64,000 nucleotides of DNA from Yoonia vestfoldensis SKA53 (GTDB taxonomy: Bacteria > Pseudomonadota > Alphaproteobacteria > Rhodobacterales > Rhodobacteraceae). Both the position numbers and the translations under genes were made by a program. This document shows, piece by piece, positions 1 through 64,000 of this stretch (positions are counted from its first letter, which is position 1; each line of letters starts with the position of its first letter). The stretch lies in NCBI RefSeq assembly GCF_000152785.1, contig NZ_CH672414.1, forward strand, positions 2,338,443 to 2,402,442. The letters are read 5' to 3'. The notes under the pieces were generated by a model that had not been told where the DNA came from, did no database searches, and was given only the letters and a program-made list of their open reading frames with translations.

Positions 1-345
1 AACATGGAAGTCGTGGAACATGTGGCCGATCCGCTTGGCTATCTGACGGCCTGTCAGCAATTGCTGAAACCGGGCGGTTTGCACATCTGCTCAACCATCA
101 ACCGCAACCCCAAGTCATTCGCCATGGCGATTGTCGGAGCAGAATGGGTGATGCGCTGGTTGCCAAAAGGCACGCATGAATGGGCGAAGTTCATCACGCC
201 GGATGAATTGTTCGCGCTGCTGGAAAAGGCCGGGTTGGTGCCGGTGGATCGCAAGGGATTCGTGTTCAACCCGCTACGGTTCAGTTGGGCGATCAGTGAT
301 CGTGACCTGTCGGTGAATTACGTCACCGCTGCGACCAAGGGCTGA
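1..345 (+). CDS. ubiG: 3-demethylubiquinone-9 3-O-methyltransferase UbiG, C-terminal part (5' truncated by window edge)
   Basis: The reading frame is open from base 1 and ends in TGA at 343-345, so only the last ~114 residues are visible. The visible part begins with the EVVEHV motif that follows the SAM-binding core in UbiG, and continues with a typical UbiG C-terminal half containing the conserved stretch [12 protein letters not shown]. UbiG performs both O-methylations of the ubiquinone ring using S-adenosylmethionine. The N-terminal SAM-binding glycine motif lies outside the window. A following copy of a dispersed GC-rich repeat (369-405) separates it from the convergent MarR gene. Confidence 0.85.
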
Positions 346-368
346 GGTGGGTTCCAAAGAACTTTGAT

Positions 369-405
369 GCCTCCGGCGGGGATATTTGGGCTCGGAAGAT
401 GGGGA
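369..405 (+). repeat. Dispersed intergenic repeat, copy 1 (GCCTCCGGCGGGGATATTT family)
   Basis: The core GCCTCCGGCGGGGATATTT is followed by GGGCTCG, a purine-rich tail and GATG. Two further copies occur at 14373-14410 (same strand) and 14457-14490 (opposite strand). This copy lies just downstream of ubiG. It is preceded by a small hairpin with arms CAAAG and CTTTG around 355-366. The shared 19-base core in three intergenic places is seen directly; a role as transcript end or REP-like element is inferred. Confidence 0.7.
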
Positions 406-407
406 GG

Positions 408-851
408 CTAGTCGATCTGGCCAAGTTTGAGCCGCATTTCACGCAGCACCGGCAGGGCGATGCGGACCTTTTCCTCGCCCACTTTAGCCACCGCTTCGGC
501 AATGACGGGGGCGATGGCGGCGATGGCGGCGTCGCGGGCGGACAGGCCCGCTGGGCTGATCGACACCATCTTGCGGCGCGCATCGTCCCAGTCGGGGCGG
601 ATATGCACCCAGCCTGCCCATTCCAGTTTGTGCAGCGTGTTCGTCATCGCACCCCGCGTCAGATGGAACGTCTTGGCCAGCTGCGCGGGCGAGCGTTCGG
701 CCCCCGCGTGCGCCAGATGGTTCAGCACGGAGAAATGCGATAATTCCATGCCCTTGGGCAGCACCTTAGCCACAGAGGCGCGCGCCAGCTGATCCACGAC
801 GAGGATTTCGCTGAACAAGGAAACGGCAAGGCTGGTGGCACTATCGGGCAT
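408..851 (-). CDS. MarR-family transcriptional regulator
   Basis: This 147-residue protein has the MarR layout: helical N-terminus, winged helix-turn-helix in the middle (roughly residues 55-100, with SPAQLAKTFHLTRGAMTNTLHKL as recognition region) and a basic wing containing DDARRK, then a C-terminal dimerisation helix. MarR proteins are dimeric repressors or activators that usually respond to small phenolic or oxidising ligands; no ligand can be deduced here. The start ATG overlaps the stop codon of the upstream amidase gene by one base (TGATG), so it is probably cotranscribed with the grx-amidase pair. Confidence 0.85.
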   Translation of the reverse strand: MPDSATSLAVSLFSEILVVDQLARASVAKVLPKGMELSHFSVLNHLAHAGAERSPAQLAKTFHLTRGAMTNTLHKLEWAGWVHIRPDWDDARRKMVSISPAGLSARDAAIAAIAPVIAEAVAKVGEEKVRIALPVLREMRLKLGQID

Positions 852-1681
852 CAGGGACTTTCGAAAGGGCGGTCATGGGTCAGCGCCGGAATGCGCTGCC
901 GTGATTGTGCCACTTGCACAAGGTCAAGATCAAGAATGGCTATGCCAGTTTCTAGCTCCATATCCACCAGAACCTCGCCCCAGGGCGAAATCGCCATGCT
1001 GTGCCCATAGGTCTGGCGCGGCTTGCCGTGGCGGATCGGATGGCTGCCTGTCTGCGCGGCGGCCAGCACATAGCAGCCGGTTTCGATGGCCCGTGCGCGC
1101 AGCAGAGGTTCCCAATGCGCAGCCCCCGTGACGGGTGAAAAGGCGGCAGGCACCAACAAGATGTCGGCCCCCGCCTGTGCAAGCGCGCGGTGCAGATAGG
1201 CAAAACGGATGTCATAGCAGATCGTCAGGCCGATCCGTGCGAAGGGCGTTTGCGCCACTACCGCCCGATCACCGGGCCGGAACCCCGCCGATTCGCGAAA
1301 TGTTTCCGTGGCCGAGACATCCACATCGAACATGTGGATCTTGTCATAGCGCGCCACAATCCTCCCGTCCGGCCCGATCAGGAAGGACCGGTTGGCAAAC
1401 CTTGTGTCGTCACCTTGCGTCTTGAGCGCCAGTGACCCGATCGACAGCCAGATACCCAATTCACGCGCAGTGCTGCGCAATCCGGCCAGCGTGATGTCGT
1501 CAGCTTCGGGTTGCAGGACGGCGCGCTGGTGCGCCCGGTCCTGCGAGACGCAATTCGTGACCTCGGGCGTCAGCACGAACCCCGCACCCTGCGCCGCCGC
1601 CTGTGCGATGAGGTCACGCGTCGCAGCCAGATTGGCGACCGGATCATCGCCAGAACACAGCTGGACCAGTCCTGCCTTCAT
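851..1681 (-). CDS. Carbon-nitrogen hydrolase (Nit1/NIT2-like amidase)
   Basis: The protein is 276 residues, the usual length for bacterial Nit-type nitrilase-superfamily members. The catalytic triad is visible as Glu40 (LTPEV), Lys114 (RYDKIHMFD) and Cys155 (TICYDIRF). Family members near this subgroup hydrolyse deaminated glutathione or omega-amides, so a metabolite-repair role is plausible. The neighbouring glutaredoxin gene, which overlaps by four bases (ATGA), supports a link to glutathione chemistry, but this is inference. Confidence 0.88.
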   Translation of the reverse strand: MKAGLVQLCSGDDPVANLAATRDLIAQAAAQGAGFVLTPEVTNCVSQDRAHQRAVLQPEADDITLAGLRSTARELGIWLSIGSLALKTQGDDTRFANRSFLIGPDGRIVARYDKIHMFDVDVSATETFRESAGFRPGDRAVVAQTPFARIGLTICYDIRFAYLHRALAQAGADILLVPAAFSPVTGAAHWEPLLRARAIETGCYVLAAAQTGSHPIRHGKPRQTYGHSMAISPWGEVLVDMELETGIAILDLDLVQVAQSRQRIPALTHDRPFESP

Positions 1682-1935
1682 GCCGACAGCAAGCCATCAA
1701 GCTTGCCTTGCCGGTCCAGCGCCATCAGGTCATCGCAGCCGCCGATATGTTTACCGCCGATGAAGATTTGCGGCACCGTGCTGCCGCCTTTGGCGCGCTG
1801 TATCATCTCGGCGCGTTTTTCGGGCTGGGCGGTGATGTTCACCTCGGTGAAACTGACACCCTTGGCGGTCAGCACCCGTTTGGCCATGTGGCAAAAGCCG
1901 CAGGTGGGTTTGGTGTAGATTTCGATGGTCTGCAT
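1678..1935 (-). CDS. grxC: Glutaredoxin 3 (GrxC)
   Basis: This 85-residue class I glutaredoxin has the dithiol active site CGFC at residues 12-15 (a variant of the usual CPYC), the cis-proline TVPQIFI segment and the GSH-binding GGCDD motif near the C-terminus. It reduces disulfides and mixed glutathione disulfides in the cytoplasm. A clear AAGGAG ribosome-binding site precedes the ATG. It is the first gene of a tight leftward trio with the amidase and the MarR regulator. Confidence 0.93.
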   Translation of the reverse strand: MQTIEIYTKPTCGFCHMAKRVLTAKGVSFTEVNITAQPEKRAEMIQRAKGGSTVPQIFIGGKHIGGCDDLMALDRQGKLDGLLSA

Positions 1936-1967
1936 GACAGCTCTCCTTTGGCTGTGTCATGTGTGAC

Positions 1968-2693
1968 TTAGGCATCCTTGACGACGCGTGCCAGTGTTAT
2001 CGTCGAAACCCGGACTGCGCCACCGTCCAAAAGCGCCTGCGTACAAGCAGCCAGCGTCGCGCCAGAGGTCATCACATCATCGACCAGCAGCACGGGTTTG
2101 CCCGTGATCTGCGCCTGTTGCCGCAGGTTCGGGGTGATCTGCCCCGTCAGCGCCGCGAAACGCGCGTCGCGGCTGTGTCCTATGAGGGGGGCTGTCTTGC
2201 GCGGGCGCAACAGCGCATCGACGCAGACGGGCCGTTGCAGGTCGCGCGCGATGACCTGCGCGAGCAATGCGGCCTGATTATACCGCCGCCGCAGCAAGCG
2301 CATCCAATGGAGCGGGACCGGCACCACGACCGTATCGGGATGGACCAGCGCGCGTGCCAGCCGCGCCATCCACAGGCCCGCAGGTTCCACCAGATCGGTG
2401 CGGTCGCCATGTTTCAGCCCCAGCACCAGTTTGCGCCCAATTCCGTTATAAACCAGCGCCGCGCGTCCCCGGTCCCAAGGCCGCGCGATGGCCATGCAAT
2501 CGTCGCATTGCAGGCGATGACCGTCGCTGTCGCCCGGCAAAGGCGCGCCGCAAGTATCGCAGATCGTGCCGTCGATGAACTGGGTTTCACGCCAGCAGGT
2601 CCCGCAAAGTCCGTTCTCGGCCTGTGTCTGGGTTTCGCATGCGACGCATTGCGCCGGATAGATCGCCCTGATCACGCTTTGCATCCGCATCAT
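1968..2693 (-). CDS. comF: ComF family phosphoribosyltransferase-like protein
   Basis: This 241-residue protein has a double zinc-ribbon N-terminus (cysteine pairs at 16/19 and 30/33, further CxxC pairs near 45-67) followed by a PRTase fold with the PRPP-loop motif VLLVDDVMTSGAT. ComF proteins are associated with DNA uptake during natural transformation; in the Rhodobacterales they are implicated in taking up DNA delivered by gene transfer agents. The gene diverges from the methyltransferase gene, with only ten bases between the two starts. Confidence 0.88.
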   Translation of the reverse strand: MMRMQSVIRAIYPAQCVACETQTQAENGLCGTCWRETQFIDGTICDTCGAPLPGDSDGHRLQCDDCMAIARPWDRGRAALVYNGIGRKLVLGLKHGDRTDLVEPAGLWMARLARALVHPDTVVVPVPLHWMRLLRRRYNQAALLAQVIARDLQRPVCVDALLRPRKTAPLIGHSRDARFAALTGQITPNLRQQAQITGKPVLLVDDVMTSGATLAACTQALLDGGAVRVSTITLARVVKDA

Positions 2694-2703
2694 TGCACCC
2701 TAC

Positions 2704-3540
2704 ATGGGCGACATGACCATGCCGCCCCCACTTGTTGACCGTAGCGCCTTGCAGCGTCACCGCGCCCGCGCGCAGCCAGACCATCTGTTCTTGCACGAAA
2801 TCATCGCGGATGAACTGCAGGAAAGACTGATCGAGGTTAACAGAGCGTTTACATCGATGGCGATTGTCACCGGTTTCCCTGATTTCTGGGGCGCGCGCTA
2901 TCCTGGGGCTGTGATCGTGCCGGACGATGACACATTGGCACTGACGCCCGGTGCGCATGATCTTGTTCTGCATGTGATGGGGCTGCATTGGGCGAATGAT
3001 CCGGTCGGGCAATTGGTGCAATGCCGCCATGCCTTGAAACCGGACGGGTTGCTGCTGGCGGCCTGTCTTGGCGGGCAGACGCTGCACGAATTGCGCACGG
3101 CTCTGGCCGAGGCGGAAACAGCGGTAGCAGGCGGGCTGTCGCCGCGCGTGGCCCCGATGGGCGAAATCCGCGATCTGGGCGCATTGCTGCAACGCGCGGG
3201 GCTGGCGTTGCCGGTGGCGGATGGCACCAAGACGACCGTCAGCTATGCCAATATGTTCCACCTGATGCATGATTTGCGCAAGATGGGGGAGACCAATGCC
3301 TTGACCCGCCGTCTGCGGTCAATGACACGGCGCAAGGTGCTGACGCAGGCGTCCAGCATCTATGCCCAGCATTACCGCAATGCCGATAACCGCGTGGATG
3401 CCACGTTCGAGATCATCATGCTGACCGGCTGGGCACCAGCCGACACCCAACCACAGCCTTTACGCCCCGGCAGCGCAAAAACCAGCTTGGCCGATGCCTT
3501 GGGGGCAAAAGAAATGCCGCTTGACAGGTCCAATGATTGA
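2704..3540 (+). CDS. SAM-dependent methyltransferase-fold protein, BioC/NDUFAF5-like
   Basis: The 278-residue sequence resembles alphaproteobacterial relatives of BioC and NDUFAF5: an N-terminal LQRHRARAQPDHLFLH segment, then ERLIEVNRAF, a Rossmann-like core with DLVLHVMGLHWANDPVG and an LKPDGLLL strand, and a C-terminal TYANMFHLM-like segment (here SYANMFHLM). The usual glycine-rich motif I is not recognisable (VTGFPDFWG stands there), so SAM binding or catalysis may be altered. ATG at 2713 is an alternative start. Function is unassigned. Confidence 0.7.
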   Translation: MGDMTMPPPLVDRSALQRHRARAQPDHLFLHEIIADELQERLIEVNRAFTSMAIVTGFPDFWGARYPGAVIVPDDDTLALTPGAHDLVLHVMGLHWANDPVGQLVQCRHALKPDGLLLAACLGGQTLHELRTALAEAETAVAGGLSPRVAPMGEIRDLGALLQRAGLALPVADGTKTTVSYANMFHLMHDLRKMGETNALTRRLRSMTRRKVLTQASSIYAQHYRNADNRVDATFEIIMLTGWAPADTQPQPLRPGSAKTSLADALGAKEMPLDRSND

Positions 3541-3592
3541 TTTGCTGCGTAAACCATTTAACTGCCGTTCAAATGACGATAATCAAAGGGTC

Positions 3593-4681
3593 ATGACCAT
3601 GTTCGATGCACATTCATCCGCCGCGACGGAACGCCCTGCGACCTGTCCTGTTCACGCCAACAAGGATCACCCCGCGATCAAACCCGCGCGGGTCGGGATT
3701 CTTGTCGCCAATCTTGGCACGCCTGATGCGACGGATTACTGGTCGATGCGGCGGTATCTGAACGAATTTTTGTCGGACAAGCGCGTGGTGGATTATTCTG
3801 CCTGGCTTTGGCAGCCGCTGTTGCAGCTGATCATTCTGACCAAACGGCCGTTTTCGTCGGGCGCTGCCTATAAATCCATCTGGAACGAAGAGGCCAACGA
3901 AAGCCCGCTTTTGACGATCACCAAAGCCCAGACCGCAGCGATCAAGAAACAGATGGTCGAACGTTACGGTGACGATGTGCGCGTCGATTTCTGCATGCGC
4001 TATGGCAACCCGTCCACCAAATCCAAAGTCCGCGAAATGGTAGACGCCGGCTGCACCAAGATCCTGTTCTTTCCGCTGTACCCACATTACGCGGGCGCCA
4101 CATCGGCCACTGCGAACGATCAGTTCTTTCGCGCTCTGATGGATGAAAAATGGCAGCCCATCGCGCGGGTGGTCGAACCCTATTTCGAGGAAACGGCCTA
4201 TATCGAGGCTTTGGCCCAATCCATTGAAAAGGCCTATGCCGAGATCGAGATCAGGCCGGAAATGCTGATCTGTTCCTATCACGGTGTGCCGGAACGGTAT
4301 CTGCGCGAAGGCGACCCCTATCATTGCCAGTGCCAGAAAACGACGCGCCTGCTCAAGGAACGGCTGGGTTGGGACAACACCCAAATCAAGACGACGTTCC
4401 AGTCGCGGTTCGGCCCCGAAGAATGGCTGAAACCCTATACCGTGAAAGAGGTCGCACGCCTGGCCGAAGAAGACGGCATCAGGCATATCGCGGTCTGCGC
4501 CCCCGCTTTTTCCGCCGATTGCATCGAAACGCTGGAAGAGATCAACGAAGAGATCAAGGAAAGCTTTGAAGAAGCAGGCGGCGAGCATTTCACCTATATC
4601 CCCTGCCTGAATGATGATGCAGCACATATCGACGCGCTATGTGGCATCATCGACAAGAACCTCAAGGGCTGGCTGGACTGA
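3593..4681 (+). CDS. hemH: Ferrochelatase (protoheme ferro-lyase)
   Basis: HemH inserts Fe2+ into protoporphyrin IX in the last step of protoheme synthesis. Family motifs are clear: ILVANLGTPD near residue 36, FFPLYPHYAGATSAT near 160, SYHGVPERYL with the metal-site His230, and CAPAFSADCIETLEEI near 302 with the acidic residues of the active site. I start it at ATG 3593 (362 residues); the frame is open further upstream into the methyltransferase gene, but that extension is unlike the family. ATG 3599 is also possible. Heme supply is relevant beside the window's bacteriochlorophyll genes. Confidence 0.95.
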   Translation: MTMFDAHSSAATERPATCPVHANKDHPAIKPARVGILVANLGTPDATDYWSMRRYLNEFLSDKRVVDYSAWLWQPLLQLIILTKRPFSSGAAYKSIWNEEANESPLLTITKAQTAAIKKQMVERYGDDVRVDFCMRYGNPSTKSKVREMVDAGCTKILFFPLYPHYAGATSATANDQFFRALMDEKWQPIARVVEPYFEETAYIEALAQSIEKAYAEIEIRPEMLICSYHGVPERYLREGDPYHCQCQKTTRLLKERLGWDNTQIKTTFQSRFGPEEWLKPYTVKEVARLAEEDGIRHIAVCAPAFSADCIETLEEINEEIKESFEEAGGEHFTYIPCLNDDAAHIDALCGIIDKNLKGWLD

Positions 4682-4696
4682 CCGAAAGGACCCAAG

Positions 4697-4972
4697 GTGA
4701 AGATACGCAAGACGGAACATGGTTTGACCGTCGATGCGGCTGACCTTGGCCCCTTGTTGGGTATTGCCGCAGCAGACGTACCCGCCAAGATGCGGGCAGG
4801 CGAAATCACCAGCCAATCCGAAACCGGCGTGGACGCAGATGAAGGCAGGATCAGGCTGACTTTTTGGTATGGCGGGCAAAGACTACGTCTGGTCTGCGAC
4901 ACCGAAGGCAATGTACTGACAACCAGTCGCGTCCCGGCGCGCCGAAATCCGCCGCGCGACATCGGCGGGTAA
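4697..4972 (+). CDS. Small conserved protein, DUF6522-like
   Basis: This is a 91-residue basic protein with a GTG start preceded by the ribosome-binding site AAAGGA. It has a beta-rich pattern: DLGPLLGIAAADVPAKMRAG, then RLTFWYGGQRLRLVCD. I recognise it only as similar to small Rhodobacteraceae proteins grouped as DUF6522; function unknown. It lies 15 bases after hemH on the same strand and is probably cotranscribed. Confidence 0.6.
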   Translation: MKIRKTEHGLTVDAADLGPLLGIAAADVPAKMRAGEITSQSETGVDADEGRIRLTFWYGGQRLRLVCDTEGNVLTTSRVPARRNPPRDIGG

Positions 4973-5040
4973 CGAACCTTTGTTTGTAGTCGGGTTCCAA
5001 TCCAGCTAAACCACGGCGACGCGCAACAAAGAGTATCCAG

Positions 5041-5577
5041 ATGCACAGACGCATGATGATTTTCGGCCTTGTCGGAACAGCTGTTTCCGCTTGTGCGACG
5101 ACAAACCGGCCTTTGGGCCCTGACGGGTTTCCCTTGCCGACGGCTTACATCATCGCACCGGGCGAGGAAGCGACAGTCAAGTTCCGCATGCTCGACAGCG
5201 TCAATGCGCTGCGGCAGGCCGGGCGACTTGCGCCGGTTGCGCTTGATGCGCAACTGAATGCTGCCGCAGCGACACATGCGCGCGACATGTCGATCCAGAA
5301 CCGGCCATGGCTGTTCGGGGCCGACGGGTCCAGCCCCGTGTTGCGCGCCCGCCGTGCCGGATTCGAGGGCCGGTTTCTGGGCGAAACAATGTCAGAATCC
5401 TATGAATCAGAAATTGCGACTCTCACCGCATGGATGAACGACGAACGCACACGCGCCGTCATCATGGACCCAGATGCACGATTGATGGGCTTTTCGTGGT
5501 TTCAGGAATCAGCAGGCAAATTGTGGTGGGTGCTGAATATGGGTGCTGCCCCCGGTTTCACAGGCGGGTTTTCGTGA
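5041..5577 (+). CDS. CAP/SCP-domain lipoprotein
   Basis: The 178-residue protein begins with MHRRMM, a hydrophobic stretch and a lipobox-like VSAC with Cys18, suggesting a lipoprotein. The rest is a CAP (cysteine-rich secretory/SCP) domain: LDSVNALRQAGRLAPVALDAQLNAAAATHARDM matches the conserved start of bacterial CAP domains, with GETMSESY further on. The function of bacterial CAP proteins is mostly unknown. It converges with the L,D-transpeptidase gene, another envelope lipoprotein. Confidence 0.8.
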   Translation: MHRRMMIFGLVGTAVSACATTNRPLGPDGFPLPTAYIIAPGEEATVKFRMLDSVNALRQAGRLAPVALDAQLNAAAATHARDMSIQNRPWLFGADGSSPVLRARRAGFEGRFLGETMSESYESEIATLTAWMNDERTRAVIMDPDARLMGFSWFQESAGKLWWVLNMGAAPGFTGGFS

Positions 5578-5596
5578 CAGGGTCAGACCCGGCCCG

Positions 5597-6097
5597 TCAC
5601 GCATAGATGAATATTTTAGTGCCCAGCTGGACCATGGAATAAACCTCGTCCATTTCGGTATTGCTGACAGCGATACAGCCCCAGGTCCAATCCGGCATCC
5701 CGATCCAAGGTGCTGGTGTGCCGTGAATGAAAATATCGCCCCCCGGATGGACACCCATCGCACGGGCGCGCGCGACATCAACGGCGTTCGGATAAGAGAT
5801 CCCAATCGACAGGTGAAACCGGCTGTTGGGGTTTTGGCGATTGATCACATAGGCCCCTTCAGGCGTACGCCCGTCGCCTTCTTGTTGCTTGTGGTCGCGC
5901 GGGTTAAACCCGAGCGCCACATCGTATTGGCGCAGCAGCTTGTCATTATGCAACAACTGCATCTTTCGCTGTTCCTTGAACACCTGAATGCGCGTGACGT
6001 CGGGTCCGAAATAAGCCGGGGCATCTTGTTCTGTCGTAGTGGAACACGCTGCAACGCCAGCGGCGGCGCCAATCATCATTGAACGTCTTGAAATCAT
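5597..6097 (-). CDS. L,D-transpeptidase (YkuD domain), predicted Tat-exported lipoprotein
   Basis: The protein has a short leader with twin arginines (SRRSMM at residues 3-8) and a lipobox GVAAC with Cys18, then a YkuD domain. The catalytic signature is present: IFIHGTP followed about 15 residues later by WGCIAVSN, giving the His/Gly/Cys triad. Such enzymes make 3-3 peptidoglycan crosslinks or attach proteins to peptidoglycan. ATG 6097 is chosen; the frame extends to a TTG at 6109. It is divergent from hemH-side genes and 80 bases from the next leftward gene. Confidence 0.87.
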   Translation of the reverse strand: MISRRSMMIGAAAGVAACSTTTEQDAPAYFGPDVTRIQVFKEQRKMQLLHNDKLLRQYDVALGFNPRDHKQQEGDGRTPEGAYVINRQNPNSRFHLSIGISYPNAVDVARARAMGVHPGGDIFIHGTPAPWIGMPDWTWGCIAVSNTEMDEVYSMVQLGTKIFIYA

Positions 6098-6189
6098 GTC
6101 ACTGCCCAAATACGCGGTCTATGGTGCCGCTTGCGTGTTCTTTTATGGCAAAATTTTTCTGCAACCTAGCCATATTGATATCGCTAGGG

Positions 6190-7392
6190 TCATTTTCGTG
6201 TGAACGGTGACACGATTTCCACATGCGGCGACCAGCGAAACTGGTCGACGACCTGCACCCAGGGCATCGCAAAGCCAGCATCGACCAGCACCTTGGCGTC
6301 GCGGGCAAAAGTCACCGGATTACACGACACCATGACAATGGTCTTGATGTCAGACCGCGCCAATGCGTCGATCTGCGCCTCGGCGCCTGCGCGCGGCGGG
6401 TCAATGACCGCAGCGTCATATTTCGCTATCTCATCTGGTTCTAGCGGACGGCGGAACAGGTCGCGCGCTTCAGTCGTCACCTTGCGCAAGGTGCGACCCG
6501 CGCGCCAGCCACGGTCAAGCGCAGCTAACATGGCCGTTTCTGATTCTACTGCATGCACCTCGGCCCGCGCGGCAAGCGGCAAAGTGAAGGTACCACAGCC
6601 CGCGAACAGATCGACGATACGAGATGCGCCTTGCGTGATGGCATCGACGGCGGCCAGCAACGCGGCCTCGCCCTGCTTGGTCGCCTGCAAAAATGCGCCG
6701 GGTGGTGGCGTCACCTTGGTGCCGCCAAAATTCTGATCGGGCGGGTTGATCGTGACGACGGGTTCGTCGTTCCACACCAGCCGAGACAACCCATGCGCAT
6801 TGGCCAGGGCGGCAAGCACCACGCGCAGATCGGGGGTCAGGTCCTTGTCGGTGCCAACCAGCACGTCGGCACCCAGTGCTGTCTCGGTCACGGTCAGATC
6901 AACCTCGCCCTTGCGCGACGCGGCCAGAATCGTGAGTTCTTGCAGCGCCGGCATGGTCGCAAGCAGCGCAGGCGTCACCAGCTGACAATCTGGCACGTCG
7001 ATCAGCGTATGCGACGCCCTGCCGTGAAAGCCGACCAGCGCGCCCTTTTTCGTGCGCCGCCCCGCGAATTTTGCCCTGCGCCGCGACTGGGTGGGCGATG
7101 TAGCGATCGCGTGGAGCACCGGGTGCAGGCCATGTGCTGCAAGCGCGCGCGCAACAATGTCTTGTTTCCAACCTGCCACGAAATCATCGCTGGCATGTTG
7201 CATGGCACAGCCACCGCAGCTTTTGAAATGGCGACACGGCGCCGCGACACGGGCGGCTGACGGCGTGACAATCCGCATGGTCCCGTCTTGGGCAACGTCG
7301 ATTTCCTCGCCCGGCAGCACGCGCGGGATAAGCGACCGGCCGTCAGAGGCGCGGCCAAGCCCCAGATGGGTCAGGCTTTCGATTGTCAGCAT
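6190..7392 (-). CDS. Class I RNA 5-methyluridine methyltransferase, RlmD/TrmA family
   Basis: The 400-residue protein has the [4Fe-4S] cysteine set CRHFKSCGGC (residues 53-62) plus a later cysteine in DVPDCQLV, as in RlmD/RumA. The methyltransferase domain shows VDLFAGCGTFTLPLA, the IDPPRAG motif and the catalytic cysteine in VMVSCNPVTFARD. It methylates C5 of uridine in rRNA or tRNA; the specific site cannot be told from sequence alone. The TRAM domain is reduced at the N-terminus. Its start abuts the stop of the ABC transporter gene. Confidence 0.88.
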   Translation of the reverse strand: MLTIESLTHLGLGRASDGRSLIPRVLPGEEIDVAQDGTMRIVTPSAARVAAPCRHFKSCGGCAMQHASDDFVAGWKQDIVARALAAHGLHPVLHAIATSPTQSRRRAKFAGRRTKKGALVGFHGRASHTLIDVPDCQLVTPALLATMPALQELTILAASRKGEVDLTVTETALGADVLVGTDKDLTPDLRVVLAALANAHGLSRLVWNDEPVVTINPPDQNFGGTKVTPPPGAFLQATKQGEAALLAAVDAITQGASRIVDLFAGCGTFTLPLAARAEVHAVESETAMLAALDRGWRAGRTLRKVTTEARDLFRRPLEPDEIAKYDAAVIDPPRAGAEAQIDALARSDIKTIVMVSCNPVTFARDAKVLVDAGFAMPWVQVVDQFRWSPHVEIVSPFTRK

Positions 7393-9221
<1,829 letters not shown>

Positions 9222-9225
<4 letters not shown>

Positions 9226-11057
9226 GATGCATCTTGCCCCAGAAACCCGCCAGATTGCCGTGCCCAGAACCGCGCATATTGCCCGCCCTGCGCCAGCAAC
9301 GCGTCATGCGTGCCATCCTCGATGATGCGGCCTTGGTCCATGACGATGATCCTGTCCATCTGCGCGATTGTCGAAAGCCGGTGCGCGATTGCGATTACCG
9401 TCTTGCCAGCCATCATCCCGTAAAGCGTCTGCTGAATGGCGGCCTCTACTTCACTATCTAGCGCGCTGGTCGCTTCGTCCAACAACAAGATCGGTGCATC
9501 TTTCAACATCACGCGTGCAAGAGCGATCCGCTGACGCTGTCCACCCGACAGCTTGACACCCCTTTCGCCAACACGCGCGGCGTAAGCTTGGTTTCCTTCG
9601 CTGTCCTCCAGCCCAAGGATGAAATCATGCGCCTCGGCCTGTTTTGCGGCGGCGATCATCTGGTCCTCGGTGGCTTCGGGGTGGCCGTATAGGATGTTTT
9701 CGCGCACCGACCTATGCAGCAAGGATGAATCCTGCTGGACCATCCCGATGGCACGGCGCAAGCTGTCTTGCGTAACGGTCGCGATGTCCTGTCCATCGAT
9801 GGCAATGCTGCCTTGTTCGATATCGTAGAACCGCAACAGCAGCTTGACCAAAGTCGATTTGCCCGCGCCAGACTGGCCCACAAGCCCGACCTTTTCACCG
9901 GGGGCAATTTGCAGATTGATCCGGTCCAGCCCGCCTTTTTCACGCCCGTAATGATGCGACAGATCACTGATCGTGACCGCGCCCGCCGTAACGCGCAAGT
10001 CATCGCGTGAGCGGTCCAGCAGCGTGACTGGCTGCGCAATCGTCTGCATCCCTTCGGCCACCACGCCAAGTTCGCGGAAAAAGTTGCTGATCGCCCACAT
10101 GATCCAGCCCGACATCGCGTTCAGCCGCAGGGTCAGCGATGTGGCCACCGCAACCACACCCAGCGTGGCCGTACCACCCCCCCACAACCAGATCGCCCAG
10201 CCAACGACCCCCACGATCAACACGCCGTTCAGCACCATCAGAACCACATCCATCAGCGTATAAAGCCGCATTTCATGCTGGAACGTGCGGCGCGCGTTTT
10301 CGATCGCATCCTTGGCATAGGCAATTTCACTGTCGTGATGCGCGAACATCTTGACCGAATGGATATTGGTATAGCTGTCGACGACGCGCCCCGTTACCAC
10401 GCTGCGCGCGTTTGACGATGCCTCTGACGCGGGGCCAATCCGGCGCACGACCCAAGCCAGCAGAAACAGATATGGCAGCAGCCAGACCATCAGGGGCAGG
10501 ATCAACCGCATATCGGCATCACCCAACAGGATGATCGCCCCGATGATATAGGCGATGGCAAAAGTGATCGCATCGAACAACTGAAACACGACCTCGCCCG
10601 CAGCGGGCGGGGTCTGCATGATCCGGTTGGCGATGCGGCCTGCAAAATCATCCTCGAACCAACCGACGGACTGGCGCAGCACATGGCGATGCGCGCGCCA
10701 GCGCACCAAGGTGCCAAAATTCGGCAAGATCGTGTTGTTCAGCAACATCACCTGCAACACATGTACCGCAGGCCGCAGCGTCAGGATGAACAGCGCGACA
10801 AGAATCAGTTCAGTACCGCTATCCGCCCAAACCTCGGACGGGGTGCCACCTTGCAGGATGTCGATCAGCCGCCCCAGATAGGAAATCAGCCAGATTTCCA
10901 CCGCCGCTACAACGACCGACAACGCCCCTGTCACCCAGAAAACCGCGCGAAACGGTTCTGCATAAGCGCGCAGAAACGGAAATAGCCGCTTGGGCGGCGT
11001 GTCGGTCTCCTGATACGGGGTATAGGGATCGACCAGTTCTTCGAAAAACTGGAACAT
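9222..11057 (-). CDS. ABC transporter, fused permease/ATPase (first half of pair)
   Basis: The 611-residue protein has the same build as its downstream neighbour: an N-terminal six-helix exporter domain, then an ATPase with GQSGAGKST, LSGGQRQRI, ILLLDEATSALD and IAHRLST. Sequence similarity between the two is obvious along the whole ATPase domain, indicating tandem duplication followed by divergence. It is the first gene of the leftward ABC-ABC-RNA methyltransferase cluster. The substrate cannot be inferred. Confidence 0.88.
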
Positions 11058-11113
11058 GATGTCTGCCTTGGGATATAGATGCCCCTGATACAGGTCTTTG
11101 CGCGAAAGGAAAA

Positions 11114-12256
11114 CTATCCGCGCAACCGCAGGAGTAATTCTGTTTTTGTCAGCGTGAAACCTGACGCGATCCAGGCTGCCTCGGCCTTTTTCATCGCTTG
11201 CCCCAATGCTGGCCCTTGCAGGTCTGGCATCAGGTCAACGGCTTGCAGGGGAAAGGCTTGGCTGGCTGCGAATTGCGCGTTTTTGTCAATATTAGTGTCT
11301 AGTTCGTGCCCCAGAACGGCCGCCGTGATCGCTGCCGCGTTGATCGCGGCCTCAGCCCCGTGGCGATAAGCAAGCTCCGGTACGGGCAGATCGGAACGCA
11401 TATGCTCCAGCGTCAGCGCATCCCGTTTGGACAAACGCAGCGCCCCTACCGGATCACCGCCCAGCGCACCAAGACGACGGATTGGCGAGGGTAACAGGCC
11501 CACCGCAGCCTCGATATGCACCAGAACGGCAAGGGGCGCGGCGTCCGCCCCTGGCAGGATTTGACCCAGCACGCCCGCCGCCGCCATCGACGCCACAGCA
11601 GGGGCGGGATCAGGAGCCGCCAGCAGCTTGAGCATTTCTGCCGTGACGCGTTCACGCGACAAGCTGGCAAGACCGTCGGTATTGGCGGCACAGGCGGCCA
11701 GCGCATCGGGATCGATTCCATCTGCCCCGTACCATGCATGAAACCGGAAAAACCGCAGGATACGCAGATAATCTTCCCTGATCCGCTGTTCCGCATCTTC
11801 GATGAACCGGACACGGCGCGCAAACAGATCAGGCAATCCGCCCAAGGGATCGACGACCATACCATCGGGTCCCGCATAAAGCGCGTTCATCGTGAAATCG
11901 CGGCGGCGCGCATCCTCGAGCATGGTATCGGCAAAGGCGACGACAGCGCGCCTGCCATCCGTTGCCACATCGCGACGAAAGGTCGTCACCTCGAAAGGGG
12001 TGTTTTTGGCAATAATAGTGACTGTTCCATGGTCGATTCCAGTAGGGATCACCTTCAGCCCCGCCGCCTTGGCAATCTGTGTGACACCATCAGGCCGTGC
12101 ATCCGTCGTCAGGTCCAGATCGGCGACAGGCGCGCCCAGCAGCGCGTTACGCACGCAACCGCCGACGAACCACGCCTGATAGCCCGCATCCGTCAAAAGG
12201 CGGCACACCAGTTGAGCGGCAGGATCGGCCAACCATGCGCCCGTGACGCGTGTCAT
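11114..12256 (-). CDS. cca: CCA tRNA nucleotidyltransferase
   Basis: The ~380-residue protein carries the class II nucleotidyltransferase signature WFVGGCVRNALLG followed by DLDLTTDA with the catalytic aspartates, then the RRD motif (EDARRRDFTMNALY), the DPLGGLPDL segment and the FIEDAEQRIREDYLRILRFFRF element. It adds or repairs the 3' CCA of tRNAs. The start at ATG 12256 overlaps the upstream NUDIX gene stop by four bases; a longer open frame upstream is not supported. Confidence 0.92.
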   Translation of the reverse strand: MTRVTGAWLADPAAQLVCRLLTDAGYQAWFVGGCVRNALLGAPVADLDLTTDARPDGVTQIAKAAGLKVIPTGIDHGTVTIIAKNTPFEVTTFRRDVATDGRRAVVAFADTMLEDARRRDFTMNALYAGPDGMVVDPLGGLPDLFARRVRFIEDAEQRIREDYLRILRFFRFHAWYGADGIDPDALAACAANTDGLASLSRERVTAEMLKLLAAPDPAPAVASMAAAGVLGQILPGADAAPLAVLVHIEAAVGLLPSPIRRLGALGGDPVGALRLSKRDALTLEHMRSDLPVPELAYRHGAEAAINAAAITAAVLGHELDTNIDKNAQFAASQAFPLQAVDLMPDLQGPALGQAMKKAEAAWIASGFTLTKTELLLRLRG

Positions 12257-12837
12257 GACACGCGGTCCGCAAAGGCACGCAAAATACGCGCAGTTGCACC
12301 CCAAATGTAATAGGGTCCGTATGGCACGGCGTAATATAACCGCTTGCGCCCCTGCCAATGTCGGCCTTCGGTGCGGTACTGCGCTGGGTTGGCAAGATGG
12401 GCAAAAGGCACCTCGAACACCTCGCTAACCTCGTTCGCCTCTGGCGTAGCGTCAAAAGGGCCATGGACCACCGCCAGAACAGGCGTGATCAGATAGCCCG
12501 TCACCGTCTGGTGCGGTGGCAAAACACCCAGCACATCAACCTGATCGGACAGCAGGCCAATTTCCTCATGCGCTTCGCGCAGGGCGGCGGCGGTCAGGGT
12601 CAGATCGCCTGCATCCTGCTTGCCCCCGGCAAAGGCGATCTGACCGGGGTGGTGTTTCAACCGCGCAGACCGCTTGGTCAGGATCACGGTTTCCGTTTCG
12701 GCCCGCACGGCAAACAACACTGCCGCTGGCGTCAATTGCACCTGCGGCAGCGCGATATCGAGATTGAGGTCGAAATCACTGGATGCGCGCCCCTCGCGGG
12801 CCAGCGCATCCGTCAGGCGATGATACAGATCAGGCAC
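12253..12837 (-). CDS. NUDIX hydrolase, coenzyme A pyrophosphatase type
   Basis: The sequence has the CoA-pyrophosphatase signature LKHHPGQIAFAGGKQD immediately before the NUDIX box (ALREAHEEIGL). This subfamily cleaves CoA or its derivatives to phosphopantetheine and adenosine 3',5'-bisphosphate. I choose the GTG at 12837, which overlaps the hslO stop by eight bases; an ATG at 12894 would overlap hslO by 65 bases and adds unconserved residues. It is translationally coupled to cca downstream. Confidence 0.85.
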   Translation of the reverse strand: MPDLYHRLTDALAREGRASSDFDLNLDIALPQVQLTPAAVLFAVRAETETVILTKRSARLKHHPGQIAFAGGKQDAGDLTLTAAALREAHEEIGLLSDQVDVLGVLPPHQTVTGYLITPVLAVVHGPFDATPEANEVSEVFEVPFAHLANPAQYRTEGRHWQGRKRLYYAVPYGPYYIWGATARILRAFADRVS

Positions 12838-13822
12838 TGGTATCCTTGGCTTCAAAGCCAAGGGTTTCCGGCGCAAACACGTAATGCGCCCCACAGAACT
12901 GGCAGTCGGCGGTCACATTGCCTTCGTCTGTCGTCATTGTTCTGATATCCTTGGCCGAATAGATCGACAGACTTTGGCGCACGCGGGCTTCCGAACAGGT
13001 ACAGCCAAAGGTGATGGGCTGCGCGTCATAGACACGCGGGCCTTCTTCATGGAACAGGCGCACCAACAGGTCGGTCGGCGTGACAATTGGCCCGATCAGT
13101 TCGAGATCATCAACAGTATCCAGCAAGATATTCGCGCGGGTCCAGTTTTCGCCTTCGTCATCGGACAAAAGATCGACTGCGTCCAGCAATCCCTGTTCGC
13201 CTGACCCGCCTTCGCCGCTGGCAAAGGGTGATGCCTTGGGCATGTGCTGCAACATGACGCCACCGGCGCGCCAATGTGCGGCTTCACCGGGGGTCTGGCT
13301 GCGGCCATAGGTCAGCGCAAAACGGGTCGGGATCTGTTCGGATTGCGCGAAATAGGTCTGTGCACAGGCCGACAACGATCCCCCAGCCAAGGGCGTGATC
13401 CCCTGATATGGCGTCGTGCCTTCGCCCTGATCGACCAGAATCGCGAAATAGCCATTGCCGACATGGCTGAACGGTTCAGCATCATGATTCAACCGATCAG
13501 CATCATAAGACGCGTAAGCGCGGATACGCGCAGGCTGGCCGTCATCAGTCGGGCCATAGTAATCCGTTGCGATCAACCGCGCCGCCCCCGACCCGCGCAC
13601 CTGCAAAGACAGTTTCCAGCGTAATTTCATCGTTTGGCCGATCAACGCGGTCAACAGCGCCATTTCGGCCACCAAAGCCTCGATTACGGGAGGATAGTCG
13701 TGCTGTTTCAAAACCTGTTCCAGCACGCCATCAAGGCGGGCGACCCGACCACGGATGTCGGATGCGTCAAGTTGGAACGGCAGGACGGTATCGTCCCAAG
13801 CGATTTTGGCGCTGAGGCTCAT
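12830..13822 (-). CDS. hslO: 33 kDa chaperonin Hsp33, redox-regulated
   Basis: The 330-residue protein ends with the redox zinc centre: Cys274 and Cys276 (GCTCSEARV) and Cys307 and Cys310 (CQFC). In Hsp33 these four cysteines release zinc and form disulfides on oxidation, activating the holdase chaperone. An AAGGAA ribosome-binding site precedes the ATG. It heads a leftward hslO-NUDIX-cca unit, with a promoter candidate at 13861-13888. Confidence 0.94.
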   Translation of the reverse strand: MSLSAKIAWDDTVLPFQLDASDIRGRVARLDGVLEQVLKQHDYPPVIEALVAEMALLTALIGQTMKLRWKLSLQVRGSGAARLIATDYYGPTDDGQPARIRAYASYDADRLNHDAEPFSHVGNGYFAILVDQGEGTTPYQGITPLAGGSLSACAQTYFAQSEQIPTRFALTYGRSQTPGEAAHWRAGGVMLQHMPKASPFASGEGGSGEQGLLDAVDLLSDDEGENWTRANILLDTVDDLELIGPIVTPTDLLVRLFHEEGPRVYDAQPITFGCTCSEARVRQSLSIYSAKDIRTMTTDEGNVTADCQFCGAHYVFAPETLGFEAKDTSA

Positions 13823-13856
13823 GGGCTTTCCTTACATGTCAGGAATTGGCATACCG

Positions 13857-13888
13857 CGCCTATATAGGCGGGGCAACCCGGCGTCCAA
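13857..13888 (-). promoter_or_regulatory. Candidate sigma70-type promoter of hslO with embedded 14-bp palindrome
   Basis: Reading leftward, TTGGAC (13888-13883) is followed after 16 bases by TATATA (13866-13861), about 40 bases before the hslO start. The -10 box is centred in the perfect palindrome CGCCTATATAGGCG (13857-13870). The palindrome could be an operator or simple symmetry of the -10 box; no known regulator is recognised. Confidence 0.4.
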
Positions 13889-13898
13889 GAGGCAAGCT

Positions 13899-14333
13899 AT
13901 GATCAAACGGTATGGCACGGTCCCAAAAGCAGGTCAGCGCTACACGACGCGCGCGGGGGTTTACGCAATCCTGCCACGCGGCGGCAAATTGTTACTGACC
14001 TACCAAGGCGACCCACATTTCGAGGTCCAATTGCCAGGCGGCGGCATCGACCCCGGCGAAAGCCCGTTGCGCGCGCTCCACCGCGAGGTGTTCGAAGAAA
14101 CCGGATACCGCATCGCCGCCCCCCGCAAGCTGGGCACATTCCGGCGGTTTACCTTCATGCCGGAATACGATCTTTGGGCGGAAAAGCTGTGCCATATCTA
14201 TCTGGCCCAGCCTGTCCGCCCGCATGGCCCGCCGCGCGAGCCGGGACATATGGCGATCTGGATGTCCCCTGCAGAAGCGCTGGCAGAGCTGTACAACGAC
14301 GGCGATGCCGCATTTGTGGCGCAACACGCCTAG
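13899..14333 (+). CDS. NUDIX hydrolase
   Basis: The 144-residue protein has a complete NUDIX box at about residues 47-69: GGGIDPGESPLRALHREVFEETGY, with the metal-binding REVFEE core. The frame is open further upstream to 13755, but this would run through hslO; ATG 13899 gives a normal small NUDIX protein. The substrate is unknown. It diverges from hslO and is followed by a repeat-bearing intergenic stretch before argG. Confidence 0.85.
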   Translation: MIKRYGTVPKAGQRYTTRAGVYAILPRGGKLLLTYQGDPHFEVQLPGGGIDPGESPLRALHREVFEETGYRIAAPRKLGTFRRFTFMPEYDLWAEKLCHIYLAQPVRPHGPPREPGHMAIWMSPAEALAELYNDGDAAFVAQHA

Positions 14334-14372
14334 GCACGCTGCCCAGAACTTTGTGGGGCGGGACAGCTTGGA

Positions 14373-14410
14373 GCCTCCGGCGGGGATATTTTATTCTCGA
14401 ACGATGAGGA
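14373..14410 (+). repeat. Dispersed intergenic repeat, copy 2
   Basis: The core GCCTCCGGCGGGGATATTT is the same as at 369-405, followed by TATTCTCGAACGATGAGG. The preceding AGAACTTTG (about 14346-14354) also precedes copy 1. It stands in the 259-base gap between the NUDIX gene and argG, facing copy 3 about 50 bases away. Confidence 0.7.
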
Positions 14411-14456
14411 AAGAATGCTGCAAACCGCTAAACTTTCTTCAAATCTGACACGCTCC

Positions 14457-14490
14457 ATTTCGTTCGAGCCCAAATATCCCCGCCGGAGGC
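14457..14490 (-). repeat. Dispersed intergenic repeat, copy 3 (inverted relative to copy 2)
   Basis: On the minus strand this reads GCCTCCGGCGGGGATATTT then GGGCTCGAACGA, matching copy 1 and the tail of copy 2. Copies 2 and 3 form a large inverted repeat with about a 46-base spacer, which could fold as a long hairpin in RNA from either strand. Confidence 0.7.
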
Positions 14491-14494
14491 CCTT

Positions 14495-14511
14495 CTGCGT
14501 CGCAGACGCAG
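14495..14511 (+). repeat. Short perfect inverted repeat upstream of argG
   Basis: CTGCGTC and GACGCAG are separated by GCA, directly after the inverted copy of the dispersed repeat and about 80 bases before the argG start. It could be a leader hairpin or an operator; nothing in the sequence decides between these. Confidence 0.45.
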
Positions 14512-14592
14512 GAGGATCGGGCACATCCTTGCCCCTTCCCGCAAAACCCGCTATCGCGCAAAACAAGAGATTTTGACGCAAAGGCATCCCGC

Positions 14593-15810
14593 ATGACCGC
14601 CCCTAAAAAAGTTGTTCTGGCCTATTCCGGTGGCCTTGATACATCCATCATCCTCAAATGGCTGCAGACCGAATACGGCTGCGAGGTCGTGACCTTCACC
14701 GCCGATCTGGGTCAGGGCGAAGAGCTGGAACCCGCCCGCGCCAAGGCGGAAATGATGGGTGCCAAATCCATCTATATCGAAGATTTGCGCGAAGAATTCG
14801 TGCGCGACTTCGTGTTCCCGATGTTCCGCGCCAATGCGCTTTATGAGGGGCTTTACCTGCTCGGCACATCTATTGCCCGGCCGCTGATCTCCAAACGGCT
14901 GGTCGAAATTGCTGCCATTGAAGGTGCCGATGCCGTGGCCCATGGTGCGACCGGCAAGGGCAATGATCAGGTACGGTTCGAATTGGCCGCTTATGCGCTG
15001 AACCCCGATATCAAGGTGATCGCGCCATGGCGCGAATGGGATCTGACCAGCCGCACGAAACTGCTGGAATTTGCCGAAGCCAACCAGATCCCCGTAGCCA
15101 AAGACAAACGCGGCGATGCGCCGTTCAGCGTGGATGCAAACCTGCTGCACACATCCTCTGAAGGCAAGGTGCTGGAAAACCCCGGTGAGGAGGCGCCCGA
15201 TTACGTCTATCAGCGCACCGTTGCCCCCGAAGATGCGCCAAATACGCCCGAAATGGTGGAAATCACCTTTGAACGTGGCGATGCCGTGGCAATTAATGGC
15301 GAGGCGATGTCACCCGCCACGATTCTGACCAAGCTGAACGAACTGGGCGGAAAACATGGTGTCGGCCGCCTTGATCTGGTGGAGAACCGCTTTGTCGGAA
15401 TGAAATCGCGCGGGATCTATGAGACACCCGGTGGCACAATTTTGCTCGAGGCACATCGCGGCATCGAACAGATCACGCTGGATTCAGGTGCTGGCCATTT
15501 GAAAGACAGTATCATGCCGCGCTATGCCGAACTGATCTATAACGGATTCTGGTTCAGCCCCGAGCGCGAGATGCTGCAGGCCCTGATCGACAAAAGTCAG
15601 GAACATGTAACCGGTACCGTGCGCGTGAAACTGTACAAAGGCTCTGCCAGCACCGTGGCGCGCTGGTCCGACCGGTCGCTTTATTCCGAGGCGCATGTGA
15701 CGTTTGAAGATGACGCCGGTGCCTATGACCAGAAAGACGCGCAAGGGTTCATCCAGTTGAACGCCCTGCGGCTGAAACTGCTGGCATCGCGCGCACGCCG
15801 CCTGAAATGA
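14593..15810 (+). CDS. argG: Argininosuccinate synthase
   Basis: The 405-residue protein has the N-type ATP pyrophosphatase loop [10 protein letters not shown] at residues 9-18 and typical ArgG motifs such as [14 protein letters not shown] and the [10 protein letters not shown] region. It condenses citrulline and aspartate to argininosuccinate using ATP in arginine synthesis. The length and both ends match the family. The stop codon overlaps the ATG of the SCP2 gene (ATGA). Confidence 0.97.
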
Positions 15811-16094
15811 CGCTGGCGGATATCACGGCCTTGCTGCAACGGGGCGTCGATCACGCGCCATTGCAGGGGTCGCTGAAATTCGATTGCGGGGCTGACGGGG
15901 TCGTCGTGCTGGAAAACAACACGACATCGAACACCGACCGCCCCGCCGATTGCACCATCCGCATCACGCTGGACAATCTGGCGAAGCTCGTCAAAGGCAA
16001 GCTGAACCCGATGACAGGGGTCGTCACCGGCAAGCTGAAAGTGTCCGGCGATGCCCGCATTGCGCTGAAACTGGGCGAGTTGCTGAAGGGCTAA
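15807..16094 (+). CDS. SCP2 sterol-binding domain protein
   Basis: This 95-residue protein is a stand-alone SCP2 domain: [51 protein letters not shown] and a leucine-rich C-terminus are characteristic. SCP2 domains bind lipids or acyl-CoA in a hydrophobic tunnel; the bacterial role is unclear. It overlaps argG by four bases and is likely cotranscribed with it. Confidence 0.88.
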
Positions 16095-16105
16095 AGCTGC
16101 AATTT

Positions 16106-16133
16106 TTTCAAATGTTTCTCTAAACGCTTGAAA
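16106..16133. terminator. Candidate hairpin between convergent genes
   Basis: The arms TTTCAAATGTTT (16106-16117) and AAACGCTTGAAA (16122-16133) pair over 12 positions with one mismatch and one G-U pair. They enclose the end of the leftward sulfotransferase gene just after the SCP2 stop. No clear T-run follows on either strand, so termination is only suggested by position. Confidence 0.3.
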
Positions 16134-16827
16134 GCCTGACGGCGGCCAGTTTCTCATAGAACGGCATGGCGTCGCGGCACAGCTGCGCTGCCTCGCCCGC
16201 GAGTTCCGGCAAATCCCCCTCTGCCCCGGCAAAGCCTGTGCTTTGATGCACGGCGTTATACCAGTGGCTGGCCCATATCCCGTCTTCGGCCCTTGGGCCT
16301 GCGGGCCAGTGTAGCATCGCGGGATCGAACGCGAGATCAATCGCGGCACAGAGTTTACGCAGCATGCCTTCGGGATCGGCGCGGATATCGGCGCTGTCGA
16401 TCACAACGCCGCCCAGACGGTCATAAAGCGCGGCTTGCTGCGGGTAGCCGATATCCTCCAGCGTCATGTGATCCATCTTGGCACCATAGCTCGCAATCAC
16501 CCGTGCGGGATGGCGGATCAAATGCACGTTCACACATTGCGACGCCCAGTCGAGCGGGAAACCCGCGATCATGTGATGCGGCATATGTTTCATGTAGAAA
16601 TGCGGCTTTTGGGCTGAAATAGTGTCTAAACAGCGCCGCCCGACCTCAGCAGGGTTGGTTTCATGCTCAGCGATGATTGCGTCCTTCATCGGATGGTCGG
16701 CCCCCGTCGCCGCCAGATAAGGCGCATAGAACGGTTCATCCCAGATCGCGCAATCGGCGCGGTTGCCAAAGGCGTACATCATCGCGGTGGACAGGTTCCG
16801 CGGGCCGGACCACATAGCGATCCTCAT
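16120..16827 (-). CDS. Sulfotransferase-like P-loop protein
   Basis: The 235-residue protein starts with MWSGPRNLSTAMMYAFGNR, which matches the 5'-phosphosulfate-binding loop of sulfotransferases, and has VHLIRHPARVIASY, matching the 3'-phosphate-binding motif. Sulfotransferases move sulfate from PAPS to hydroxyl or amine acceptors. The acceptor is unknown. Its ATG overlaps the stop of the class IV aminotransferase gene by four bases, implying coupled expression and perhaps a shared pathway. Confidence 0.75.
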   Translation of the reverse strand: MRIAMWSGPRNLSTAMMYAFGNRADCAIWDEPFYAPYLAATGADHPMKDAIIAEHETNPAEVGRRCLDTISAQKPHFYMKHMPHHMIAGFPLDWASQCVNVHLIRHPARVIASYGAKMDHMTLEDIGYPQQAALYDRLGGVVIDSADIRADPEGMLRKLCAAIDLAFDPAMLHWPAGPRAEDGIWASHWYNAVHQSTGFAGAEGDLPELAGEAAQLCRDAMPFYEKLAAVRLSSV

Positions 16828-17723
16828 GATGTGGCGACCAGATCTTTGTAGAGCGCGCGCAAACGGGTCGTGACGGGGCCAAGTTCGCCGGTGCCGATAA
16901 CGCGCCCGTCAATCATGCTGACGGGGGTTTGCGCGCCAAAGGTGCCGGTCAGAAACGCCTCATCCGCGCTGTAGGTGTCGACAAGGCTGAAATTGCGTTC
17001 AAAAACAGGGATGTCATTGGCGCGACACAGGCCGATGACCTTTTGGCGGGTGATGCCGTTCATGCAATAATCGCCCGTGCTGGTCCAGACCTGCCCCTTT
17101 TTCACGATAAAGAAGTTGCAGGCATTGGTCGTGTTCACGAACCCATGCACATCGAGCATCAGCGCCTCGTCCGCGCCCGCCTTTTGCGCGGCGATGCAAG
17201 CAAGGATGCAGTTCAGCTTGGAATGGCTGTTCAATTTGGGGTCTTGGGTCATCGGCAAACCACGCATATGCGGGACGGTGGCCAGTGTGATCGGGCGGGG
17301 TATTTTCGGGCGCGAATGTTCCATGATGATGACAAACGTCGGCCCCTGCTGCGACAGGTTCGGATGCTGGAAAGGCCGCGTTTTCACCCCCCGCGTGACC
17401 ATCATGCGCGCATGGGCGTCGGTGGTCATGCGATTGGCCTTTTGCGTGTCTAACAAAGAAGAAATGACACCTTTTCGGTCCAACCCGACATCCAGATCAA
17501 TGGCTTTCGCAGCCTCGAACAGCCGGTCGATATGGTCGTCTAGAAAGGCCCATTTGCCGTCATAAAGCCGCAACCCTTCCCACACACCATCGCCCAGCAT
17601 GAAACCGCTGTCATAGACACTGATAACTGCCTGCGCCTTGGGGACGATGCGACCGTCAACATAGATCAGGATCGCGTCGTTACGGGCGTCTTGTTCGGCC
17701 TGATGGGTGGTGACGTCGGACAT
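16824..17723 (-). CDS. Class IV aminotransferase (BCAT/D-amino acid transaminase-like)
   Basis: The 299-residue protein has the fold-type IV PLP enzyme layout: YVDGRIVPKAQAVISVYDSGFMLGDGVWEGLR at the N-terminus, the catalytic lysine in LNSHSKLNCILA, then GFVNTTNACNFF and the LTGTFGAQTPV segment that binds the cofactor phosphate. It could transaminate branched-chain or D-amino acids, or act as a lyase; sequence alone does not say. It lies between a PfkB kinase and a sulfotransferase in a tight leftward run. Confidence 0.85.
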   Translation of the reverse strand: MSDVTTHQAEQDARNDAILIYVDGRIVPKAQAVISVYDSGFMLGDGVWEGLRLYDGKWAFLDDHIDRLFEAAKAIDLDVGLDRKGVISSLLDTQKANRMTTDAHARMMVTRGVKTRPFQHPNLSQQGPTFVIIMEHSRPKIPRPITLATVPHMRGLPMTQDPKLNSHSKLNCILACIAAQKAGADEALMLDVHGFVNTTNACNFFIVKKGQVWTSTGDYCMNGITRQKVIGLCRANDIPVFERNFSLVDTYSADEAFLTGTFGAQTPVSMIDGRVIGTGELGPVTTRLRALYKDLVATS

Positions 17724-17726
17724 GGT

Positions 17727-18598
17727 TCAACCTCTGGACTGGAATGCCTGCACTTCGGACAGATCGGGGATCACATCGGCTGTGCCATGGCGCATGACCA
17801 TCAACGCAGCCGCGCGCATCGCCTGCCCGATCGCCTGCGCCATCGGCATGCCACGATCCAGGCCCGCAAGGACATAACCGGTAAACGTATCGCCTGCACC
17901 GGTGGTATCGACAGGATCGACCTTGATCGCAGGGAAATGCTGGTGGCCAGCAGTCCCATACCAATCGGCGCCATTTGCGCCCAAGGTTACGATCACATCA
18001 GCCACGTCCAGATCGGCGGGCGTCCTACCCGTGGCTTGGCGCAGCTGGTCGGCCTCGACTGCGTTCAGGATCAAGAAATCAAGGTAGGGCAGCACCGCCA
18101 TCACCCTGTCCGCATCAAAAGGTGCTGCGGCATAGGCAACGCGCAACGCCATCTTGCGACCCAGACTGGCGGCGGTTCGTTGCAGGTTGGTTTCGTTCTG
18201 GATTACCAGCCAATCACCTGTCTGCGCTTCGGCCATCGCGTTTTGCAAGGTGGTCTGCGGGATTTCGGCATTCGCCCCCGGATGCAGCAGGATCGCGTTT
18301 TCGCCCGCAGGGTCCACCATGATGACCGCCTGCGCAGTTTCAGTGTCTAACACGGCGATATTACGGGTATCCACGCCATATTCCAGTAGACGTTCTACCG
18401 CCCATAGCCCGTCATTTCCCACCGCGCCGATGTGATGCACGCGCGCCGCGGCGCGGGCAGCGGCGACGGACATATTCGCCCCTTTGCCACCAAGGAACAT
18501 CTGGCGGCCTGTCGTGCTTATCGTCTCGCCGGGCGCGGGAATATGCGGCACAGCATAAACGACATCGGCATTGATCGACCCAAGGTTCCAGATGGCCA

Positions 18599-18599
<1 letters not shown>
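17727..18599 (-). CDS. PfkB-family carbohydrate kinase (ribokinase-like)
   Basis: The ~290-residue protein shows both PfkB signatures: GGKGANMSVAAARAA near residue 36 and DTTGAGDTFTGYVLAG near the C-terminus with the catalytic Asp. Closest in style to ribokinases, but the sugar or nucleoside specificity is not readable. The ATG at 18599 shares a base with the malic enzyme stop (TGATG), placing it in a maeB-kinase-aminotransferase-sulfotransferase unit. Confidence 0.85.
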
Positions 18600-20854
<2,255 letters not shown>

Positions 20855-20975
20855 GTGGTTCCCCCTCTGTCCGCCATTCATAGCGGGTTCCGCCCGACAC
20901 CCGCAACGGGTACATTTCGGGGTTTCGCCGCAAGGGTGCGCTGGGTAGTGTGCAGCGACGGTGCGCGGGGGCAAA

Positions 20976-23591
20976 ATGAACACGACAGCCACACCCATGA
21001 TGGCCCAATACCATGAAATCAAGGCACAGCATCCTGATGCCTTGCTGTTCTATCGCATGGGCGATTTCTATGAGATGTTTTTCGACGATGCCGTCGCCGC
21101 CGCAGACGCGCTGGATATCGCGCTGACCAAACGCGGCAAGCATGAGGATGAGGACATCCCGATGTGTGGCGTGCCTTATCATGCTGCCGAAGGGTATTTC
21201 CTCACGCTGATCCGCAAGGGATTTCGTGTCGCTGTCTGCGAACAGATGGAAAGCCCGGCCGAGGCCAAGAAACGCGGCCACAAGTCGGTGGTCCGGCGCG
21301 AGGTCGTGCGCCTTGTCACGCCCGGGACATTGACCGAAGATTCCTTGCTCGATGCGCGGCGGCACAATTATCTGGTGGCGTTTCATGTGGTGCGTGACCA
21401 AGGCGCGATAGCCTGGGTCGACATTTCGACAGGGGCGTTTCATGTGATGCCTTGCGCGGGGGCGAAACTGGGGCCGGAACTGGCACGTTTGACCCCGCGC
21501 GAAGTGATCGTAGTCGACAGCGCACAAGGTGATTGGTCAACGTTAGTGTCTGAATCTAACGCTGTGTTAACGACATTGGGGGCGTCAGCTTTTGACAGCA
21601 CCGCAGGCGAAAAACGGCTTTGCGCGTTGTTCAAGGTCGGATCGTTGGATGCTTTTGGTGCGTTTGAACGCGCCGAGATCGCGGCGATGTCTGCCGTGGC
21701 AGAATATCTGGAGATCACGCAGCGCGGCAACCTACCGCTGCTGCGCCCACCCGTGCGTGAAACCCAGAAATCCGCGATGCAGATCGACGCTGCGACACGG
21801 CGGTCGCTGGAATTGACCCATGCACTTGCGGGAGGACGGCAAGGGTCGCTGCTGGCCTGTATCGACCGGACGGTGACAGCGGGTGGCGCGCGATTGCTGG
21901 AACGGCGGCTGGCATCGCCCAGCTGCGATCTGGGGATCATCACCGCGCGGCAGGATGCAGTGGCCTTTATGCTGGACCAGACACGGTTATGTGATGATAT
22001 ACGCAGCGATTTGCGCGGCACGCACGATCTGGACCGCGCTTTGTCGCGGCTGGCGCTGGACCGGGGCGGGCCGCGCGACATGGCGGCGATCCGCAACACG
22101 ATTGCACAGGCGGCGCGACTGCCAGTGCATCCAGACATGCCACCGCTGCTGGCCAATGTGGCGCGAGATTTGGCTGGGCATGACGTGTTAGTCGCGCTTC
22201 TGGATGCCGCATTGATCGCCGAACCGCCACTGCTGGCGCGCGATGGCGGGTTTATCGCCGCAGGCTATGACGCGGAACTGGACGAGGCGCGCAAGCTGCG
22301 CGACGAAGGCCGGTCCGTGATCGCGGGGATGCAGGCCGATTTCATCGTACAGACGGGGATCTCCTCGCTCAAGATCAAGCATAACAATGTTCTGGGCTAT
22401 TTTATCGAGACCACCGCGACCCATGCGGAAAAGATGCTGGCCCCACCGTTGAACGACACCTTCATCCACCGCCAGACCACCGCCAACCAAGTGCGTTTCA
22501 CAACGGTAGAGCTGTCAGAGATAGAAACCCGCATCCTGAACGCAGGCGGGCATGCATTGGAGATTGAAAAGCGGCTCTATTCCAGCCTGAAAGACGCTAT
22601 TCTGGCGCAGGCAGGGCCACTTGGTGCGCTGGCACGCGCCCTGGCGGAGGTGGATCTGGCAAGCGCGCTCGCGCATCTGGCACGCACCGAAAACTGGGTG
22701 CGGCCAAAGCTAGACGACAGCCGCGCCTTTGCGATCACCGGCGGGCGGCATCCGGTGGTGGAAATGGCCCTGCAAAAGCAGGGCGCGCCCTTTGTCGCCA
22801 ATGATTGCACGCTGACAGATGCAAGGGTCTGGTTGCTGACCGGACCAAACATGGCGGGTAAATCGACCTTTCTGCGGCAGAATGCGCTGTTGGCGATCCT
22901 CGCGCAGATGGGCGGATTTGTACCTGCCCAGGCTGCACATATCGGCATCGTCAGCCAGATTTTCAGCCGTGTAGGCGCATCGGACGATCTGGCGCGCGGG
23001 CGGTCCACCTTTATGGTCGAAATGGTGGAAACGGCAGCGATTCTGAACCAAGCCGACGACCGGGCGCTGGTTATACTAGATGAAATCGGGCGCGGTACGG
23101 CGACCTATGACGGGTTGTCGATTGCTTGGGCGACGCTGGAACATCTGCATGATGTGAACCGCTGCCGCGCGCTGTTCGCTACGCATTACCATGAGATGTC
23201 GGCGCTGTCAGCCAAGCTGGATGGCGTGGAAAACGCCACCGTCACGGTCAAGGAATGGGACGGCGACGTGATTTTCCTGCACGAGGTAAAGCGCGGTACG
23301 GCGGATCGCAGCTATGGTGTGCAAGTGGCACGGCTGGCGGGGTTGCCGCAGGTCGTGGTGGACCGCGCCAAGGTGGTGCTGGAAGCATTGGAAAAAGGCG
23401 AACGAGAGGGCGGGCGCAAGGCATTCGTGGACGATCTGCCATTGTTTGCGGCGATGCCCGCGCCGCCGCCCGTGAAACACCAAGTGTCAGAGGTTGAGGC
23501 GCGGTTGAAAGGCGTGATGCCGGATGAACTGACGCCAAAGGATGCCTTGGCCCTGATTTATGAATTGCGCGGGATGGTAGGGTCGGGGTGA
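20976..23591 (+). CDS. mutS: DNA mismatch repair protein MutS
   Basis: MutS recognises base mismatches and small loops. The mismatch-binding domain shows LLFYRMGDFYEMFFDDA near residue 25 with the Phe-x-Glu-like recognition motif (GDFYEMF), and the ATPase domain has TGPNMAGKSTFLRQ (about residue 620), then DDLARGRSTFMVEM and VILDEIGRGTATYDG. The length of ~871 residues is normal. I use ATG 20976 rather than the GTG/ATG 15 bases upstream because the family starts close to TPMM. It diverges from maeB. Confidence 0.96.
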   Translation: MNTTATPMMAQYHEIKAQHPDALLFYRMGDFYEMFFDDAVAAADALDIALTKRGKHEDEDIPMCGVPYHAAEGYFLTLIRKGFRVAVCEQMESPAEAKKRGHKSVVRREVVRLVTPGTLTEDSLLDARRHNYLVAFHVVRDQGAIAWVDISTGAFHVMPCAGAKLGPELARLTPREVIVVDSAQGDWSTLVSESNAVLTTLGASAFDSTAGEKRLCALFKVGSLDAFGAFERAEIAAMSAVAEYLEITQRGNLPLLRPPVRETQKSAMQIDAATRRSLELTHALAGGRQGSLLACIDRTVTAGGARLLERRLASPSCDLGIITARQDAVAFMLDQTRLCDDIRSDLRGTHDLDRALSRLALDRGGPRDMAAIRNTIAQAARLPVHPDMPPLLANVARDLAGHDVLVALLDAALIAEPPLLARDGGFIAAGYDAELDEARKLRDEGRSVIAGMQADFIVQTGISSLKIKHNNVLGYFIETTATHAEKMLAPPLNDTFIHRQTTANQVRFTTVELSEIETRILNAGGHALEIEKRLYSSLKDAILAQAGPLGALARALAEVDLASALAHLARTENWVRPKLDDSRAFAITGGRHPVVEMALQKQGAPFVANDCTLTDARVWLLTGPNMAGKSTFLRQNALLAILAQMGGFVPAQAAHIGIVSQIFSRVGASDDLARGRSTFMVEMVETAAILNQADDRALVILDEIGRGTATYDGLSIAWATLEHLHDVNRCRALFATHYHEMSALSAKLDGVENATVTVKEWDGDVIFLHEVKRGTADRSYGVQVARLAGLPQVVVDRAKVVLEALEKGEREGGRKAFVDDLPLFAAMPAPPPVKHQVSEVEARLKGVMPDELTPKDALALIYELRGMVGSG

Positions 23592-23604
23592 AACCCCGAC
23601 CTAC
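23577..23604. terminator. Strong hairpin at the mutS/grpE convergent junction
   Basis: GTAGGGTCGGGGT and ACCCCGACCTAC pair over 12 bp with one bulged base and a GAA loop; the mutS stop codon lies in the loop side and the grpE stop in the far arm. It can fold in RNA from both strands and sits exactly between two convergent genes, so a bidirectional terminator or REP-like element is likely. There is no T-run. Confidence 0.55.
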
Positions 23605-24155
23605 GATGCCGGTGTTGACGATACGCCGACTTGTGCAGGGCGCAGGAGACGGTCGTGCAGCATGAATCCTTCGGCAGCGACCTGAATGATGTCGCCGGCC
23701 TTGGTGCCAGGCAACGGAGCCTCGAACATCGCCTGATGCAGTTGCGGATCGAAACGGTCGCCGACCTGCGGCACAATTGGATCGATCCCGTGCTTTTTAA
23801 AGACGGAGATCAACTCGCGCATTGTGAGTTCGACACCTTCGAGCAGCGCTTTGTTGATGTCCTGTTCAGCCTCATCGGCGGACATCAGCGCGCGGCGCAA
23901 GTTATCGTAGATCGGCAGCATGTCGCGGGCGAAACGGGCGCTGCCGTAGTTTTCAGCCTCGCGCCGGTCGCGGTCGGCGCGTTTGCGGGTGTTTTCCGCA
24001 TCAGCCAATGCGCGCATGAATTTATCACGGAATTCGTCACGCTCGGCGCGCAGCGCTTCTAACTCTTCGATGCCAGCCTCGGGGGCTTGATCCATCATAT
24101 CGCCTTCGGCGGCCATTTCATCGAGGCTTTGGTATGCGGCGTCTTTGTCGGCCAT
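23601..24155 (-). CDS. grpE: Nucleotide exchange factor GrpE
   Basis: This 184-residue protein has a long N-terminal coiled coil (ELEALRAERDEFRDKFMRALADAENTRKRA) and the C-terminal beta domain with HGIDPIVPQVGDRFDPQLHQAMFEAP, both diagnostic for GrpE. It releases ADP from DnaK. The dnaK-dnaJ genes are not in the window. It follows hrcA by 12 bases on the same strand. Confidence 0.95.
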   Translation of the reverse strand: MADKDAAYQSLDEMAAEGDMMDQAPEAGIEELEALRAERDEFRDKFMRALADAENTRKRADRDRREAENYGSARFARDMLPIYDNLRRALMSADEAEQDINKALLEGVELTMRELISVFKKHGIDPIVPQVGDRFDPQLHQAMFEAPLPGTKAGDIIQVAAEGFMLHDRLLRPAQVGVSSTPAS

Positions 24156-24167
24156 GTCTGTCTTCCT

Positions 24168-25232
24168 TCAGGAACGGTCGGCAATCATTTTGCCCACCAA
24201 CTGTGCAGTATAATTCACGATTGGCACGATCCGGCCATAATTGAGCCGAGTCGGGCCAATGACGCCCACGGCGCCAATGATCTTGCGGTCGGCGTTCATA
24301 TAAGGGGAAACGACCAGAGATGAACCCGTCAAAGAGAACAATTTGTTCTCGGACCCGATAAAAATCCGCACACCATCGCCATCCTGAGCGAGATCAAGAA
24401 ACTGGGCGATGTCACGCTTGCGTTCCAGATCATCGAAGAGCGATCGGATGCGCTCCAAATCGCCTTCGTTTTCGTTATCAGTCAACAGGTTGCCACGCCC
24501 CCGCACAATCAGCCGTTCGGTGGATTCGCCTTCGTTTTCCCATAAAGCAAGGCCGCTTTGCACCAGTTCGGCGGCCAGGGTGTCAATCTCGCGACGGCGG
24601 GCCTTGATTTCGCGTAAAATCACCTGCCCCAGCTCGGACAGGGTATGCCCTTCGGCAATCGCATTCAGGAAATTCGCCGCCTCGCGCATGGATGACGGGG
24701 TTTGGCCGGGGGGTGGCGTGAAAATTCGGTTTTCGACATGACCATCGGCAAAGACCAGCACCACCAGTGCGCGGTCCTTGTTGAGGGACACGAATTCGAT
24801 ATGCTTGATTGCGGCCTCGTGTTTCGGTGTCAAGACAAGGCTGGCGCCATGTGTCACACCCGACAGCGCCTGCCCAACCTGATCCAGCATCGTGACGACA
24901 TCGCTGTCAGCGGATTGCATCGTCTGGTCGATGGCTTGCCTGTCCTTGCCATCCAGGTCACCGATCTCCAGCAAGCCATCGACGAACATCCGAAGGCCAA
25001 GCTGCGTAGGCACACGGCCTGCACTGACATGAGGGCTGCCCAAAAGGCCGAGATATTCAAGATCTTGCATCACGTTGCGGATCGTGGCGGCGCTGACCTT
25101 TTCGGACAGCGTGCGTGTCAGGCTGCGCGAGCCGACCGGCGCACCGCTTTCCAGATAGCCTTCGACGACGCGCCGAAAGACTTCGCGCGAACGGTCGTTC
25201 ATCTGGGTGATGTTCGGGGTTTGGTCTGACAC
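24168..25232 (-). CDS. hrcA: Heat-inducible transcription repressor HrcA
   Basis: The ~354-residue protein begins with an N-terminal winged helix ([30 protein letters not shown] and the [19 protein letters not shown]-type recognition region) and contains the HrcA GAF-like domain ending in [23 protein letters not shown]. HrcA binds CIRCE operators upstream of chaperone genes. A GTG at 25232 with AAAGAGGACAAA just upstream is the best start. I could not find a CIRCE palindrome in the hrcA-rph gap. Confidence 0.93.
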
Positions 25233-25347
25233 TTTGTCCTCTTTCAGGGCGCCGGCAGTAAAGGCCAAGTTCTGCGATCCGTCAATCGGGGTTGGATTTC
25301 AGATCTTTGCATACTATGCCCGCAAGGCAAGCAACAGGAGTATTCCC

Positions 25348-26055
25348 ATGCGTCCATCCGGCCGTCAGATCAATGAAATGCGCAACGTGACAATCGAGAC
25401 TAATGTCACGATGCATGCCGAAGGGTCCTGCCTGATCAAATGCGGCAATACCCATGTGCTGTGTACCGCGACGATCGACGACCGCGTGCCACCGTTCTTG
25501 AAGAATTCCGGTCTAGGCTGGGTGACTGCTGAATACGGGATGTTGCCGCGCGCGACAAATACACGGATGCGGCGCGAAGCAAAAGAAGGCCAATCCGGCC
25601 GGACACAAGAGATCCAGCGCCTGATCGGGCGGTCATTGCGCGCCGGCGTGGACCGTGTGGCCTTGGGTGAACGGCAAATCATCGTGGATTGCGATGTCAT
25701 TCAGGCGGATGGTGGCACGCGCTGTGCGTCGATCACCGGCGGATGGGTCGCGCTGAAACTGGCGGTGCTGAAGTTGATGAAAACGGGGCAGATCATCAGT
25801 GATCCGCTGGTCGATCCGGTGGCGGCGATTTCCTGCGGGATCTATGCTGGGCAGGAAGTGTTAGACCTCGATTATCCCGAAGACAGCGAAGCAGGAGTCG
25901 ATGGCAATTTTGTCATGACCGGCGGGCGGTTGGTCGAAGTGCAGATGTCAGCGGAAGGGGCGACCTTTAGCCGTGCGCAGATGGACGGGCTGCTGGGCTT
26001 GGCCGAGAAAGGTGTGGCTGAATTGACGGCCCTGCAACTGGCCGCGGTACGCTAA
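25348..26055 (+). CDS. rph: Ribonuclease PH
   Basis: This 235-residue enzyme starts [14 protein letters not shown] and contains the RNase PH hallmarks [31 protein letters not shown] and the [15 protein letters not shown] region, with the phosphorolytic site. It trims tRNA 3' ends using phosphate. ATG 25348 with ribosome-binding site CAGGAG is chosen. The stop and the rdgB start overlap (TAATG), and the gene diverges from hrcA. Confidence 0.96.
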
Positions 26056-26663
26056 TGCGCAGGTTTGCGGGCGACCGTCTGTTGGTCGCGACCCATAATC
26101 AGGGCAAGCTGGACGAAATTGCCGATCTTCTGTCACCGTTTGGCGTGATGCTGTCCAGCAACGCCGATCACGGGTTGCCGGAACCAGAGGAGACCGAGAC
26201 GACCTTTGTCGGCAACGCGCGGATCAAGGCGCATGCGGCGGCACAGGCCACTGGCTTGCCCGCCCTTTCCGACGACAGCGGGATCACGATTGACGGGCTG
26301 GGCGGCGCGCCGGGGGTCTATACGGCGGATTGGGCCGAAACGCCGCAAGGGCGCGACTTTGGCATGGCGATGAACCGCGCATGGGCGGAGCTGGAGGCGG
26401 CAAGAGCCCCGTTTCCGCGTCTGGCGCAGTTTCGCTGCACACTGGTGCTGGCCTGGCCGGATGGCCATGATGAGGTGTTCGAAGGTGTCATGGCAGGGCA
26501 GATCGTTTGGCCGATGCGGGGCGATCAGGGGCATGGCTATGACCCTATCTTTCAACCCGAAGGTTATGCCCAGACATTTGGCGAAATGGACCGCTGGGAG
26601 AAGAATAAGATCAGCCATCGCGCCGATGCTTTCGCCAAGTTGATTGCAGGCTGTTTTGGCTGA
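26055..26663 (+). CDS. rdgB: RdgB/HAM1 non-canonical purine NTP pyrophosphatase
   Basis: The 202-residue protein shows the Ham1 family pattern: LLVATHNQGKLDEIADLL, TFVGNARIKAHAAA, ALSDDSGITIDGLGGAPGVYTADWA and the GYDPIFQPEG motif. It hydrolyses dITP, dXTP and XTP, keeping them out of DNA. It is coupled to rph upstream and overlaps hemW downstream. Confidence 0.95.
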   Translation: MRRFAGDRLLVATHNQGKLDEIADLLSPFGVMLSSNADHGLPEPEETETTFVGNARIKAHAAAQATGLPALSDDSGITIDGLGGAPGVYTADWAETPQGRDFGMAMNRAWAELEAARAPFPRLAQFRCTLVLAWPDGHDEVFEGVMAGQIVWPMRGDQGHGYDPIFQPEGYAQTFGEMDRWEKNKISHRADAFAKLIAGCFG

Positions 26664-27804
26664 GGATTGGGAACACGGAGGCTTCGGCCTTTATATCCAT
26701 TGGCCATTTTGTCAGGCCAAATGCCCCTATTGCGATTTCAATTCGCATGTTGTGACGCAGATCGACCACAAGGCATGGGAATCTGCTTATCTAAGCGAAA
26801 TCAGTAGGTTGGGTGCCGAGACGGAAGGCCGTATCCTACGGTCAGTGTTCTTTGGGGGCGGCACACCCAGCATGATGGACCCCGCGGTTGTCGATGCGGT
26901 TCTAACACGGGTGCGCGCGACTTGGCCGATGGCCAATGATATCGAGATCACGCTGGAAGCGAACCCGACCTCGGTTGAGGCCGAGCGGTTCGCCGGATAT
27001 CGTGCCGCAGGTGTGAACCGTGTCTCTATGGGGATACAGGCGCTCAATGATCCCGATCTGAAAGCATTGGGGCGTTTGCACGGGCGAGATGAGGCCTTGC
27101 GGGCTTTTGAAATCGCACGGGGCGTATTTGATCGGGTGAGTTTTGATTTGATCTATGCGCGGCAGGGGCAAACATTGGCGGCGTGGGAAGCTGAATTGGC
27201 TGAGGCATTGAGCCTCGCCGTGGATCATCTGTCGTTGTATCAGCTGACGATCGAGGATGGGACGGCCTTTGGTGATCGTTATGCCGCTGGCAAGCTGCGG
27301 GGATTGCCAGATGATGATGCAGCGGCGGATATGTATGCGCTGACACAAGAGGTTTGCACGGCGCATGGGTTTGCAGGCTATGAAGTATCCAACCACGCGC
27401 GGGCCGGATGTGAAAGCATCCATAATCAGATTTATTGGCGCTATGGTGATTACGCAGGGATCGGACCAGGTGCGCATGGGCGGCTGACACTGGGTGGTCA
27501 CCGCCATGCGACCGAGGCAGAGCTATCGCCGCTGGCGTGGTTGTCTCAGGTCCGCAAGATCGGCAATGGCGACCTGACACGCAGCATGCTGGATGATGCG
27601 GCACAGGCGACGGAACGCCTGTTGATGGGAATGCGATTGACCGAAGGTGTGATGTTGGAGCGGCTTGATATCGCAGCTTTATCAAGCAAGATCAGTTATC
27701 TATCTGACATAGGCATGGTGGAAATTGAACAGGGCAGATTGCGTGCGACAGCGGCGGGCCGACCCGTGCTGAATGCTGTCTTGCGGGTTTTGCTAGAGGA
27801 TTAA
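26644..27804 (+). CDS. hemW: HemW, coproporphyrinogen III oxidase-like radical SAM heme chaperone
   Basis: The ~386-residue protein has the radical SAM cysteine motif CPYCDFNSH (preceded by FCQAKC), giving CxxxCxxC, then FFGGGTPSMM and the HemN-like core ending with the C-terminal HemN domain. HemW transfers heme to respiratory proteins, while true HemN oxidises coproporphyrinogen. The CxxxCxxC lacks the fourth cysteine of HemN. No ATG exists in frame near the start; TTG at 26644 or 26656 must be used, overlapping the rdgB end. Confidence 0.88.
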   Translation: MQAVLAEDWEHGGFGLYIHWPFCQAKCPYCDFNSHVVTQIDHKAWESAYLSEISRLGAETEGRILRSVFFGGGTPSMMDPAVVDAVLTRVRATWPMANDIEITLEANPTSVEAERFAGYRAAGVNRVSMGIQALNDPDLKALGRLHGRDEALRAFEIARGVFDRVSFDLIYARQGQTLAAWEAELAEALSLAVDHLSLYQLTIEDGTAFGDRYAAGKLRGLPDDDAAADMYALTQEVCTAHGFAGYEVSNHARAGCESIHNQIYWRYGDYAGIGPGAHGRLTLGGHRHATEAELSPLAWLSQVRKIGNGDLTRSMLDDAAQATERLLMGMRLTEGVMLERLDIAALSSKISYLSDIGMVEIEQGRLRATAAGRPVLNAVLRVLLED

Positions 27805-28688
27805 TTCCCAGCCAAGGCGCGCAGCAAATCGTCAAGCTGATCCAGGGATTTGTAACTGATCGAGATCTTACCGCCTTCATCCCCCGCCTTGTGATCAATC
27901 GTGACCTTCATGCGCAACGTCGCTGAAAGTTCATTCTCGATCTGGATCGTGTCAGGATCTTTGGGTACTGGCGCACCCGTTACTGAGCGACGTTTTAGTG
28001 CCGGACCTTTCTTGGCGAGGTTTTCAGCCTCGCGCACCGAGAGTTTCCGCTGGATATATTCGCGCGCGAGCATCACCGCCTGCGGATGGCCGACAAGCGT
28101 GCGGGCATGACCAGCCGTCAGCGCGCCGGAGACAAGGTAGCCTTGCACCTCTTCGGGCAGCGATAGAAGCCTAAGAAGATTGGCAATATGGCTGCGGCTT
28201 TTGCCCAGAGCGGTCGCCATCTGGTCTTGGGTATGGCCAAATTTGTCCATCAGCTGACGATAGCTGGCAGCCTCGTCAACCGCATTGAGATCGGCCCGCT
28301 GGATGTTTTCGATAATCGCTACTTCGAGAACTTCTGTATCGGTGTAATCGCGCACCAGCACAGGAATGTCATGCAGTTTAGCTATCTGAGCGGCACGCCA
28401 GCGGCGTTCACCTGCGACAATCTCGTAGCTGTCAGGGTCTTGTGGCGACAACCGAACGATCAGAGGCTGGATGATCCCCTTTTCAGCAATGGATGCTGCC
28501 AATTCGCGCAACGCGTCTTCGGCGAAGGTGCGGCGGGGCTGGTCAGGGTTGGGGCGGATGCGTTCGACCGGGACGATCATGTCAGGTCGTGGAGGGCTGG
28601 TCGTGGATGCTTCGGGCTGGCCGACATCGGACATCAGGGCAGACAGGCCCCTGCCCAGACCGCGCGGATTTTTGGTGCTGCGTGCCAT
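27801..28688 (-). CDS. parB: Chromosome partitioning protein ParB
   Basis: The 295-residue protein starts MARSTKNPRGLGRGLSALM, typical of chromosomal ParB. It has the CTP-binding motif GERRWRAAQ, the ENIQRADLNAVDEA region, a central helix-turn-helix (TQDQMATALGKSRSHIANLLRLL) and a C-terminal dimerisation domain. ParB binds parS sites and slides as a clamp, driving origin segregation with ParA. Two perfect parS sites lie 1.4 and 3.3 kb upstream. The longer frame to 28811 would overlap parA and is not used. Confidence 0.96.
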   Translation of the reverse strand: MARSTKNPRGLGRGLSALMSDVGQPEASTTSPPRPDMIVPVERIRPNPDQPRRTFAEDALRELAASIAEKGIIQPLIVRLSPQDPDSYEIVAGERRWRAAQIAKLHDIPVLVRDYTDTEVLEVAIIENIQRADLNAVDEAASYRQLMDKFGHTQDQMATALGKSRSHIANLLRLLSLPEEVQGYLVSGALTAGHARTLVGHPQAVMLAREYIQRKLSVREAENLAKKGPALKRRSVTGAPVPKDPDTIQIENELSATLRMKVTIDHKAGDEGGKISISYKSLDQLDDLLRALAGN

Positions 28689-28692
28689 GATG

Positions 28693-29490
28693 CTAGACCC
28701 TTTGTTTCTTTGATTTCTTGATAACTTCGCGGGCCAATGCGCGGTAGGCGATACTGCCTTTGGACGACGAATCATAGGTGAGTACCGGCATGGCAAAAGA
28801 CGGAGCCTCACTGAGGCGGACGTTGCGCGGGATCACTGTCTTGAACACCATGTCACCCATGTTATCGCGCGCGTCTTGTTCCACTTGCAGCGACAGGTTG
28901 TTCCGACCGTCATACATTGTAAGCACAATCCCTTCGATCCGAAGATCAGGGTTAGCGGACTGGCGGACGTCACGGACGGTCAGAATGAGTTGCGATAGGC
29001 CTTCGAGGGCGAAGAATTCGCTTTGCAGCGGAACAAGGATGGAGTGGGCAGCGACCATCGCATTCACCGTCAATATGTTGAGTGATGGTGGGCAATCGAT
29101 CAATATATAGTCGTATCCGGTGACAGATTGAAGCGCATTGCGCAGCAGAAAACTGCGTTTCTTGTTGTCCAGCAGTTCCATATCAGCAGAGCTGAGGTCT
29201 GTTGTCGCCGGGACGATCATCAAACCGGCAACATTTGTAGGCTGCGTCGCCTCCAACACTGTCGAATCACCAGACAGGACGTCGTATGTTGTGATGTCGC
29301 GCTGATCTGTCGCAACACCAAGACCTGTAGAGGCGTTTCCCTGCGGATCAAGGTCGATCAACAGGACACGTTTTTTCAGCTCTGCCAACGCCGCGCCTAG
29401 GTTGATCGTGGTGGTTGTTTTGCCCACCCCACCCTTTTGATTCGCGATAGCGATGATTTTTGGCCCAGCTTCTGCGATATCAAGCGGCAC
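28693..29490 (-). CDS. parA: Chromosome partitioning ATPase ParA
   Basis: The 265-residue protein has the deviant Walker A KGGVGKTTTTINLG near residue 20, DLDPQGNASTG and the DCPPSLNILTVNA segment of ParA/Soj ATPases. It forms ATP-dependent gradients that move ParB-bound origins. It starts with GTG 29490, preceded by AAAGGA, which overlaps the rsmG end by eleven bases. parB follows after four bases. Confidence 0.96.
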   Translation of the reverse strand: MPLDIAEAGPKIIAIANQKGGVGKTTTTINLGAALAELKKRVLLIDLDPQGNASTGLGVATDQRDITTYDVLSGDSTVLEATQPTNVAGLMIVPATTDLSSADMELLDNKKRSFLLRNALQSVTGYDYILIDCPPSLNILTVNAMVAAHSILVPLQSEFFALEGLSQLILTVRDVRQSANPDLRIEGIVLTMYDGRNNLSLQVEQDARDNMGDMVFKTVIPRNVRLSEAPSFAMPVLTYDSSSKGSIAYRALAREVIKKSKKQRV

Positions 29491-30094
29491 GGCATATCCT
29501 TTGAATCAAGAGCAGTCGCGCCTCAGGATCAGTCAAACTAGGCTGCTCTTCAAGCTCAAAGAGCCAATTCTGACGCGCCTCGGCAATTTCTGTGCTGGCC
29601 TGCCTGCCTTTGTGCATGATCGCGAGGCCAGCGGGGTGAATGTGCTGCATAATAAGCGGTAACAGAAACGAAACGCTGCCCAAGGCGCGCACCGAAACAA
29701 CATCTGCGCCAGCTGGCGGGACCTCTTCGATACGATCTGCAAGCACACGCGCCGTCAGGCCCAGCTCTCGAATGGCGGTTCGCAAAAAAGCCACTTTGCG
29801 CTGGTCACTTTCGATCAAAACAAACTGCGCATCCGGATGGCGCGCCTTGCCAAGGATCGCAGCAACGATACCCGGAAATCCACCACCACTACCAATATCC
29901 AGCCAGAGGTGAAAATCATCAGGCGCATGGCGGTAGACCTGCACGGAGTCAACAACGTGACGATCCCATATCATAGCATGAGAACTGGCGCTGATCAGAT
30001 TAATCTTGGGCGTCCATTTTAGGACAAGCGCCGCGAAGGCCTGCAAATCTGCCAATGTTTCACGTGAAACATCGATGCCACCAACGTCCACCAT
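29480..30094 (-). CDS. rsmG: 16S rRNA (guanine527-N7)-methyltransferase RsmG
   Basis: RsmG (GidB) methylates G527 of 16S rRNA. The core shows DIGSGGGFPGIVAAIL for SAM binding and FVLIESDQRKVAFLRTAIRELGL. I choose ATG 30094, four bases after the mnmG stop, giving 204 residues starting MVDVGGIDVSRETLADL; longer starts at 30124 or 30142 overlap mnmG. A perfect parS palindrome is embedded in the codons for VSRET. Confidence 0.93.
   Translation of the reverse strand: MVDVGGIDVSRETLADLQAFAALVLKWTPKINLISASSHAMIWDRHVVDSVQVYRHAPDDFHLWLDIGSGGGFPGIVAAILGKARHPDAQFVLIESDQRKVAFLRTAIRELGLTARVLADRIEEVPPAGADVVSVRALGSVSFLLPLIMQHIHPAGLAIMHKGRQASTEIAEARQNWLFELEEQPSLTDPEARLLLIQRICRAA
30056..30071. other. parS centromere site 1 (inside rsmG)
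   Basis: TGTTTCACGTGAAACA is a perfect 16-bp palindrome identical to the parS consensus used by chromosomal ParB in many bacteria. It is read in rsmG as V-S-R-E-T near the N-terminus. Proximity to parAB and the candidate origin supports function. Confidence 0.9.
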
Positions 30095-30098
30095 TTCG

Positions 30099-31979
30099 TC
30101 AGGTCCCAGTCGCTGCCAGCGCATGTCGCTTGATTGCGCCAATCAACAGCATCAGTGCGGCTGGCGTCATCCCTTCTATCCGGCCCGCCTGCGCAATGGA
30201 GACTGGCCGGGTTTTTTGCAGCTTGGTGACCAGTTCTGTCGATAACCCGCGCACACCCAGATAATCGAGGCCGTCCGGGATCAACTGCGCCTCGTCCCGC
30301 TCCAAGGCTGAAACGTCCCTTTCCTGGCGCAAAATGTAATGCGCATAAAGCGCATCTTTCTTGACCTGCTCCTGTATCTCCGGCGCAATATCTGATGTTT
30401 CTGGCGAAATTTGCATAAGTTGTGCAAAGCCAAAGTCCGCTAGCGCCAAAGCTTCCAATGCAGTTTTGCGTGGACCATCGGGATTCAGCTGAGCGCCAGC
30501 TGCAGTAATATCGCGTGCGGACAGATAGATTTTTCCGAGCCGTGACTTTGCATCGGTAATCTTATCCATCTTGGCGCTGAACACTGACCACCGTAGCTCA
30601 CTAATACAACCGATTGCGCGTCCGCGCGCTGTCAGGCGTTGATCCGCATTATCCGCACGCAGCGACAGCCGGAATTCTGCCCGTGAGGTGAACATGCGGT
30701 AAGGTTCCGATACACCGCGAGTGATCAAATCATCAATCATCACGCCGATATAAGATTCCCGCCTGCTGAACAGAACGGGCTCTTTATCAAGAGCCGCCGC
30801 GGCGGCATTCAGCCCTGAAACCAGTCCTTGTGCTGCAGCTTCCTCATATCCTGTCGTGCCGTTAATCTGCCCGGCAAGGTACAACCCCGGCACATCACGT
30901 AATTCCAACGTTGGCCGTAGGGCGCGTGGATCGACATAATCGTATTCTATGGCGTAGCCTGGCTGCAAGATGGTGGCGTTTTCTAGCCCATGGATGGACC
31001 TGACATAATCCAGCTGCACATCTTCGGGCAGTGATGTCGATATCCCGTTCGGATAAATTGTGTGATCGTTCAAGCCTTCGGGTTCCAGAAAGATCTGATG
31101 CGATGTTTTGTCGGCAAAACGCACAACTTTATCCTCGATCGAAGGACAATAGCGCGGCCCAACCCCGTCTATATGGCCGCCATACATTGCCGATCGTCCA
31201 AGGTTTGCACGAATAATATCGTGTGTTTGCTCATTCGTGTGGGTAATCCCACAATTGACCTGCTGCGCAAAGACAGATTTCGACAGAAAGGAAAACAACA
31301 CCGGATCATCGTCAGACGGCTGACTTTCCAAAATATCCCAGCGAATGGTCCGCCCGTCCAGGCGTGGTGGTGTACCCGTTTTTAACCGTCCCATCGGCAA
31401 ACCGAAGCCATCCAGCCGTTCGGCCATATGCACAGACGGATCATCACCCATACGCCCACCGGGGCGGGACACCTCACCGATGTGAATAACGCCACGCAGA
31501 AAGGTGCCCGTCGTCAGGATGACGTTTTTTGATGTGACCATCTGGCCGTCGCGTAGATAAATACCGGCGACGCGGTCTCCGTCCATCACCAAATCAGTGG
31601 CTTCACCTTCCAGAATTGTCAGATTGGGTTGCGCGGCCAGCACCGCCTGCATCGTGTCACGATAAATCGCCCGATCCGTTTGCGCCCGCGGTCCCTGAAC
31701 GGCGGGGCCCTTTTTTCGGTTCAGCAAGCGGAACTGAATCCCCGCCCGATCAGCAACCTGGCCCATCGCGCCATCAAGCGCATCAATCTCACGGACAAGA
31801 TGACCCTTGCCCAATCCACCGATTGCAGGGTTGCAAGACATGACGCCAATTGACCGACGCGTCAATGTGACCAGCACCGTCCGTGCACCCATGCGCGCAG
31901 CGGCATGTGCAGCTTCGCTACCCGCATGGCCACCACCGATAACGATGACGTCATAGTCATAATGTTTCACGTGAAACAC
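30099..31979 (-). CDS. mnmG: tRNA uridine 5-carboxymethylaminomethyl modification enzyme MnmG
   Basis: The 626-residue FAD protein begins with a dinucleotide-binding motif [22 protein letters not shown]. MnmG-specific motifs include [29 protein letters not shown] and [13 protein letters not shown]. With MnmE it modifies wobble uridines of several tRNAs. It starts with GTG within the second parS palindrome, giving the N-terminus MFHVKH. It is between mnmE and rsmG in the origin block. Confidence 0.96.
31963..31978. other. parS centromere site 2 (at the mnmG start)
   Basis: A second perfect copy of TGTTTCACGTGAAACA. On the minus strand it overlaps all but the first base of the GTG start codon of mnmG and encodes its first residues. 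It lies 1.9 kb from site 1 and about 3.2 kb from the oriC candidate. Confidence 0.9.
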
Positions 31980-31982
31980 TCC

Positions 31983-33263
31983 TCATTTGCCGATGCAAAA
32001 ACTGGAAAATATCTCGTCCAGCACCTGTTCTACATCAACGCGGCCGACAAGGCTATCCACTGCGCGGATGGCTGTCCGCAGATCCTCGGCGATCAGGTCC
32101 AGCATACCGTCTTCGGCATCCAGCCACGCCCCGGCATCATCCAGTGATGTCACAGCGCGGAGCAAGGCGACCCGATGCCGCTCCCGCATCGCCAACCCAA
32201 CGGACGCAACACGCCTGCCCAATTCCCCTGAAATCAGTGCAATCAGCGCCTCAACACCCATCCCCGACAGCCCGGAAACGGCAAGCCCACCACCGGCCCC
32301 TGTATCGGCCTTAGCCCGAACATAGATATCGCCCGCCGCCAGATCATGTGATGGCACCGGCGCATCCAGCAGCATATGAACGCGCATATCTGCCTGTTCC
32401 GCACGCGCACGCGCACGCGCAACGCCCAAGCTTTCAACAAGGTCATCAGTGTCCCGCAGGCCCGCCGTATCCAGCAGCGTCACAGGGATACCGTCAAGAT
32501 CCAGGCGCACCTCGATCACATCACGCGTTGTGCCGGCAATTTCGGATGTGATTGCCACATCACGCCGTGCCAACCGGTTCATCAGGGTAGATTTTCCAAC
32601 ATTCGGCGCCCCGACAATCGCCACCTCAAACCCGTCGCGCAACCGCTCAGCCATGCGTACACCGGCAGCCTCGCGGGCCATCTCGCTGCGCACAGCCTGC
32701 AACAAGTCGCGCACTTCCGGCACGACGTCGACCGGCACATCCTCGTCTACAAAATCAATCGTTGCCTCAAGCAACGCCGCCGCACGGATCAATCTTTTCC
32801 GCCAGCTATCGGCAATCTCGCCCAAAGCTCCGGAAAATACGCGTACAGCTTGTCTTCGCTGGCTTTCCGTTTCAGCGTCAATGAGATCGGCCAACCCTTC
32901 AACTTGCGCAAGATCCAGCCGTCCATTTGTCAGCGCGCGGCGCGTAAATTCACCAGCCTCTGCAGGTCGCATCGCCGGATCATCGCCAAGAATACGCAGC
33001 ACAGCCGAAACAACGGCAGGACTGCCATGCAAATGCAGCTCAACCACGTCTTCACCGGTAAAGCTTTTGCCATCCGCAAACCGTAGCACGAGCGCTTCGT
33101 CAACCAGATCACCTGCACGGTCGCGCAAAGCACGCAATCCGCGCGCCACCGGCACGTCTCCCATCAACCTCGCGGTAGATGCAAACGCCTCTGGTCCGGA
33201 AATGCGTATAACTGCAACGCCTGCCCGTCCCCGGGCAGTGGCAAGTGCAAAAATCGTATCCAT
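31983..33263 (-). CDS. mnmE: tRNA modification GTPase MnmE
   Basis: The 426-residue protein has the MnmE N-terminal tetrahydrofolate-binding domain ([25 protein letters not shown]), a central G domain with [23 protein letters not shown] and [10 protein letters not shown], and ends with the catalytic CIGK motif (FSSFCIGK). It works with MnmG in tRNA wobble modification. It is three bases upstream of mnmG. Confidence 0.96.
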
Positions 33264-33293
33264 ATCTCTAACTCATTGTCTTAAAACAATAAG

Positions 33294-34565
33294 TTAAGTG
33301 TTCATCGAGTCAAAAAAGTCTGAATTCGTCTTTGTCTGCTTCAACTTCCCGATCAGGAATTCGATCGCATCTGTTGTCCCCATCGGGTTCAGAATACGGC
33401 GCAGCACATAGGTCTTGGCAAGGTCTGATTTCTCGACCAGCAATTCCTCTTTCCGCGTCCCGGACTTCAGAATATCCATCGCTGGGAACACGCGCTTATC
33501 AGCAACCTTGCGGTCCAGAACAATCTCGCTGTTGCCAGTGCCTTTGAACTCTTCAAAAATCACTTCGTCCATCCGGCTGCCAGTATCAATCAGCGCCGTT
33601 GCGATGATGGTCAGCGAACCGCCTTCTTCGATGTTGCGTGCCGCACCAAAGAACCGCTTGGGCCGCTGCAATGCATTTGCATCCACGCCACCCGTCAGCA
33701 CCTTACCAGACGACGGCACTGTCGTGTTGAACGCGCGACCCAGCCGTGTGATCGAATCCAGCAGGATCACCACATCACGCTTGTGCTCTACCAACCGTTT
33801 GGCCTTCTCGATCACCATTTCAGCCACAGCAACGTGGCGCGTCGCTGGTTCATCGAACGTCGACGACACGACCTCACCCTTCACCGACCGCTGCATATCG
33901 GTCACCTCTTCAGGCCGCTCATCGATCAGCAAAACGATCAGGTAACATTCCGGGTGATTTTTCTCGATCGAATTGGCGATGTTTTGCAACAGCACCGTCT
34001 TGCCTGTCCGCGGTGGTGCAACAATCAACGATCGCTGTCCTTTCCCGATCGGCGCAACTAGGTCGATGATCCGCGCAGACCTGTCCTTGACCGTCGGATC
34101 AGCAATTTCCATCGTCAACCGTTCTTCGGGGTACAATGGGGTCAAGTTATCAAACGCAACTTTGTGACGCGCCCGTTCCGGATCTTCAAAATTGATCCGC
34201 TCGACCGATGTCAAAGCGAAATACCGCTCATTATCGTTCGGTTCCTTCATCACGCCTTCCACCGTATCACCGGTTCGCAGCGAATACTGCCGGATCATAT
34301 CAGGCGAAACATAGATATCATCCGGTCCTGGTAGGTAATTCGCCTCTGGCGAGCGCAGAAAACCAAATCCGTCCTGCAAGACTTCCAGCACACCATCACC
34401 GCCGATAACCCATTCGTCATCCGCACGTTCTTTTAGGATTGCGAACATCATGTCGCCCTTGCGCATGGTCGAGGCGTTCTCAATCTCCAGCTCTTCTGCC
34501 ATCGACAAAAGGTCTTTCGGGCTCTGGGCCTTCAGATCGGCAAGGTTCAAACGGTCTTGTTGCAT
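33294..34565 (-). CDS. rho: Transcription termination factor Rho
   Basis: The 423-residue protein shows the N-terminal [21 protein letters not shown] helical bundle, the cold-shock-like RNA-binding domain with [23 protein letters not shown], and the hexameric ATPase with [25 protein letters not shown] and SITRLGRA. Start at ATG 34565 matches the family; upstream ATG/TTG at 34586/34589 add eight residues. Confidence 0.96.
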
Positions 34566-34681
34566 GCGAAAATCCAGTGCTGGCATCAAAACCAGCGAGA
34601 GAGGGACGGAAGGGGAAATTAATGACCCGGACGGATCACAAGCATCTGGTAATAGCGGATGCCTGCAGAGTCAACGTGCCT

Positions 34682-35131
34682 TCAAAATGGTCGCACGATC
34701 ACAGCCGTCACGATCACGACCATCAAAACCGTCGGCACCTCATTGAACAACCGATACGTCCGTCCAGAGCGTGTGTTTTGCCCTGCAGCAAATTCCTTGC
34801 GGCGCTTTGCCATCCAGCCATGCGCCGCCGTCATCGCCAGTACAGAAACAATCTTGATCCATGACCAAGCAGCACCCCAATCGAAGACGCCCATGGACAG
34901 CAGCACAAGCCCTGCCAGCCACGCTACGATCATCGCCGGATTCATGATCAACCGTAGCAGCTTTTCTTCCATGATCTGAAAGGTCTGATCAAGCTCTGAT
35001 CCCACCGCTGACCTCTCAGCATGATAAACAAAAAGCCGAGGTAGATAGAATAAACCAGCCATCCAGGCGATCACAGCCATGATGTGCAGCGCTTTGATCC
35101 AAGGATACAGGCTGAAATACAGGTCGGGCAT
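34682..35131 (-). CDS. hemJ: Protoporphyrinogen IX oxidase HemJ
   Basis: This 149-residue integral membrane protein has four hydrophobic helices and the HemJ/UPF0093 signature IKALHIMAVIAWMAGLFYLPRLFVYH, with the conserved His16 and later LRLIMNPAMI and WIKI. HemJ oxidises protoporphyrinogen IX to protoporphyrin IX, the substrate shared by ferrochelatase and magnesium chelatase. It is the first leftward gene of the origin block and adjoins the oriC candidate. Confidence 0.92.
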   Translation of the reverse strand: MPDLYFSLYPWIKALHIMAVIAWMAGLFYLPRLFVYHAERSAVGSELDQTFQIMEEKLLRLIMNPAMIVAWLAGLVLLSMGVFDWGAAWSWIKIVSVLAMTAAHGWMAKRRKEFAAGQNTRSGRTYRLFNEVPTVLMVVIVTAVIVRPF

Positions 35132-35290
35132 CGGATACTCGCTTTGACTGGGTCAGACCTCTTAAATAATTATATAGATAGAAAGAAAAGATGATGTTGA
35201 ATTTAGTGCATCATTTTCCTGTGGTTTCTTTTTTCATCCGCAGACTTATCAACAGCACCACACGCCTGAAAATAAACATCGCTGATAATC

Positions 35291-35308
35291 CATATTTAAA
35301 AAAATATG
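35291..35308. repeat. AT-only inverted repeat in oriC candidate
   Basis: CATATTT and AAATATG are separated by AAAA. This is the most AT-rich spot in the region and a plausible place for initial duplex unwinding. Confidence 0.5.
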
Positions 35309-35309
35309 T

Positions 35310-35329
35310 TCGTAACCAGCATGTTACGA
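35310..35329. repeat. Inverted repeat TCGTAAC-N6-GTTACGA in oriC candidate
   Basis: Seven-base perfect arms separated by six bases, directly after the AT-rich repeat. It could be a protein-binding site of the origin; no known factor is recognised. Confidence 0.5.
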
Positions 35330-35396
35330 GACTTTTTTCGCCGCGCTATCAAACTAACATGTGCCTTGACAGCTGCTCACTCAACGATTCGTCCAC

Positions 35397-35436
35397 AGCC
35401 AGTACTTATACTTTCCCACGGTGGAAAAGACTGGCT
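35397..35436. repeat. Long imperfect hairpin in oriC candidate
   Basis: Outer arms AGCCAGT and ACTGGCT enclose an inner near-palindrome CTTTCCCACGGTGGAAAAG. Together they could form a two-step hairpin of about 40 bases between the AT-rich half and the DnaA box near maf. Confidence 0.45.
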
Positions 35437-35532
35437 GGTCGCGCGAACAAGCCTAGGTTCTTCCACAGCCTGGCGGTAACAGGGTTTTCAAGCTCGGCTT
35501 CCGGCCCCATTGTGACCACGTTTTCCATCGGG

Positions 35533-35541
35533 TTATCCACA
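35533..35541 (+). other. Perfect DnaA box overlapping the maf start codon
   Basis: TTATCCACA matches the strong DnaA-box consensus; its last base is the A of the maf ATG. It is the only perfect match I see in the candidate origin. Confidence 0.65.
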
Positions 35542-36140
35542 TGCAAGACAAGATTATCCTCGCGTCCGGTTCAGCGATCCGTGCAGAACTACTCCGTAAA
35601 GCCGATGTTGCCTTCACAGTGCAGATCGCACGGATAGACGAAGACGCTGTGCGCGCATCCTTGCAAGCTGACAACGCGTCACCGCGCGACATCGCGGATA
35701 CTTTGGCTGAACTCAAGGCGCAAAAGGTGGCCTCGAAACACCCTGATACGCTGGTTATCGGGTGTGACCAGATCCTTGCTCTTGATCAGGATATTCTAAC
35801 TAAGCCGGACACAAAGGCCCAAGCATTGGATCAGCTACGCACGTTGCGCGGGCGCAAGCATCAGCTGCTCTCAGCCGCTGTTATCTATGGCGATGGCAAG
35901 CCGCTTTGGCGTCACGTCGGGACCGTGCGCCTTCACATGCGTGACGCCTCCGATGACTATCTCGCCGCCTATGTCGACCGAAACTGGGACAGTATCCGGC
36001 ATGCTGTCGGTTCCTATAAGCTCGAAGAAGAAGGCGTGCGTCTTTTTACACGCATCGAAGGAGATTATTTCAATGTTCTTGGCCTGCCTTTGCTTGAACT
36101 CTTGTCATATCTGACGCTTCGCGGAACATTGCAGACATGA
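35541..36140 (+). CDS. maf: Maf-like nucleoside triphosphate pyrophosphatase
   Basis: The 199-residue protein starts with ILASGSAIRAELLRKADV, close to the Maf signature (LASxSxxRxxLL), and has DTLVIGCDQIL and VGSYKLEEEGVRLF. Maf proteins hydrolyse dTTP, UTP or modified nucleotides. It overlaps aroE by four bases and begins the rightward maf-aroE-coaE-dnaQ unit beside the origin. Confidence 0.93.
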   Translation: MQDKIILASGSAIRAELLRKADVAFTVQIARIDEDAVRASLQADNASPRDIADTLAELKAQKVASKHPDTLVIGCDQILALDQDILTKPDTKAQALDQLRTLRGRKHQLLSAAVIYGDGKPLWRHVGTVRLHMRDASDDYLAAYVDRNWDSIRHAVGSYKLEEEGVRLFTRIEGDYFNVLGLPLLELLSYLTLRGTLQT

Positions 36141-36964
36141 CAGATTTTCCCCGCGCCGGTGTGATCGGCAACCCGATCAGCCATTCCCTCTCGCCTAAGC
36201 TGCACGGCCATTGGCTGCGGCGCTACGGTATCAACGGCAGCTACGATGCCCTGCAGGTCACTGAAGATGGCTTAGAGCGTACGCTACGGTCTCTGCCGGC
36301 CCAAGGTTATGTCGGCGTGAACGTCACACTCCCCCACAAAGTTGCGGTCTTGCAGATCGCTGACCAATTGACTGACCGTGCCACGCTGATCGGTGCCGCA
36401 AATACATTGACTTTCAAAGATGACGGAAGAATTTTTGCAGATAATACAGATGGTTACGGGTTTCTAGAAAACCTGCGTCAAGGTGCGCCCGGCTGGGATG
36501 CCAAGACCGGACCGGCAGTTGTCTTTGGCGCCGGTGGCGCCGCCCGTGCCGTGCTCGTTTCCCTGATCGAGGCTGGCGTGCCCGAAATCATCCTTACCAA
36601 CCGTACCCGCCCAAAGGCTGAATCCCTGCGCGCCGATTTTGGTGCGCGGATCAGGATTGTCGATTGGGTACAGGCAGGCTCTGTCCTGTCTGATGCCGCC
36701 ACGGTGGTGAACACGACCTCGCTTGGGATGAAGGGTGGGCAGGAATTCCGCGTGCCGCTGGATGGTTTGCGCTCCGGCACCGTTGTCACCGATATCGTTT
36801 ATACGCCGCTGCGCACCAAATTCCTTGATGCCGCCGCTGAAAAAGGCTGCGTGACTGTAGACGGTCTGGGCATGTTGTTGCATCAGGGCGTGCCCGGGTT
36901 TGAACGCTGGTTCGGCAAACGGCCAGAGGTGGATGACGACTTGCGTCGTGTCGTCCTGTCATGA
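36137..36964 (+). CDS. aroE: Shikimate dehydrogenase
   Basis: The 275-residue enzyme has the substrate motif GNPISHSLSPKLHGHWL, NVTLPHKVAV with the catalytic lysine, the NADP loop VFGAGGAARAVLVSL and the C-terminal DGLGMLLHQG. It reduces 3-dehydroshikimate in aromatic amino acid synthesis. It overlaps maf and coaE by four bases each. Confidence 0.96.
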   Translation: MTDFPRAGVIGNPISHSLSPKLHGHWLRRYGINGSYDALQVTEDGLERTLRSLPAQGYVGVNVTLPHKVAVLQIADQLTDRATLIGAANTLTFKDDGRIFADNTDGYGFLENLRQGAPGWDAKTGPAVVFGAGGAARAVLVSLIEAGVPEIILTNRTRPKAESLRADFGARIRIVDWVQAGSVLSDAATVVNTTSLGMKGGQEFRVPLDGLRSGTVVTDIVYTPLRTKFLDAAAEKGCVTVDGLGMLLHQGVPGFERWFGKRPEVDDDLRRVVLS

Positions 36965-37539
36965 CGCATCACCTTGGCCTGACAGGGTCGATCGGCATGG
37001 GCAAATCCACGACAGCCCAGATGTTCCGCGATGCTGCTGTGCCGGTCTGGGATGCTGACGCTAGCGTGCATACACTATACGCAAAGGGCGGCGCAGCTGT
37101 TCCCCTTCTTGGCGCTGTCTTTCCTGATGCCATCATTGATGGTGCAGTGTCACGCGATAAACTAAAACACATTATTGCGAATAATCCTTCAGGATTGGCT
37201 AAAATAGAACATATTGTCCATCCGTTGGTCGCGGCAGACCGGCGCGCCTTTGTGGCAAATCACGATGCCCCGCTTTTGGTTTTCGACATTCCATTGCTGT
37301 TCGAAACAGGTGCGGATAGCTGGCTGTCCTCTGTTCTTGTCGTGACTGTGCCGCCCGCGGTGCAGCGCGACCGTGTGCTGGCCCGTCCGGGCATGACGCC
37401 ACAGCATCTTGACCAGATCCTGCAACGCCAGATGCCCGATGCTGAAAAACGCGCCCGCGCCGATCACGTGATCGAGACGCTGACGCTGGACGGCACCCGC
37501 GTCGCCGTGCAAGAACTGATCGGCAAGCTGACGGGATAA
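36961..37539 (+). CDS. coaE: Dephospho-CoA kinase
   Basis: The 192-residue protein has the P-loop GLTGSIGMGKSTTAQMF at the N-terminus, DADASVH and the LVFDIPLLFETG motif with the catalytic region. It performs the last step of coenzyme A synthesis. Overlaps aroE by four bases and is three bases from dnaQ. Confidence 0.96.
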   Translation: MTHHLGLTGSIGMGKSTTAQMFRDAAVPVWDADASVHTLYAKGGAAVPLLGAVFPDAIIDGAVSRDKLKHIIANNPSGLAKIEHIVHPLVAADRRAFVANHDAPLLVFDIPLLFETGADSWLSSVLVVTVPPAVQRDRVLARPGMTPQHLDQILQRQMPDAEKRARADHVIETLTLDGTRVAVQELIGKLTG

Positions 37540-37542
37540 GAC

Positions 37543-38229
37543 ATGCGCGAAATCGTTCTCGACACCGAAACCACCGGCTTTGAACCCAGCGAAGGCGACC
37601 GCATCGTTGAAATCGGCGCTGTCGAACTGATCGGCCATATGCCCACGGGCAGGACCTATCACCAATATATCAACCCCCAGCGGACCATGCCTGCCGAAGC
37701 CTTTGCCGTGCATGGCTTGGGTGATGATTTTCTGGCCGATAAACCGTTGTTCAAGGATATCGCCGACGATTTTCTGACCTTCATCGGTGATGCGAAACTG
37801 GTTATCCACAACGCCGCCTTTGATATGAAATTCCTGAATGCCGAACTTGGTTGGCTCCATAAACCTGCCTTGCCGATGAATCGCGCAGTTGACACCCTGA
37901 TGATCGCGCGGCGCAAGTTTCCGGGCTCGCCTGCGTCGCTTGATGCGCTGTGCCGCCGCTTTGGCATCGACAATGCAGCGCGGACCCTGCACGGCGCATT
38001 GCTCGACAGTGAAATTTTGGCAGAGGTTTATCTGGAACTGATTGGTGGCCGTCAGCCCGATTTCGCGCTGGCCCAAGGCAGCGCAGATAGCACGCAAAAA
38101 AATGGGGCTGCATGGCGCGCGGGTCCGCGTCCCGCACCCTTGGCATCGCGCCTAACAGCCGAAGAAACCGCCGCCCATACCGCCTTTGTCAATGCGATGG
38201 GCGACGACGCAGTCTGGAAACGCGCTTAG
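37543..38229 (+). CDS. dnaQ: DNA polymerase III epsilon subunit (3'-5' exonuclease)
   Basis: The 228-residue protein has Exo I motif VLDTETTGFEPSEGDRIVEIGAVEL at the N-terminus, Exo II NAAFDMKFLNAEL and Exo III with HGALLDSEILAEVYLEL. It proofreads replication as part of the pol III core. It converges with secB, the two stop codons overlapping by four bases. Confidence 0.95.
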   Translation: MREIVLDTETTGFEPSEGDRIVEIGAVELIGHMPTGRTYHQYINPQRTMPAEAFAVHGLGDDFLADKPLFKDIADDFLTFIGDAKLVIHNAAFDMKFLNAELGWLHKPALPMNRAVDTLMIARRKFPGSPASLDALCRRFGIDNAARTLHGALLDSEILAEVYLELIGGRQPDFALAQGSADSTQKNGAAWRAGPRPAPLASRLTAEETAAHTAFVNAMGDDAVWKRA

Positions 38230-38732
38230 TTGACGACCTTCTTGTCGGCCTCGGCACGACGGGCCAATTCGGAACGGTAAAGCGCAAGGAAATCAATGGT
38301 TTCGAGGTTCAGCGCAGGGAAACCGCCGTCGCGGGTCACGTCGCTGACAATCCGGCGCAGGAACGGAAAGGTGATGCGCGGGCATTCGATCAGCAGATAG
38401 GGATGCATCTGTTCTTCTGGCACACCTTCGACGTGGAACACGCCGGCATATTCGATTTCCAGAACGAACAAGGGTTCGCCTGCGGCCTTTGTCTTGCTCG
38501 TGATGTTCAGCTTGGTGATCACTTCGAACTGGTGGTCCGCTGTGCGCTTGCGGGCGTCCAGATTGACCTGCACTTGCACTTCGGGCTGTGCATCACCCTT
38601 GACACCCTTTTGCGCCAGAATGTTTTCGAACGACATATCGCGGATATATTGCGCCAGAACACGGCTGCTGATCTGCTGGGGCTGGGGCGCTGCACCGGCG
38701 GCTGGCGCGGCGTTGTCGGGTGTATCAGTCAT
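38226..38732 (-). CDS. secB: Protein-export chaperone SecB
   Basis: This 168-residue acidic protein has the SecB core: YIRDMSFENILAQKG, the LNITSKTKAAGEPLFVLEIEYAGVF strands and PYLLIECPRITFPFLRRIVSDVTRDGGFP. SecB keeps preproteins unfolded for SecA. The alanine/proline-rich N-terminus is usual for alphaproteobacteria. Confidence 0.95.
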   Translation of the reverse strand: MTDTPDNAAPAAGAAPQPQQISSRVLAQYIRDMSFENILAQKGVKGDAQPEVQVQVNLDARKRTADHQFEVITKLNITSKTKAAGEPLFVLEIEYAGVFHVEGVPEEQMHPYLLIECPRITFPFLRRIVSDVTRDGGFPALNLETIDFLALYRSELARRAEADKKVVN

Positions 38733-38790
38733 GGAAACCTGCTTTGGTTGCTATTGGGTTGCCTGTTCCTAACAGCCCCTGCGCGCAGGC

Positions 38791-39270
38791 TCAATGCCGG
38801 GTCCATTTCGATGGCGGATGTGTCGGGTGTTTTTCGGGTGGAATTTCCTGAAATTCGCCGTCGATGATTGTATCATTGGGTCGCGGCGTGCCAGCGGAAT
38901 GTGGGCGCGTCTCGAATTTCGCAAACCTGATGCGTGCCTTGATCCAATGGAACGCCGCCTGCCGCACGGCAGGCACCAGCAAGGACAGCCCGATCACATC
39001 CGTGAAAAACCCTGGAGTCAGCAACAACGCCCCCGCGAACAGGATCATCGCACCATTGGCCAATGGTTCTGTCGGGTCCTTCAGATCGGAAAACGACCGT
39101 TGCAGGTTTCCCAGCTCGCGCAGCCCCTGATGGCGCACCAGATATGACCCCGCCAGCGCCGTTGCCAGCACGATCAGCAGGGTCCACCAGATCCCGATCA
39201 GGCCACCGACCTGAACGAACAGGGTAATCTCGATCATCGGGACAGCGATGAATGCAAATAATAGCCACAT
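38791..39270 (-). CDS. fxsA: FxsA family membrane protein
   Basis: The 159-residue protein has three or four hydrophobic segments and the FxsA pattern EITLFVQVGGLIGIWWTLLIVLATALAGSYLVRHQG, then LLLTPGFFTDVIGLSLLVP. In E. coli the protein affects phage T7 exclusion; the physiological role is unknown. The polar tail (DGEFQEIPPEK) probably faces the cytoplasm. It stands between secB and the divergent Tim44 gene. Confidence 0.9.
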   Translation of the reverse strand: MWLLFAFIAVPMIEITLFVQVGGLIGIWWTLLIVLATALAGSYLVRHQGLRELGNLQRSFSDLKDPTEPLANGAMILFAGALLLTPGFFTDVIGLSLLVPAVRQAAFHWIKARIRFAKFETRPHSAGTPRPNDTIIDGEFQEIPPEKHPTHPPSKWTRH

Positions 39271-39381
39271 GACGCGGGCCTTTCACAACTTGTTGGTGGT
39301 ACGGTGGACTTGACCGCACCCGTGACCTACATAAGAAGCCAAGCGGCATGTTTCCATGCTTTGTTCTGACACGAGGTCCTG

Positions 39382-40041
39382 ATGAACTCTCCGATTATTC
39401 AGCTTTTGGTGCTTGCGGGCATCGCTGTTTTCCTGATCCTGCGTTTGCGTGGTGTCCTTGGGACCCGCGAAGGGTTCGAAAAACCCGCCGTGACCCGGCA
39501 GGAAACCACCCCCCGCCGCAAGCACGATTTCGACGTCATCGAAGGCGGGCCGGATCTTGATATCACTGACCATGTCCAAGCAGATTCCGCCGCCGCCAAG
39601 GCGTTGGCCGCGATGAAACGCGTCGATCCCGATTTCAACGTCACCGAATTTCTGGGTGGTGCGCGCGGGGCCTATGAAATGATCCTGATGGCGTTTGAAA
39701 ACAGCGATCTGGACAGCATCGTCCCATTCATCTCGCATGATGTCTATGAGGCGTTTGCCAGCGTTGTGGATGATCGCCAGCGGCAGGGCCTGACAGTCAC
39801 CGCCAGTTTTATCGGGATCAGTGATATGACTTTGGCCCATGCAGAATTTGACGAGGCGACCAAAGAGGGCGAGGTGTCCGTCCGCTTCAAAAGCGAGATG
39901 ACATCTGTCGTGCGTAATGCCGAAGGCGAAGTCGTCGAGGGTAGCACGAAGGAAATCAAGCGGTTGGTCGATACATGGACTTTCGCGCGCAAGATGGACG
40001 CGGGCGATCCGAACTGGAAACTGGTCGCCACCGGCGAATGA
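39382..40041 (+). CDS. Tim44/TimA-domain protein with N-terminal membrane anchor
   Basis: The 219-residue protein starts with a membrane helix (IIQLLVLAGIAVFLILRL), a charged linker and a Tim44-like domain (FNVTEFLGGARGAYEMILMAFENSDLDSIVPFISHDVYEAF). In mitochondria Tim44 links the import channel to Hsp70; the bacterial homologue (TimA) is membrane-associated with a poorly known role. mltA follows on the same strand. Confidence 0.88.
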   Translation: MNSPIIQLLVLAGIAVFLILRLRGVLGTREGFEKPAVTRQETTPRRKHDFDVIEGGPDLDITDHVQADSAAAKALAAMKRVDPDFNVTEFLGGARGAYEMILMAFENSDLDSIVPFISHDVYEAFASVVDDRQRQGLTVTASFIGISDMTLAHAEFDEATKEGEVSVRFKSEMTSVVRNAEGEVVEGSTKEIKRLVDTWTFARKMDAGDPNWKLVATGE

Positions 40042-40083
40042 CTTGCTGGATTTTGGCAGCCTAGTGACACAACAGGCGGTGGG

Positions 40084-41043
40084 ATGGCCAAGGCGACATA
40101 TCATATCTGTGATTTCGACGATTTGAACGGATGGGCGGCCGATGATCATCGCGCCGCCCTTGACGTTTTTTGTAAAACCGCAGACCGGATCACCGACCCG
40201 TGGTGGCAGGCGGCCTGTCATCTGGCACCCACAAGCACTGATCCGCGCGGTTTCTTTGAGCTGTATTTCCGGCCCGTCATGGTCACCGATGGCCAGCCGA
40301 TGTTGTTCACCGGCTATTTTGAACCTGAATTGTCAGGATCGCGCATGGCTGATGCCACCTTCCGATATCCTGTCCATGCCCTGCCGCCTCATCTGACCAA
40401 AGGTGCAACACGACGCCAGATCGCGGAACAAAACTTGGCCAAGGGCCATGAGATTGTCTGGCTTGCCGATCCGGTCGATGCGTTCTTTTTGCAGGTGCAG
40501 GGGTCTGGCCGCATCAGGTTGCCGGATGGCTCTGTCCTGCGTCTTGGTTTCGCGGCCAAGAACGGACTGCCCTACACGTCGGTCGGAAAGCAATTGGTCG
40601 CGCGCGGAGTCGTGTCAGCGGACAAGGTGTCGGCTGCCTTTATCCAGACCTGGGTCAGGCAAAACCCTGATGCGGGCCGCGAACTGCTGTGGATGAATGA
40701 GAGCTATGTGTTTTTTCGCGAACTGGCCGATCTGGCCGCTGATGATGGCCCGATAGGCGCGATGAAACGTTCTGTCACCGCAGGGCGCAGCATTGCGGTT
40801 GATCCCGATCATCTGCCGTTGGGTGCGCCGGTCTGGATCGAAAAAGACGCGCCCGACCCGATGATGCGGCTGATGGTTGCCCAAGATACCGGATCGGCGA
40901 TCAAGGGTGCGCAGCGCGCGGATATCTTTTTTGGGACCGGTGCTGTTGCAGGCGCTATTGCCGGGGGCGTCAAACACAATGGTCGCATGATCGTGCTGCT
41001 GCCGGTCGCTGTTGCGGATCGCCTGGTCGCGGGGGTTACCTGA
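40084..41043 (+). CDS. mltA: Membrane-bound lytic murein transglycosylase A
   Basis: The 319-residue protein contains the MltA domain (FFELYFRPVMV, FTGYFEPELSGSRM, DAFFLQVQGSGRIRLPDG) followed by a 3D domain with SVTAGRSIAVDPDHLPLGAPVWIEK and the MVAQDTGSAIKGAQRADIFFGTG motif bearing catalytic aspartates. It cleaves peptidoglycan forming anhydro-muropeptides. I see no clear signal peptide at the N-terminus, so the true start may differ or export may be unusual. TGATG overlap with the Smr gene. Confidence 0.9.
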   Translation: MAKATYHICDFDDLNGWAADDHRAALDVFCKTADRITDPWWQAACHLAPTSTDPRGFFELYFRPVMVTDGQPMLFTGYFEPELSGSRMADATFRYPVHALPPHLTKGATRRQIAEQNLAKGHEIVWLADPVDAFFLQVQGSGRIRLPDGSVLRLGFAAKNGLPYTSVGKQLVARGVVSADKVSAAFIQTWVRQNPDAGRELLWMNESYVFFRELADLAADDGPIGAMKRSVTAGRSIAVDPDHLPLGAPVWIEKDAPDPMMRLMVAQDTGSAIKGAQRADIFFGTGAVAGAIAGGVKHNGRMIVLLPVAVADRLVAGVT

Positions 41044-41627
41044 TGCGCAGGCCCCGCCATCTGTCATCTGAGGAACGCGCGTTGTGGGATCGTGTCAAAG
41101 GTACGACCAAGCCCATGTCCCCCGATGCGAAACCCGATCCTGCCCCGCTGCCCCCCGTGCGCAAGACACCTGTCATGCCGCGTGATCCTCTACCCGATTT
41201 TCAGGTTGGCCAAAAGGCAGATGCCCACCGGCCCAACGACCTGCTGCCCAGCATCACACACCGTCTGGTCAACGCGCCAGTCAACATGGACAGCAAATCA
41301 TTTGGCAAGATGAAACGCGGCAAGCTGGTACCAGAGGCGCGGATCGACCTGCATGGCATGACCATGGCGCAGGCGCATCCGGAATTGCTGGCCTTCATAT
41401 TGGGTTCGCATACGCTGGGGCGCAGGCTGGTGCTGGTGATCACCGGCAAGGGTAAAGACCGCGACGACGGCGGCCCGATCCCCACGCGCAACGGCGTGTT
41501 GCGCCATCAGGTGCCACAATGGATGGCCCTGCCACCCTTGGCGCGTACGATCCTCCAAGTGACACCCGCGCATCTGAAACACGGTGGGCATGGGGCCTAT
41601 TACGTTTACCTACGCCGCGGCCGCTAA
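41043..41627 (+). CDS. Smr/MutS2 C-terminal domain protein
   Basis: The 194-residue protein has a proline-rich N-terminus and a C-terminal Smr domain: RIDLHGMTMAQAHPELLAF, LVLVITGKGK and GGHGAYYVYLRR. Smr domains are endonucleases or RNA-processing modules. It is coupled to mltA and its 3' end overlaps the convergent MFS gene by 18 bases. Confidence 0.9.
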   Translation: MRRPRHLSSEERALWDRVKGTTKPMSPDAKPDPAPLPPVRKTPVMPRDPLPDFQVGQKADAHRPNDLLPSITHRLVNAPVNMDSKSFGKMKRGKLVPEARIDLHGMTMAQAHPELLAFILGSHTLGRRLVLVITGKGKDRDDGGPIPTRNGVLRHQVPQWMALPPLARTILQVTPAHLKHGGHGAYYVYLRRGR

Positions 41628-42845
41628 GGCGATCCGCGCTTGCCTGACAGGTATGATCATGATCAGCGAGGCAAGGGCGAACAACGCGGCATAACCCAAT
41701 TGCTGCACTTCGAACCCAACGCCGATATCGATCAGCCAGCCGCTTAACCCCGGCCCGATAGCGGACCCCAGCACCATCAGCGCTGTCGCCACTGATTTGA
41801 TTGCGCCGATGTGGCGTGTACCGTAAAGTTCGGCCCAACAAGCGTTCAGGATCGTGGCCTGCCCGCCACCCGCCAGCCCCATCAGAATGACAGCAATCGC
41901 CGTCCACCACAGCGACGGCGCGTACCAGTGCAACACAAAGGCCACGACCAACGGCAGCAGGTAGACCGGCAACAGCCGCACCGCGCCGAACCGGTCCACT
42001 GCCCAGCCATAGATGATGGTGGATACCAGCAGCGCCGCCGTGCCTAGCGGAAAAACCGCGACCAAAGACAGATGCGACCAGCCTTTGATTTCCGCGAAAT
42101 GCGCTTGATGAAACCAGAAGGCCGTGCCGAACCCCGAAAACGACATGACCGCAGGCGTCATGGCCCAGAACATCGGGTGGCGCAGTGCCTCCGCCCTTGT
42201 CCAGAAACGTCCGTTCATGCCGAACGACTGGTTGCTTTCCGCCACGGATTGCGGCGTGCGTTCCAGATGCAGTAGACGGAACAGAACCGCACTTGCCAGC
42301 ACGCAGAATATTGCGCTGCCGACGAACAGCATCCGCCAATCTATAAAGGATTTCAACCAGACCATCGTCAGTGGCAGCGCCGCGTCGCCCAGCATGAACC
42401 CAAAGGCAGCGATGGCCAGCGCGCGACCGCGCGTGGCGACGAACCAGCGCGCCATGGACACGACGGCGACATGGCTGGTCATGCCTTGGCCGGTGAATCG
42501 CAGTGCGAAGATGACGAAGGGCAGCAGTACGACCGCTGGATTGAACGCCATCGCCAGACAGGCCAGCGCCAGCATCCACACCACGAAGATCCCGAGCGTG
42601 CGCACGCGAAACCGGTCGGCAAGGCCCCCCGCAAACACCATGAGCGCCGCCGACGCCCCAGTGCCAACCATATAGATCAGGCCCCATTCGCCGTTGGTCA
42701 GGCCGTAATCGGCGCGGATCTCACCCCCGAAGATCGAGATGAAAAAGGTTTGCCCGAAGCTTGACAGAAACGACAGGAGCGCCCCGGTCGCAAGGAACGG
42801 GGCGTTGTCGCGGACAAAGGTCAGGTAGCTGCGCAAACCGGTCAT
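41610..42845 (-). CDS. MFS transporter
   Basis: This 411-residue protein has about 12 predicted membrane helices and the MFS layout: the first helices (LATGALLSFLSSFGQTFFISIFG), the loop GGLADRFRVRTLG between helices 2 and 3 and a second half starting near MFWAMTPAVM. Substrate is not readable; the pattern resembles oxalate/formate- or monocarboxylate-type MFS members but this is weak. Convergent overlap with the Smr gene. Confidence 0.83.
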   Translation of the reverse strand: MTGLRSYLTFVRDNAPFLATGALLSFLSSFGQTFFISIFGGEIRADYGLTNGEWGLIYMVGTGASAALMVFAGGLADRFRVRTLGIFVVWMLALACLAMAFNPAVVLLPFVIFALRFTGQGMTSHVAVVSMARWFVATRGRALAIAAFGFMLGDAALPLTMVWLKSFIDWRMLFVGSAIFCVLASAVLFRLLHLERTPQSVAESNQSFGMNGRFWTRAEALRHPMFWAMTPAVMSFSGFGTAFWFHQAHFAEIKGWSHLSLVAVFPLGTAALLVSTIIYGWAVDRFGAVRLLPVYLLPLVVAFVLHWYAPSLWWTAIAVILMGLAGGGQATILNACWAELYGTRHIGAIKSVATALMVLGSAIGPGLSGWLIDIGVGFEVQQLGYAALFALASLIMIIPVRQARIALAAAA

Positions 42846-42907
42846 GCCGTATTCATGATCCGGTCACGCGGCGGGTGCCAGTGCAAAGTGATAGCGCTAA
42901 CTGAAAC

Positions 42908-44206
42908 TCACAGCACGTAGCGGCTGACATCCACCGAACGCGACAATTCCCCAAGATGCTTTTCCACGAAATCGGCGTCGACGGCGATTTCTTCGCCGCC
43001 ACGGTCGGGCGCGTTAAATGACAAATCCTCGAACACGCGTTCCATGACGGTATAAAGCCTGCGTGCGCCGATGTTTTCCACGGCTTCGTTGACGTCAGCG
43101 GCGATCTTGGCCAGTGCCTTGATCCCATCTTCGGTGAAAGTAACGGTCACCTGTTCGGTCTGCATCAGCGCGGAATATTGCAAGGTTAGCGCATTGTCGG
43201 TTTCCGTCAGGATGCGCACGAAATCGCCTTCTGTCAGGGCGCGCAATTCCACGCGGATCGGCAAACGGCCTTGCAATTCGGGCAACAGGTCGGACGGTTT
43301 TGCAACATGGAACGCGCCGGATGCGATGAACAGGATATGGTCGGTCTTGATCGGCCCATGTTTGGTCGACACGGTCGTCCCTTCGATCAGCGGCAGCAGG
43401 TCGCGCTGCACGCCTTCGCGGGATACATCGGCACCGCGCGCGTCGGCACGGGCGCAGACCTTGTCGATCTCGTCCAGAAACACGATGCCGGATTGTTCGA
43501 CCGCCTCCAATGCGGCCTTGGTGACGGTTTCATCGTCGAGCAGTTTGTCCGCCTCGTCCGCGATCAGCGCGTCATAGCTGTCGGCAACCGTCATGCGTTT
43601 CTTGACTGTGCGTCCGCCCATCGCCTTGCCGAATAGATCGCCCAAGTTCATCATGCCGCCCGGCTGTCCGGGAATCTCGAATCCGCCCATCGGGTTGGTA
43701 GTGTCGGTCAGCTCCAGTTCGATCACGGTGCTGTCCAATTCGCCTGACTTCAGCTTGCGGCGAAACATCTCGCGCGTGCCTTCGCGTGCGTCAGTGCCGG
43801 CGACAGCGGTGATGACACGTTCCTCGGCAGCTTCGCGGGCTTTGGTGCGCACGTCTTCGCGCATATGTTCGCGGGTGTCCAGAATGGCGGTATCGACCAG
43901 ATCTCGGATGATCTGTTCCACGTCGCGGCCGACATAGCCGACCTCGGTGAATTTGGTCGCCTCGACCTTGATGAACGGTGCGCGCGCCAGTTTTGCCAAG
44001 CGGCGCGAGATTTCGGTTTTCCCGACACCGGTGGGACCGATCATCAGGATATTCTTGGGGTACACCTCGTCGCGCAGGTCATCGCCCAATTGTTTGCGCC
44101 GCCAACGGTTGCGCAATGCGACAGCAACGGCGCGCTTTGCCTCGGCCTGTCCAATGATGAAACGGTCCAATTCGGATACAATTTCGCGGGGGGTCAGGTC
44201 TGTCAT
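42908..44206 (-). CDS. hslU: ATP-dependent protease ATPase subunit HslU
   Basis: The 432-residue AAA+ protein has [17 protein letters not shown], the I domain, [14 protein letters not shown] (Walker B) and the sensor motifs, ending in the SRYVL-type C-terminus that docks into HslV. HslU unfolds proteins for the HslV peptidase. Here a membrane protein gene separates hslV from hslU, with four-base overlaps on both sides. Confidence 0.96.
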
Positions 44207-45282
44207 GTCAGTCCTTGGCTAAAAGAAGGGGGAAGTTTGTGCAGTGGAACGAAGCCCGGCATCAGCCGCAAGATGCGGGCGCGGATACGTTCCCAGAACG
44301 CACCCAGCAGCAGCAGGATAATTCCGAGCATCAGCACGGTCAGCGCCGCGCCGTCACCGTCCAGCACCGTGCCTGCCAGCACGACGATATACCCGATTGC
44401 GGCAATCAGGAATGACCGCCGGTCAATGACGATGGCCACGATGGCGAACAGTGTCAGGACAGCCACCAGAATGATGTTGGACCCTGCGGTATCTTGATCC
44501 AGCAGAGACAAAGCGACCGTGTTTACCAATGCCGGTGCCGCAACGACATGCAGCCAGAATCCGTTGGCCGACCGGCGCGTGACACGGTGTGGATCGCTCA
44601 TGTCGAATGCCATCGCTACGGCAAAAACAAGCAGACCCAGCGCCAGTGTGATCCATGCAAAAGGCCCACCCGCCGACAACAAGAACAGGTCACTGATCCC
44701 TGCGATCCGTCCACCCCTGCTGGCGGCGAAAATGATCGCAACGACGAACAGCCCGACCGCGATCATCGCCATGGCAAACGGTACGCGGAACCGCCACCAA
44801 TAGGCCGCAAGTGCGAGGGTGGCGAGGAATAGTGGAAACGGCACGCTAGCATAATCGCCTTGCGCGATCATGAAAGGTTCCGACATAACGGCGATGAACC
44901 CGAATGCTTCATTGGCGGCAAACATCACCGACAGCGCGATGGCGGGTGCCACCATGCGCCGTTTGCGAATGAAATATTCCGACAGCAGCCACAAAAATGC
45001 GGTCCCCGCCAGTGACACGCCCAAAGCGTAATCCTGCAAATTCACGATCCGGTCACCAAGCGCGAGCGTGACCACACCCCACCAGCCTGACGATAGGATC
45101 AGCAGGCCGATCACGATGAAAACCTCGTTAAATCCTTTGAACAATTCGAAAGGTTCGTAACCGGCGCGCAACGCCGCGCGTGCGCCACGGCGGCTGTCGG
45201 CAAGGCTGATCAGCCCTGCGGCTTGCCTTTCCGACAAAAGCCCGCTGCCGACGGCAGCTTTCAGATCGTCGCGGTCGATCAT
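44203..45282 (-). CDS. Multi-pass membrane protein of unknown function (DUF2157-like), between hslV and hslU
   Basis: The 359-residue protein starts with a short soluble segment ([19 protein letters not shown]) resembling the N-terminus of DUF2157 proteins, followed by about ten to eleven hydrophobic helices and a basic C-terminal tail ([14 protein letters not shown]). I do not recognise a function. Overlaps of four bases with hslV upstream and hslU downstream place it in one operon with the HslVU protease, so a membrane-linked or stress-related role is an inference. Confidence 0.65.
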
Positions 45283-45833
45283 CCGATACTTTCTACCGTC
45301 AGTTTGCCATTGGTATAAACACAGATATCCGCCGCAATCGCCATGGCGCGGCGGGCGATCTCCTCTGCGGATAGGTCGCTGTCCATCAATGCGCGCCCCG
45401 CGGCCAAGGCGTAATTGCCGCCTGACCCGATGGCGGTGACATCATGTTCGGGTTCCAGAACATCACCCGCGCCGGTGATGACCAACAGGTCTTTGCCGTC
45501 GCTGACGATCAGCATCGCTTCGAGCTTTTGCAGGTATTTGTCGGTGCGCCAGTCCTTGGCCAGCTCGACCGAGGCGCGCGCCAACTGGCCGGGCGTCGCC
45601 TCCAGCTTTTTTTCCAGCCGTTCCAGAAGGGTGAATGCATCGGCGGTTGATCCGGCAAAGCCGCAGATCACATCCTGCCCGCCCGGTGACAGGCGGCGCA
45701 CCTTGCGCGCGGTGCCCTTGATCACGGTCTGCCCAAGCGAGACCTGCCCGTCACCCGCGATCACCACCTTGCCATCCTTGCGCACCCCGATGATCGTGGT
45801 GCCGTGCCAGCCGGGAAAGTTGTCTTGTGCCAT
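45279..45833 (-). CDS. hslV: ATP-dependent protease peptidase subunit HslV
   Basis: The mature N-terminal threonine is visible in [36 protein letters not shown], with Thr at residues 11-12 after ATG 45833. The rest matches HslV, including [17 protein letters not shown] and [14 protein letters not shown]. HslV forms the double-hexamer proteolytic core activated by HslU. A GGAG ribosome-binding site supports this start; the frame extends further upstream without family support. Confidence 0.95.
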
Positions 45834-45934
45834 CGTCACCATCTCCATATCGGTTGTGGTTATATGGCGGCAGCGCACGGGGCAAACAACCCCGCCATCT
45901 TGCCGTCGTTACAACCCAAGGCTAGCGTCATCGC

Positions 45935-46852
45935 ATGAGTATCACCAGTAAAGTTACGTTTTACCTGCACCCCAAGCTGCGCAAGCAAGCCAAAGAGGGG
46001 AACCACAATTTCATCGCGTTGATTGGCAAAGTGCTGACCAATGCCGGACTTACCGTCGCCTTTGACAGTGACGACACCCTTGCACGGCTGCGTGCGCTGG
46101 CCCGGCCGGGGCGCGGGATCTTTCTGATGGACCCGCCTGTCAACAACCGCAGCCTGACACTGCGCCAGACCTATATCACCCCGTTCTGGCATATCGAAAA
46201 ACAGGCGGAACGCTGGGACTGGCCTGTCGCGCATACGCCCTTCGATCCGGCAATGGTCGATCCCAAAAAGGCTGCCAATTTTCAACGGTTCTGGCAAAAC
46301 CGCCTGTTCGGTGACACGATCCATGTGCCGCGCAAGGACGGTTTTGTCTTTGTGCCGTTGCAAGGGCGCTTGATGGAACAGCGGTCGTTCCAGTACTGCA
46401 GCCCGATCGACATGATCCGCACCGTCCTGCGGCATGATCCTGTCCGCCCTGTTATCGCCACGCTGCACCCGTCTGAAACCTATCAGCGCGATGAAGAACG
46501 CGCCCTGGAACAGCTGCTGGCGGAAAATGACCGGCTTTATATCCGCAAGGGCGACCCTGACAGGTACCTGCGCACCTGCGATTACATCGTTTCGCAGAAT
46601 TCCGGCGTCGCGCTTCAGGGGTTCTTTTTCAATAAGCCTGCGATCCTGTTCGGACGGTCCGATTTTCACCATATCGCGCTGAATGTGGCCGACACCGAAG
46701 CACAGGCCGCGTTTGGTGCAGTGACCCGACACGCGCCCGATTTTGCAGCCTATCTCTATTGGTTCTTGCAAATGCAGGCGATCAACGCAGGCAGGCCAGA
46801 GGCGCAAGACCGGATTGCACAGGTCTTGCGCGGCCATGGCTGGCCTGTCTAG
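45935..46852 (+). CDS. Capsule polysaccharide synthesis-like protein
   Basis: The 305-residue soluble protein has no signal peptide. Its C-terminal half resembles capsule polysaccharide synthesis (KpsC/S-type) or related glycosyltransferase proteins: YCSPIDMIRTVLRHDPVRPVIATLHPSE, then CDYIVSQNSGVALQGFFFNKPAILFG, where a sugar-nucleotide-like site would lie. No other surface polysaccharide gene is near, so it is an isolated member. It diverges from hslV and ends three bases from the convergent trxA. Confidence 0.6.
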   Translation: MSITSKVTFYLHPKLRKQAKEGNHNFIALIGKVLTNAGLTVAFDSDDTLARLRALARPGRGIFLMDPPVNNRSLTLRQTYITPFWHIEKQAERWDWPVAHTPFDPAMVDPKKAANFQRFWQNRLFGDTIHVPRKDGFVFVPLQGRLMEQRSFQYCSPIDMIRTVLRHDPVRPVIATLHPSETYQRDEERALEQLLAENDRLYIRKGDPDRYLRTCDYIVSQNSGVALQGFFFNKPAILFGRSDFHHIALNVADTEAQAAFGAVTRHAPDFAAYLYWFLQMQAINAGRPEAQDRIAQVLRGHGWPV

Positions 46853-46855
46853 GGG

Positions 46856-47176
<321 letters not shown>

Positions 47177-47235
47177 TGGGATGCTCCTTGGCGAAATTCA
47201 TTGGAAGGCGAAGGTATGAACGCAGGCCGGAATGG

Positions 47236-50200
47236 TCAAGCCGTGGCAAGACCTGTCATCGTTTCGTGAAGCAGGGTCTCAGGCAAATCCATCAATTGCG
47301 CCTTTGCTGTCCACAAGATTGCGACCGTGATCTGGCGGTCCGGGAACACCTGCCGCAGCGCCGCGCAATAGACGGCCTGCTGGCGCAACACGCCGAGCGG
47401 CGTATGTGCGGGCTGGTCCGGCACGATACGGTTGGTCTTGTAATCTACCGCCAACACGGTCGTCGGGGTCAGGATCAGACGGTCAATTGTGCCATGGATG
47501 CGGCCAAGATCTGGCAGATCGGCGGTAATCGGCACTTCTGTCAGAGCATCGTCGTTCCATAGATGCGCAAGCGCGGGCTGGTCCAGCAGCTGGATCACGC
47601 TGTCCGTCAGGGCTGTGTCGGTCGGTACCAAGGCATATCCCAGCGCCGCCCTGTCGGCAGGGGTGGCGCGCGGCAGATGTTCCAGCAGCAGGTGGATCAG
47701 CGTGCCGCGTTCCTTGGCATCCGCGTCGTCCTCCGCGATATCGCCTGGCAGCACTTTGGCGCCCAGCAATTCTGAAGGAGAAATCGTCTTGGCGCGCGCA
47801 ATGTCAGGCAGTGGGCCAAACTCTGGCACGATCACGTCGGGTGCAGTAACCGCGTCCTTTGGCACCAGATCGAGCCCGTTCCAATCCAGATGTGCCACGC
47901 GCTGCACCTGCAGATCGCCCGACATCGCGGCTCCGGCCTGCCGTTTCTTCATCCCTGCGGCGACGATGTTGTACCAGCTTTCCATCCCTTCGCCGACATC
48001 GCCAGAGGCCCCGATGATCAGCCATTTTTCCGCCCGCGTCATCGCGACATACAGCAGGCGCAGGCGTTCTTCGTCCTGTTTGGCCAAGACAGCATCGCGC
48101 AGCGTGACCATCGACGCGGGCGTTGCGGCGCTGATTGTTTTCCAGATCACACAATCGGGCGCGGGCAGGATTTCGCCTTTGAAGTCCTTTTTTCGCGTCA
48201 TTGTTTCGGGCAAGATCACGATGGGTGCTTCCAGCCCCTTGGCGCCATGGACGGTCATCACCCGGATCTTGTCGCCCTGGCTGTCCATCTGGCGTTTGAC
48301 CTCCAGATCATCGGTCTGCATCCAGGTCAGGAACCCGGTCAGGCTGGGCACGCCAGTCTGTTCATAGGCCAACGCCTGCGACAACAGCGCGTCGATGCCA
48401 TCCTCGGCCTCTGGCCCCAACCGGGCGAGCAGCTTGCGCCGCCCGTCGTGGCGGGTCAGGATGCGGGCTATCAGGTCATAGGGGCGCAGGAAATCGGCCT
48501 TGCCACGCAGGTCGTTCAAGACCGCAAGTGTTTCATGATGCGCCGATTTGCGCAGGGCTTCCCACAGGAATTTCTTGTCACCGCGATGGTGCGCCAGCGT
48601 GAAAAGATCCTGTTCCGACCAGCCGAACAGGGGCGAGCGCAAGGCAGCGGCCAGCGACAGATCATCCTCGGCCAGTGCCAGAAACGATAAAAGCGCCGCC
48701 AGATCCTTGACCGCCAGTTCGGCGCCCACGCGCAAACGGTCGGCACCGGCGATGTTCAGCCCTGCGGCCTTGCAGGCGCGGATAATCTCGGCGAACAGGT
48801 CCGACCGGCGCTGCACAAGGATCAGGACATCCCCCGCCGTGATCCTGCGGCGTTTGTAGGTGCCGGTATTGCCGTCTTCCACAGGGATGGTTTCATGCGC
48901 GATCATATGACTGATCTGGTCCGCAATGCGCTGGGCCATCTGCACATGATGGTCGGCATCGCCGGGCTGATCAACGGGTTGATACCAGGGGCGGTTATCC
49001 TCGGTCTTGGCGGCTTCGATTACGGGCCACAGATCGACACGCCCCGGCATCCGGTCCTTGAACGCGATATGGGTCAGCGCGTCATCCATCCCCGCGGCCT
49101 GATCGCCGGTGAACGTGGCATCAACGACTGACAGGACCGCCTGCGACGACCGGAATGAATGGTCAAGCGATGTAGCCTCGAAAGGTTTGCCAATTGCTTT
49201 GTGCGCTGCGCGAAAATGCGCCTTCATCTTGTCAAAGGCGGCGGGATCGGCCCCTTGGAACGAATAGATTGATTGTTTTTTGTCGCCTACGACGAACACC
49301 GTGCGTTCGCGGTTGGGCCGCGACCCCGCGCCGGTCGCAAATTCCTGTGTCAGCGTTTCGACCACATCCCATTGGGCGGGGCTGGTGTCCTGCGCTTCGT
49401 CCACCAGCACATGATCAATGCCACCATCCAGCCGGAATAGGACCCATTGCGCCACTGCCGGATCGGTCAGTAGCGCGCGCGCCTTGCTGATCAGATCGTC
49501 GAAATCAAGCGACCCCATCGCCAGCTTGCGCGCCTCGTACGCGGGCACGAAAGCGCGGCCAAAAGCATAAAGCGCAAGGGTCCGATCCAAGGCGGCCAGC
49601 GCCATCCGGTCCTGGCGCGCGCCTGCGACCAGTTCCATCAGGATGTCGATATCCGCGATGAGTTCGGGGTGGGCTTCGCGCAGGGCCTTGGTGGGAAAGC
49701 TGCCGATCTTGGGGCCAAAGGGGTCTTTGGCACTGTCCCCGAACAAAAACACGCCTTCCAGCAGTTGCAGGTCCGACAGCCGTGCTGTGCCATCGGCAGC
49801 GACCGCACGCAGTTTTTCGGCAGCCTTGCGATCTGTGACGCTGCCGGTGGCACAGATCTGCTGCAACTGGCGTAGCGCGGCGATGGCATCGGCATCCAGA
49901 ACCCGCAAAACCAGCGTTTGCACTGTCATCGCCGGATCAAGGTGGAGTGTCCGGCAGATGTCGGATCGTTGCGTATCTTTTGGGAAAGCGTCCTTGTGGC
50001 GCGCGACCTCGGCTGTCAGTTTGGCCAGACTATCGCCGCTGAAATGATGCAGCATCTTGTGTACGACACCTGATGCATCGCCTTGCACCAACTGGTCCAT
50101 CACATCAGCGCGCAGCAATTGCGCGGCGCGGTCTTCCATTTCGCGAAACTGGGGGCTGACCCCGGCTTCCAGCGGGAAACGGCGCAGCACACCGGCGCAG

Positions 50201-50577
50201 AACGAATGGATTGTCTGGATTTTCAAACCACCCGGCGTCTCGATCGCACGGGCGAACAAGGTACGCGCAGCGCGCAGCTGGTCTGCGTCGATGGATCGGT
50301 CCACGCCAAGGCCCCGCAGATCGGCGCGCAGGGAATCATCCTGCATCATCGCCCACGCACCCAACCGCTTGAACAGGCGGTTCTGCATTTCGGCGGCGGC
50401 GGCCTTGGTATAGGTCAGGCACAGGATGTTTTGCGGCGACACATCCTCTAGCAGCAAACGCGCGACGCGGTCGGTCAACACGCGGGTCTTGCCGGACCCC
50501 GCATTGGCAGCCAGCCATGTGGATATCTGCGGATTGGCGGCATCGACCTGCCGCTGGGTTGCAGCGTCACGGATCAT
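47236..50577 (-). CDS. addA: Double-strand break repair helicase-nuclease AddA
   Basis: The ~1113-residue UvrD-type helicase has ANAGSGKTRVLTDRVARLLL at the N-terminus, later FVVGDKKQSIYSFQGADP, VMTVHGAKGLEAPIVILPET and YVAMTRAEKWLIIG, and a C-terminal PD-(D/E)XK nuclease with AVDYKTNR. AddAB resects double-strand ends for RecA, replacing RecBCD in alphaproteobacteria. ATG 50577 overlaps the addB stop by four bases. Confidence 0.95.
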   Translation of the reverse strand: MIRDAATQRQVDAANPQISTWLAANAGSGKTRVLTDRVARLLLEDVSPQNILCLTYTKAAAAEMQNRLFKRLGAWAMMQDDSLRADLRGLGVDRSIDADQLRAARTLFARAIETPGGLKIQTIHSFCAGVLRRFPLEAGVSPQFREMEDRAAQLLRADVMDQLVQGDASGVVHKMLHHFSGDSLAKLTAEVARHKDAFPKDTQRSDICRTLHLDPAMTVQTLVLRVLDADAIAALRQLQQICATGSVTDRKAAEKLRAVAADGTARLSDLQLLEGVFLFGDSAKDPFGPKIGSFPTKALREAHPELIADIDILMELVAGARQDRMALAALDRTLALYAFGRAFVPAYEARKLAMGSLDFDDLISKARALLTDPAVAQWVLFRLDGGIDHVLVDEAQDTSPAQWDVVETLTQEFATGAGSRPNRERTVFVVGDKKQSIYSFQGADPAAFDKMKAHFRAAHKAIGKPFEATSLDHSFRSSQAVLSVVDATFTGDQAAGMDDALTHIAFKDRMPGRVDLWPVIEAAKTEDNRPWYQPVDQPGDADHHVQMAQRIADQISHMIAHETIPVEDGNTGTYKRRRITAGDVLILVQRRSDLFAEIIRACKAAGLNIAGADRLRVGAELAVKDLAALLSFLALAEDDLSLAAALRSPLFGWSEQDLFTLAHHRGDKKFLWEALRKSAHHETLAVLNDLRGKADFLRPYDLIARILTRHDGRRKLLARLGPEAEDGIDALLSQALAYEQTGVPSLTGFLTWMQTDDLEVKRQMDSQGDKIRVMTVHGAKGLEAPIVILPETMTRKKDFKGEILPAPDCVIWKTISAATPASMVTLRDAVLAKQDEERLRLLYVAMTRAEKWLIIGASGDVGEGMESWYNIVAAGMKKRQAGAAMSGDLQVQRVAHLDWNGLDLVPKDAVTAPDVIVPEFGPLPDIARAKTISPSELLGAKVLPGDIAEDDADAKERGTLIHLLLEHLPRATPADRAALGYALVPTDTALTDSVIQLLDQPALAHLWNDDALTEVPITADLPDLGRIHGTIDRLILTPTTVLAVDYKTNRIVPDQPAHTPLGVLRQQAVYCAALRQVFPDRQITVAILWTAKAQLMDLPETLLHETMTGLATA

Positions 50578-53498
50578 GTCAGCACCTGCGGTTGCGCGGG
50601 ATCGCTGCTGTCCCATTCGCCAAAGCGGGACAGATGGTCATAGCTGCCCACGTCTTTCTTGGAAAATAACGCATAGCGAGCGGTATAGCCGCTGTCAGCC
50701 CGCCGCCAATGTTCGAAAAGTGCTGTCAGTTCGGCCATGGTCGTGTCGGTCGGATTGTCACTGATCGGTGCAAGGACGGTCTTTGCATCGGGCTTGATGC
50801 TGACAAATTGTGCATCGTCAACCTGCACCGGACCAACACCTTCAAAACCACCGCGTTCTACCATCGCCACCTCTAGCAACAGTTGTTTGTCGAACTTTTC
50901 CTGCTGCGGTTTGGTTGGCATGGTGCCGGTCTTGTAATCATACAGGATCGCCGTGCCGCTGGGCGTCAGGTCGATCCGGTCGGCCTTGCAGGTCAGTGTC
51001 ACCTCGACATCAGGGATCAAAAGCTTGCCTTCTTGCTCGACCAGACGTGTGTCTGACAGGGCATGCCGGCCCACCTCGGCCTTGCAGAATGCATCTGCAG
51101 CCAGCGCAAAGCGTGCCATCCATTGCGCGCGATGCGTGGGCCATGGGCATTTTTCGGTGAAATGCCGCGTGGCGATAGCCAGCAAGGCGTCCAGATCATC
51201 AGGCGCATGGTTTTGCCTGACAAACTCCTCAAGTATGCCGTGGATGATCACCCCGCGTAGCGGGGCATCGGCGCTGGGCGTCAGCGGGTCCAGCGGGTCC
51301 AGCCGCAGCACTTTGCGCGCATAGATCGCATAGGGGTCGCGGATCAGCGTCTTGATCTGCGTGACGGAAAACCGGTTTGGCCGTGCCGCGACAGGCGGGC
51401 AGGGCGCTGGGCGTTTCACTTTTGCGACATCAGCCCCGGGGGCGGATAGTTTTGCTGCCATCGCCAGCCACGCCGCACCGCGCGCTTGCATACGGTCCAA
51501 CGCCTCTGGCCCGTTCTGGTCTGGCAAACCGCCCAAAAGGTTCGTAAGCCGGTTGAGCCAGCGCGACGGGATGGTTTCGGCGTCAGATGACCGTTTGGCG
51601 CGGGTAATCCAGACCTCGCGGCCGGCCACGGCCTGCTGGTAATCATGCGCTGACAGCCCCACGCGGCGTTCTGGCAGCAACAGCCCCGCCTGCGCGCGCA
51701 TCATCCGGTTTAACCAGGGGTCGGGGGCGGGCGCCTCTGGCCAGACGCCATCATTCATGCCGCCAAGGATGGTCAGATCAGCGCCTTGTACGCGCGCCTC
51801 TAGCGTGCCCCAGATCAAGATCTGTGGATGGCCTGCATCACGGTCGCGCACCACGCCCGCCGACAGGATCTTGCCGAACAAAGCCGCATAATCGCGGGGC
51901 GACATGACGCCACCGGCACCGGCATGGGTGCGCAGATCGGTGCAGATGCGCTGTGCCTCACGGCCCGCCGCTTCGTCCCAAAGACCGCCGGCACCGGGCA
52001 GGGCGGGACCGGCGCAAAACGATTCTGCCAACGTCAGATGCGCGTCCAGATGGTCGGTCAGATGTTTGTCGCCCACGGTATCAAGGCCTGTGACCAGCTC
52101 CGCCACCCATTGCGCCCAAGGCTGGCGATCTGCGCGTGTGCTTGCCCATCCTAGCAGCGTGTCCGCCGTCGGGAACGGTGGCCCATACTTGCGCAGGTCC
52201 AGTTCCAGATCATGCGTCATGCGCAGGTGATCACCGCGGTCGGCGTTGTCCGAATGGCACAGCGGGTGCTTGAGCAGGGTCAGCAACGCCTCGCCCGTCA
52301 ATTGCGTGCCGAACAGGTCTGCCACATGCCGCAAAAACCGCCCCGGTGGCGACAGTTGCAAGGGCGTGCCTGCGCTGTCGTCAGGTTTGATGTCCCACCG
52401 GTCCAAGGCGGCGGTCACCTGCCGCGTCAGCATCCGGTCAGGCGAGATCAGCGCGGCGGTGATCCCGTCCTGCACCGCTTGGCGCAGGCGCAGCGCGATG
52501 GCCTCTGCTTCGGCGCGCGGGGATGCGGCCTCTAGCAAGGTTAGCCCTTCGGTCGCGGCGATCAGACAGCCCAGGTCGGGGCCTTCTTGCAACCACTGGT
52601 TTGTGACGGGTGCAGGCCGCAGCGACAGCGACACCAGGCGGTTGCGCGCGGGGCGTTGTGGCGCAAGGTCGGACCAGCGGGCCACATCGGCAGGGCCAAA
52701 ACCGATCAGGTCCATCAACCGTTTGAACCGGTATTGCGGATGACCCTCATGCGTCAGCCCGTCATCCATCGCGGACCAGACGGTATCCGGCAGGTCGGTG
52801 TCATAGCCCGGTAGCACGATCGCCCCTTGCGGCAGTTTCGCCACCGCCTGCATGAACAGCGCCGTCGCCCCGCGCGACCCGGTGGACCCTGCCACGATCA
52901 CGGGATGATCGGGGGGCGCGTCCGCCCAGCGCGCGGCTAGTGTTTCGATCACCAGCCTTTGGCGGGCCTCTGTATCGGGCTGGGTGGTGGTGTCGAAAAA
53001 CTGCGCAATGATCGTCAGGAATTTCTGCGCGCGCGCCCAATGGCCAGACTGATCGCTGACATCAAGTTTGGCAATGGCATCGGGGCTGACCCCTTCACCC
53101 TGCATTTCATCCATCAAGCTGGCCAGACTGTCTGACAGATCATAAAGTGCCGCACGCGGGGCCAGATCGGGTTCGCTTTGCAGCAGCTGCGCAACCAGTT
53201 GCGACAGTTCCAGACGGCGCTGCAAAGGTGCTATGGCAGGTGGTACATCTTTCGAGATGGGGTCCCGGGCAAGGTCCGTTACCAGCCGGATGCGCGGCAA
53301 CAGCAGTGCAGGCCCGTCATCGAACATCGCACGGATGCGACGCTGCATACGGGCGGTGTTGACGTAGATCTCCACCCGCGCGAAATCCTCTGGTGGCATA
53401 TGCTGCGCGCGCGCCATCAGCCCCGTGACAAGGCCCTTGGCATAATCAACACCGCAGGGTTCGCAAAAAATGCGGGGGGTGGTGGTTGGGTCAAACAT
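50574..53498 (-). CDS. addB: Double-strand break repair protein AddB
   Basis: The ~974-residue partner of AddA shows the alphaproteobacterial AddB pattern: FCEPCGVDYAKGLVTGLM at the N-terminus, GSTGSRGATALFMQAVA, GTLEARVQGADLTILGGMNDGVWPE, and a C-terminal nuclease region with TQIKTLIRDPYAIYAR and LYDYKTG. ATG 53498 overlaps the upstream murU stop by eight bases; the longer frame is not conserved-looking. Confidence 0.93.
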   Translation of the reverse strand: MFDPTTTPRIFCEPCGVDYAKGLVTGLMARAQHMPPEDFARVEIYVNTARMQRRIRAMFDDGPALLLPRIRLVTDLARDPISKDVPPAIAPLQRRLELSQLVAQLLQSEPDLAPRAALYDLSDSLASLMDEMQGEGVSPDAIAKLDVSDQSGHWARAQKFLTIIAQFFDTTTQPDTEARQRLVIETLAARWADAPPDHPVIVAGSTGSRGATALFMQAVAKLPQGAIVLPGYDTDLPDTVWSAMDDGLTHEGHPQYRFKRLMDLIGFGPADVARWSDLAPQRPARNRLVSLSLRPAPVTNQWLQEGPDLGCLIAATEGLTLLEAASPRAEAEAIALRLRQAVQDGITAALISPDRMLTRQVTAALDRWDIKPDDSAGTPLQLSPPGRFLRHVADLFGTQLTGEALLTLLKHPLCHSDNADRGDHLRMTHDLELDLRKYGPPFPTADTLLGWASTRADRQPWAQWVAELVTGLDTVGDKHLTDHLDAHLTLAESFCAGPALPGAGGLWDEAAGREAQRICTDLRTHAGAGGVMSPRDYAALFGKILSAGVVRDRDAGHPQILIWGTLEARVQGADLTILGGMNDGVWPEAPAPDPWLNRMMRAQAGLLLPERRVGLSAHDYQQAVAGREVWITRAKRSSDAETIPSRWLNRLTNLLGGLPDQNGPEALDRMQARGAAWLAMAAKLSAPGADVAKVKRPAPCPPVAARPNRFSVTQIKTLIRDPYAIYARKVLRLDPLDPLTPSADAPLRGVIIHGILEEFVRQNHAPDDLDALLAIATRHFTEKCPWPTHRAQWMARFALAADAFCKAEVGRHALSDTRLVEQEGKLLIPDVEVTLTCKADRIDLTPSGTAILYDYKTGTMPTKPQQEKFDKQLLLEVAMVERGGFEGVGPVQVDDAQFVSIKPDAKTVLAPISDNPTDTTMAELTALFEHWRRADSGYTARYALFSKKDVGSYDHLSRFGEWDSSDPAQPQVLT

Positions 53499-54162
53499 GC
53501 AGCATCGCCTCTGCCAGCGGGATGCTGGATGGTTGCCCGACATCGCACCATTGCCCGTCATAAACCACGCCATAAAGCCCGCCACGTGCGGCCATCGCAT
53601 CCCAGATCAGGTTCAGCGAAAAGACATCCTGCCCGACATCACCCAACGTCTCGGTACGGATGATCTGCACGCCGGTATATATTGCGTCTGGCGCGCGGTG
53701 CAGCCTGCCGTCCGCATCACGGGCGAAATCGCCCGCGCCTTTGTGCCCGTGGACGCGGTCGCGCGGCACGATCAGCAACAGCGCTTCCATCGCGTCGTGC
53801 CAGGCGGCGGTCAATTGCGCAATCGGGTTTGGCCCGCGCCAGACCGCGTCACTGTTCATCGTGATCACCGGACCTGTGCCCAGCAATGGCAGCGCGTTGC
53901 GTAAGCCGCCGCCGGTTTCGCGCAGCTGGTCGGTTTCGTCGGAAAACATGATGTTCCTGCCTGCCAGATGCGTGCGCAGCATGGGAGCATGGTAATGCAG
54001 GTTCACGACCTTTGCACCGATCTGTGGCAAGTCAGTCAGCGCCAGCGCATGGTCGATCAGCGGTTTGCCTGCGACCTGTACCAGCGGCTTGGGCCGGTCC
54101 TTGACCAGATCGCCCATGCGGGTGCCCAGCCCCGCCGCGAACAAAAGCACAGGAAACTTCAT
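53491..54162 (-). CDS. murU: N-acetylmuramate 1-phosphate uridylyltransferase MurU-like nucleotidyltransferase
   Basis: The 223-residue protein has the nucleotidyltransferase signature FAAGLGTRMGDLVKDRPKPLVQVAGKPLIDH, then MNSDAVW and a short C-terminus, matching MurU in size. With the overlapping upstream APH-fold kinase (AmgK-like) it would convert recycled MurNAc to UDP-MurNAc without going through the usual UDP-GlcNAc route. Specificity rests on the amgK-murU pairing rather than on a unique residue. Confidence 0.78.
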   Translation of the reverse strand: MKFPVLLFAAGLGTRMGDLVKDRPKPLVQVAGKPLIDHALALTDLPQIGAKVVNLHYHAPMLRTHLAGRNIMFSDETDQLRETGGGLRNALPLLGTGPVITMNSDAVWRGPNPIAQLTAAWHDAMEALLLIVPRDRVHGHKGAGDFARDADGRLHRAPDAIYTGVQIIRTETLGDVGQDVFSLNLIWDAMAARGGLYGVVYDGQWCDVGQPSSIPLAEAMLHV

Positions 54163-55127
54163 CGTTGCAACCTTGCCAGTAGAGCTGTGTCTGGTGCTGG
54201 TAGCATGTCAGATACTGCCGCGCGCAGATCGGATAGCGCGGGATGCGCGAGGTCTTTTTGCAACTGCGCCCAGACGCGCGGGATCATCGGGATGTAGCGG
54301 GTTTTGCCCATTTCGACAGCTAGCCGCGCAAAGACGCCCAGGATTCGCAGGTTCCGCTGCGCACCCAAACAGGCCAGTTGCGCGGGGAAATCCGCGCCTG
54401 CGCCGGTCTCTGCCATGAAATGCGCGACCATCGCGGCGCAGATATCATCCGGCACATCGCGCCTTGCGTCACGCAGCAGCGACGCCAGATCATAGCCCAA
54501 AGGTGCGACAAAGGCGTCCTGAAAATCGAGCAACCCGACGCGGGCAAGACCCACCAGTTCAGGCCGCCAGATCAGGTTTTCTGCATGGTAATCGCGCAGC
54601 GCCAATGTATCAGGCTGTGGGGCCAGCGCCTGCATCGTTTTGGTCACGGCGGCAACAAGATCAGGCAGGGGGCGCTGGGCGTAATGGGTGCCGGTGATCG
54701 CCACCATTTCTCCTGCAACCTGTGGTGTCAGCCGTGTCAGCGCAGGAGGTGGCAGCTTGGCCAGATGGATCAGCACATCGGTGCTGGCGCGATAGACCGG
54801 CAGCGCCTCGGTCGGGTGTTGGTCGAGCCATTGCGCCACGCTGTCGCGGCCAAGGTCGGACAACAGCAGCAACCCCGCCTGGCTGTCCTGCGCCAGTATC
54901 GCGGGCGGGTGCAGCCCAGCACTGACCAGACAGTGCGCAATGTCGATAAAAGGCGCAATATTCTCGCCCGTCTCGGGTGGTGCGTCCATCAGGATCACGG
55001 TCTTGGTCCCGTCGGTCAGCCGCAGATAGCGCCGGCTGGACGCATCGGCTGCGATGACCTGCCGTGTCCAGCGTTCATGCCCGGTGCGTGACAGGAAACC
55101 GGTGATGGCAGGGTCACGGTCAGACAT
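54159..55127 (-). CDS. amgK: APH-family phosphotransferase, probable anomeric sugar kinase AmgK
   Basis: This ~322-residue protein has an aminoglycoside phosphotransferase fold: ADASSRRYLRLTDG and VILMDAPPE at the N-terminus and the catalytic LRDYHAENLIW followed by GLLDFQDAFVAPLGYDLASLLRDA. In the AmgK-MurU recycling pathway it phosphorylates MurNAc at C1. ATG 55127 overlaps the tsaE stop by eight bases, and murU overlaps downstream by four. Confidence 0.78.
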   Translation of the reverse strand: MSDRDPAITGFLSRTGHERWTRQVIAADASSRRYLRLTDGTKTVILMDAPPETGENIAPFIDIAHCLVSAGLHPPAILAQDSQAGLLLLSDLGRDSVAQWLDQHPTEALPVYRASTDVLIHLAKLPPPALTRLTPQVAGEMVAITGTHYAQRPLPDLVAAVTKTMQALAPQPDTLALRDYHAENLIWRPELVGLARVGLLDFQDAFVAPLGYDLASLLRDARRDVPDDICAAMVAHFMAETGAGADFPAQLACLGAQRNLRILGVFARLAVEMGKTRYIPMIPRVWAQLQKDLAHPALSDLRAAVSDMLPAPDTALLARLQR

Positions 55128-55584
55128 GCAGGTCTGCCAGACGATCCTGCCAAGCAAGCGGCGCGTCGAAGGTTACAAGGTGATCAGTCGCACGCGCCGC
55201 GAAAGTCAGGGTCAGCGCATCTAGCGGCGTATCATGCCCCAACCTGTCAGGCCATTCAATCAGGCAGATCGCGGTCTGGAACGCCTCGTCCAAACCAAGC
55301 TCCAGCACTTCGGACGGGTCGGTCAGGCGATACAGATCGCAGTGCCAGATGTCGCCATCCGGTGCGTCATAGGTCTGGACCAGTGTGAAGGTTGGGGATG
55401 GCACATCCTCCATCCGGTTCAGGCGGGCGCGGATCACGCCGCGCGCAAAGGCAGATTTTCCCGCACCGATGGGACCCTGCAACAGGATCGTATCACCGGG
55501 GCGCAACAATGCGGCCATCGCTGCGGCAAAACGATTGGTCGCCGCTTCATCGGCAAGGCTGATCTGGCGGGCTGTGGCGGTCAT
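55120..55584 (-). CDS. tsaE: tRNA threonylcarbamoyladenosine biosynthesis ATPase TsaE
   Basis: The 154-residue protein has the P-loop ILLQGPIGAGKSAFARGVI, the PSPTFTLVQTY motif and WHCDLYRLTDPSEVLELGLDEAF, all standard for TsaE. It is required with TsaB/C/D for t6A37 in tRNAs reading ANN codons. It is the first gene of the coupled tsaE-amgK-murU-addB-addA series. Confidence 0.95.
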   Translation of the reverse strand: MTATARQISLADEAATNRFAAAMAALLRPGDTILLQGPIGAGKSAFARGVIRARLNRMEDVPSPTFTLVQTYDAPDGDIWHCDLYRLTDPSEVLELGLDEAFQTAICLIEWPDRLGHDTPLDALTLTFAARATDHLVTFDAPLAWQDRLADLHV

Positions 55585-55625
55585 GGACGGACTCTATGGT
55601 CTGTGCCACCACCTGCAAGTCCAAA

Positions 55626-57179
55626 TCAGCGTTTCAGCGCGCGGATCGCGGGATCGGTCTGGGTCAGTTTGCGCAAAACAGGCAGGTGCCGCGGAGCCAG
55701 CGAGAAACGCACCATCGTCATGCCGCCGGCAATCGGTGTCGCCTGACAGCGCAGCATCCGGCCATCCGCCAAGAGCGCATCATCAGACCAAGTTTCGCGC
55801 GGTCCTGCCTGATGGATAAAGTGGTGCAAGTCGGTCCAGTCTGTGGTGGGCGCGCAATAGGCATGCCATCTGGCGATTTCGGATGTTGCAGCGCGATGTT
55901 CCAACCCTGGATCTGCCACCATCCCCCACAGCGATGCATACGCACGGTTATACATCACCAGCGTCCCGGCTACAGTGAACACTGCGATCCCGTCTGACAG
56001 CGCGTCCAGTACGGCCTGTCCTGTTTCAATATCGGACCGGAACCGGCGGGTCAGGGACAGATCGGCGGTGACATCCTCGAACAGAAAGGCAAAGGCGCCG
56101 TTGGGATGCGGCCGACCTGTCACGCGAAAGGCTTGCCCGTCAGGTAGGTTCCACATCTCTCGGTAGGTGCCGTTCTTGGCAGCCGCTTCAACGGCGGTGA
56201 ATTGATCGCGCCAAGACGCATAATCCTTGGGTTCGGGCAGGATGCGGGTTTCGCGCAGCCGGTCCAGCACGGTATCAATTGTCGGGCGTGTGCTTAGAAA
56301 TTCGAACCCCAGCCGTGTCATATCCAGCAGCGCGGGGTTGAATGTTACCAACCGGCGCTGTTTATCAAAAATCGCAAGCCCGATCGACAATTCAGCAAAT
56401 GTCTTGCCAAGGGTCTGAACAAAACTCTGGCGGTCTTGGTCTGCGCGGACGGCGATGCTTGTGTCGGTGGCAAAATGTAGCGTTGACCCACCCTGTTGCA
56501 CCGATAGCACGTCGAACCATTGGTTGGTCTCTTTGCCCGCCGTTGGAAAGGCAATCCGGCGGGTGCCATTTGTCGCGCCCGCCTCGAATGCCGATCTCTG
56601 CGCCACCATCTCGTCGTGTGTCATGTCGTGTTTTGCCCAGAAATCTGCATGGGCTTGATTAGACCATGTCACCTTTCCGTCGCCATCTGTGCGCCATATC
56701 AATTGCGGCGTATGCCGCAGCACATCGCGCAACAAAGCCAGTTCGCCGGCTTGCTGGCTGGTCGCGAAGGGGACTGGTGCTGCGCCATCCGCCTCGGTCG
56801 GTAACGCGCCGCAGACGGCCACGCGCAACTGGCCAAGCGGCCAGTCCACCTCGATCCACATGGTATCGTACTGACGATGCCCGATCCTGCACGGCTTTTG
56901 TTCGGTGGTGTCAAGATACCCGGCCAGACCAGGAAATTCTGGGTCAAGGACATGGATCATCGCATCACGTTCGGGAATCAGGTTGAACGGTGCGATCATC
57001 TGCTGGGCGTCCTGCGTCGTGTCGATCAACTGATCGCCATGAAACAGGAACACCGGCCCTGACGGCGCCATCACAGGCTCTGGATCAACCGCCGCCGCGC
57101 GGGTGGTTATGTGCCATTGCGATCGAAGTCCGACGACGATCGCCAGAACGGCGATGGTCAAGAGAATCAGCGACATCAT
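55626..57179 (-). CDS. PAS-domain protein with one membrane helix and no kinase domain (DivL-like)
   Basis: The 517-residue protein has one N-terminal helix (MMSLILLTIAVLAIVVGL), then three PAS-like segments: around RHTPQLIWRTDGDGKVTWSNQAHADF, LSIGLAIFDKQRRLVTFNPALLDM and VLDALSDGIAVFTVAGTLVMYNRAYASLWG. It ends near residue 517 without a histidine phosphorylation box or ATPase domain. A PAS protein called DivL acts on the CckA-ChpT-CtrA relay in Rhodobacter capsulatus, and this position beside regB and tsaE fits, but I assign it only by resemblance and context. Confidence 0.68.
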   Translation of the reverse strand: MMSLILLTIAVLAIVVGLRSQWHITTRAAAVDPEPVMAPSGPVFLFHGDQLIDTTQDAQQMIAPFNLIPERDAMIHVLDPEFPGLAGYLDTTEQKPCRIGHRQYDTMWIEVDWPLGQLRVAVCGALPTEADGAAPVPFATSQQAGELALLRDVLRHTPQLIWRTDGDGKVTWSNQAHADFWAKHDMTHDEMVAQRSAFEAGATNGTRRIAFPTAGKETNQWFDVLSVQQGGSTLHFATDTSIAVRADQDRQSFVQTLGKTFAELSIGLAIFDKQRRLVTFNPALLDMTRLGFEFLSTRPTIDTVLDRLRETRILPEPKDYASWRDQFTAVEAAAKNGTYREMWNLPDGQAFRVTGRPHPNGAFAFLFEDVTADLSLTRRFRSDIETGQAVLDALSDGIAVFTVAGTLVMYNRAYASLWGMVADPGLEHRAATSEIARWHAYCAPTTDWTDLHHFIHQAGPRETWSDDALLADGRMLRCQATPIAGGMTMVRFSLAPRHLPVLRKLTQTDPAIRALKR

Positions 57180-57252
57180 GCAGCAATCCTTGCCAGTTCA
57201 CGCCAAGACCCTCACCCAGCAAAGTTAATCGCCGGTTAAGTGTCAGGCAGAA

Positions 57253-58656
57253 TCATGGCCAGGGTCTGATCGGTACATTCTGCCCCAGCGCAGTGGCATT
57301 ACCCTTGGGATCGGATGCCAGCTTTTCGCGTGGCCAGACGACTTCAACGATCGCGCCACCCGTGGCCTGCCCTGTCCAGCTGGCATGGCCATGTCTGCGG
57401 CTGTTGGCAAAGGTCAGTTGTGCGCCGGATCGTTCAAGCAGCGTCTTGGCGATGAACAGTCCCAGCCCCATGCCTTCGTATCCGGGGCGGCGATAGCCGT
57501 CTTCGGCCAGCCTGCGCCGCCTTACATAAGGATCGCCGATGCGCCCGATCACAGATTGTGGAAAACCGCTGCCATCGTCTGATATGCGGATGCTGATCGC
57601 GCTGTCGGACCATGTCATTTCGATCCAGACTTCGCTTTGGGAAAAGTCGACGGCGTTCTGGATCAGGTTGCGCAGGCCGTGGATGATTTCGGGCCTGCGG
57701 TTGATAACCGGTTGGGTCTGGCTTGCGCCTTGCTCGGGGGCGATCTCAAACGTGACCATCTTGCCACGGCTCAGATGTGGCTCTGCCGCTTCGCGCACCA
57801 CGGTTTCCAAGGGCGCCTGCCGCAAATGCAGGTCATCCTTGCCGACGCGTCCCATCGAATGCAGGATGTCGCGGCATCTGTCGGCTTGCGTCCGGATCAG
57901 GATGGCGTCCTCAAGCAGTTCGGGGTGGTTTTCCAATTCTTCCATCAGTTCGGTGCTGACCAGTTTGATCGTCGCCAGCGGCGTGCCCAGCTCATGCGCA
58001 GCGGCGGCGACGACACCGCCCAGATCTGTCAACTTCTGTTCGCGCGCCAGTGCCAACTGCGTGGCAAGCAGGGCTTCGCCCATGGCGTGCATCTCGGTTG
58101 TGACCTGGCGCGCATAGATCGCCAGAAAGACGACACCGATCACAAGGGCCAGCCAGAACCCGAACTGGAACAACATGGGCAAGGCCAATGGGCGCCCATC
58201 AGGCATGAGCAATGGCATGTGAGAATTGGTGATCAACGTGATCAGCAAGATCGCGACAACGCCCAGAAATACCGTGCTGCGCAAGTGCAAAACCGTCGCG
58301 GCGATCGTGACAGGGGCCAGCAACAAAAGGGCGAAAGGATTGTTCATCCCCCCCGTCAGAAACAGCAGAACACCCAATTGCATCAGGTCAAAAAATAGCC
58401 ACAGGGTGGCTTCGCGTTCGGACAATCGCTTGTTTTCGGGGCTGCTGTAGCGCGACAACAGATTGGCAAGTACCGCGCTGGCGATGACCAGCCCAACCAT
58501 CCCGTACTGAAAATCCAGTTGATAAATGTTCGCTGCGACAATCGCAGCAATCGCCTGCCCCAACGCCGCGAACCAGCGCAGCGTGACCAGTGTGCGCAAA
58601 CGCACCCAGTTGCTGCGTTCCTGATCTTGAAACATCTGGAATTCGGAAATTGACAT
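57253..58656 (-). CDS. regB: Redox sensor histidine kinase RegB/PrrB
   Basis: The 467-residue kinase has six membrane helices, the quinone-sensing loop TGGMNNPFALLLLAPV (about 101-116), the H box AAAAHELGTPLATI with His221, and the redox cysteine in QADRCRDILHSMGR at Cys261, equivalent to His225 and Cys265 of R. capsulatus RegB. The ATPase domain follows (LRNLIQNAVDFS, GMGLGLFIAKTLLERSG). Reduced ubiquinone pool turns on kinase activity, phosphorylating RegA. ATG 58656 has a GAGG site; the longer frame to 58722 is not supported. Confidence 0.96.
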   Translation of the reverse strand: MSISEFQMFQDQERSNWVRLRTLVTLRWFAALGQAIAAIVAANIYQLDFQYGMVGLVIASAVLANLLSRYSSPENKRLSEREATLWLFFDLMQLGVLLFLTGGMNNPFALLLLAPVTIAATVLHLRSTVFLGVVAILLITLITNSHMPLLMPDGRPLALPMLFQFGFWLALVIGVVFLAIYARQVTTEMHAMGEALLATQLALAREQKLTDLGGVVAAAAHELGTPLATIKLVSTELMEELENHPELLEDAILIRTQADRCRDILHSMGRVGKDDLHLRQAPLETVVREAAEPHLSRGKMVTFEIAPEQGASQTQPVINRRPEIIHGLRNLIQNAVDFSQSEVWIEMTWSDSAISIRISDDGSGFPQSVIGRIGDPYVRRRRLAEDGYRRPGYEGMGLGLFIAKTLLERSGAQLTFANSRRHGHASWTGQATGGAIVEVVWPREKLASDPKGNATALGQNVPIRPWP

Positions 58657-58743
58657 CGGCAGCGCCTCTGCAGCTGAAAGTGTCGTGATAATGCCTGGCC
58701 GCGCTGCGATCAATGCGACCAATCGACGATCGGCCTGCCACCG

Positions 58744-58786
58744 TTGACTGGCTGGCCGCGCGGCCTACTTAATAGGCGGTAAGATC
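58744..58786 (+). promoter_or_regulatory. Candidate regA promoter with 12-bp palindrome
   Basis: TTGACT at 58744-58749 is followed after 18 bases by CTTAAT (58768-58773), about 25 bases before the regA start. The perfect palindrome GGCCGCGCGGCC (58754-58765) lies in the spacer, and GC-rich GCGAC/CGACG pairs resembling RegA sites occur upstream. Autoregulation is only suggested. Confidence 0.3.
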
Positions 58787-58799
58787 AAGGATGACACGC

Positions 58800-59351
58800 A
58801 TGACGACCGATCCGTTGGACCTTGGCGACGATAAATCGCTGCTTTTGGTAGATGATGACGAAGCTTTTCTGAAACGTCTGGCCAAGGCCATGGAAAAGCG
58901 CGGGTTCGAGGTTGAAATGGCTGGGTCCGTTGCCGCAGGCAAGGCGATTGCCACGGCCCGACCACCCGCCTATGCCGTCGTTGATCTGCGGCTCGAGGAT
59001 GGCAACGGGCTGGATGTGGTCGAGGTCTTGCGCGCCCGCCGCCCAGAAAGCCGGATCGTCGTGCTGACCGGTTATGGTGCGATCGCAACGGCCGTCGCAG
59101 CGGTCAAGATCGGGGCGACAGATTATCTGGCAAAACCAGCGGATGCGACCGATGTGACCAATGCGTTGCTGGCTCTGACCGATACCCTGCCGCCGCCGCC
59201 CGAAAACCCGATGAGCGCAGATCGCGTGAGGTGGGAACATATCCAGCGGGTTTACGAACTTTGCGACCGTAACGTGTCTGAAACCGCGCGGCGGCTTTCG
59301 ATGCACAGGCGCACTTTGCAGCGTATATTGGCCAAGCGCAGCCCACGCTAG
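58800..59351 (+). CDS. regA: Redox response regulator RegA/PrrA
   Basis: The ~183-residue regulator has a receiver domain with the acidic pocket LLLVDDDEAFL and phospho-acceptor Asp62 in YAVVDLRLEDGNGL, then a proline linker (LPPPPENPMS) and a Fis-type helix-turn-helix whose RVYELCDRNVSETARRLSMHRRTLQRILAKRSPR tail is nearly invariant in this family. RegA controls photosynthesis, respiration, carbon and nitrogen fixation genes. ATG 58800 has AAGG nine bases upstream; ATG 58791 sits directly on that site. Confidence 0.96.
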   Translation: MTTDPLDLGDDKSLLLVDDDEAFLKRLAKAMEKRGFEVEMAGSVAAGKAIATARPPAYAVVDLRLEDGNGLDVVEVLRARRPESRIVVLTGYGAIATAVAAVKIGATDYLAKPADATDVTNALLALTDTLPPPPENPMSADRVRWEHIQRVYELCDRNVSETARRLSMHRRTLQRILAKRSPR

Positions 59352-59406
59352 CTGTCCTTGCGGGACGTGTTTTGTCGCGCTAAAGCTCTCGGAAAAGGAG
59401 AGCCTT

Positions 59407-59862
59407 ATGAAGTATTTGATGATTGCCGCGCTGTTGCTGCCCACCTCCGTGATTGCGCATGACTATACTGTCGGTGGCTTGCAGATCATCCACCCCGCAG
59501 CCGGGGCCACGGCGCCTGCGGCGCAGGCCGGTGCGGGATATTTCCAGATCGTGAACAAAGGCGACCAGCCCGACCGGCTGATCGGGGTGACTGCTGATTT
59601 CCCGCGTGTGATGATCCACACCACCCAGATGGACGGCGATATCGCACGCATGGTGCATCTTGATGCCGTCGACATTCCCGCAGGCGAAACTGTGACCTTT
59701 GCGCCCGGTGGATTGCATGTCATGTTCATGGGACTGAACGGCGATCCGTTCGAAACTGGCGAAAGCTTTGATGCCGTGCTTGTTTTTGAAACCGCAGGCG
59801 ACGTGCCCGTGACGTTCCATGTCGAAGACATCAACGACCTGACCGACCATAACAATCACTGA
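59407..59862 (+). CDS. Copper chaperone PCu(A)C
   Basis: The 151-residue periplasmic protein has a signal peptide (MKYLMIAALLLPTSVIAHD) and the PCu(A)C copper motif: MIHTTQMDGDIARM and later GGLHVMFMGL, giving the His/Met ligand set. PCu(A)C delivers Cu(I) to the CuA or CuB centres of cytochrome oxidases. It lies 55 bases after regA, the place where senC (a Sco-type copper chaperone) is found between regB and regA in Rhodobacter. A strong AAAAGGAG site precedes the ATG. The 3' end overlaps the convergent ppsR by seven bases. Confidence 0.9.
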   Translation: MKYLMIAALLLPTSVIAHDYTVGGLQIIHPAAGATAPAAQAGAGYFQIVNKGDQPDRLIGVTADFPRVMIHTTQMDGDIARMVHLDAVDIPAGETVTFAPGGLHVMFMGLNGDPFETGESFDAVLVFETAGDVPVTFHVEDINDLTDHNNH

Positions 59863-61283
59863 TTGTCGTCGGGTTCCCGGATCAACAGATCAAATTTGCG
59901 CAGTTTGACGTAAAGCGACTGGCGCGACAGGCCCAACATTTCTGCGGCCGCAACGCGGTTGTTCATGGTCAGCGCCACCGCTGTTTCGATACACATCTTT
60001 TCGACGACATTCGTCGTTTCGGCCACGATTTCCTTGAGCGTGGCACTGCCCACCAGTTCAACGACAGATCGCATGCTTTCGTCGTTGCTGGGCAACATTG
60101 CGCCACGGCTGGTATCGGCGTGGTTCGAATCGCGCATGACGAAGGCAAAGACAGAATGGGTGCCTGCGTGCAGTTTGGTGACTGAAATTTCCACCGACCG
60201 GGGGCTGCCGTATTGCCCGGCGATCCGTGTGGCGTAAATCCGCATCCGGCCTGCGCGCGTGGCGTTTTCAGTCATCACCTTCAGATCGACACTGCCGCGC
60301 TGCAGATAATCACCAAGGCTGCGCCCGCGCACATTGATGTCATGGGCCACGTCTATCAGGTCGAGGAAAGCATCGTTCGCGGACAGCACATCACCATTTT
60401 CCGACGCAAAAACAATGGCTTCTGGCCCACTCAGATACAGGTCCTGCATATTGCGGGCAAGATTATCCGCCTTAAGACTACTGTCATCGTCAGGCACGAT
60501 CCGGCAGAGTAAAATGCGTTCGCCTGCTGCACGGAACAATGTCGGCGCAAGCTGGACCGCCTTGGATTTGCCGCGCAATTCTATCTTCATGCCATCTGCA
60601 CGCTCTGAAATCGCAAGCGTGGTTAACGCCTCAACAAGATCGCCGCGCTTGCGGCTCTCGAAACAGCTCATCAGCGGATCGCCGATCAGGTCGTCGCGCG
60701 ATCTGTCCAGCAATGTCGTGGCGGCGGCATTTGCTTCGGTTATTTCACCGCTTTGGACAGATACAAACAGCACGGGTTCGGCCATGCTGCCCAGCAGCAC
60801 ACGAAACCGCGTGTCGAATTCGCGCTGCACCTCGTAATCGCGTTCCAGCGCGAGTTGCGCCTTGATCAACTGCTGCTGCATTTCGGAAATCGCACGCAGG
60901 TCACGGCCCAGCATCAACACGGCCCCATTGGGCGCGATCCGGTGAAAGCTATAACGGACAGGCGAATCCCAATCGCTGACGTCACGCGAATGGTTCAATT
61001 CGACCGGGCGCACATCGGCCCTGCCGTCCAGAAACTCCGCTAACCGGCTTTCGAATTTTGGCAGACTATCGGCAGCCAGCGAATCGCGGATATCCTTGCC
61101 CTCCCAATGTTCAAGCACCAGAAACGAACGATGGTTCGGGTTGACGATGACCGATAGCACTAGGCCTTCTTCGGAAATCACGATGGCCAGATCGGCCACA
61201 TCAGCGATAATATCGCCCAATATTTCGGGTGCAATCAGGGGAATTGCGCCGCTTTTCCAGAATTTCGCACCACGCGAGGTCAT
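59856..61283 (-). CDS. ppsR: Photosynthesis repressor PpsR/CrtJ
   Basis: The 475-residue protein has an N-terminal segment, two to three PAS-like domains linked by the Q-linker helix (AISEMQQQLIKAQLALERDYEVQREFDTRF, about 131-160), and a C-terminal Fis-type helix-turn-helix (NNRVAAAEMLGLSRQSLYVKLRKFDL, about 441-466). Cys260 and Cys431 sit near the positions of the redox-active pair Cys249/Cys420 in CrtJ. It represses bch, crt and puc genes under oxygen at TGT-N12-ACA. ATG 61283 has an AAGGA site; it follows ppaA on the same strand. Confidence 0.95.
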   Translation of the reverse strand: MTSRGAKFWKSGAIPLIAPEILGDIIADVADLAIVISEEGLVLSVIVNPNHRSFLVLEHWEGKDIRDSLAADSLPKFESRLAEFLDGRADVRPVELNHSRDVSDWDSPVRYSFHRIAPNGAVLMLGRDLRAISEMQQQLIKAQLALERDYEVQREFDTRFRVLLGSMAEPVLFVSVQSGEITEANAAATTLLDRSRDDLIGDPLMSCFESRKRGDLVEALTTLAISERADGMKIELRGKSKAVQLAPTLFRAAGERILLCRIVPDDDSSLKADNLARNMQDLYLSGPEAIVFASENGDVLSANDAFLDLIDVAHDINVRGRSLGDYLQRGSVDLKVMTENATRAGRMRIYATRIAGQYGSPRSVEISVTKLHAGTHSVFAFVMRDSNHADTSRGAMLPSNDESMRSVVELVGSATLKEIVAETTNVVEKMCIETAVALTMNNRVAAAEMLGLSRQSLYVKLRKFDLLIREPDDNQ

Positions 61284-61318
61284 CGTAAATTTCCTTCGGG
61301 CAGCGTCTTTGGCATGAT

Positions 61319-62119
61319 CTAGACCTCGCGCGGCTGTCGCGCGAGGGTCAGATATTTTGTCGTCAGGCCGCAAAGCTCTAACGCCTCGCTTGGCACATTG
61401 GTTGCATGATCCGCGCCCGTCAAAGCCGTAACATCATATTGTTTTTCGACCTCGAGGATTGTCCCGCCGATCACGACAGGCATGGATGTCTTGGACGAAC
61501 TGCGGATGACGTAGACAATACGCCGCAGCGATTCAAGACTTTCGCCCGAGGATGCTGAAATGAACACCGCGTCATAGCTGGTCTTGGCCAGTTTCTGTGC
61601 AAGCTCTTGCGAGTCCGCACCCAGCATCAGCCGGACCGATAATCCCTTGCGGCGCAATTGCCCGCTCAGCACCATGGCGCCCAAAGTGTGATATACGTCC
61701 TGTCCGACGATCAACATGATCGAGGGCGCCGCTGGATTGGCCGACTGGTCGCCTGCCCATTCGGGGCCAAGTTCACGCAGCATCGCCTGCAACCGCGACA
61801 CGCCGATTGTCACAGCCGCAAAGCTAAGCCCGTCCGAGCACCAATCGTCACCAAGCTCACGCGCAAGCTGGGGAATATAAAAATCCGCGATATCATCACG
61901 GCCGATTCCTGCCAAAATCGCATCCTGCATCACTGCGATACACCCATCGCGGTTCACATCCAGCGCGGCGGCGCGCATTGCGGTTATGACTTTCCTGTCT
62001 AAATGTCGGGGGGCAAAGGGCACAAGCGTCAGCCCAGTGCCGGTAGCCTGTGGTATCGGGTCCGGAATCTGGCGAAGCGCGTTTGCCGCCATGACGTCTA
62101 TGTTGCGGCGATCAGCCAT
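61319..62119 (-). CDS. ppaA: B12-binding antirepressor PpaA/AerR (SCHIC-domain protein)
   Basis: The 266-residue protein has a helical cap and then a cobalamin-binding fold: DDWCSDGLSFAAVTIGVSRLQ, then IVGQDVYHTLGAMVLSGQLRRKG with His144, which matches the His that binds cobalamin in R. capsulatus AerR, and VVIGGTILEVE. AerR/PpaA binds B12 in a light-dependent way and modulates CrtJ/PpsR. ATG 62119 with CAGGAG is chosen; a longer frame starts at 62224 inside the promoter. Confidence 0.9.
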   Translation of the reverse strand: MADRRNIDVMAANALRQIPDPIPQATGTGLTLVPFAPRHLDRKVITAMRAAALDVNRDGCIAVMQDAILAGIGRDDIADFYIPQLARELGDDWCSDGLSFAAVTIGVSRLQAMLRELGPEWAGDQSANPAAPSIMLIVGQDVYHTLGAMVLSGQLRRKGLSVRLMLGADSQELAQKLAKTSYDAVFISASSGESLESLRRIVYVIRSSSKTSMPVVIGGTILEVEKQYDVTALTGADHATNVPSEALELCGLTTKYLTLARQPREV

Positions 62120-62170
62120 GTCTGCTCCTGACCTTTGACCCGCATCAGCGCGCATCAATAGAGTTGGGCT

Positions 62171-62199
62171 ATTGTCGGTCTTGCCGCCCATAATGTCAA
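62171..62199 (-). promoter_or_regulatory. Candidate ppaA-ppsR promoter
   Basis: Reading leftward, TTGACA (62199-62194) and GACAAT (62176-62171) are separated by 17 bases, about 52 bases before the ppaA ATG. The -35 box is inside PpsR operator 1, so ppaA-ppsR is probably autoregulated. Confidence 0.55.
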
Positions 62200-62211
62200 A
62201 GTAAATTGACA
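62194..62211. promoter_or_regulatory. PpsR operator 1 (TGT-N12-ACA), overlapping ppaA promoter
   Basis: TGTCAAAGTAAATTGACA matches the PpsR/CrtJ consensus TGT-N12-ACA. On the minus strand it contains TTGACA, the -35 box of the likely ppaA promoter. Confidence 0.8.
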
Positions 62212-62317
62212 CAACGCAAAACAAGCTTCCAATTATATGTGATAAATTACTGTTTTATATGTTATTTAATGCCCCCGAAGGGGTTGGGTGGTGATCTGAC
62301 ACATCCTGCAAGATAAG

Positions 62318-62335
62318 TGTAAGTTAAAGTTGACA
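62318..62335. promoter_or_regulatory. PpsR operator 2 (TGT-N12-ACA), overlapping bchF promoter
   Basis: TGTAAGTTAAAGTTGACA matches TGT-N12-ACA and shares its right half with the TTGACA -35 box of the likely bchF promoter. It lies 124 bases from operator 1. Confidence 0.85.
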
Positions 62336-62359
62336 CATGCCCCCAAAGGCTCCTAATCT
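62330..62359 (+). promoter_or_regulatory. Candidate bchF promoter
   Basis: TTGACA (62330-62335) and TAATCT (62354-62359) are separated by 18 bases, 26 bases before the bchF ATG. Repression by PpsR bound at operator 2 would block RNA polymerase directly. Confidence 0.65.
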
Positions 62360-62385
62360 GGGTTCAGTCAATATCGGGAGGCCAC

Positions 62386-64000
<1,615 letters not shown>

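Follow-up and report, generated by a model that had tools for sequence, protein, structure and literature searches.

The gap between hemJ and maf at positions 35132-35540 is very probably the single chromosomal origin of replication, oriC, of Yoonia vestfoldensis SKA53. Positions are those of the window, that is, the whole 64-kb stretch of DNA analysed (positions 2,338,443-2,402,442 of a contig holding 3,063,844 of the 3,066,852 bases of the genome). The interpretation, which is based on sequence comparison, is supported by the polarity of the chromosome arms in three chromosomes, by dif-like sites 46-53% of the circle away in five, by parS sites in seven of seven genomes, by origin-type elements that are near-fixed in 91 sequences, and by the correspondence with the hemE-COG1806 interval that carries the origin in other alphaproteobacteria.

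The closest named relatives, judged by this locus, belong to Yoonia/Loktanella (Rhodobacteraceae); Maf shares 94% identity with its counterpart in a Yoonia MAG and 86% with the protein of Yoonia vestfoldensis DSM 16212. As the original prediction had it, the gap is the largest non-coding one in the window: with its 409 bp it tops all stretches outside a greedy set of open reading frames of at least 80 aa. The runner-up in this set, 396 bp at 41044-41439, arises because the greedy choice displaced the Smr ORF. The gap is indeed AT-rich (55.5% A+T vs 40.9% in the window), and the genes do diverge from it on both sides. On the left, parB-parA-gidB-mnmG-mnmE-rho-hemJ are all on the minus strand (7.3 kb); on the right, maf-aroE-coaE-dnaQ are all on the plus strand (2.7 kb). 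The expected neighbour secB is present as well (38226-38732, minus strand). Elsewhere in the window, two long minus-strand ORFs having no Pfam match (44203-45282 and 45860-46837) are located near genes of an AAA ATPase (42908-44206) and an MFS transporter. The gap, its flanks and the elements within it are as follows.

35132..35541, no strand: putative oriC, the whole gap from the hemJ start to the A of the maf ATG
34682..35131, minus strand: hemJ (UPF0093), left flank; PF03653, E 3.7e-59
35541..36140, plus strand: maf, right flank; PF02545, E 1.2e-46
35155..35206, no strand: putative DNA unwinding element, a conserved AT-rich block with the consensus CTTAATAA..ATATAAAAA.AAAGAAAAGATGATGATG
35220..35228, minus strand: putative DnaA box B1, family form TAATCCACA; 3 mismatches in the window, at most 1 mismatch in 38 of 91 sequences
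35234..35242, plus strand: putative DnaA box B2, TCATCCGCA, 2 mismatches; at most 1 mismatch in 9 of 91
35246..35254, plus strand: putative DnaA box B3, TTATCAACA, 1 mismatch; at most 1 mismatch in 36 of 91
35314..35326, plus strand: IHF-like site, pattern WATCARNNNNTTR, 1 mismatch in the window
35389..35397, plus strand: weak putative DnaA box B4, TCGTCCACA, 2 mismatches; at most 2 mismatches in 48 of 91
35406..35430, no strand: conserved block TTATCCTT.CCCAC.GTGGAAAA, with a weak box on the minus strand at 35420
35533..35541, plus strand: perfect putative DnaA box B7, TTATCCACA; exact in 44 of 91, at most 1 mismatch in 80 of 91

The predicted DnaA boxes were recovered, one of them perfect (35533-35541), one with a single mismatch (35246) and five with two mismatches. 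These seven box-like sites with at most two mismatches compare with 1.33 in shuffled sequences, and none of 2000 shuffles reached seven; the gap thus contains a cluster of candidate boxes above chance, as is expected of a bacterial oriC. The last base of the perfect box is the A of the maf ATG. It is the only perfect box of the gap, the left boxes being degenerate in Yoonia vestfoldensis SKA53. By nearest-neighbour energy, the least stable 50-bp duplex of the whole window starts at 35155, and a putative AT-rich unwinding element thus adjoins the boxes, again as in an oriC. Next after the gap in the stability ranking of the window is a very AT-rich, partly non-coding region of low stability at 62171-62385.

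Some box counts recur outside the gap. Within the sampled 39% of the genome, seven further places have an equal count of boxes with at most one mismatch (2 per 410 bp), and in L028 there is an almost equally dense cluster of boxes with at most two mismatches (7 vs 8). A second perfect DnaA box is located inside dnaQ (37802-37810), 2.3 kb from B7; there are 21 exact boxes in the genome, and 2 of the 21 are as close together as this pair.

The pattern WATCARNNNNTTR, which we take to describe IHF sites, occurs with at most one mismatch at the aligned place of 35314 in 74 of the 91 sequences, and no other aligned place reaches more than 8. Matches of this quality are common, 66 in the 64-kb window vs 45.8 in shuffles (about 1 per kb), so that only the conserved position carries weight. 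Of CtrA sites TTAA-N7-TTAA there are none in the gap of the window. At least one is present in 16 of the 91 gaps, or 0.18 vs 0.036 per gap in shuffles (with the last base of the gap left out). This exceeds the shuffled level, yet makes no rule for the family. Among the 91 sequences, GANTC (CcrM) sites showed no enrichment (1.46 per gap vs 1.52 in shuffles), and DnaA-trio runs were not convincing (mean longest run 2.5 vs 1.9 in shuffles). The four inverted repeats of the original prediction did not hold up: a single pair having perfect 8-bp arms within 60 bp compares with 0.31 in shuffles, a count reached by a fraction of 0.20 of the shuffles, and the listed stems have no conservation in the alignment, except for a short CCCAC-n-GTGG element. 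Being at chance level and mostly unconserved, the repeats were given zero weight.

For the comparison with relatives, 110 loci were found via Maf, 30 of them, the locus of the window included, among the matches listed (56 genomes matched) and the others being the best 80 of 514 places. The divergent hemJ-gap-maf layout is observed in 104 of the 110, duplicates included. Four of the six remaining loci (L120, L148, L158, L163) end at contig ends, and two (L131, L133) have no hemJ there. Removal of 13 duplicates left 91 distinct sequences (30, and 61 from the best-80 set), weighted to Yoonia and Loktanella. In each of them there is a box with at most one mismatch, and two or more are present in 77; the mean is 2.75 per gap vs 0.13 in shuffles. 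The mean consensus frequency is 0.73 at 35157-35206, 0.72 at 35216-35256, 0.69 at 35404-35432 and 0.79 at 35521-35541. It is lower around the IHF-like site (0.58), at 35366-35400 (0.51) and in five spacers (0.39-0.44). Third codon positions at the ends of the flanking genes (60 bases each) give 0.55 and 0.50. A profile built from the 91 sequences, that of the window included, matches 35132..35541 at E 3.8e-55 and has no second match in the 1.2 Mb (39%) of the same genome searched.

The distances between the elements are near-fixed. Between anchors at 35194, 35220, 35246, 35317, 35389, 35417 and 35533 the median steps are 26, 26, 71, 71, 28 and 117 bp, with standard deviations of 1.9, 1.0, 3.7, 2.3, 0.2 and 1.4, respectively; the left edge, from hemJ to 35194, is looser (standard deviation 6.9). 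These values come from an alignment that minimises gaps, and the near-constant total length provides independent support for them. In the best-80 set, where hemJ is present in 74 loci, the gap has a median length of 405 bp, an interquartile range of 402-408 and a full range of 381-592. The ratio of interquartile range to median is 0.015 vs 0.057-0.31 in five neighbouring gaps. In base pairs the range is 6 vs 3-7 in four comparison gaps and 18 in one, so that the constancy is exceptional only relative to the length of 405 bp; the dnaQ-secB gap (median 6.5 bp) is not comparable for length spread. The sole strong length outlier is an alphaproteobacterial MAG (L169) with a hemJ-maf gap of 592 bp.

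One could suppose that the gap is nothing other than the divergent promoter and regulatory region of hemJ and maf, the DnaA boxes acting in transcription. Two divergent genes do need promoters within it, and a TTGACA hexamer at 35366-35371 is moderately conserved. However, 409 near-constant base pairs are long for two promoters. Moreover, L131 (Marimonas) and L133 (Marivita) have no hemJ between rho and maf but still match the gap profile at that place (E 5.7e-35 and 6.2e-22, respectively), although neither locus was used to build it. Thus the element is not there merely to drive hemJ. As the parS, skew and dif geometry described below would also be left unexplained, we consider a purely transcriptional role very unlikely.

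The large-scale organisation of the chromosome is consistent with oriC in this region. Two sequence patterns were followed, the octamer GGGCAGGG, which is of the KOPS type, and that of the dif half-site. The latter has two exact matches in the genome, at 955,881 and 1,709,305; the full 18-mer at 955,881 is common to two relatives (G027, G032). Arms were counted from the gap to this dif-like site, the right arm running in the plus direction. According to the original prediction, the cumulative GC skew of the chromosome should switch sign at the gap. The difference between the arms stood: a positive GC skew was observed for 16 of 19 20-kb stretches of the right arm vs 1 of 19 of the left (Mann-Whitney p 6e-6), these being 38 of 59 stretches, with 19 infill stretches, two adjoining the window and the window itself left out. 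The same holds in G032 (10 of 10 vs 0 of 10 by arm) and G028 (7 of 9 vs 3 of 11). The orientation of the octamer agrees, with plus/minus counts by arm of 45/6 vs 7/50 in this genome, 24/0 vs 1/13 in G032 and 22/1 vs 3/30 in G028. On the terminus side, 23 of 23 copies at 833-955.4 kb are on the plus strand and 22 of 25 at 957-1067 kb on the minus strand, the flip bracketing the dif-like palindrome at 955,881. On the origin side the orientations are mixed over 2.32-2.42 Mb, with no sharp flip at the gap.

The placement of the switch is coarse, however. The local minimum of cumulative skew is 33 kb to the right of the gap in this genome (2.407 Mb), 33 kb to the right in G028 and 88 kb to the left in G032 (contig coordinates). 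Since the minima miss the gap by these distances, skew indicates the neighbourhood rather than the gap, and we rejected it as a means of exact placement, its resolution being about 100 kb. At that resolution the skew minimum, which the original prediction would have been contradicted by finding elsewhere on the chromosome, does coincide with this region. The gap-to-dif-like distance is 46.3% of the circle in this genome (not 50%), 52.9% in G028, 48.4% in G016, 52.0% in G027 and 51.0% in G032, each long contig being taken as a closed circle. The G028 site was chosen among three candidates, and the G027 contig has a second one. The pattern thus has a match in six of seven genomes, and the five measured are all near-antipodal (46-53%); G021 has one dif-like site and is outside these five, and the search in G031 gave no match. 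In Dinoroseobacter shibae, the accessible part of one report describes outer membrane vesicle DNA peaking at dif near ter (PMC7901474), which is of relevance to the terminus only. In sum, the leading-strand skew switches in the region of the gap, localised only to about 100 kb, and the dif-like site lies roughly opposite.

Elements of the partition system lie beside the gap.

30056..30071, no strand: parS, exact 16-mer, 5.1 kb from the gap
31963..31978, no strand: parS, exact 16-mer, 3.2 kb from the gap
27801..29490, minus strand: parB and parA (Pfam ParB_N, HTH_ParB, AAA_31), part of the minus-strand run adjoining the gap

The parS 16-mer TGTTTCACGTGAAACA has only two exact copies in the genome, both beside the gap. 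Seven genomes were chosen for their long contigs, and the number of exact copies is two in every one of them, in the same layout, about 3.6 and 5.5 kb from the maf start on the hemJ side. The two sites are about 1.9 kb apart in all seven; they fall within or at the ends of coding sequence, at the gidB/mnmG junction and the 5' end of mnmG.

Alternatively, the true origin could lie elsewhere in the 2.36-2.41 Mb zone of the skew switch or near dnaA (2.109 Mb), the gap being a reservoir for DnaA binding. Consistent with this are the cumulative-skew minimum at 2.407 Mb, the distance of about 264 kb between dnaA and the gap, and the exact box in dnaQ at 37802. However, parS and parAB adjoin the gap itself, the offset of the skew minimum varies in both size and direction between genomes, the 39% of the genome searched contains no second place matching the gap profile, and the synteny with the Caulobacter origin indicates the gap. 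An origin at another place is therefore extremely improbable. That the gap encodes a small RNA or a short protein can be practically dismissed: a 148-aa ORF at 35191-35637 is mechanically present, but we reject it as spurious because it has no Pfam match and a plus-strand frame is open across its gap portion in only 4 of 91 sequences, and an Rfam scan up to E 1 gave a sole match, far below the gathering score and inside maf.

With oriC as the preferred reading, we compared the gene order outside the genus. In Caulobacter, according to the part of the report available, hemE and COG1806 flank the origin, which contains an AT-rich region, DnaA boxes and an IHF site (PMC1914354). Neighbourhoods of maf were taken from nine of 24 relatives of the same class outside the genus. 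In eight of the nine, hemJ is 2.2-5.4 kb upstream of maf; the ninth (L218) is cut off by the end of its contig. A scan for families covered ten ORFs from six such loci. In these maf neighbourhoods, hemE was found in L212, L213, L215 and L219, hemH in L215, L217 and L219, and the COG1806 family (PF03618) in L213 and L215, while the one ORF scanned from L214 had no family match. Clusters of boxes with at most one mismatch are present in the hemE-COG1806 gaps of L213 (six boxes, 607 bp) and L215 (four, 587 bp), and in the hemE-maf gap of L219 (six, 290 bp). Five other intervals scanned contain 1-5 such boxes, and none of the five has a cluster of this kind in an identified gap. Of the 24 relatives, 11 have PF03618, nine of them within about 250 bp of maf; in G036 it is 2 kb from maf and in G054 on a separate contig. 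It was not found in this genome nor in any of the 36 genomes of the genus (this one included; a few are incomplete), and hemE of this genome is at 1,611,528, about 761 kb from the gap. Outside the family the gap profile has one weak match (E 0.015), in L219 between maf and hemJ, either within the hemE-maf gap or at its edge; we do not rely on it.

The gap is thus not positioned between hemE and COG1806, but it occupies the corresponding place in the gene order. The simplest account would be that the origin stayed in place and that hemJ and maf came to lie at its edges through the departure of hemE, hemH and COG1806.

The arrangement suggests how initiation may proceed. DnaA would bind B7, the perfect box adjoining maf, as well as the weaker boxes towards the left end, and an IHF-type protein would bend the DNA between them, bringing about a DnaA filament with a geometry set by the near-fixed distances. 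Melting of the AT-rich block (35155-35206) and loading of the helicase would follow, after which two forks would travel towards a terminus in the vicinity of the dif-like site (956 kb). The new origins would be moved apart by ParB, which would load at the pair of parS sites 3-5 kb from the gap. A DnaA-IHF complex dependent on geometry would demand just what is observed, near-fixed spacing along with free spacer sequence. One may go further and propose a rigid-ruler oriC for the Rhodobacteraceae. In such an origin the spacers would change freely, with the distances between the melting block, left boxes, IHF-like site, central pair and maf-edge box held; single boxes might decay, as in Yoonia vestfoldensis SKA53, with the geometry staying; control would be without CtrA in most members; and hemJ and maf would have become the flanks once hemE, hemH and COG1806 left the interval. 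Taken in its entirety, this proposal could equally well turn out right or wrong.

The comparison assigns the predicted start of replication in an abundant marine family to a single interval, about 405 bp long and with defined elements, which can serve as an anchor for origin plasmids, marker-frequency data and genome numbering. It also provides a natural data set in which evolution holds the spacing and the melting block and lets the spacer sequence and single boxes drift.

Ori-Finder predictions of oriC were made for 101 Rhodobacteraceae, Loktanella (now Yoonia) vestfoldensis among them, based on skew, DnaA boxes and proximity to parAB (PMC6699656); the available text of that report describes neither fixed spacing of elements nor an IHF-like site. 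Cumulative skew and partition loci served to locate OriC1 of Rhodobacter sphaeroides, as stated in the accessible part of the source (PMC6315104). Since origins of the family had already been predicted (PMC6699656) and OriC1 located (PMC6315104), the locus is an ordinary origin of known kind and represents expected biology. An experimentally mapped chromosomal origin of Rhodobacteraceae was not found in the literature searched, which was mainly openly accessible main text; nor did the literature text searched contain an account of the near-fixed spacing, the position-conserved IHF-like site or the persistence of the element without hemJ. The added value is in the comparative anatomy of the origin, with the near-fixed spacing of its parts as a useful detail.

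The Yoonia gap appears to share with Cori of Caulobacter crescentus its gene-order position (PMC1914354), an AT-rich block, weak DnaA boxes (PMC4468827) and, as a candidate, a single IHF-type site, as far as the available portions of these sources describe them. In contrast to Cori, it is no longer flanked by hemE and COG1806 and has no TTAA-N7-TTAA CtrA site. The oriC of Escherichia coli has an AT-rich element, an adjoining reverse-facing box, an IHF site and a strong box at the far end. It differs from the Yoonia gap in flanking genes, box sequences and total length, but candidates for the same four parts can be recognised in the latter.
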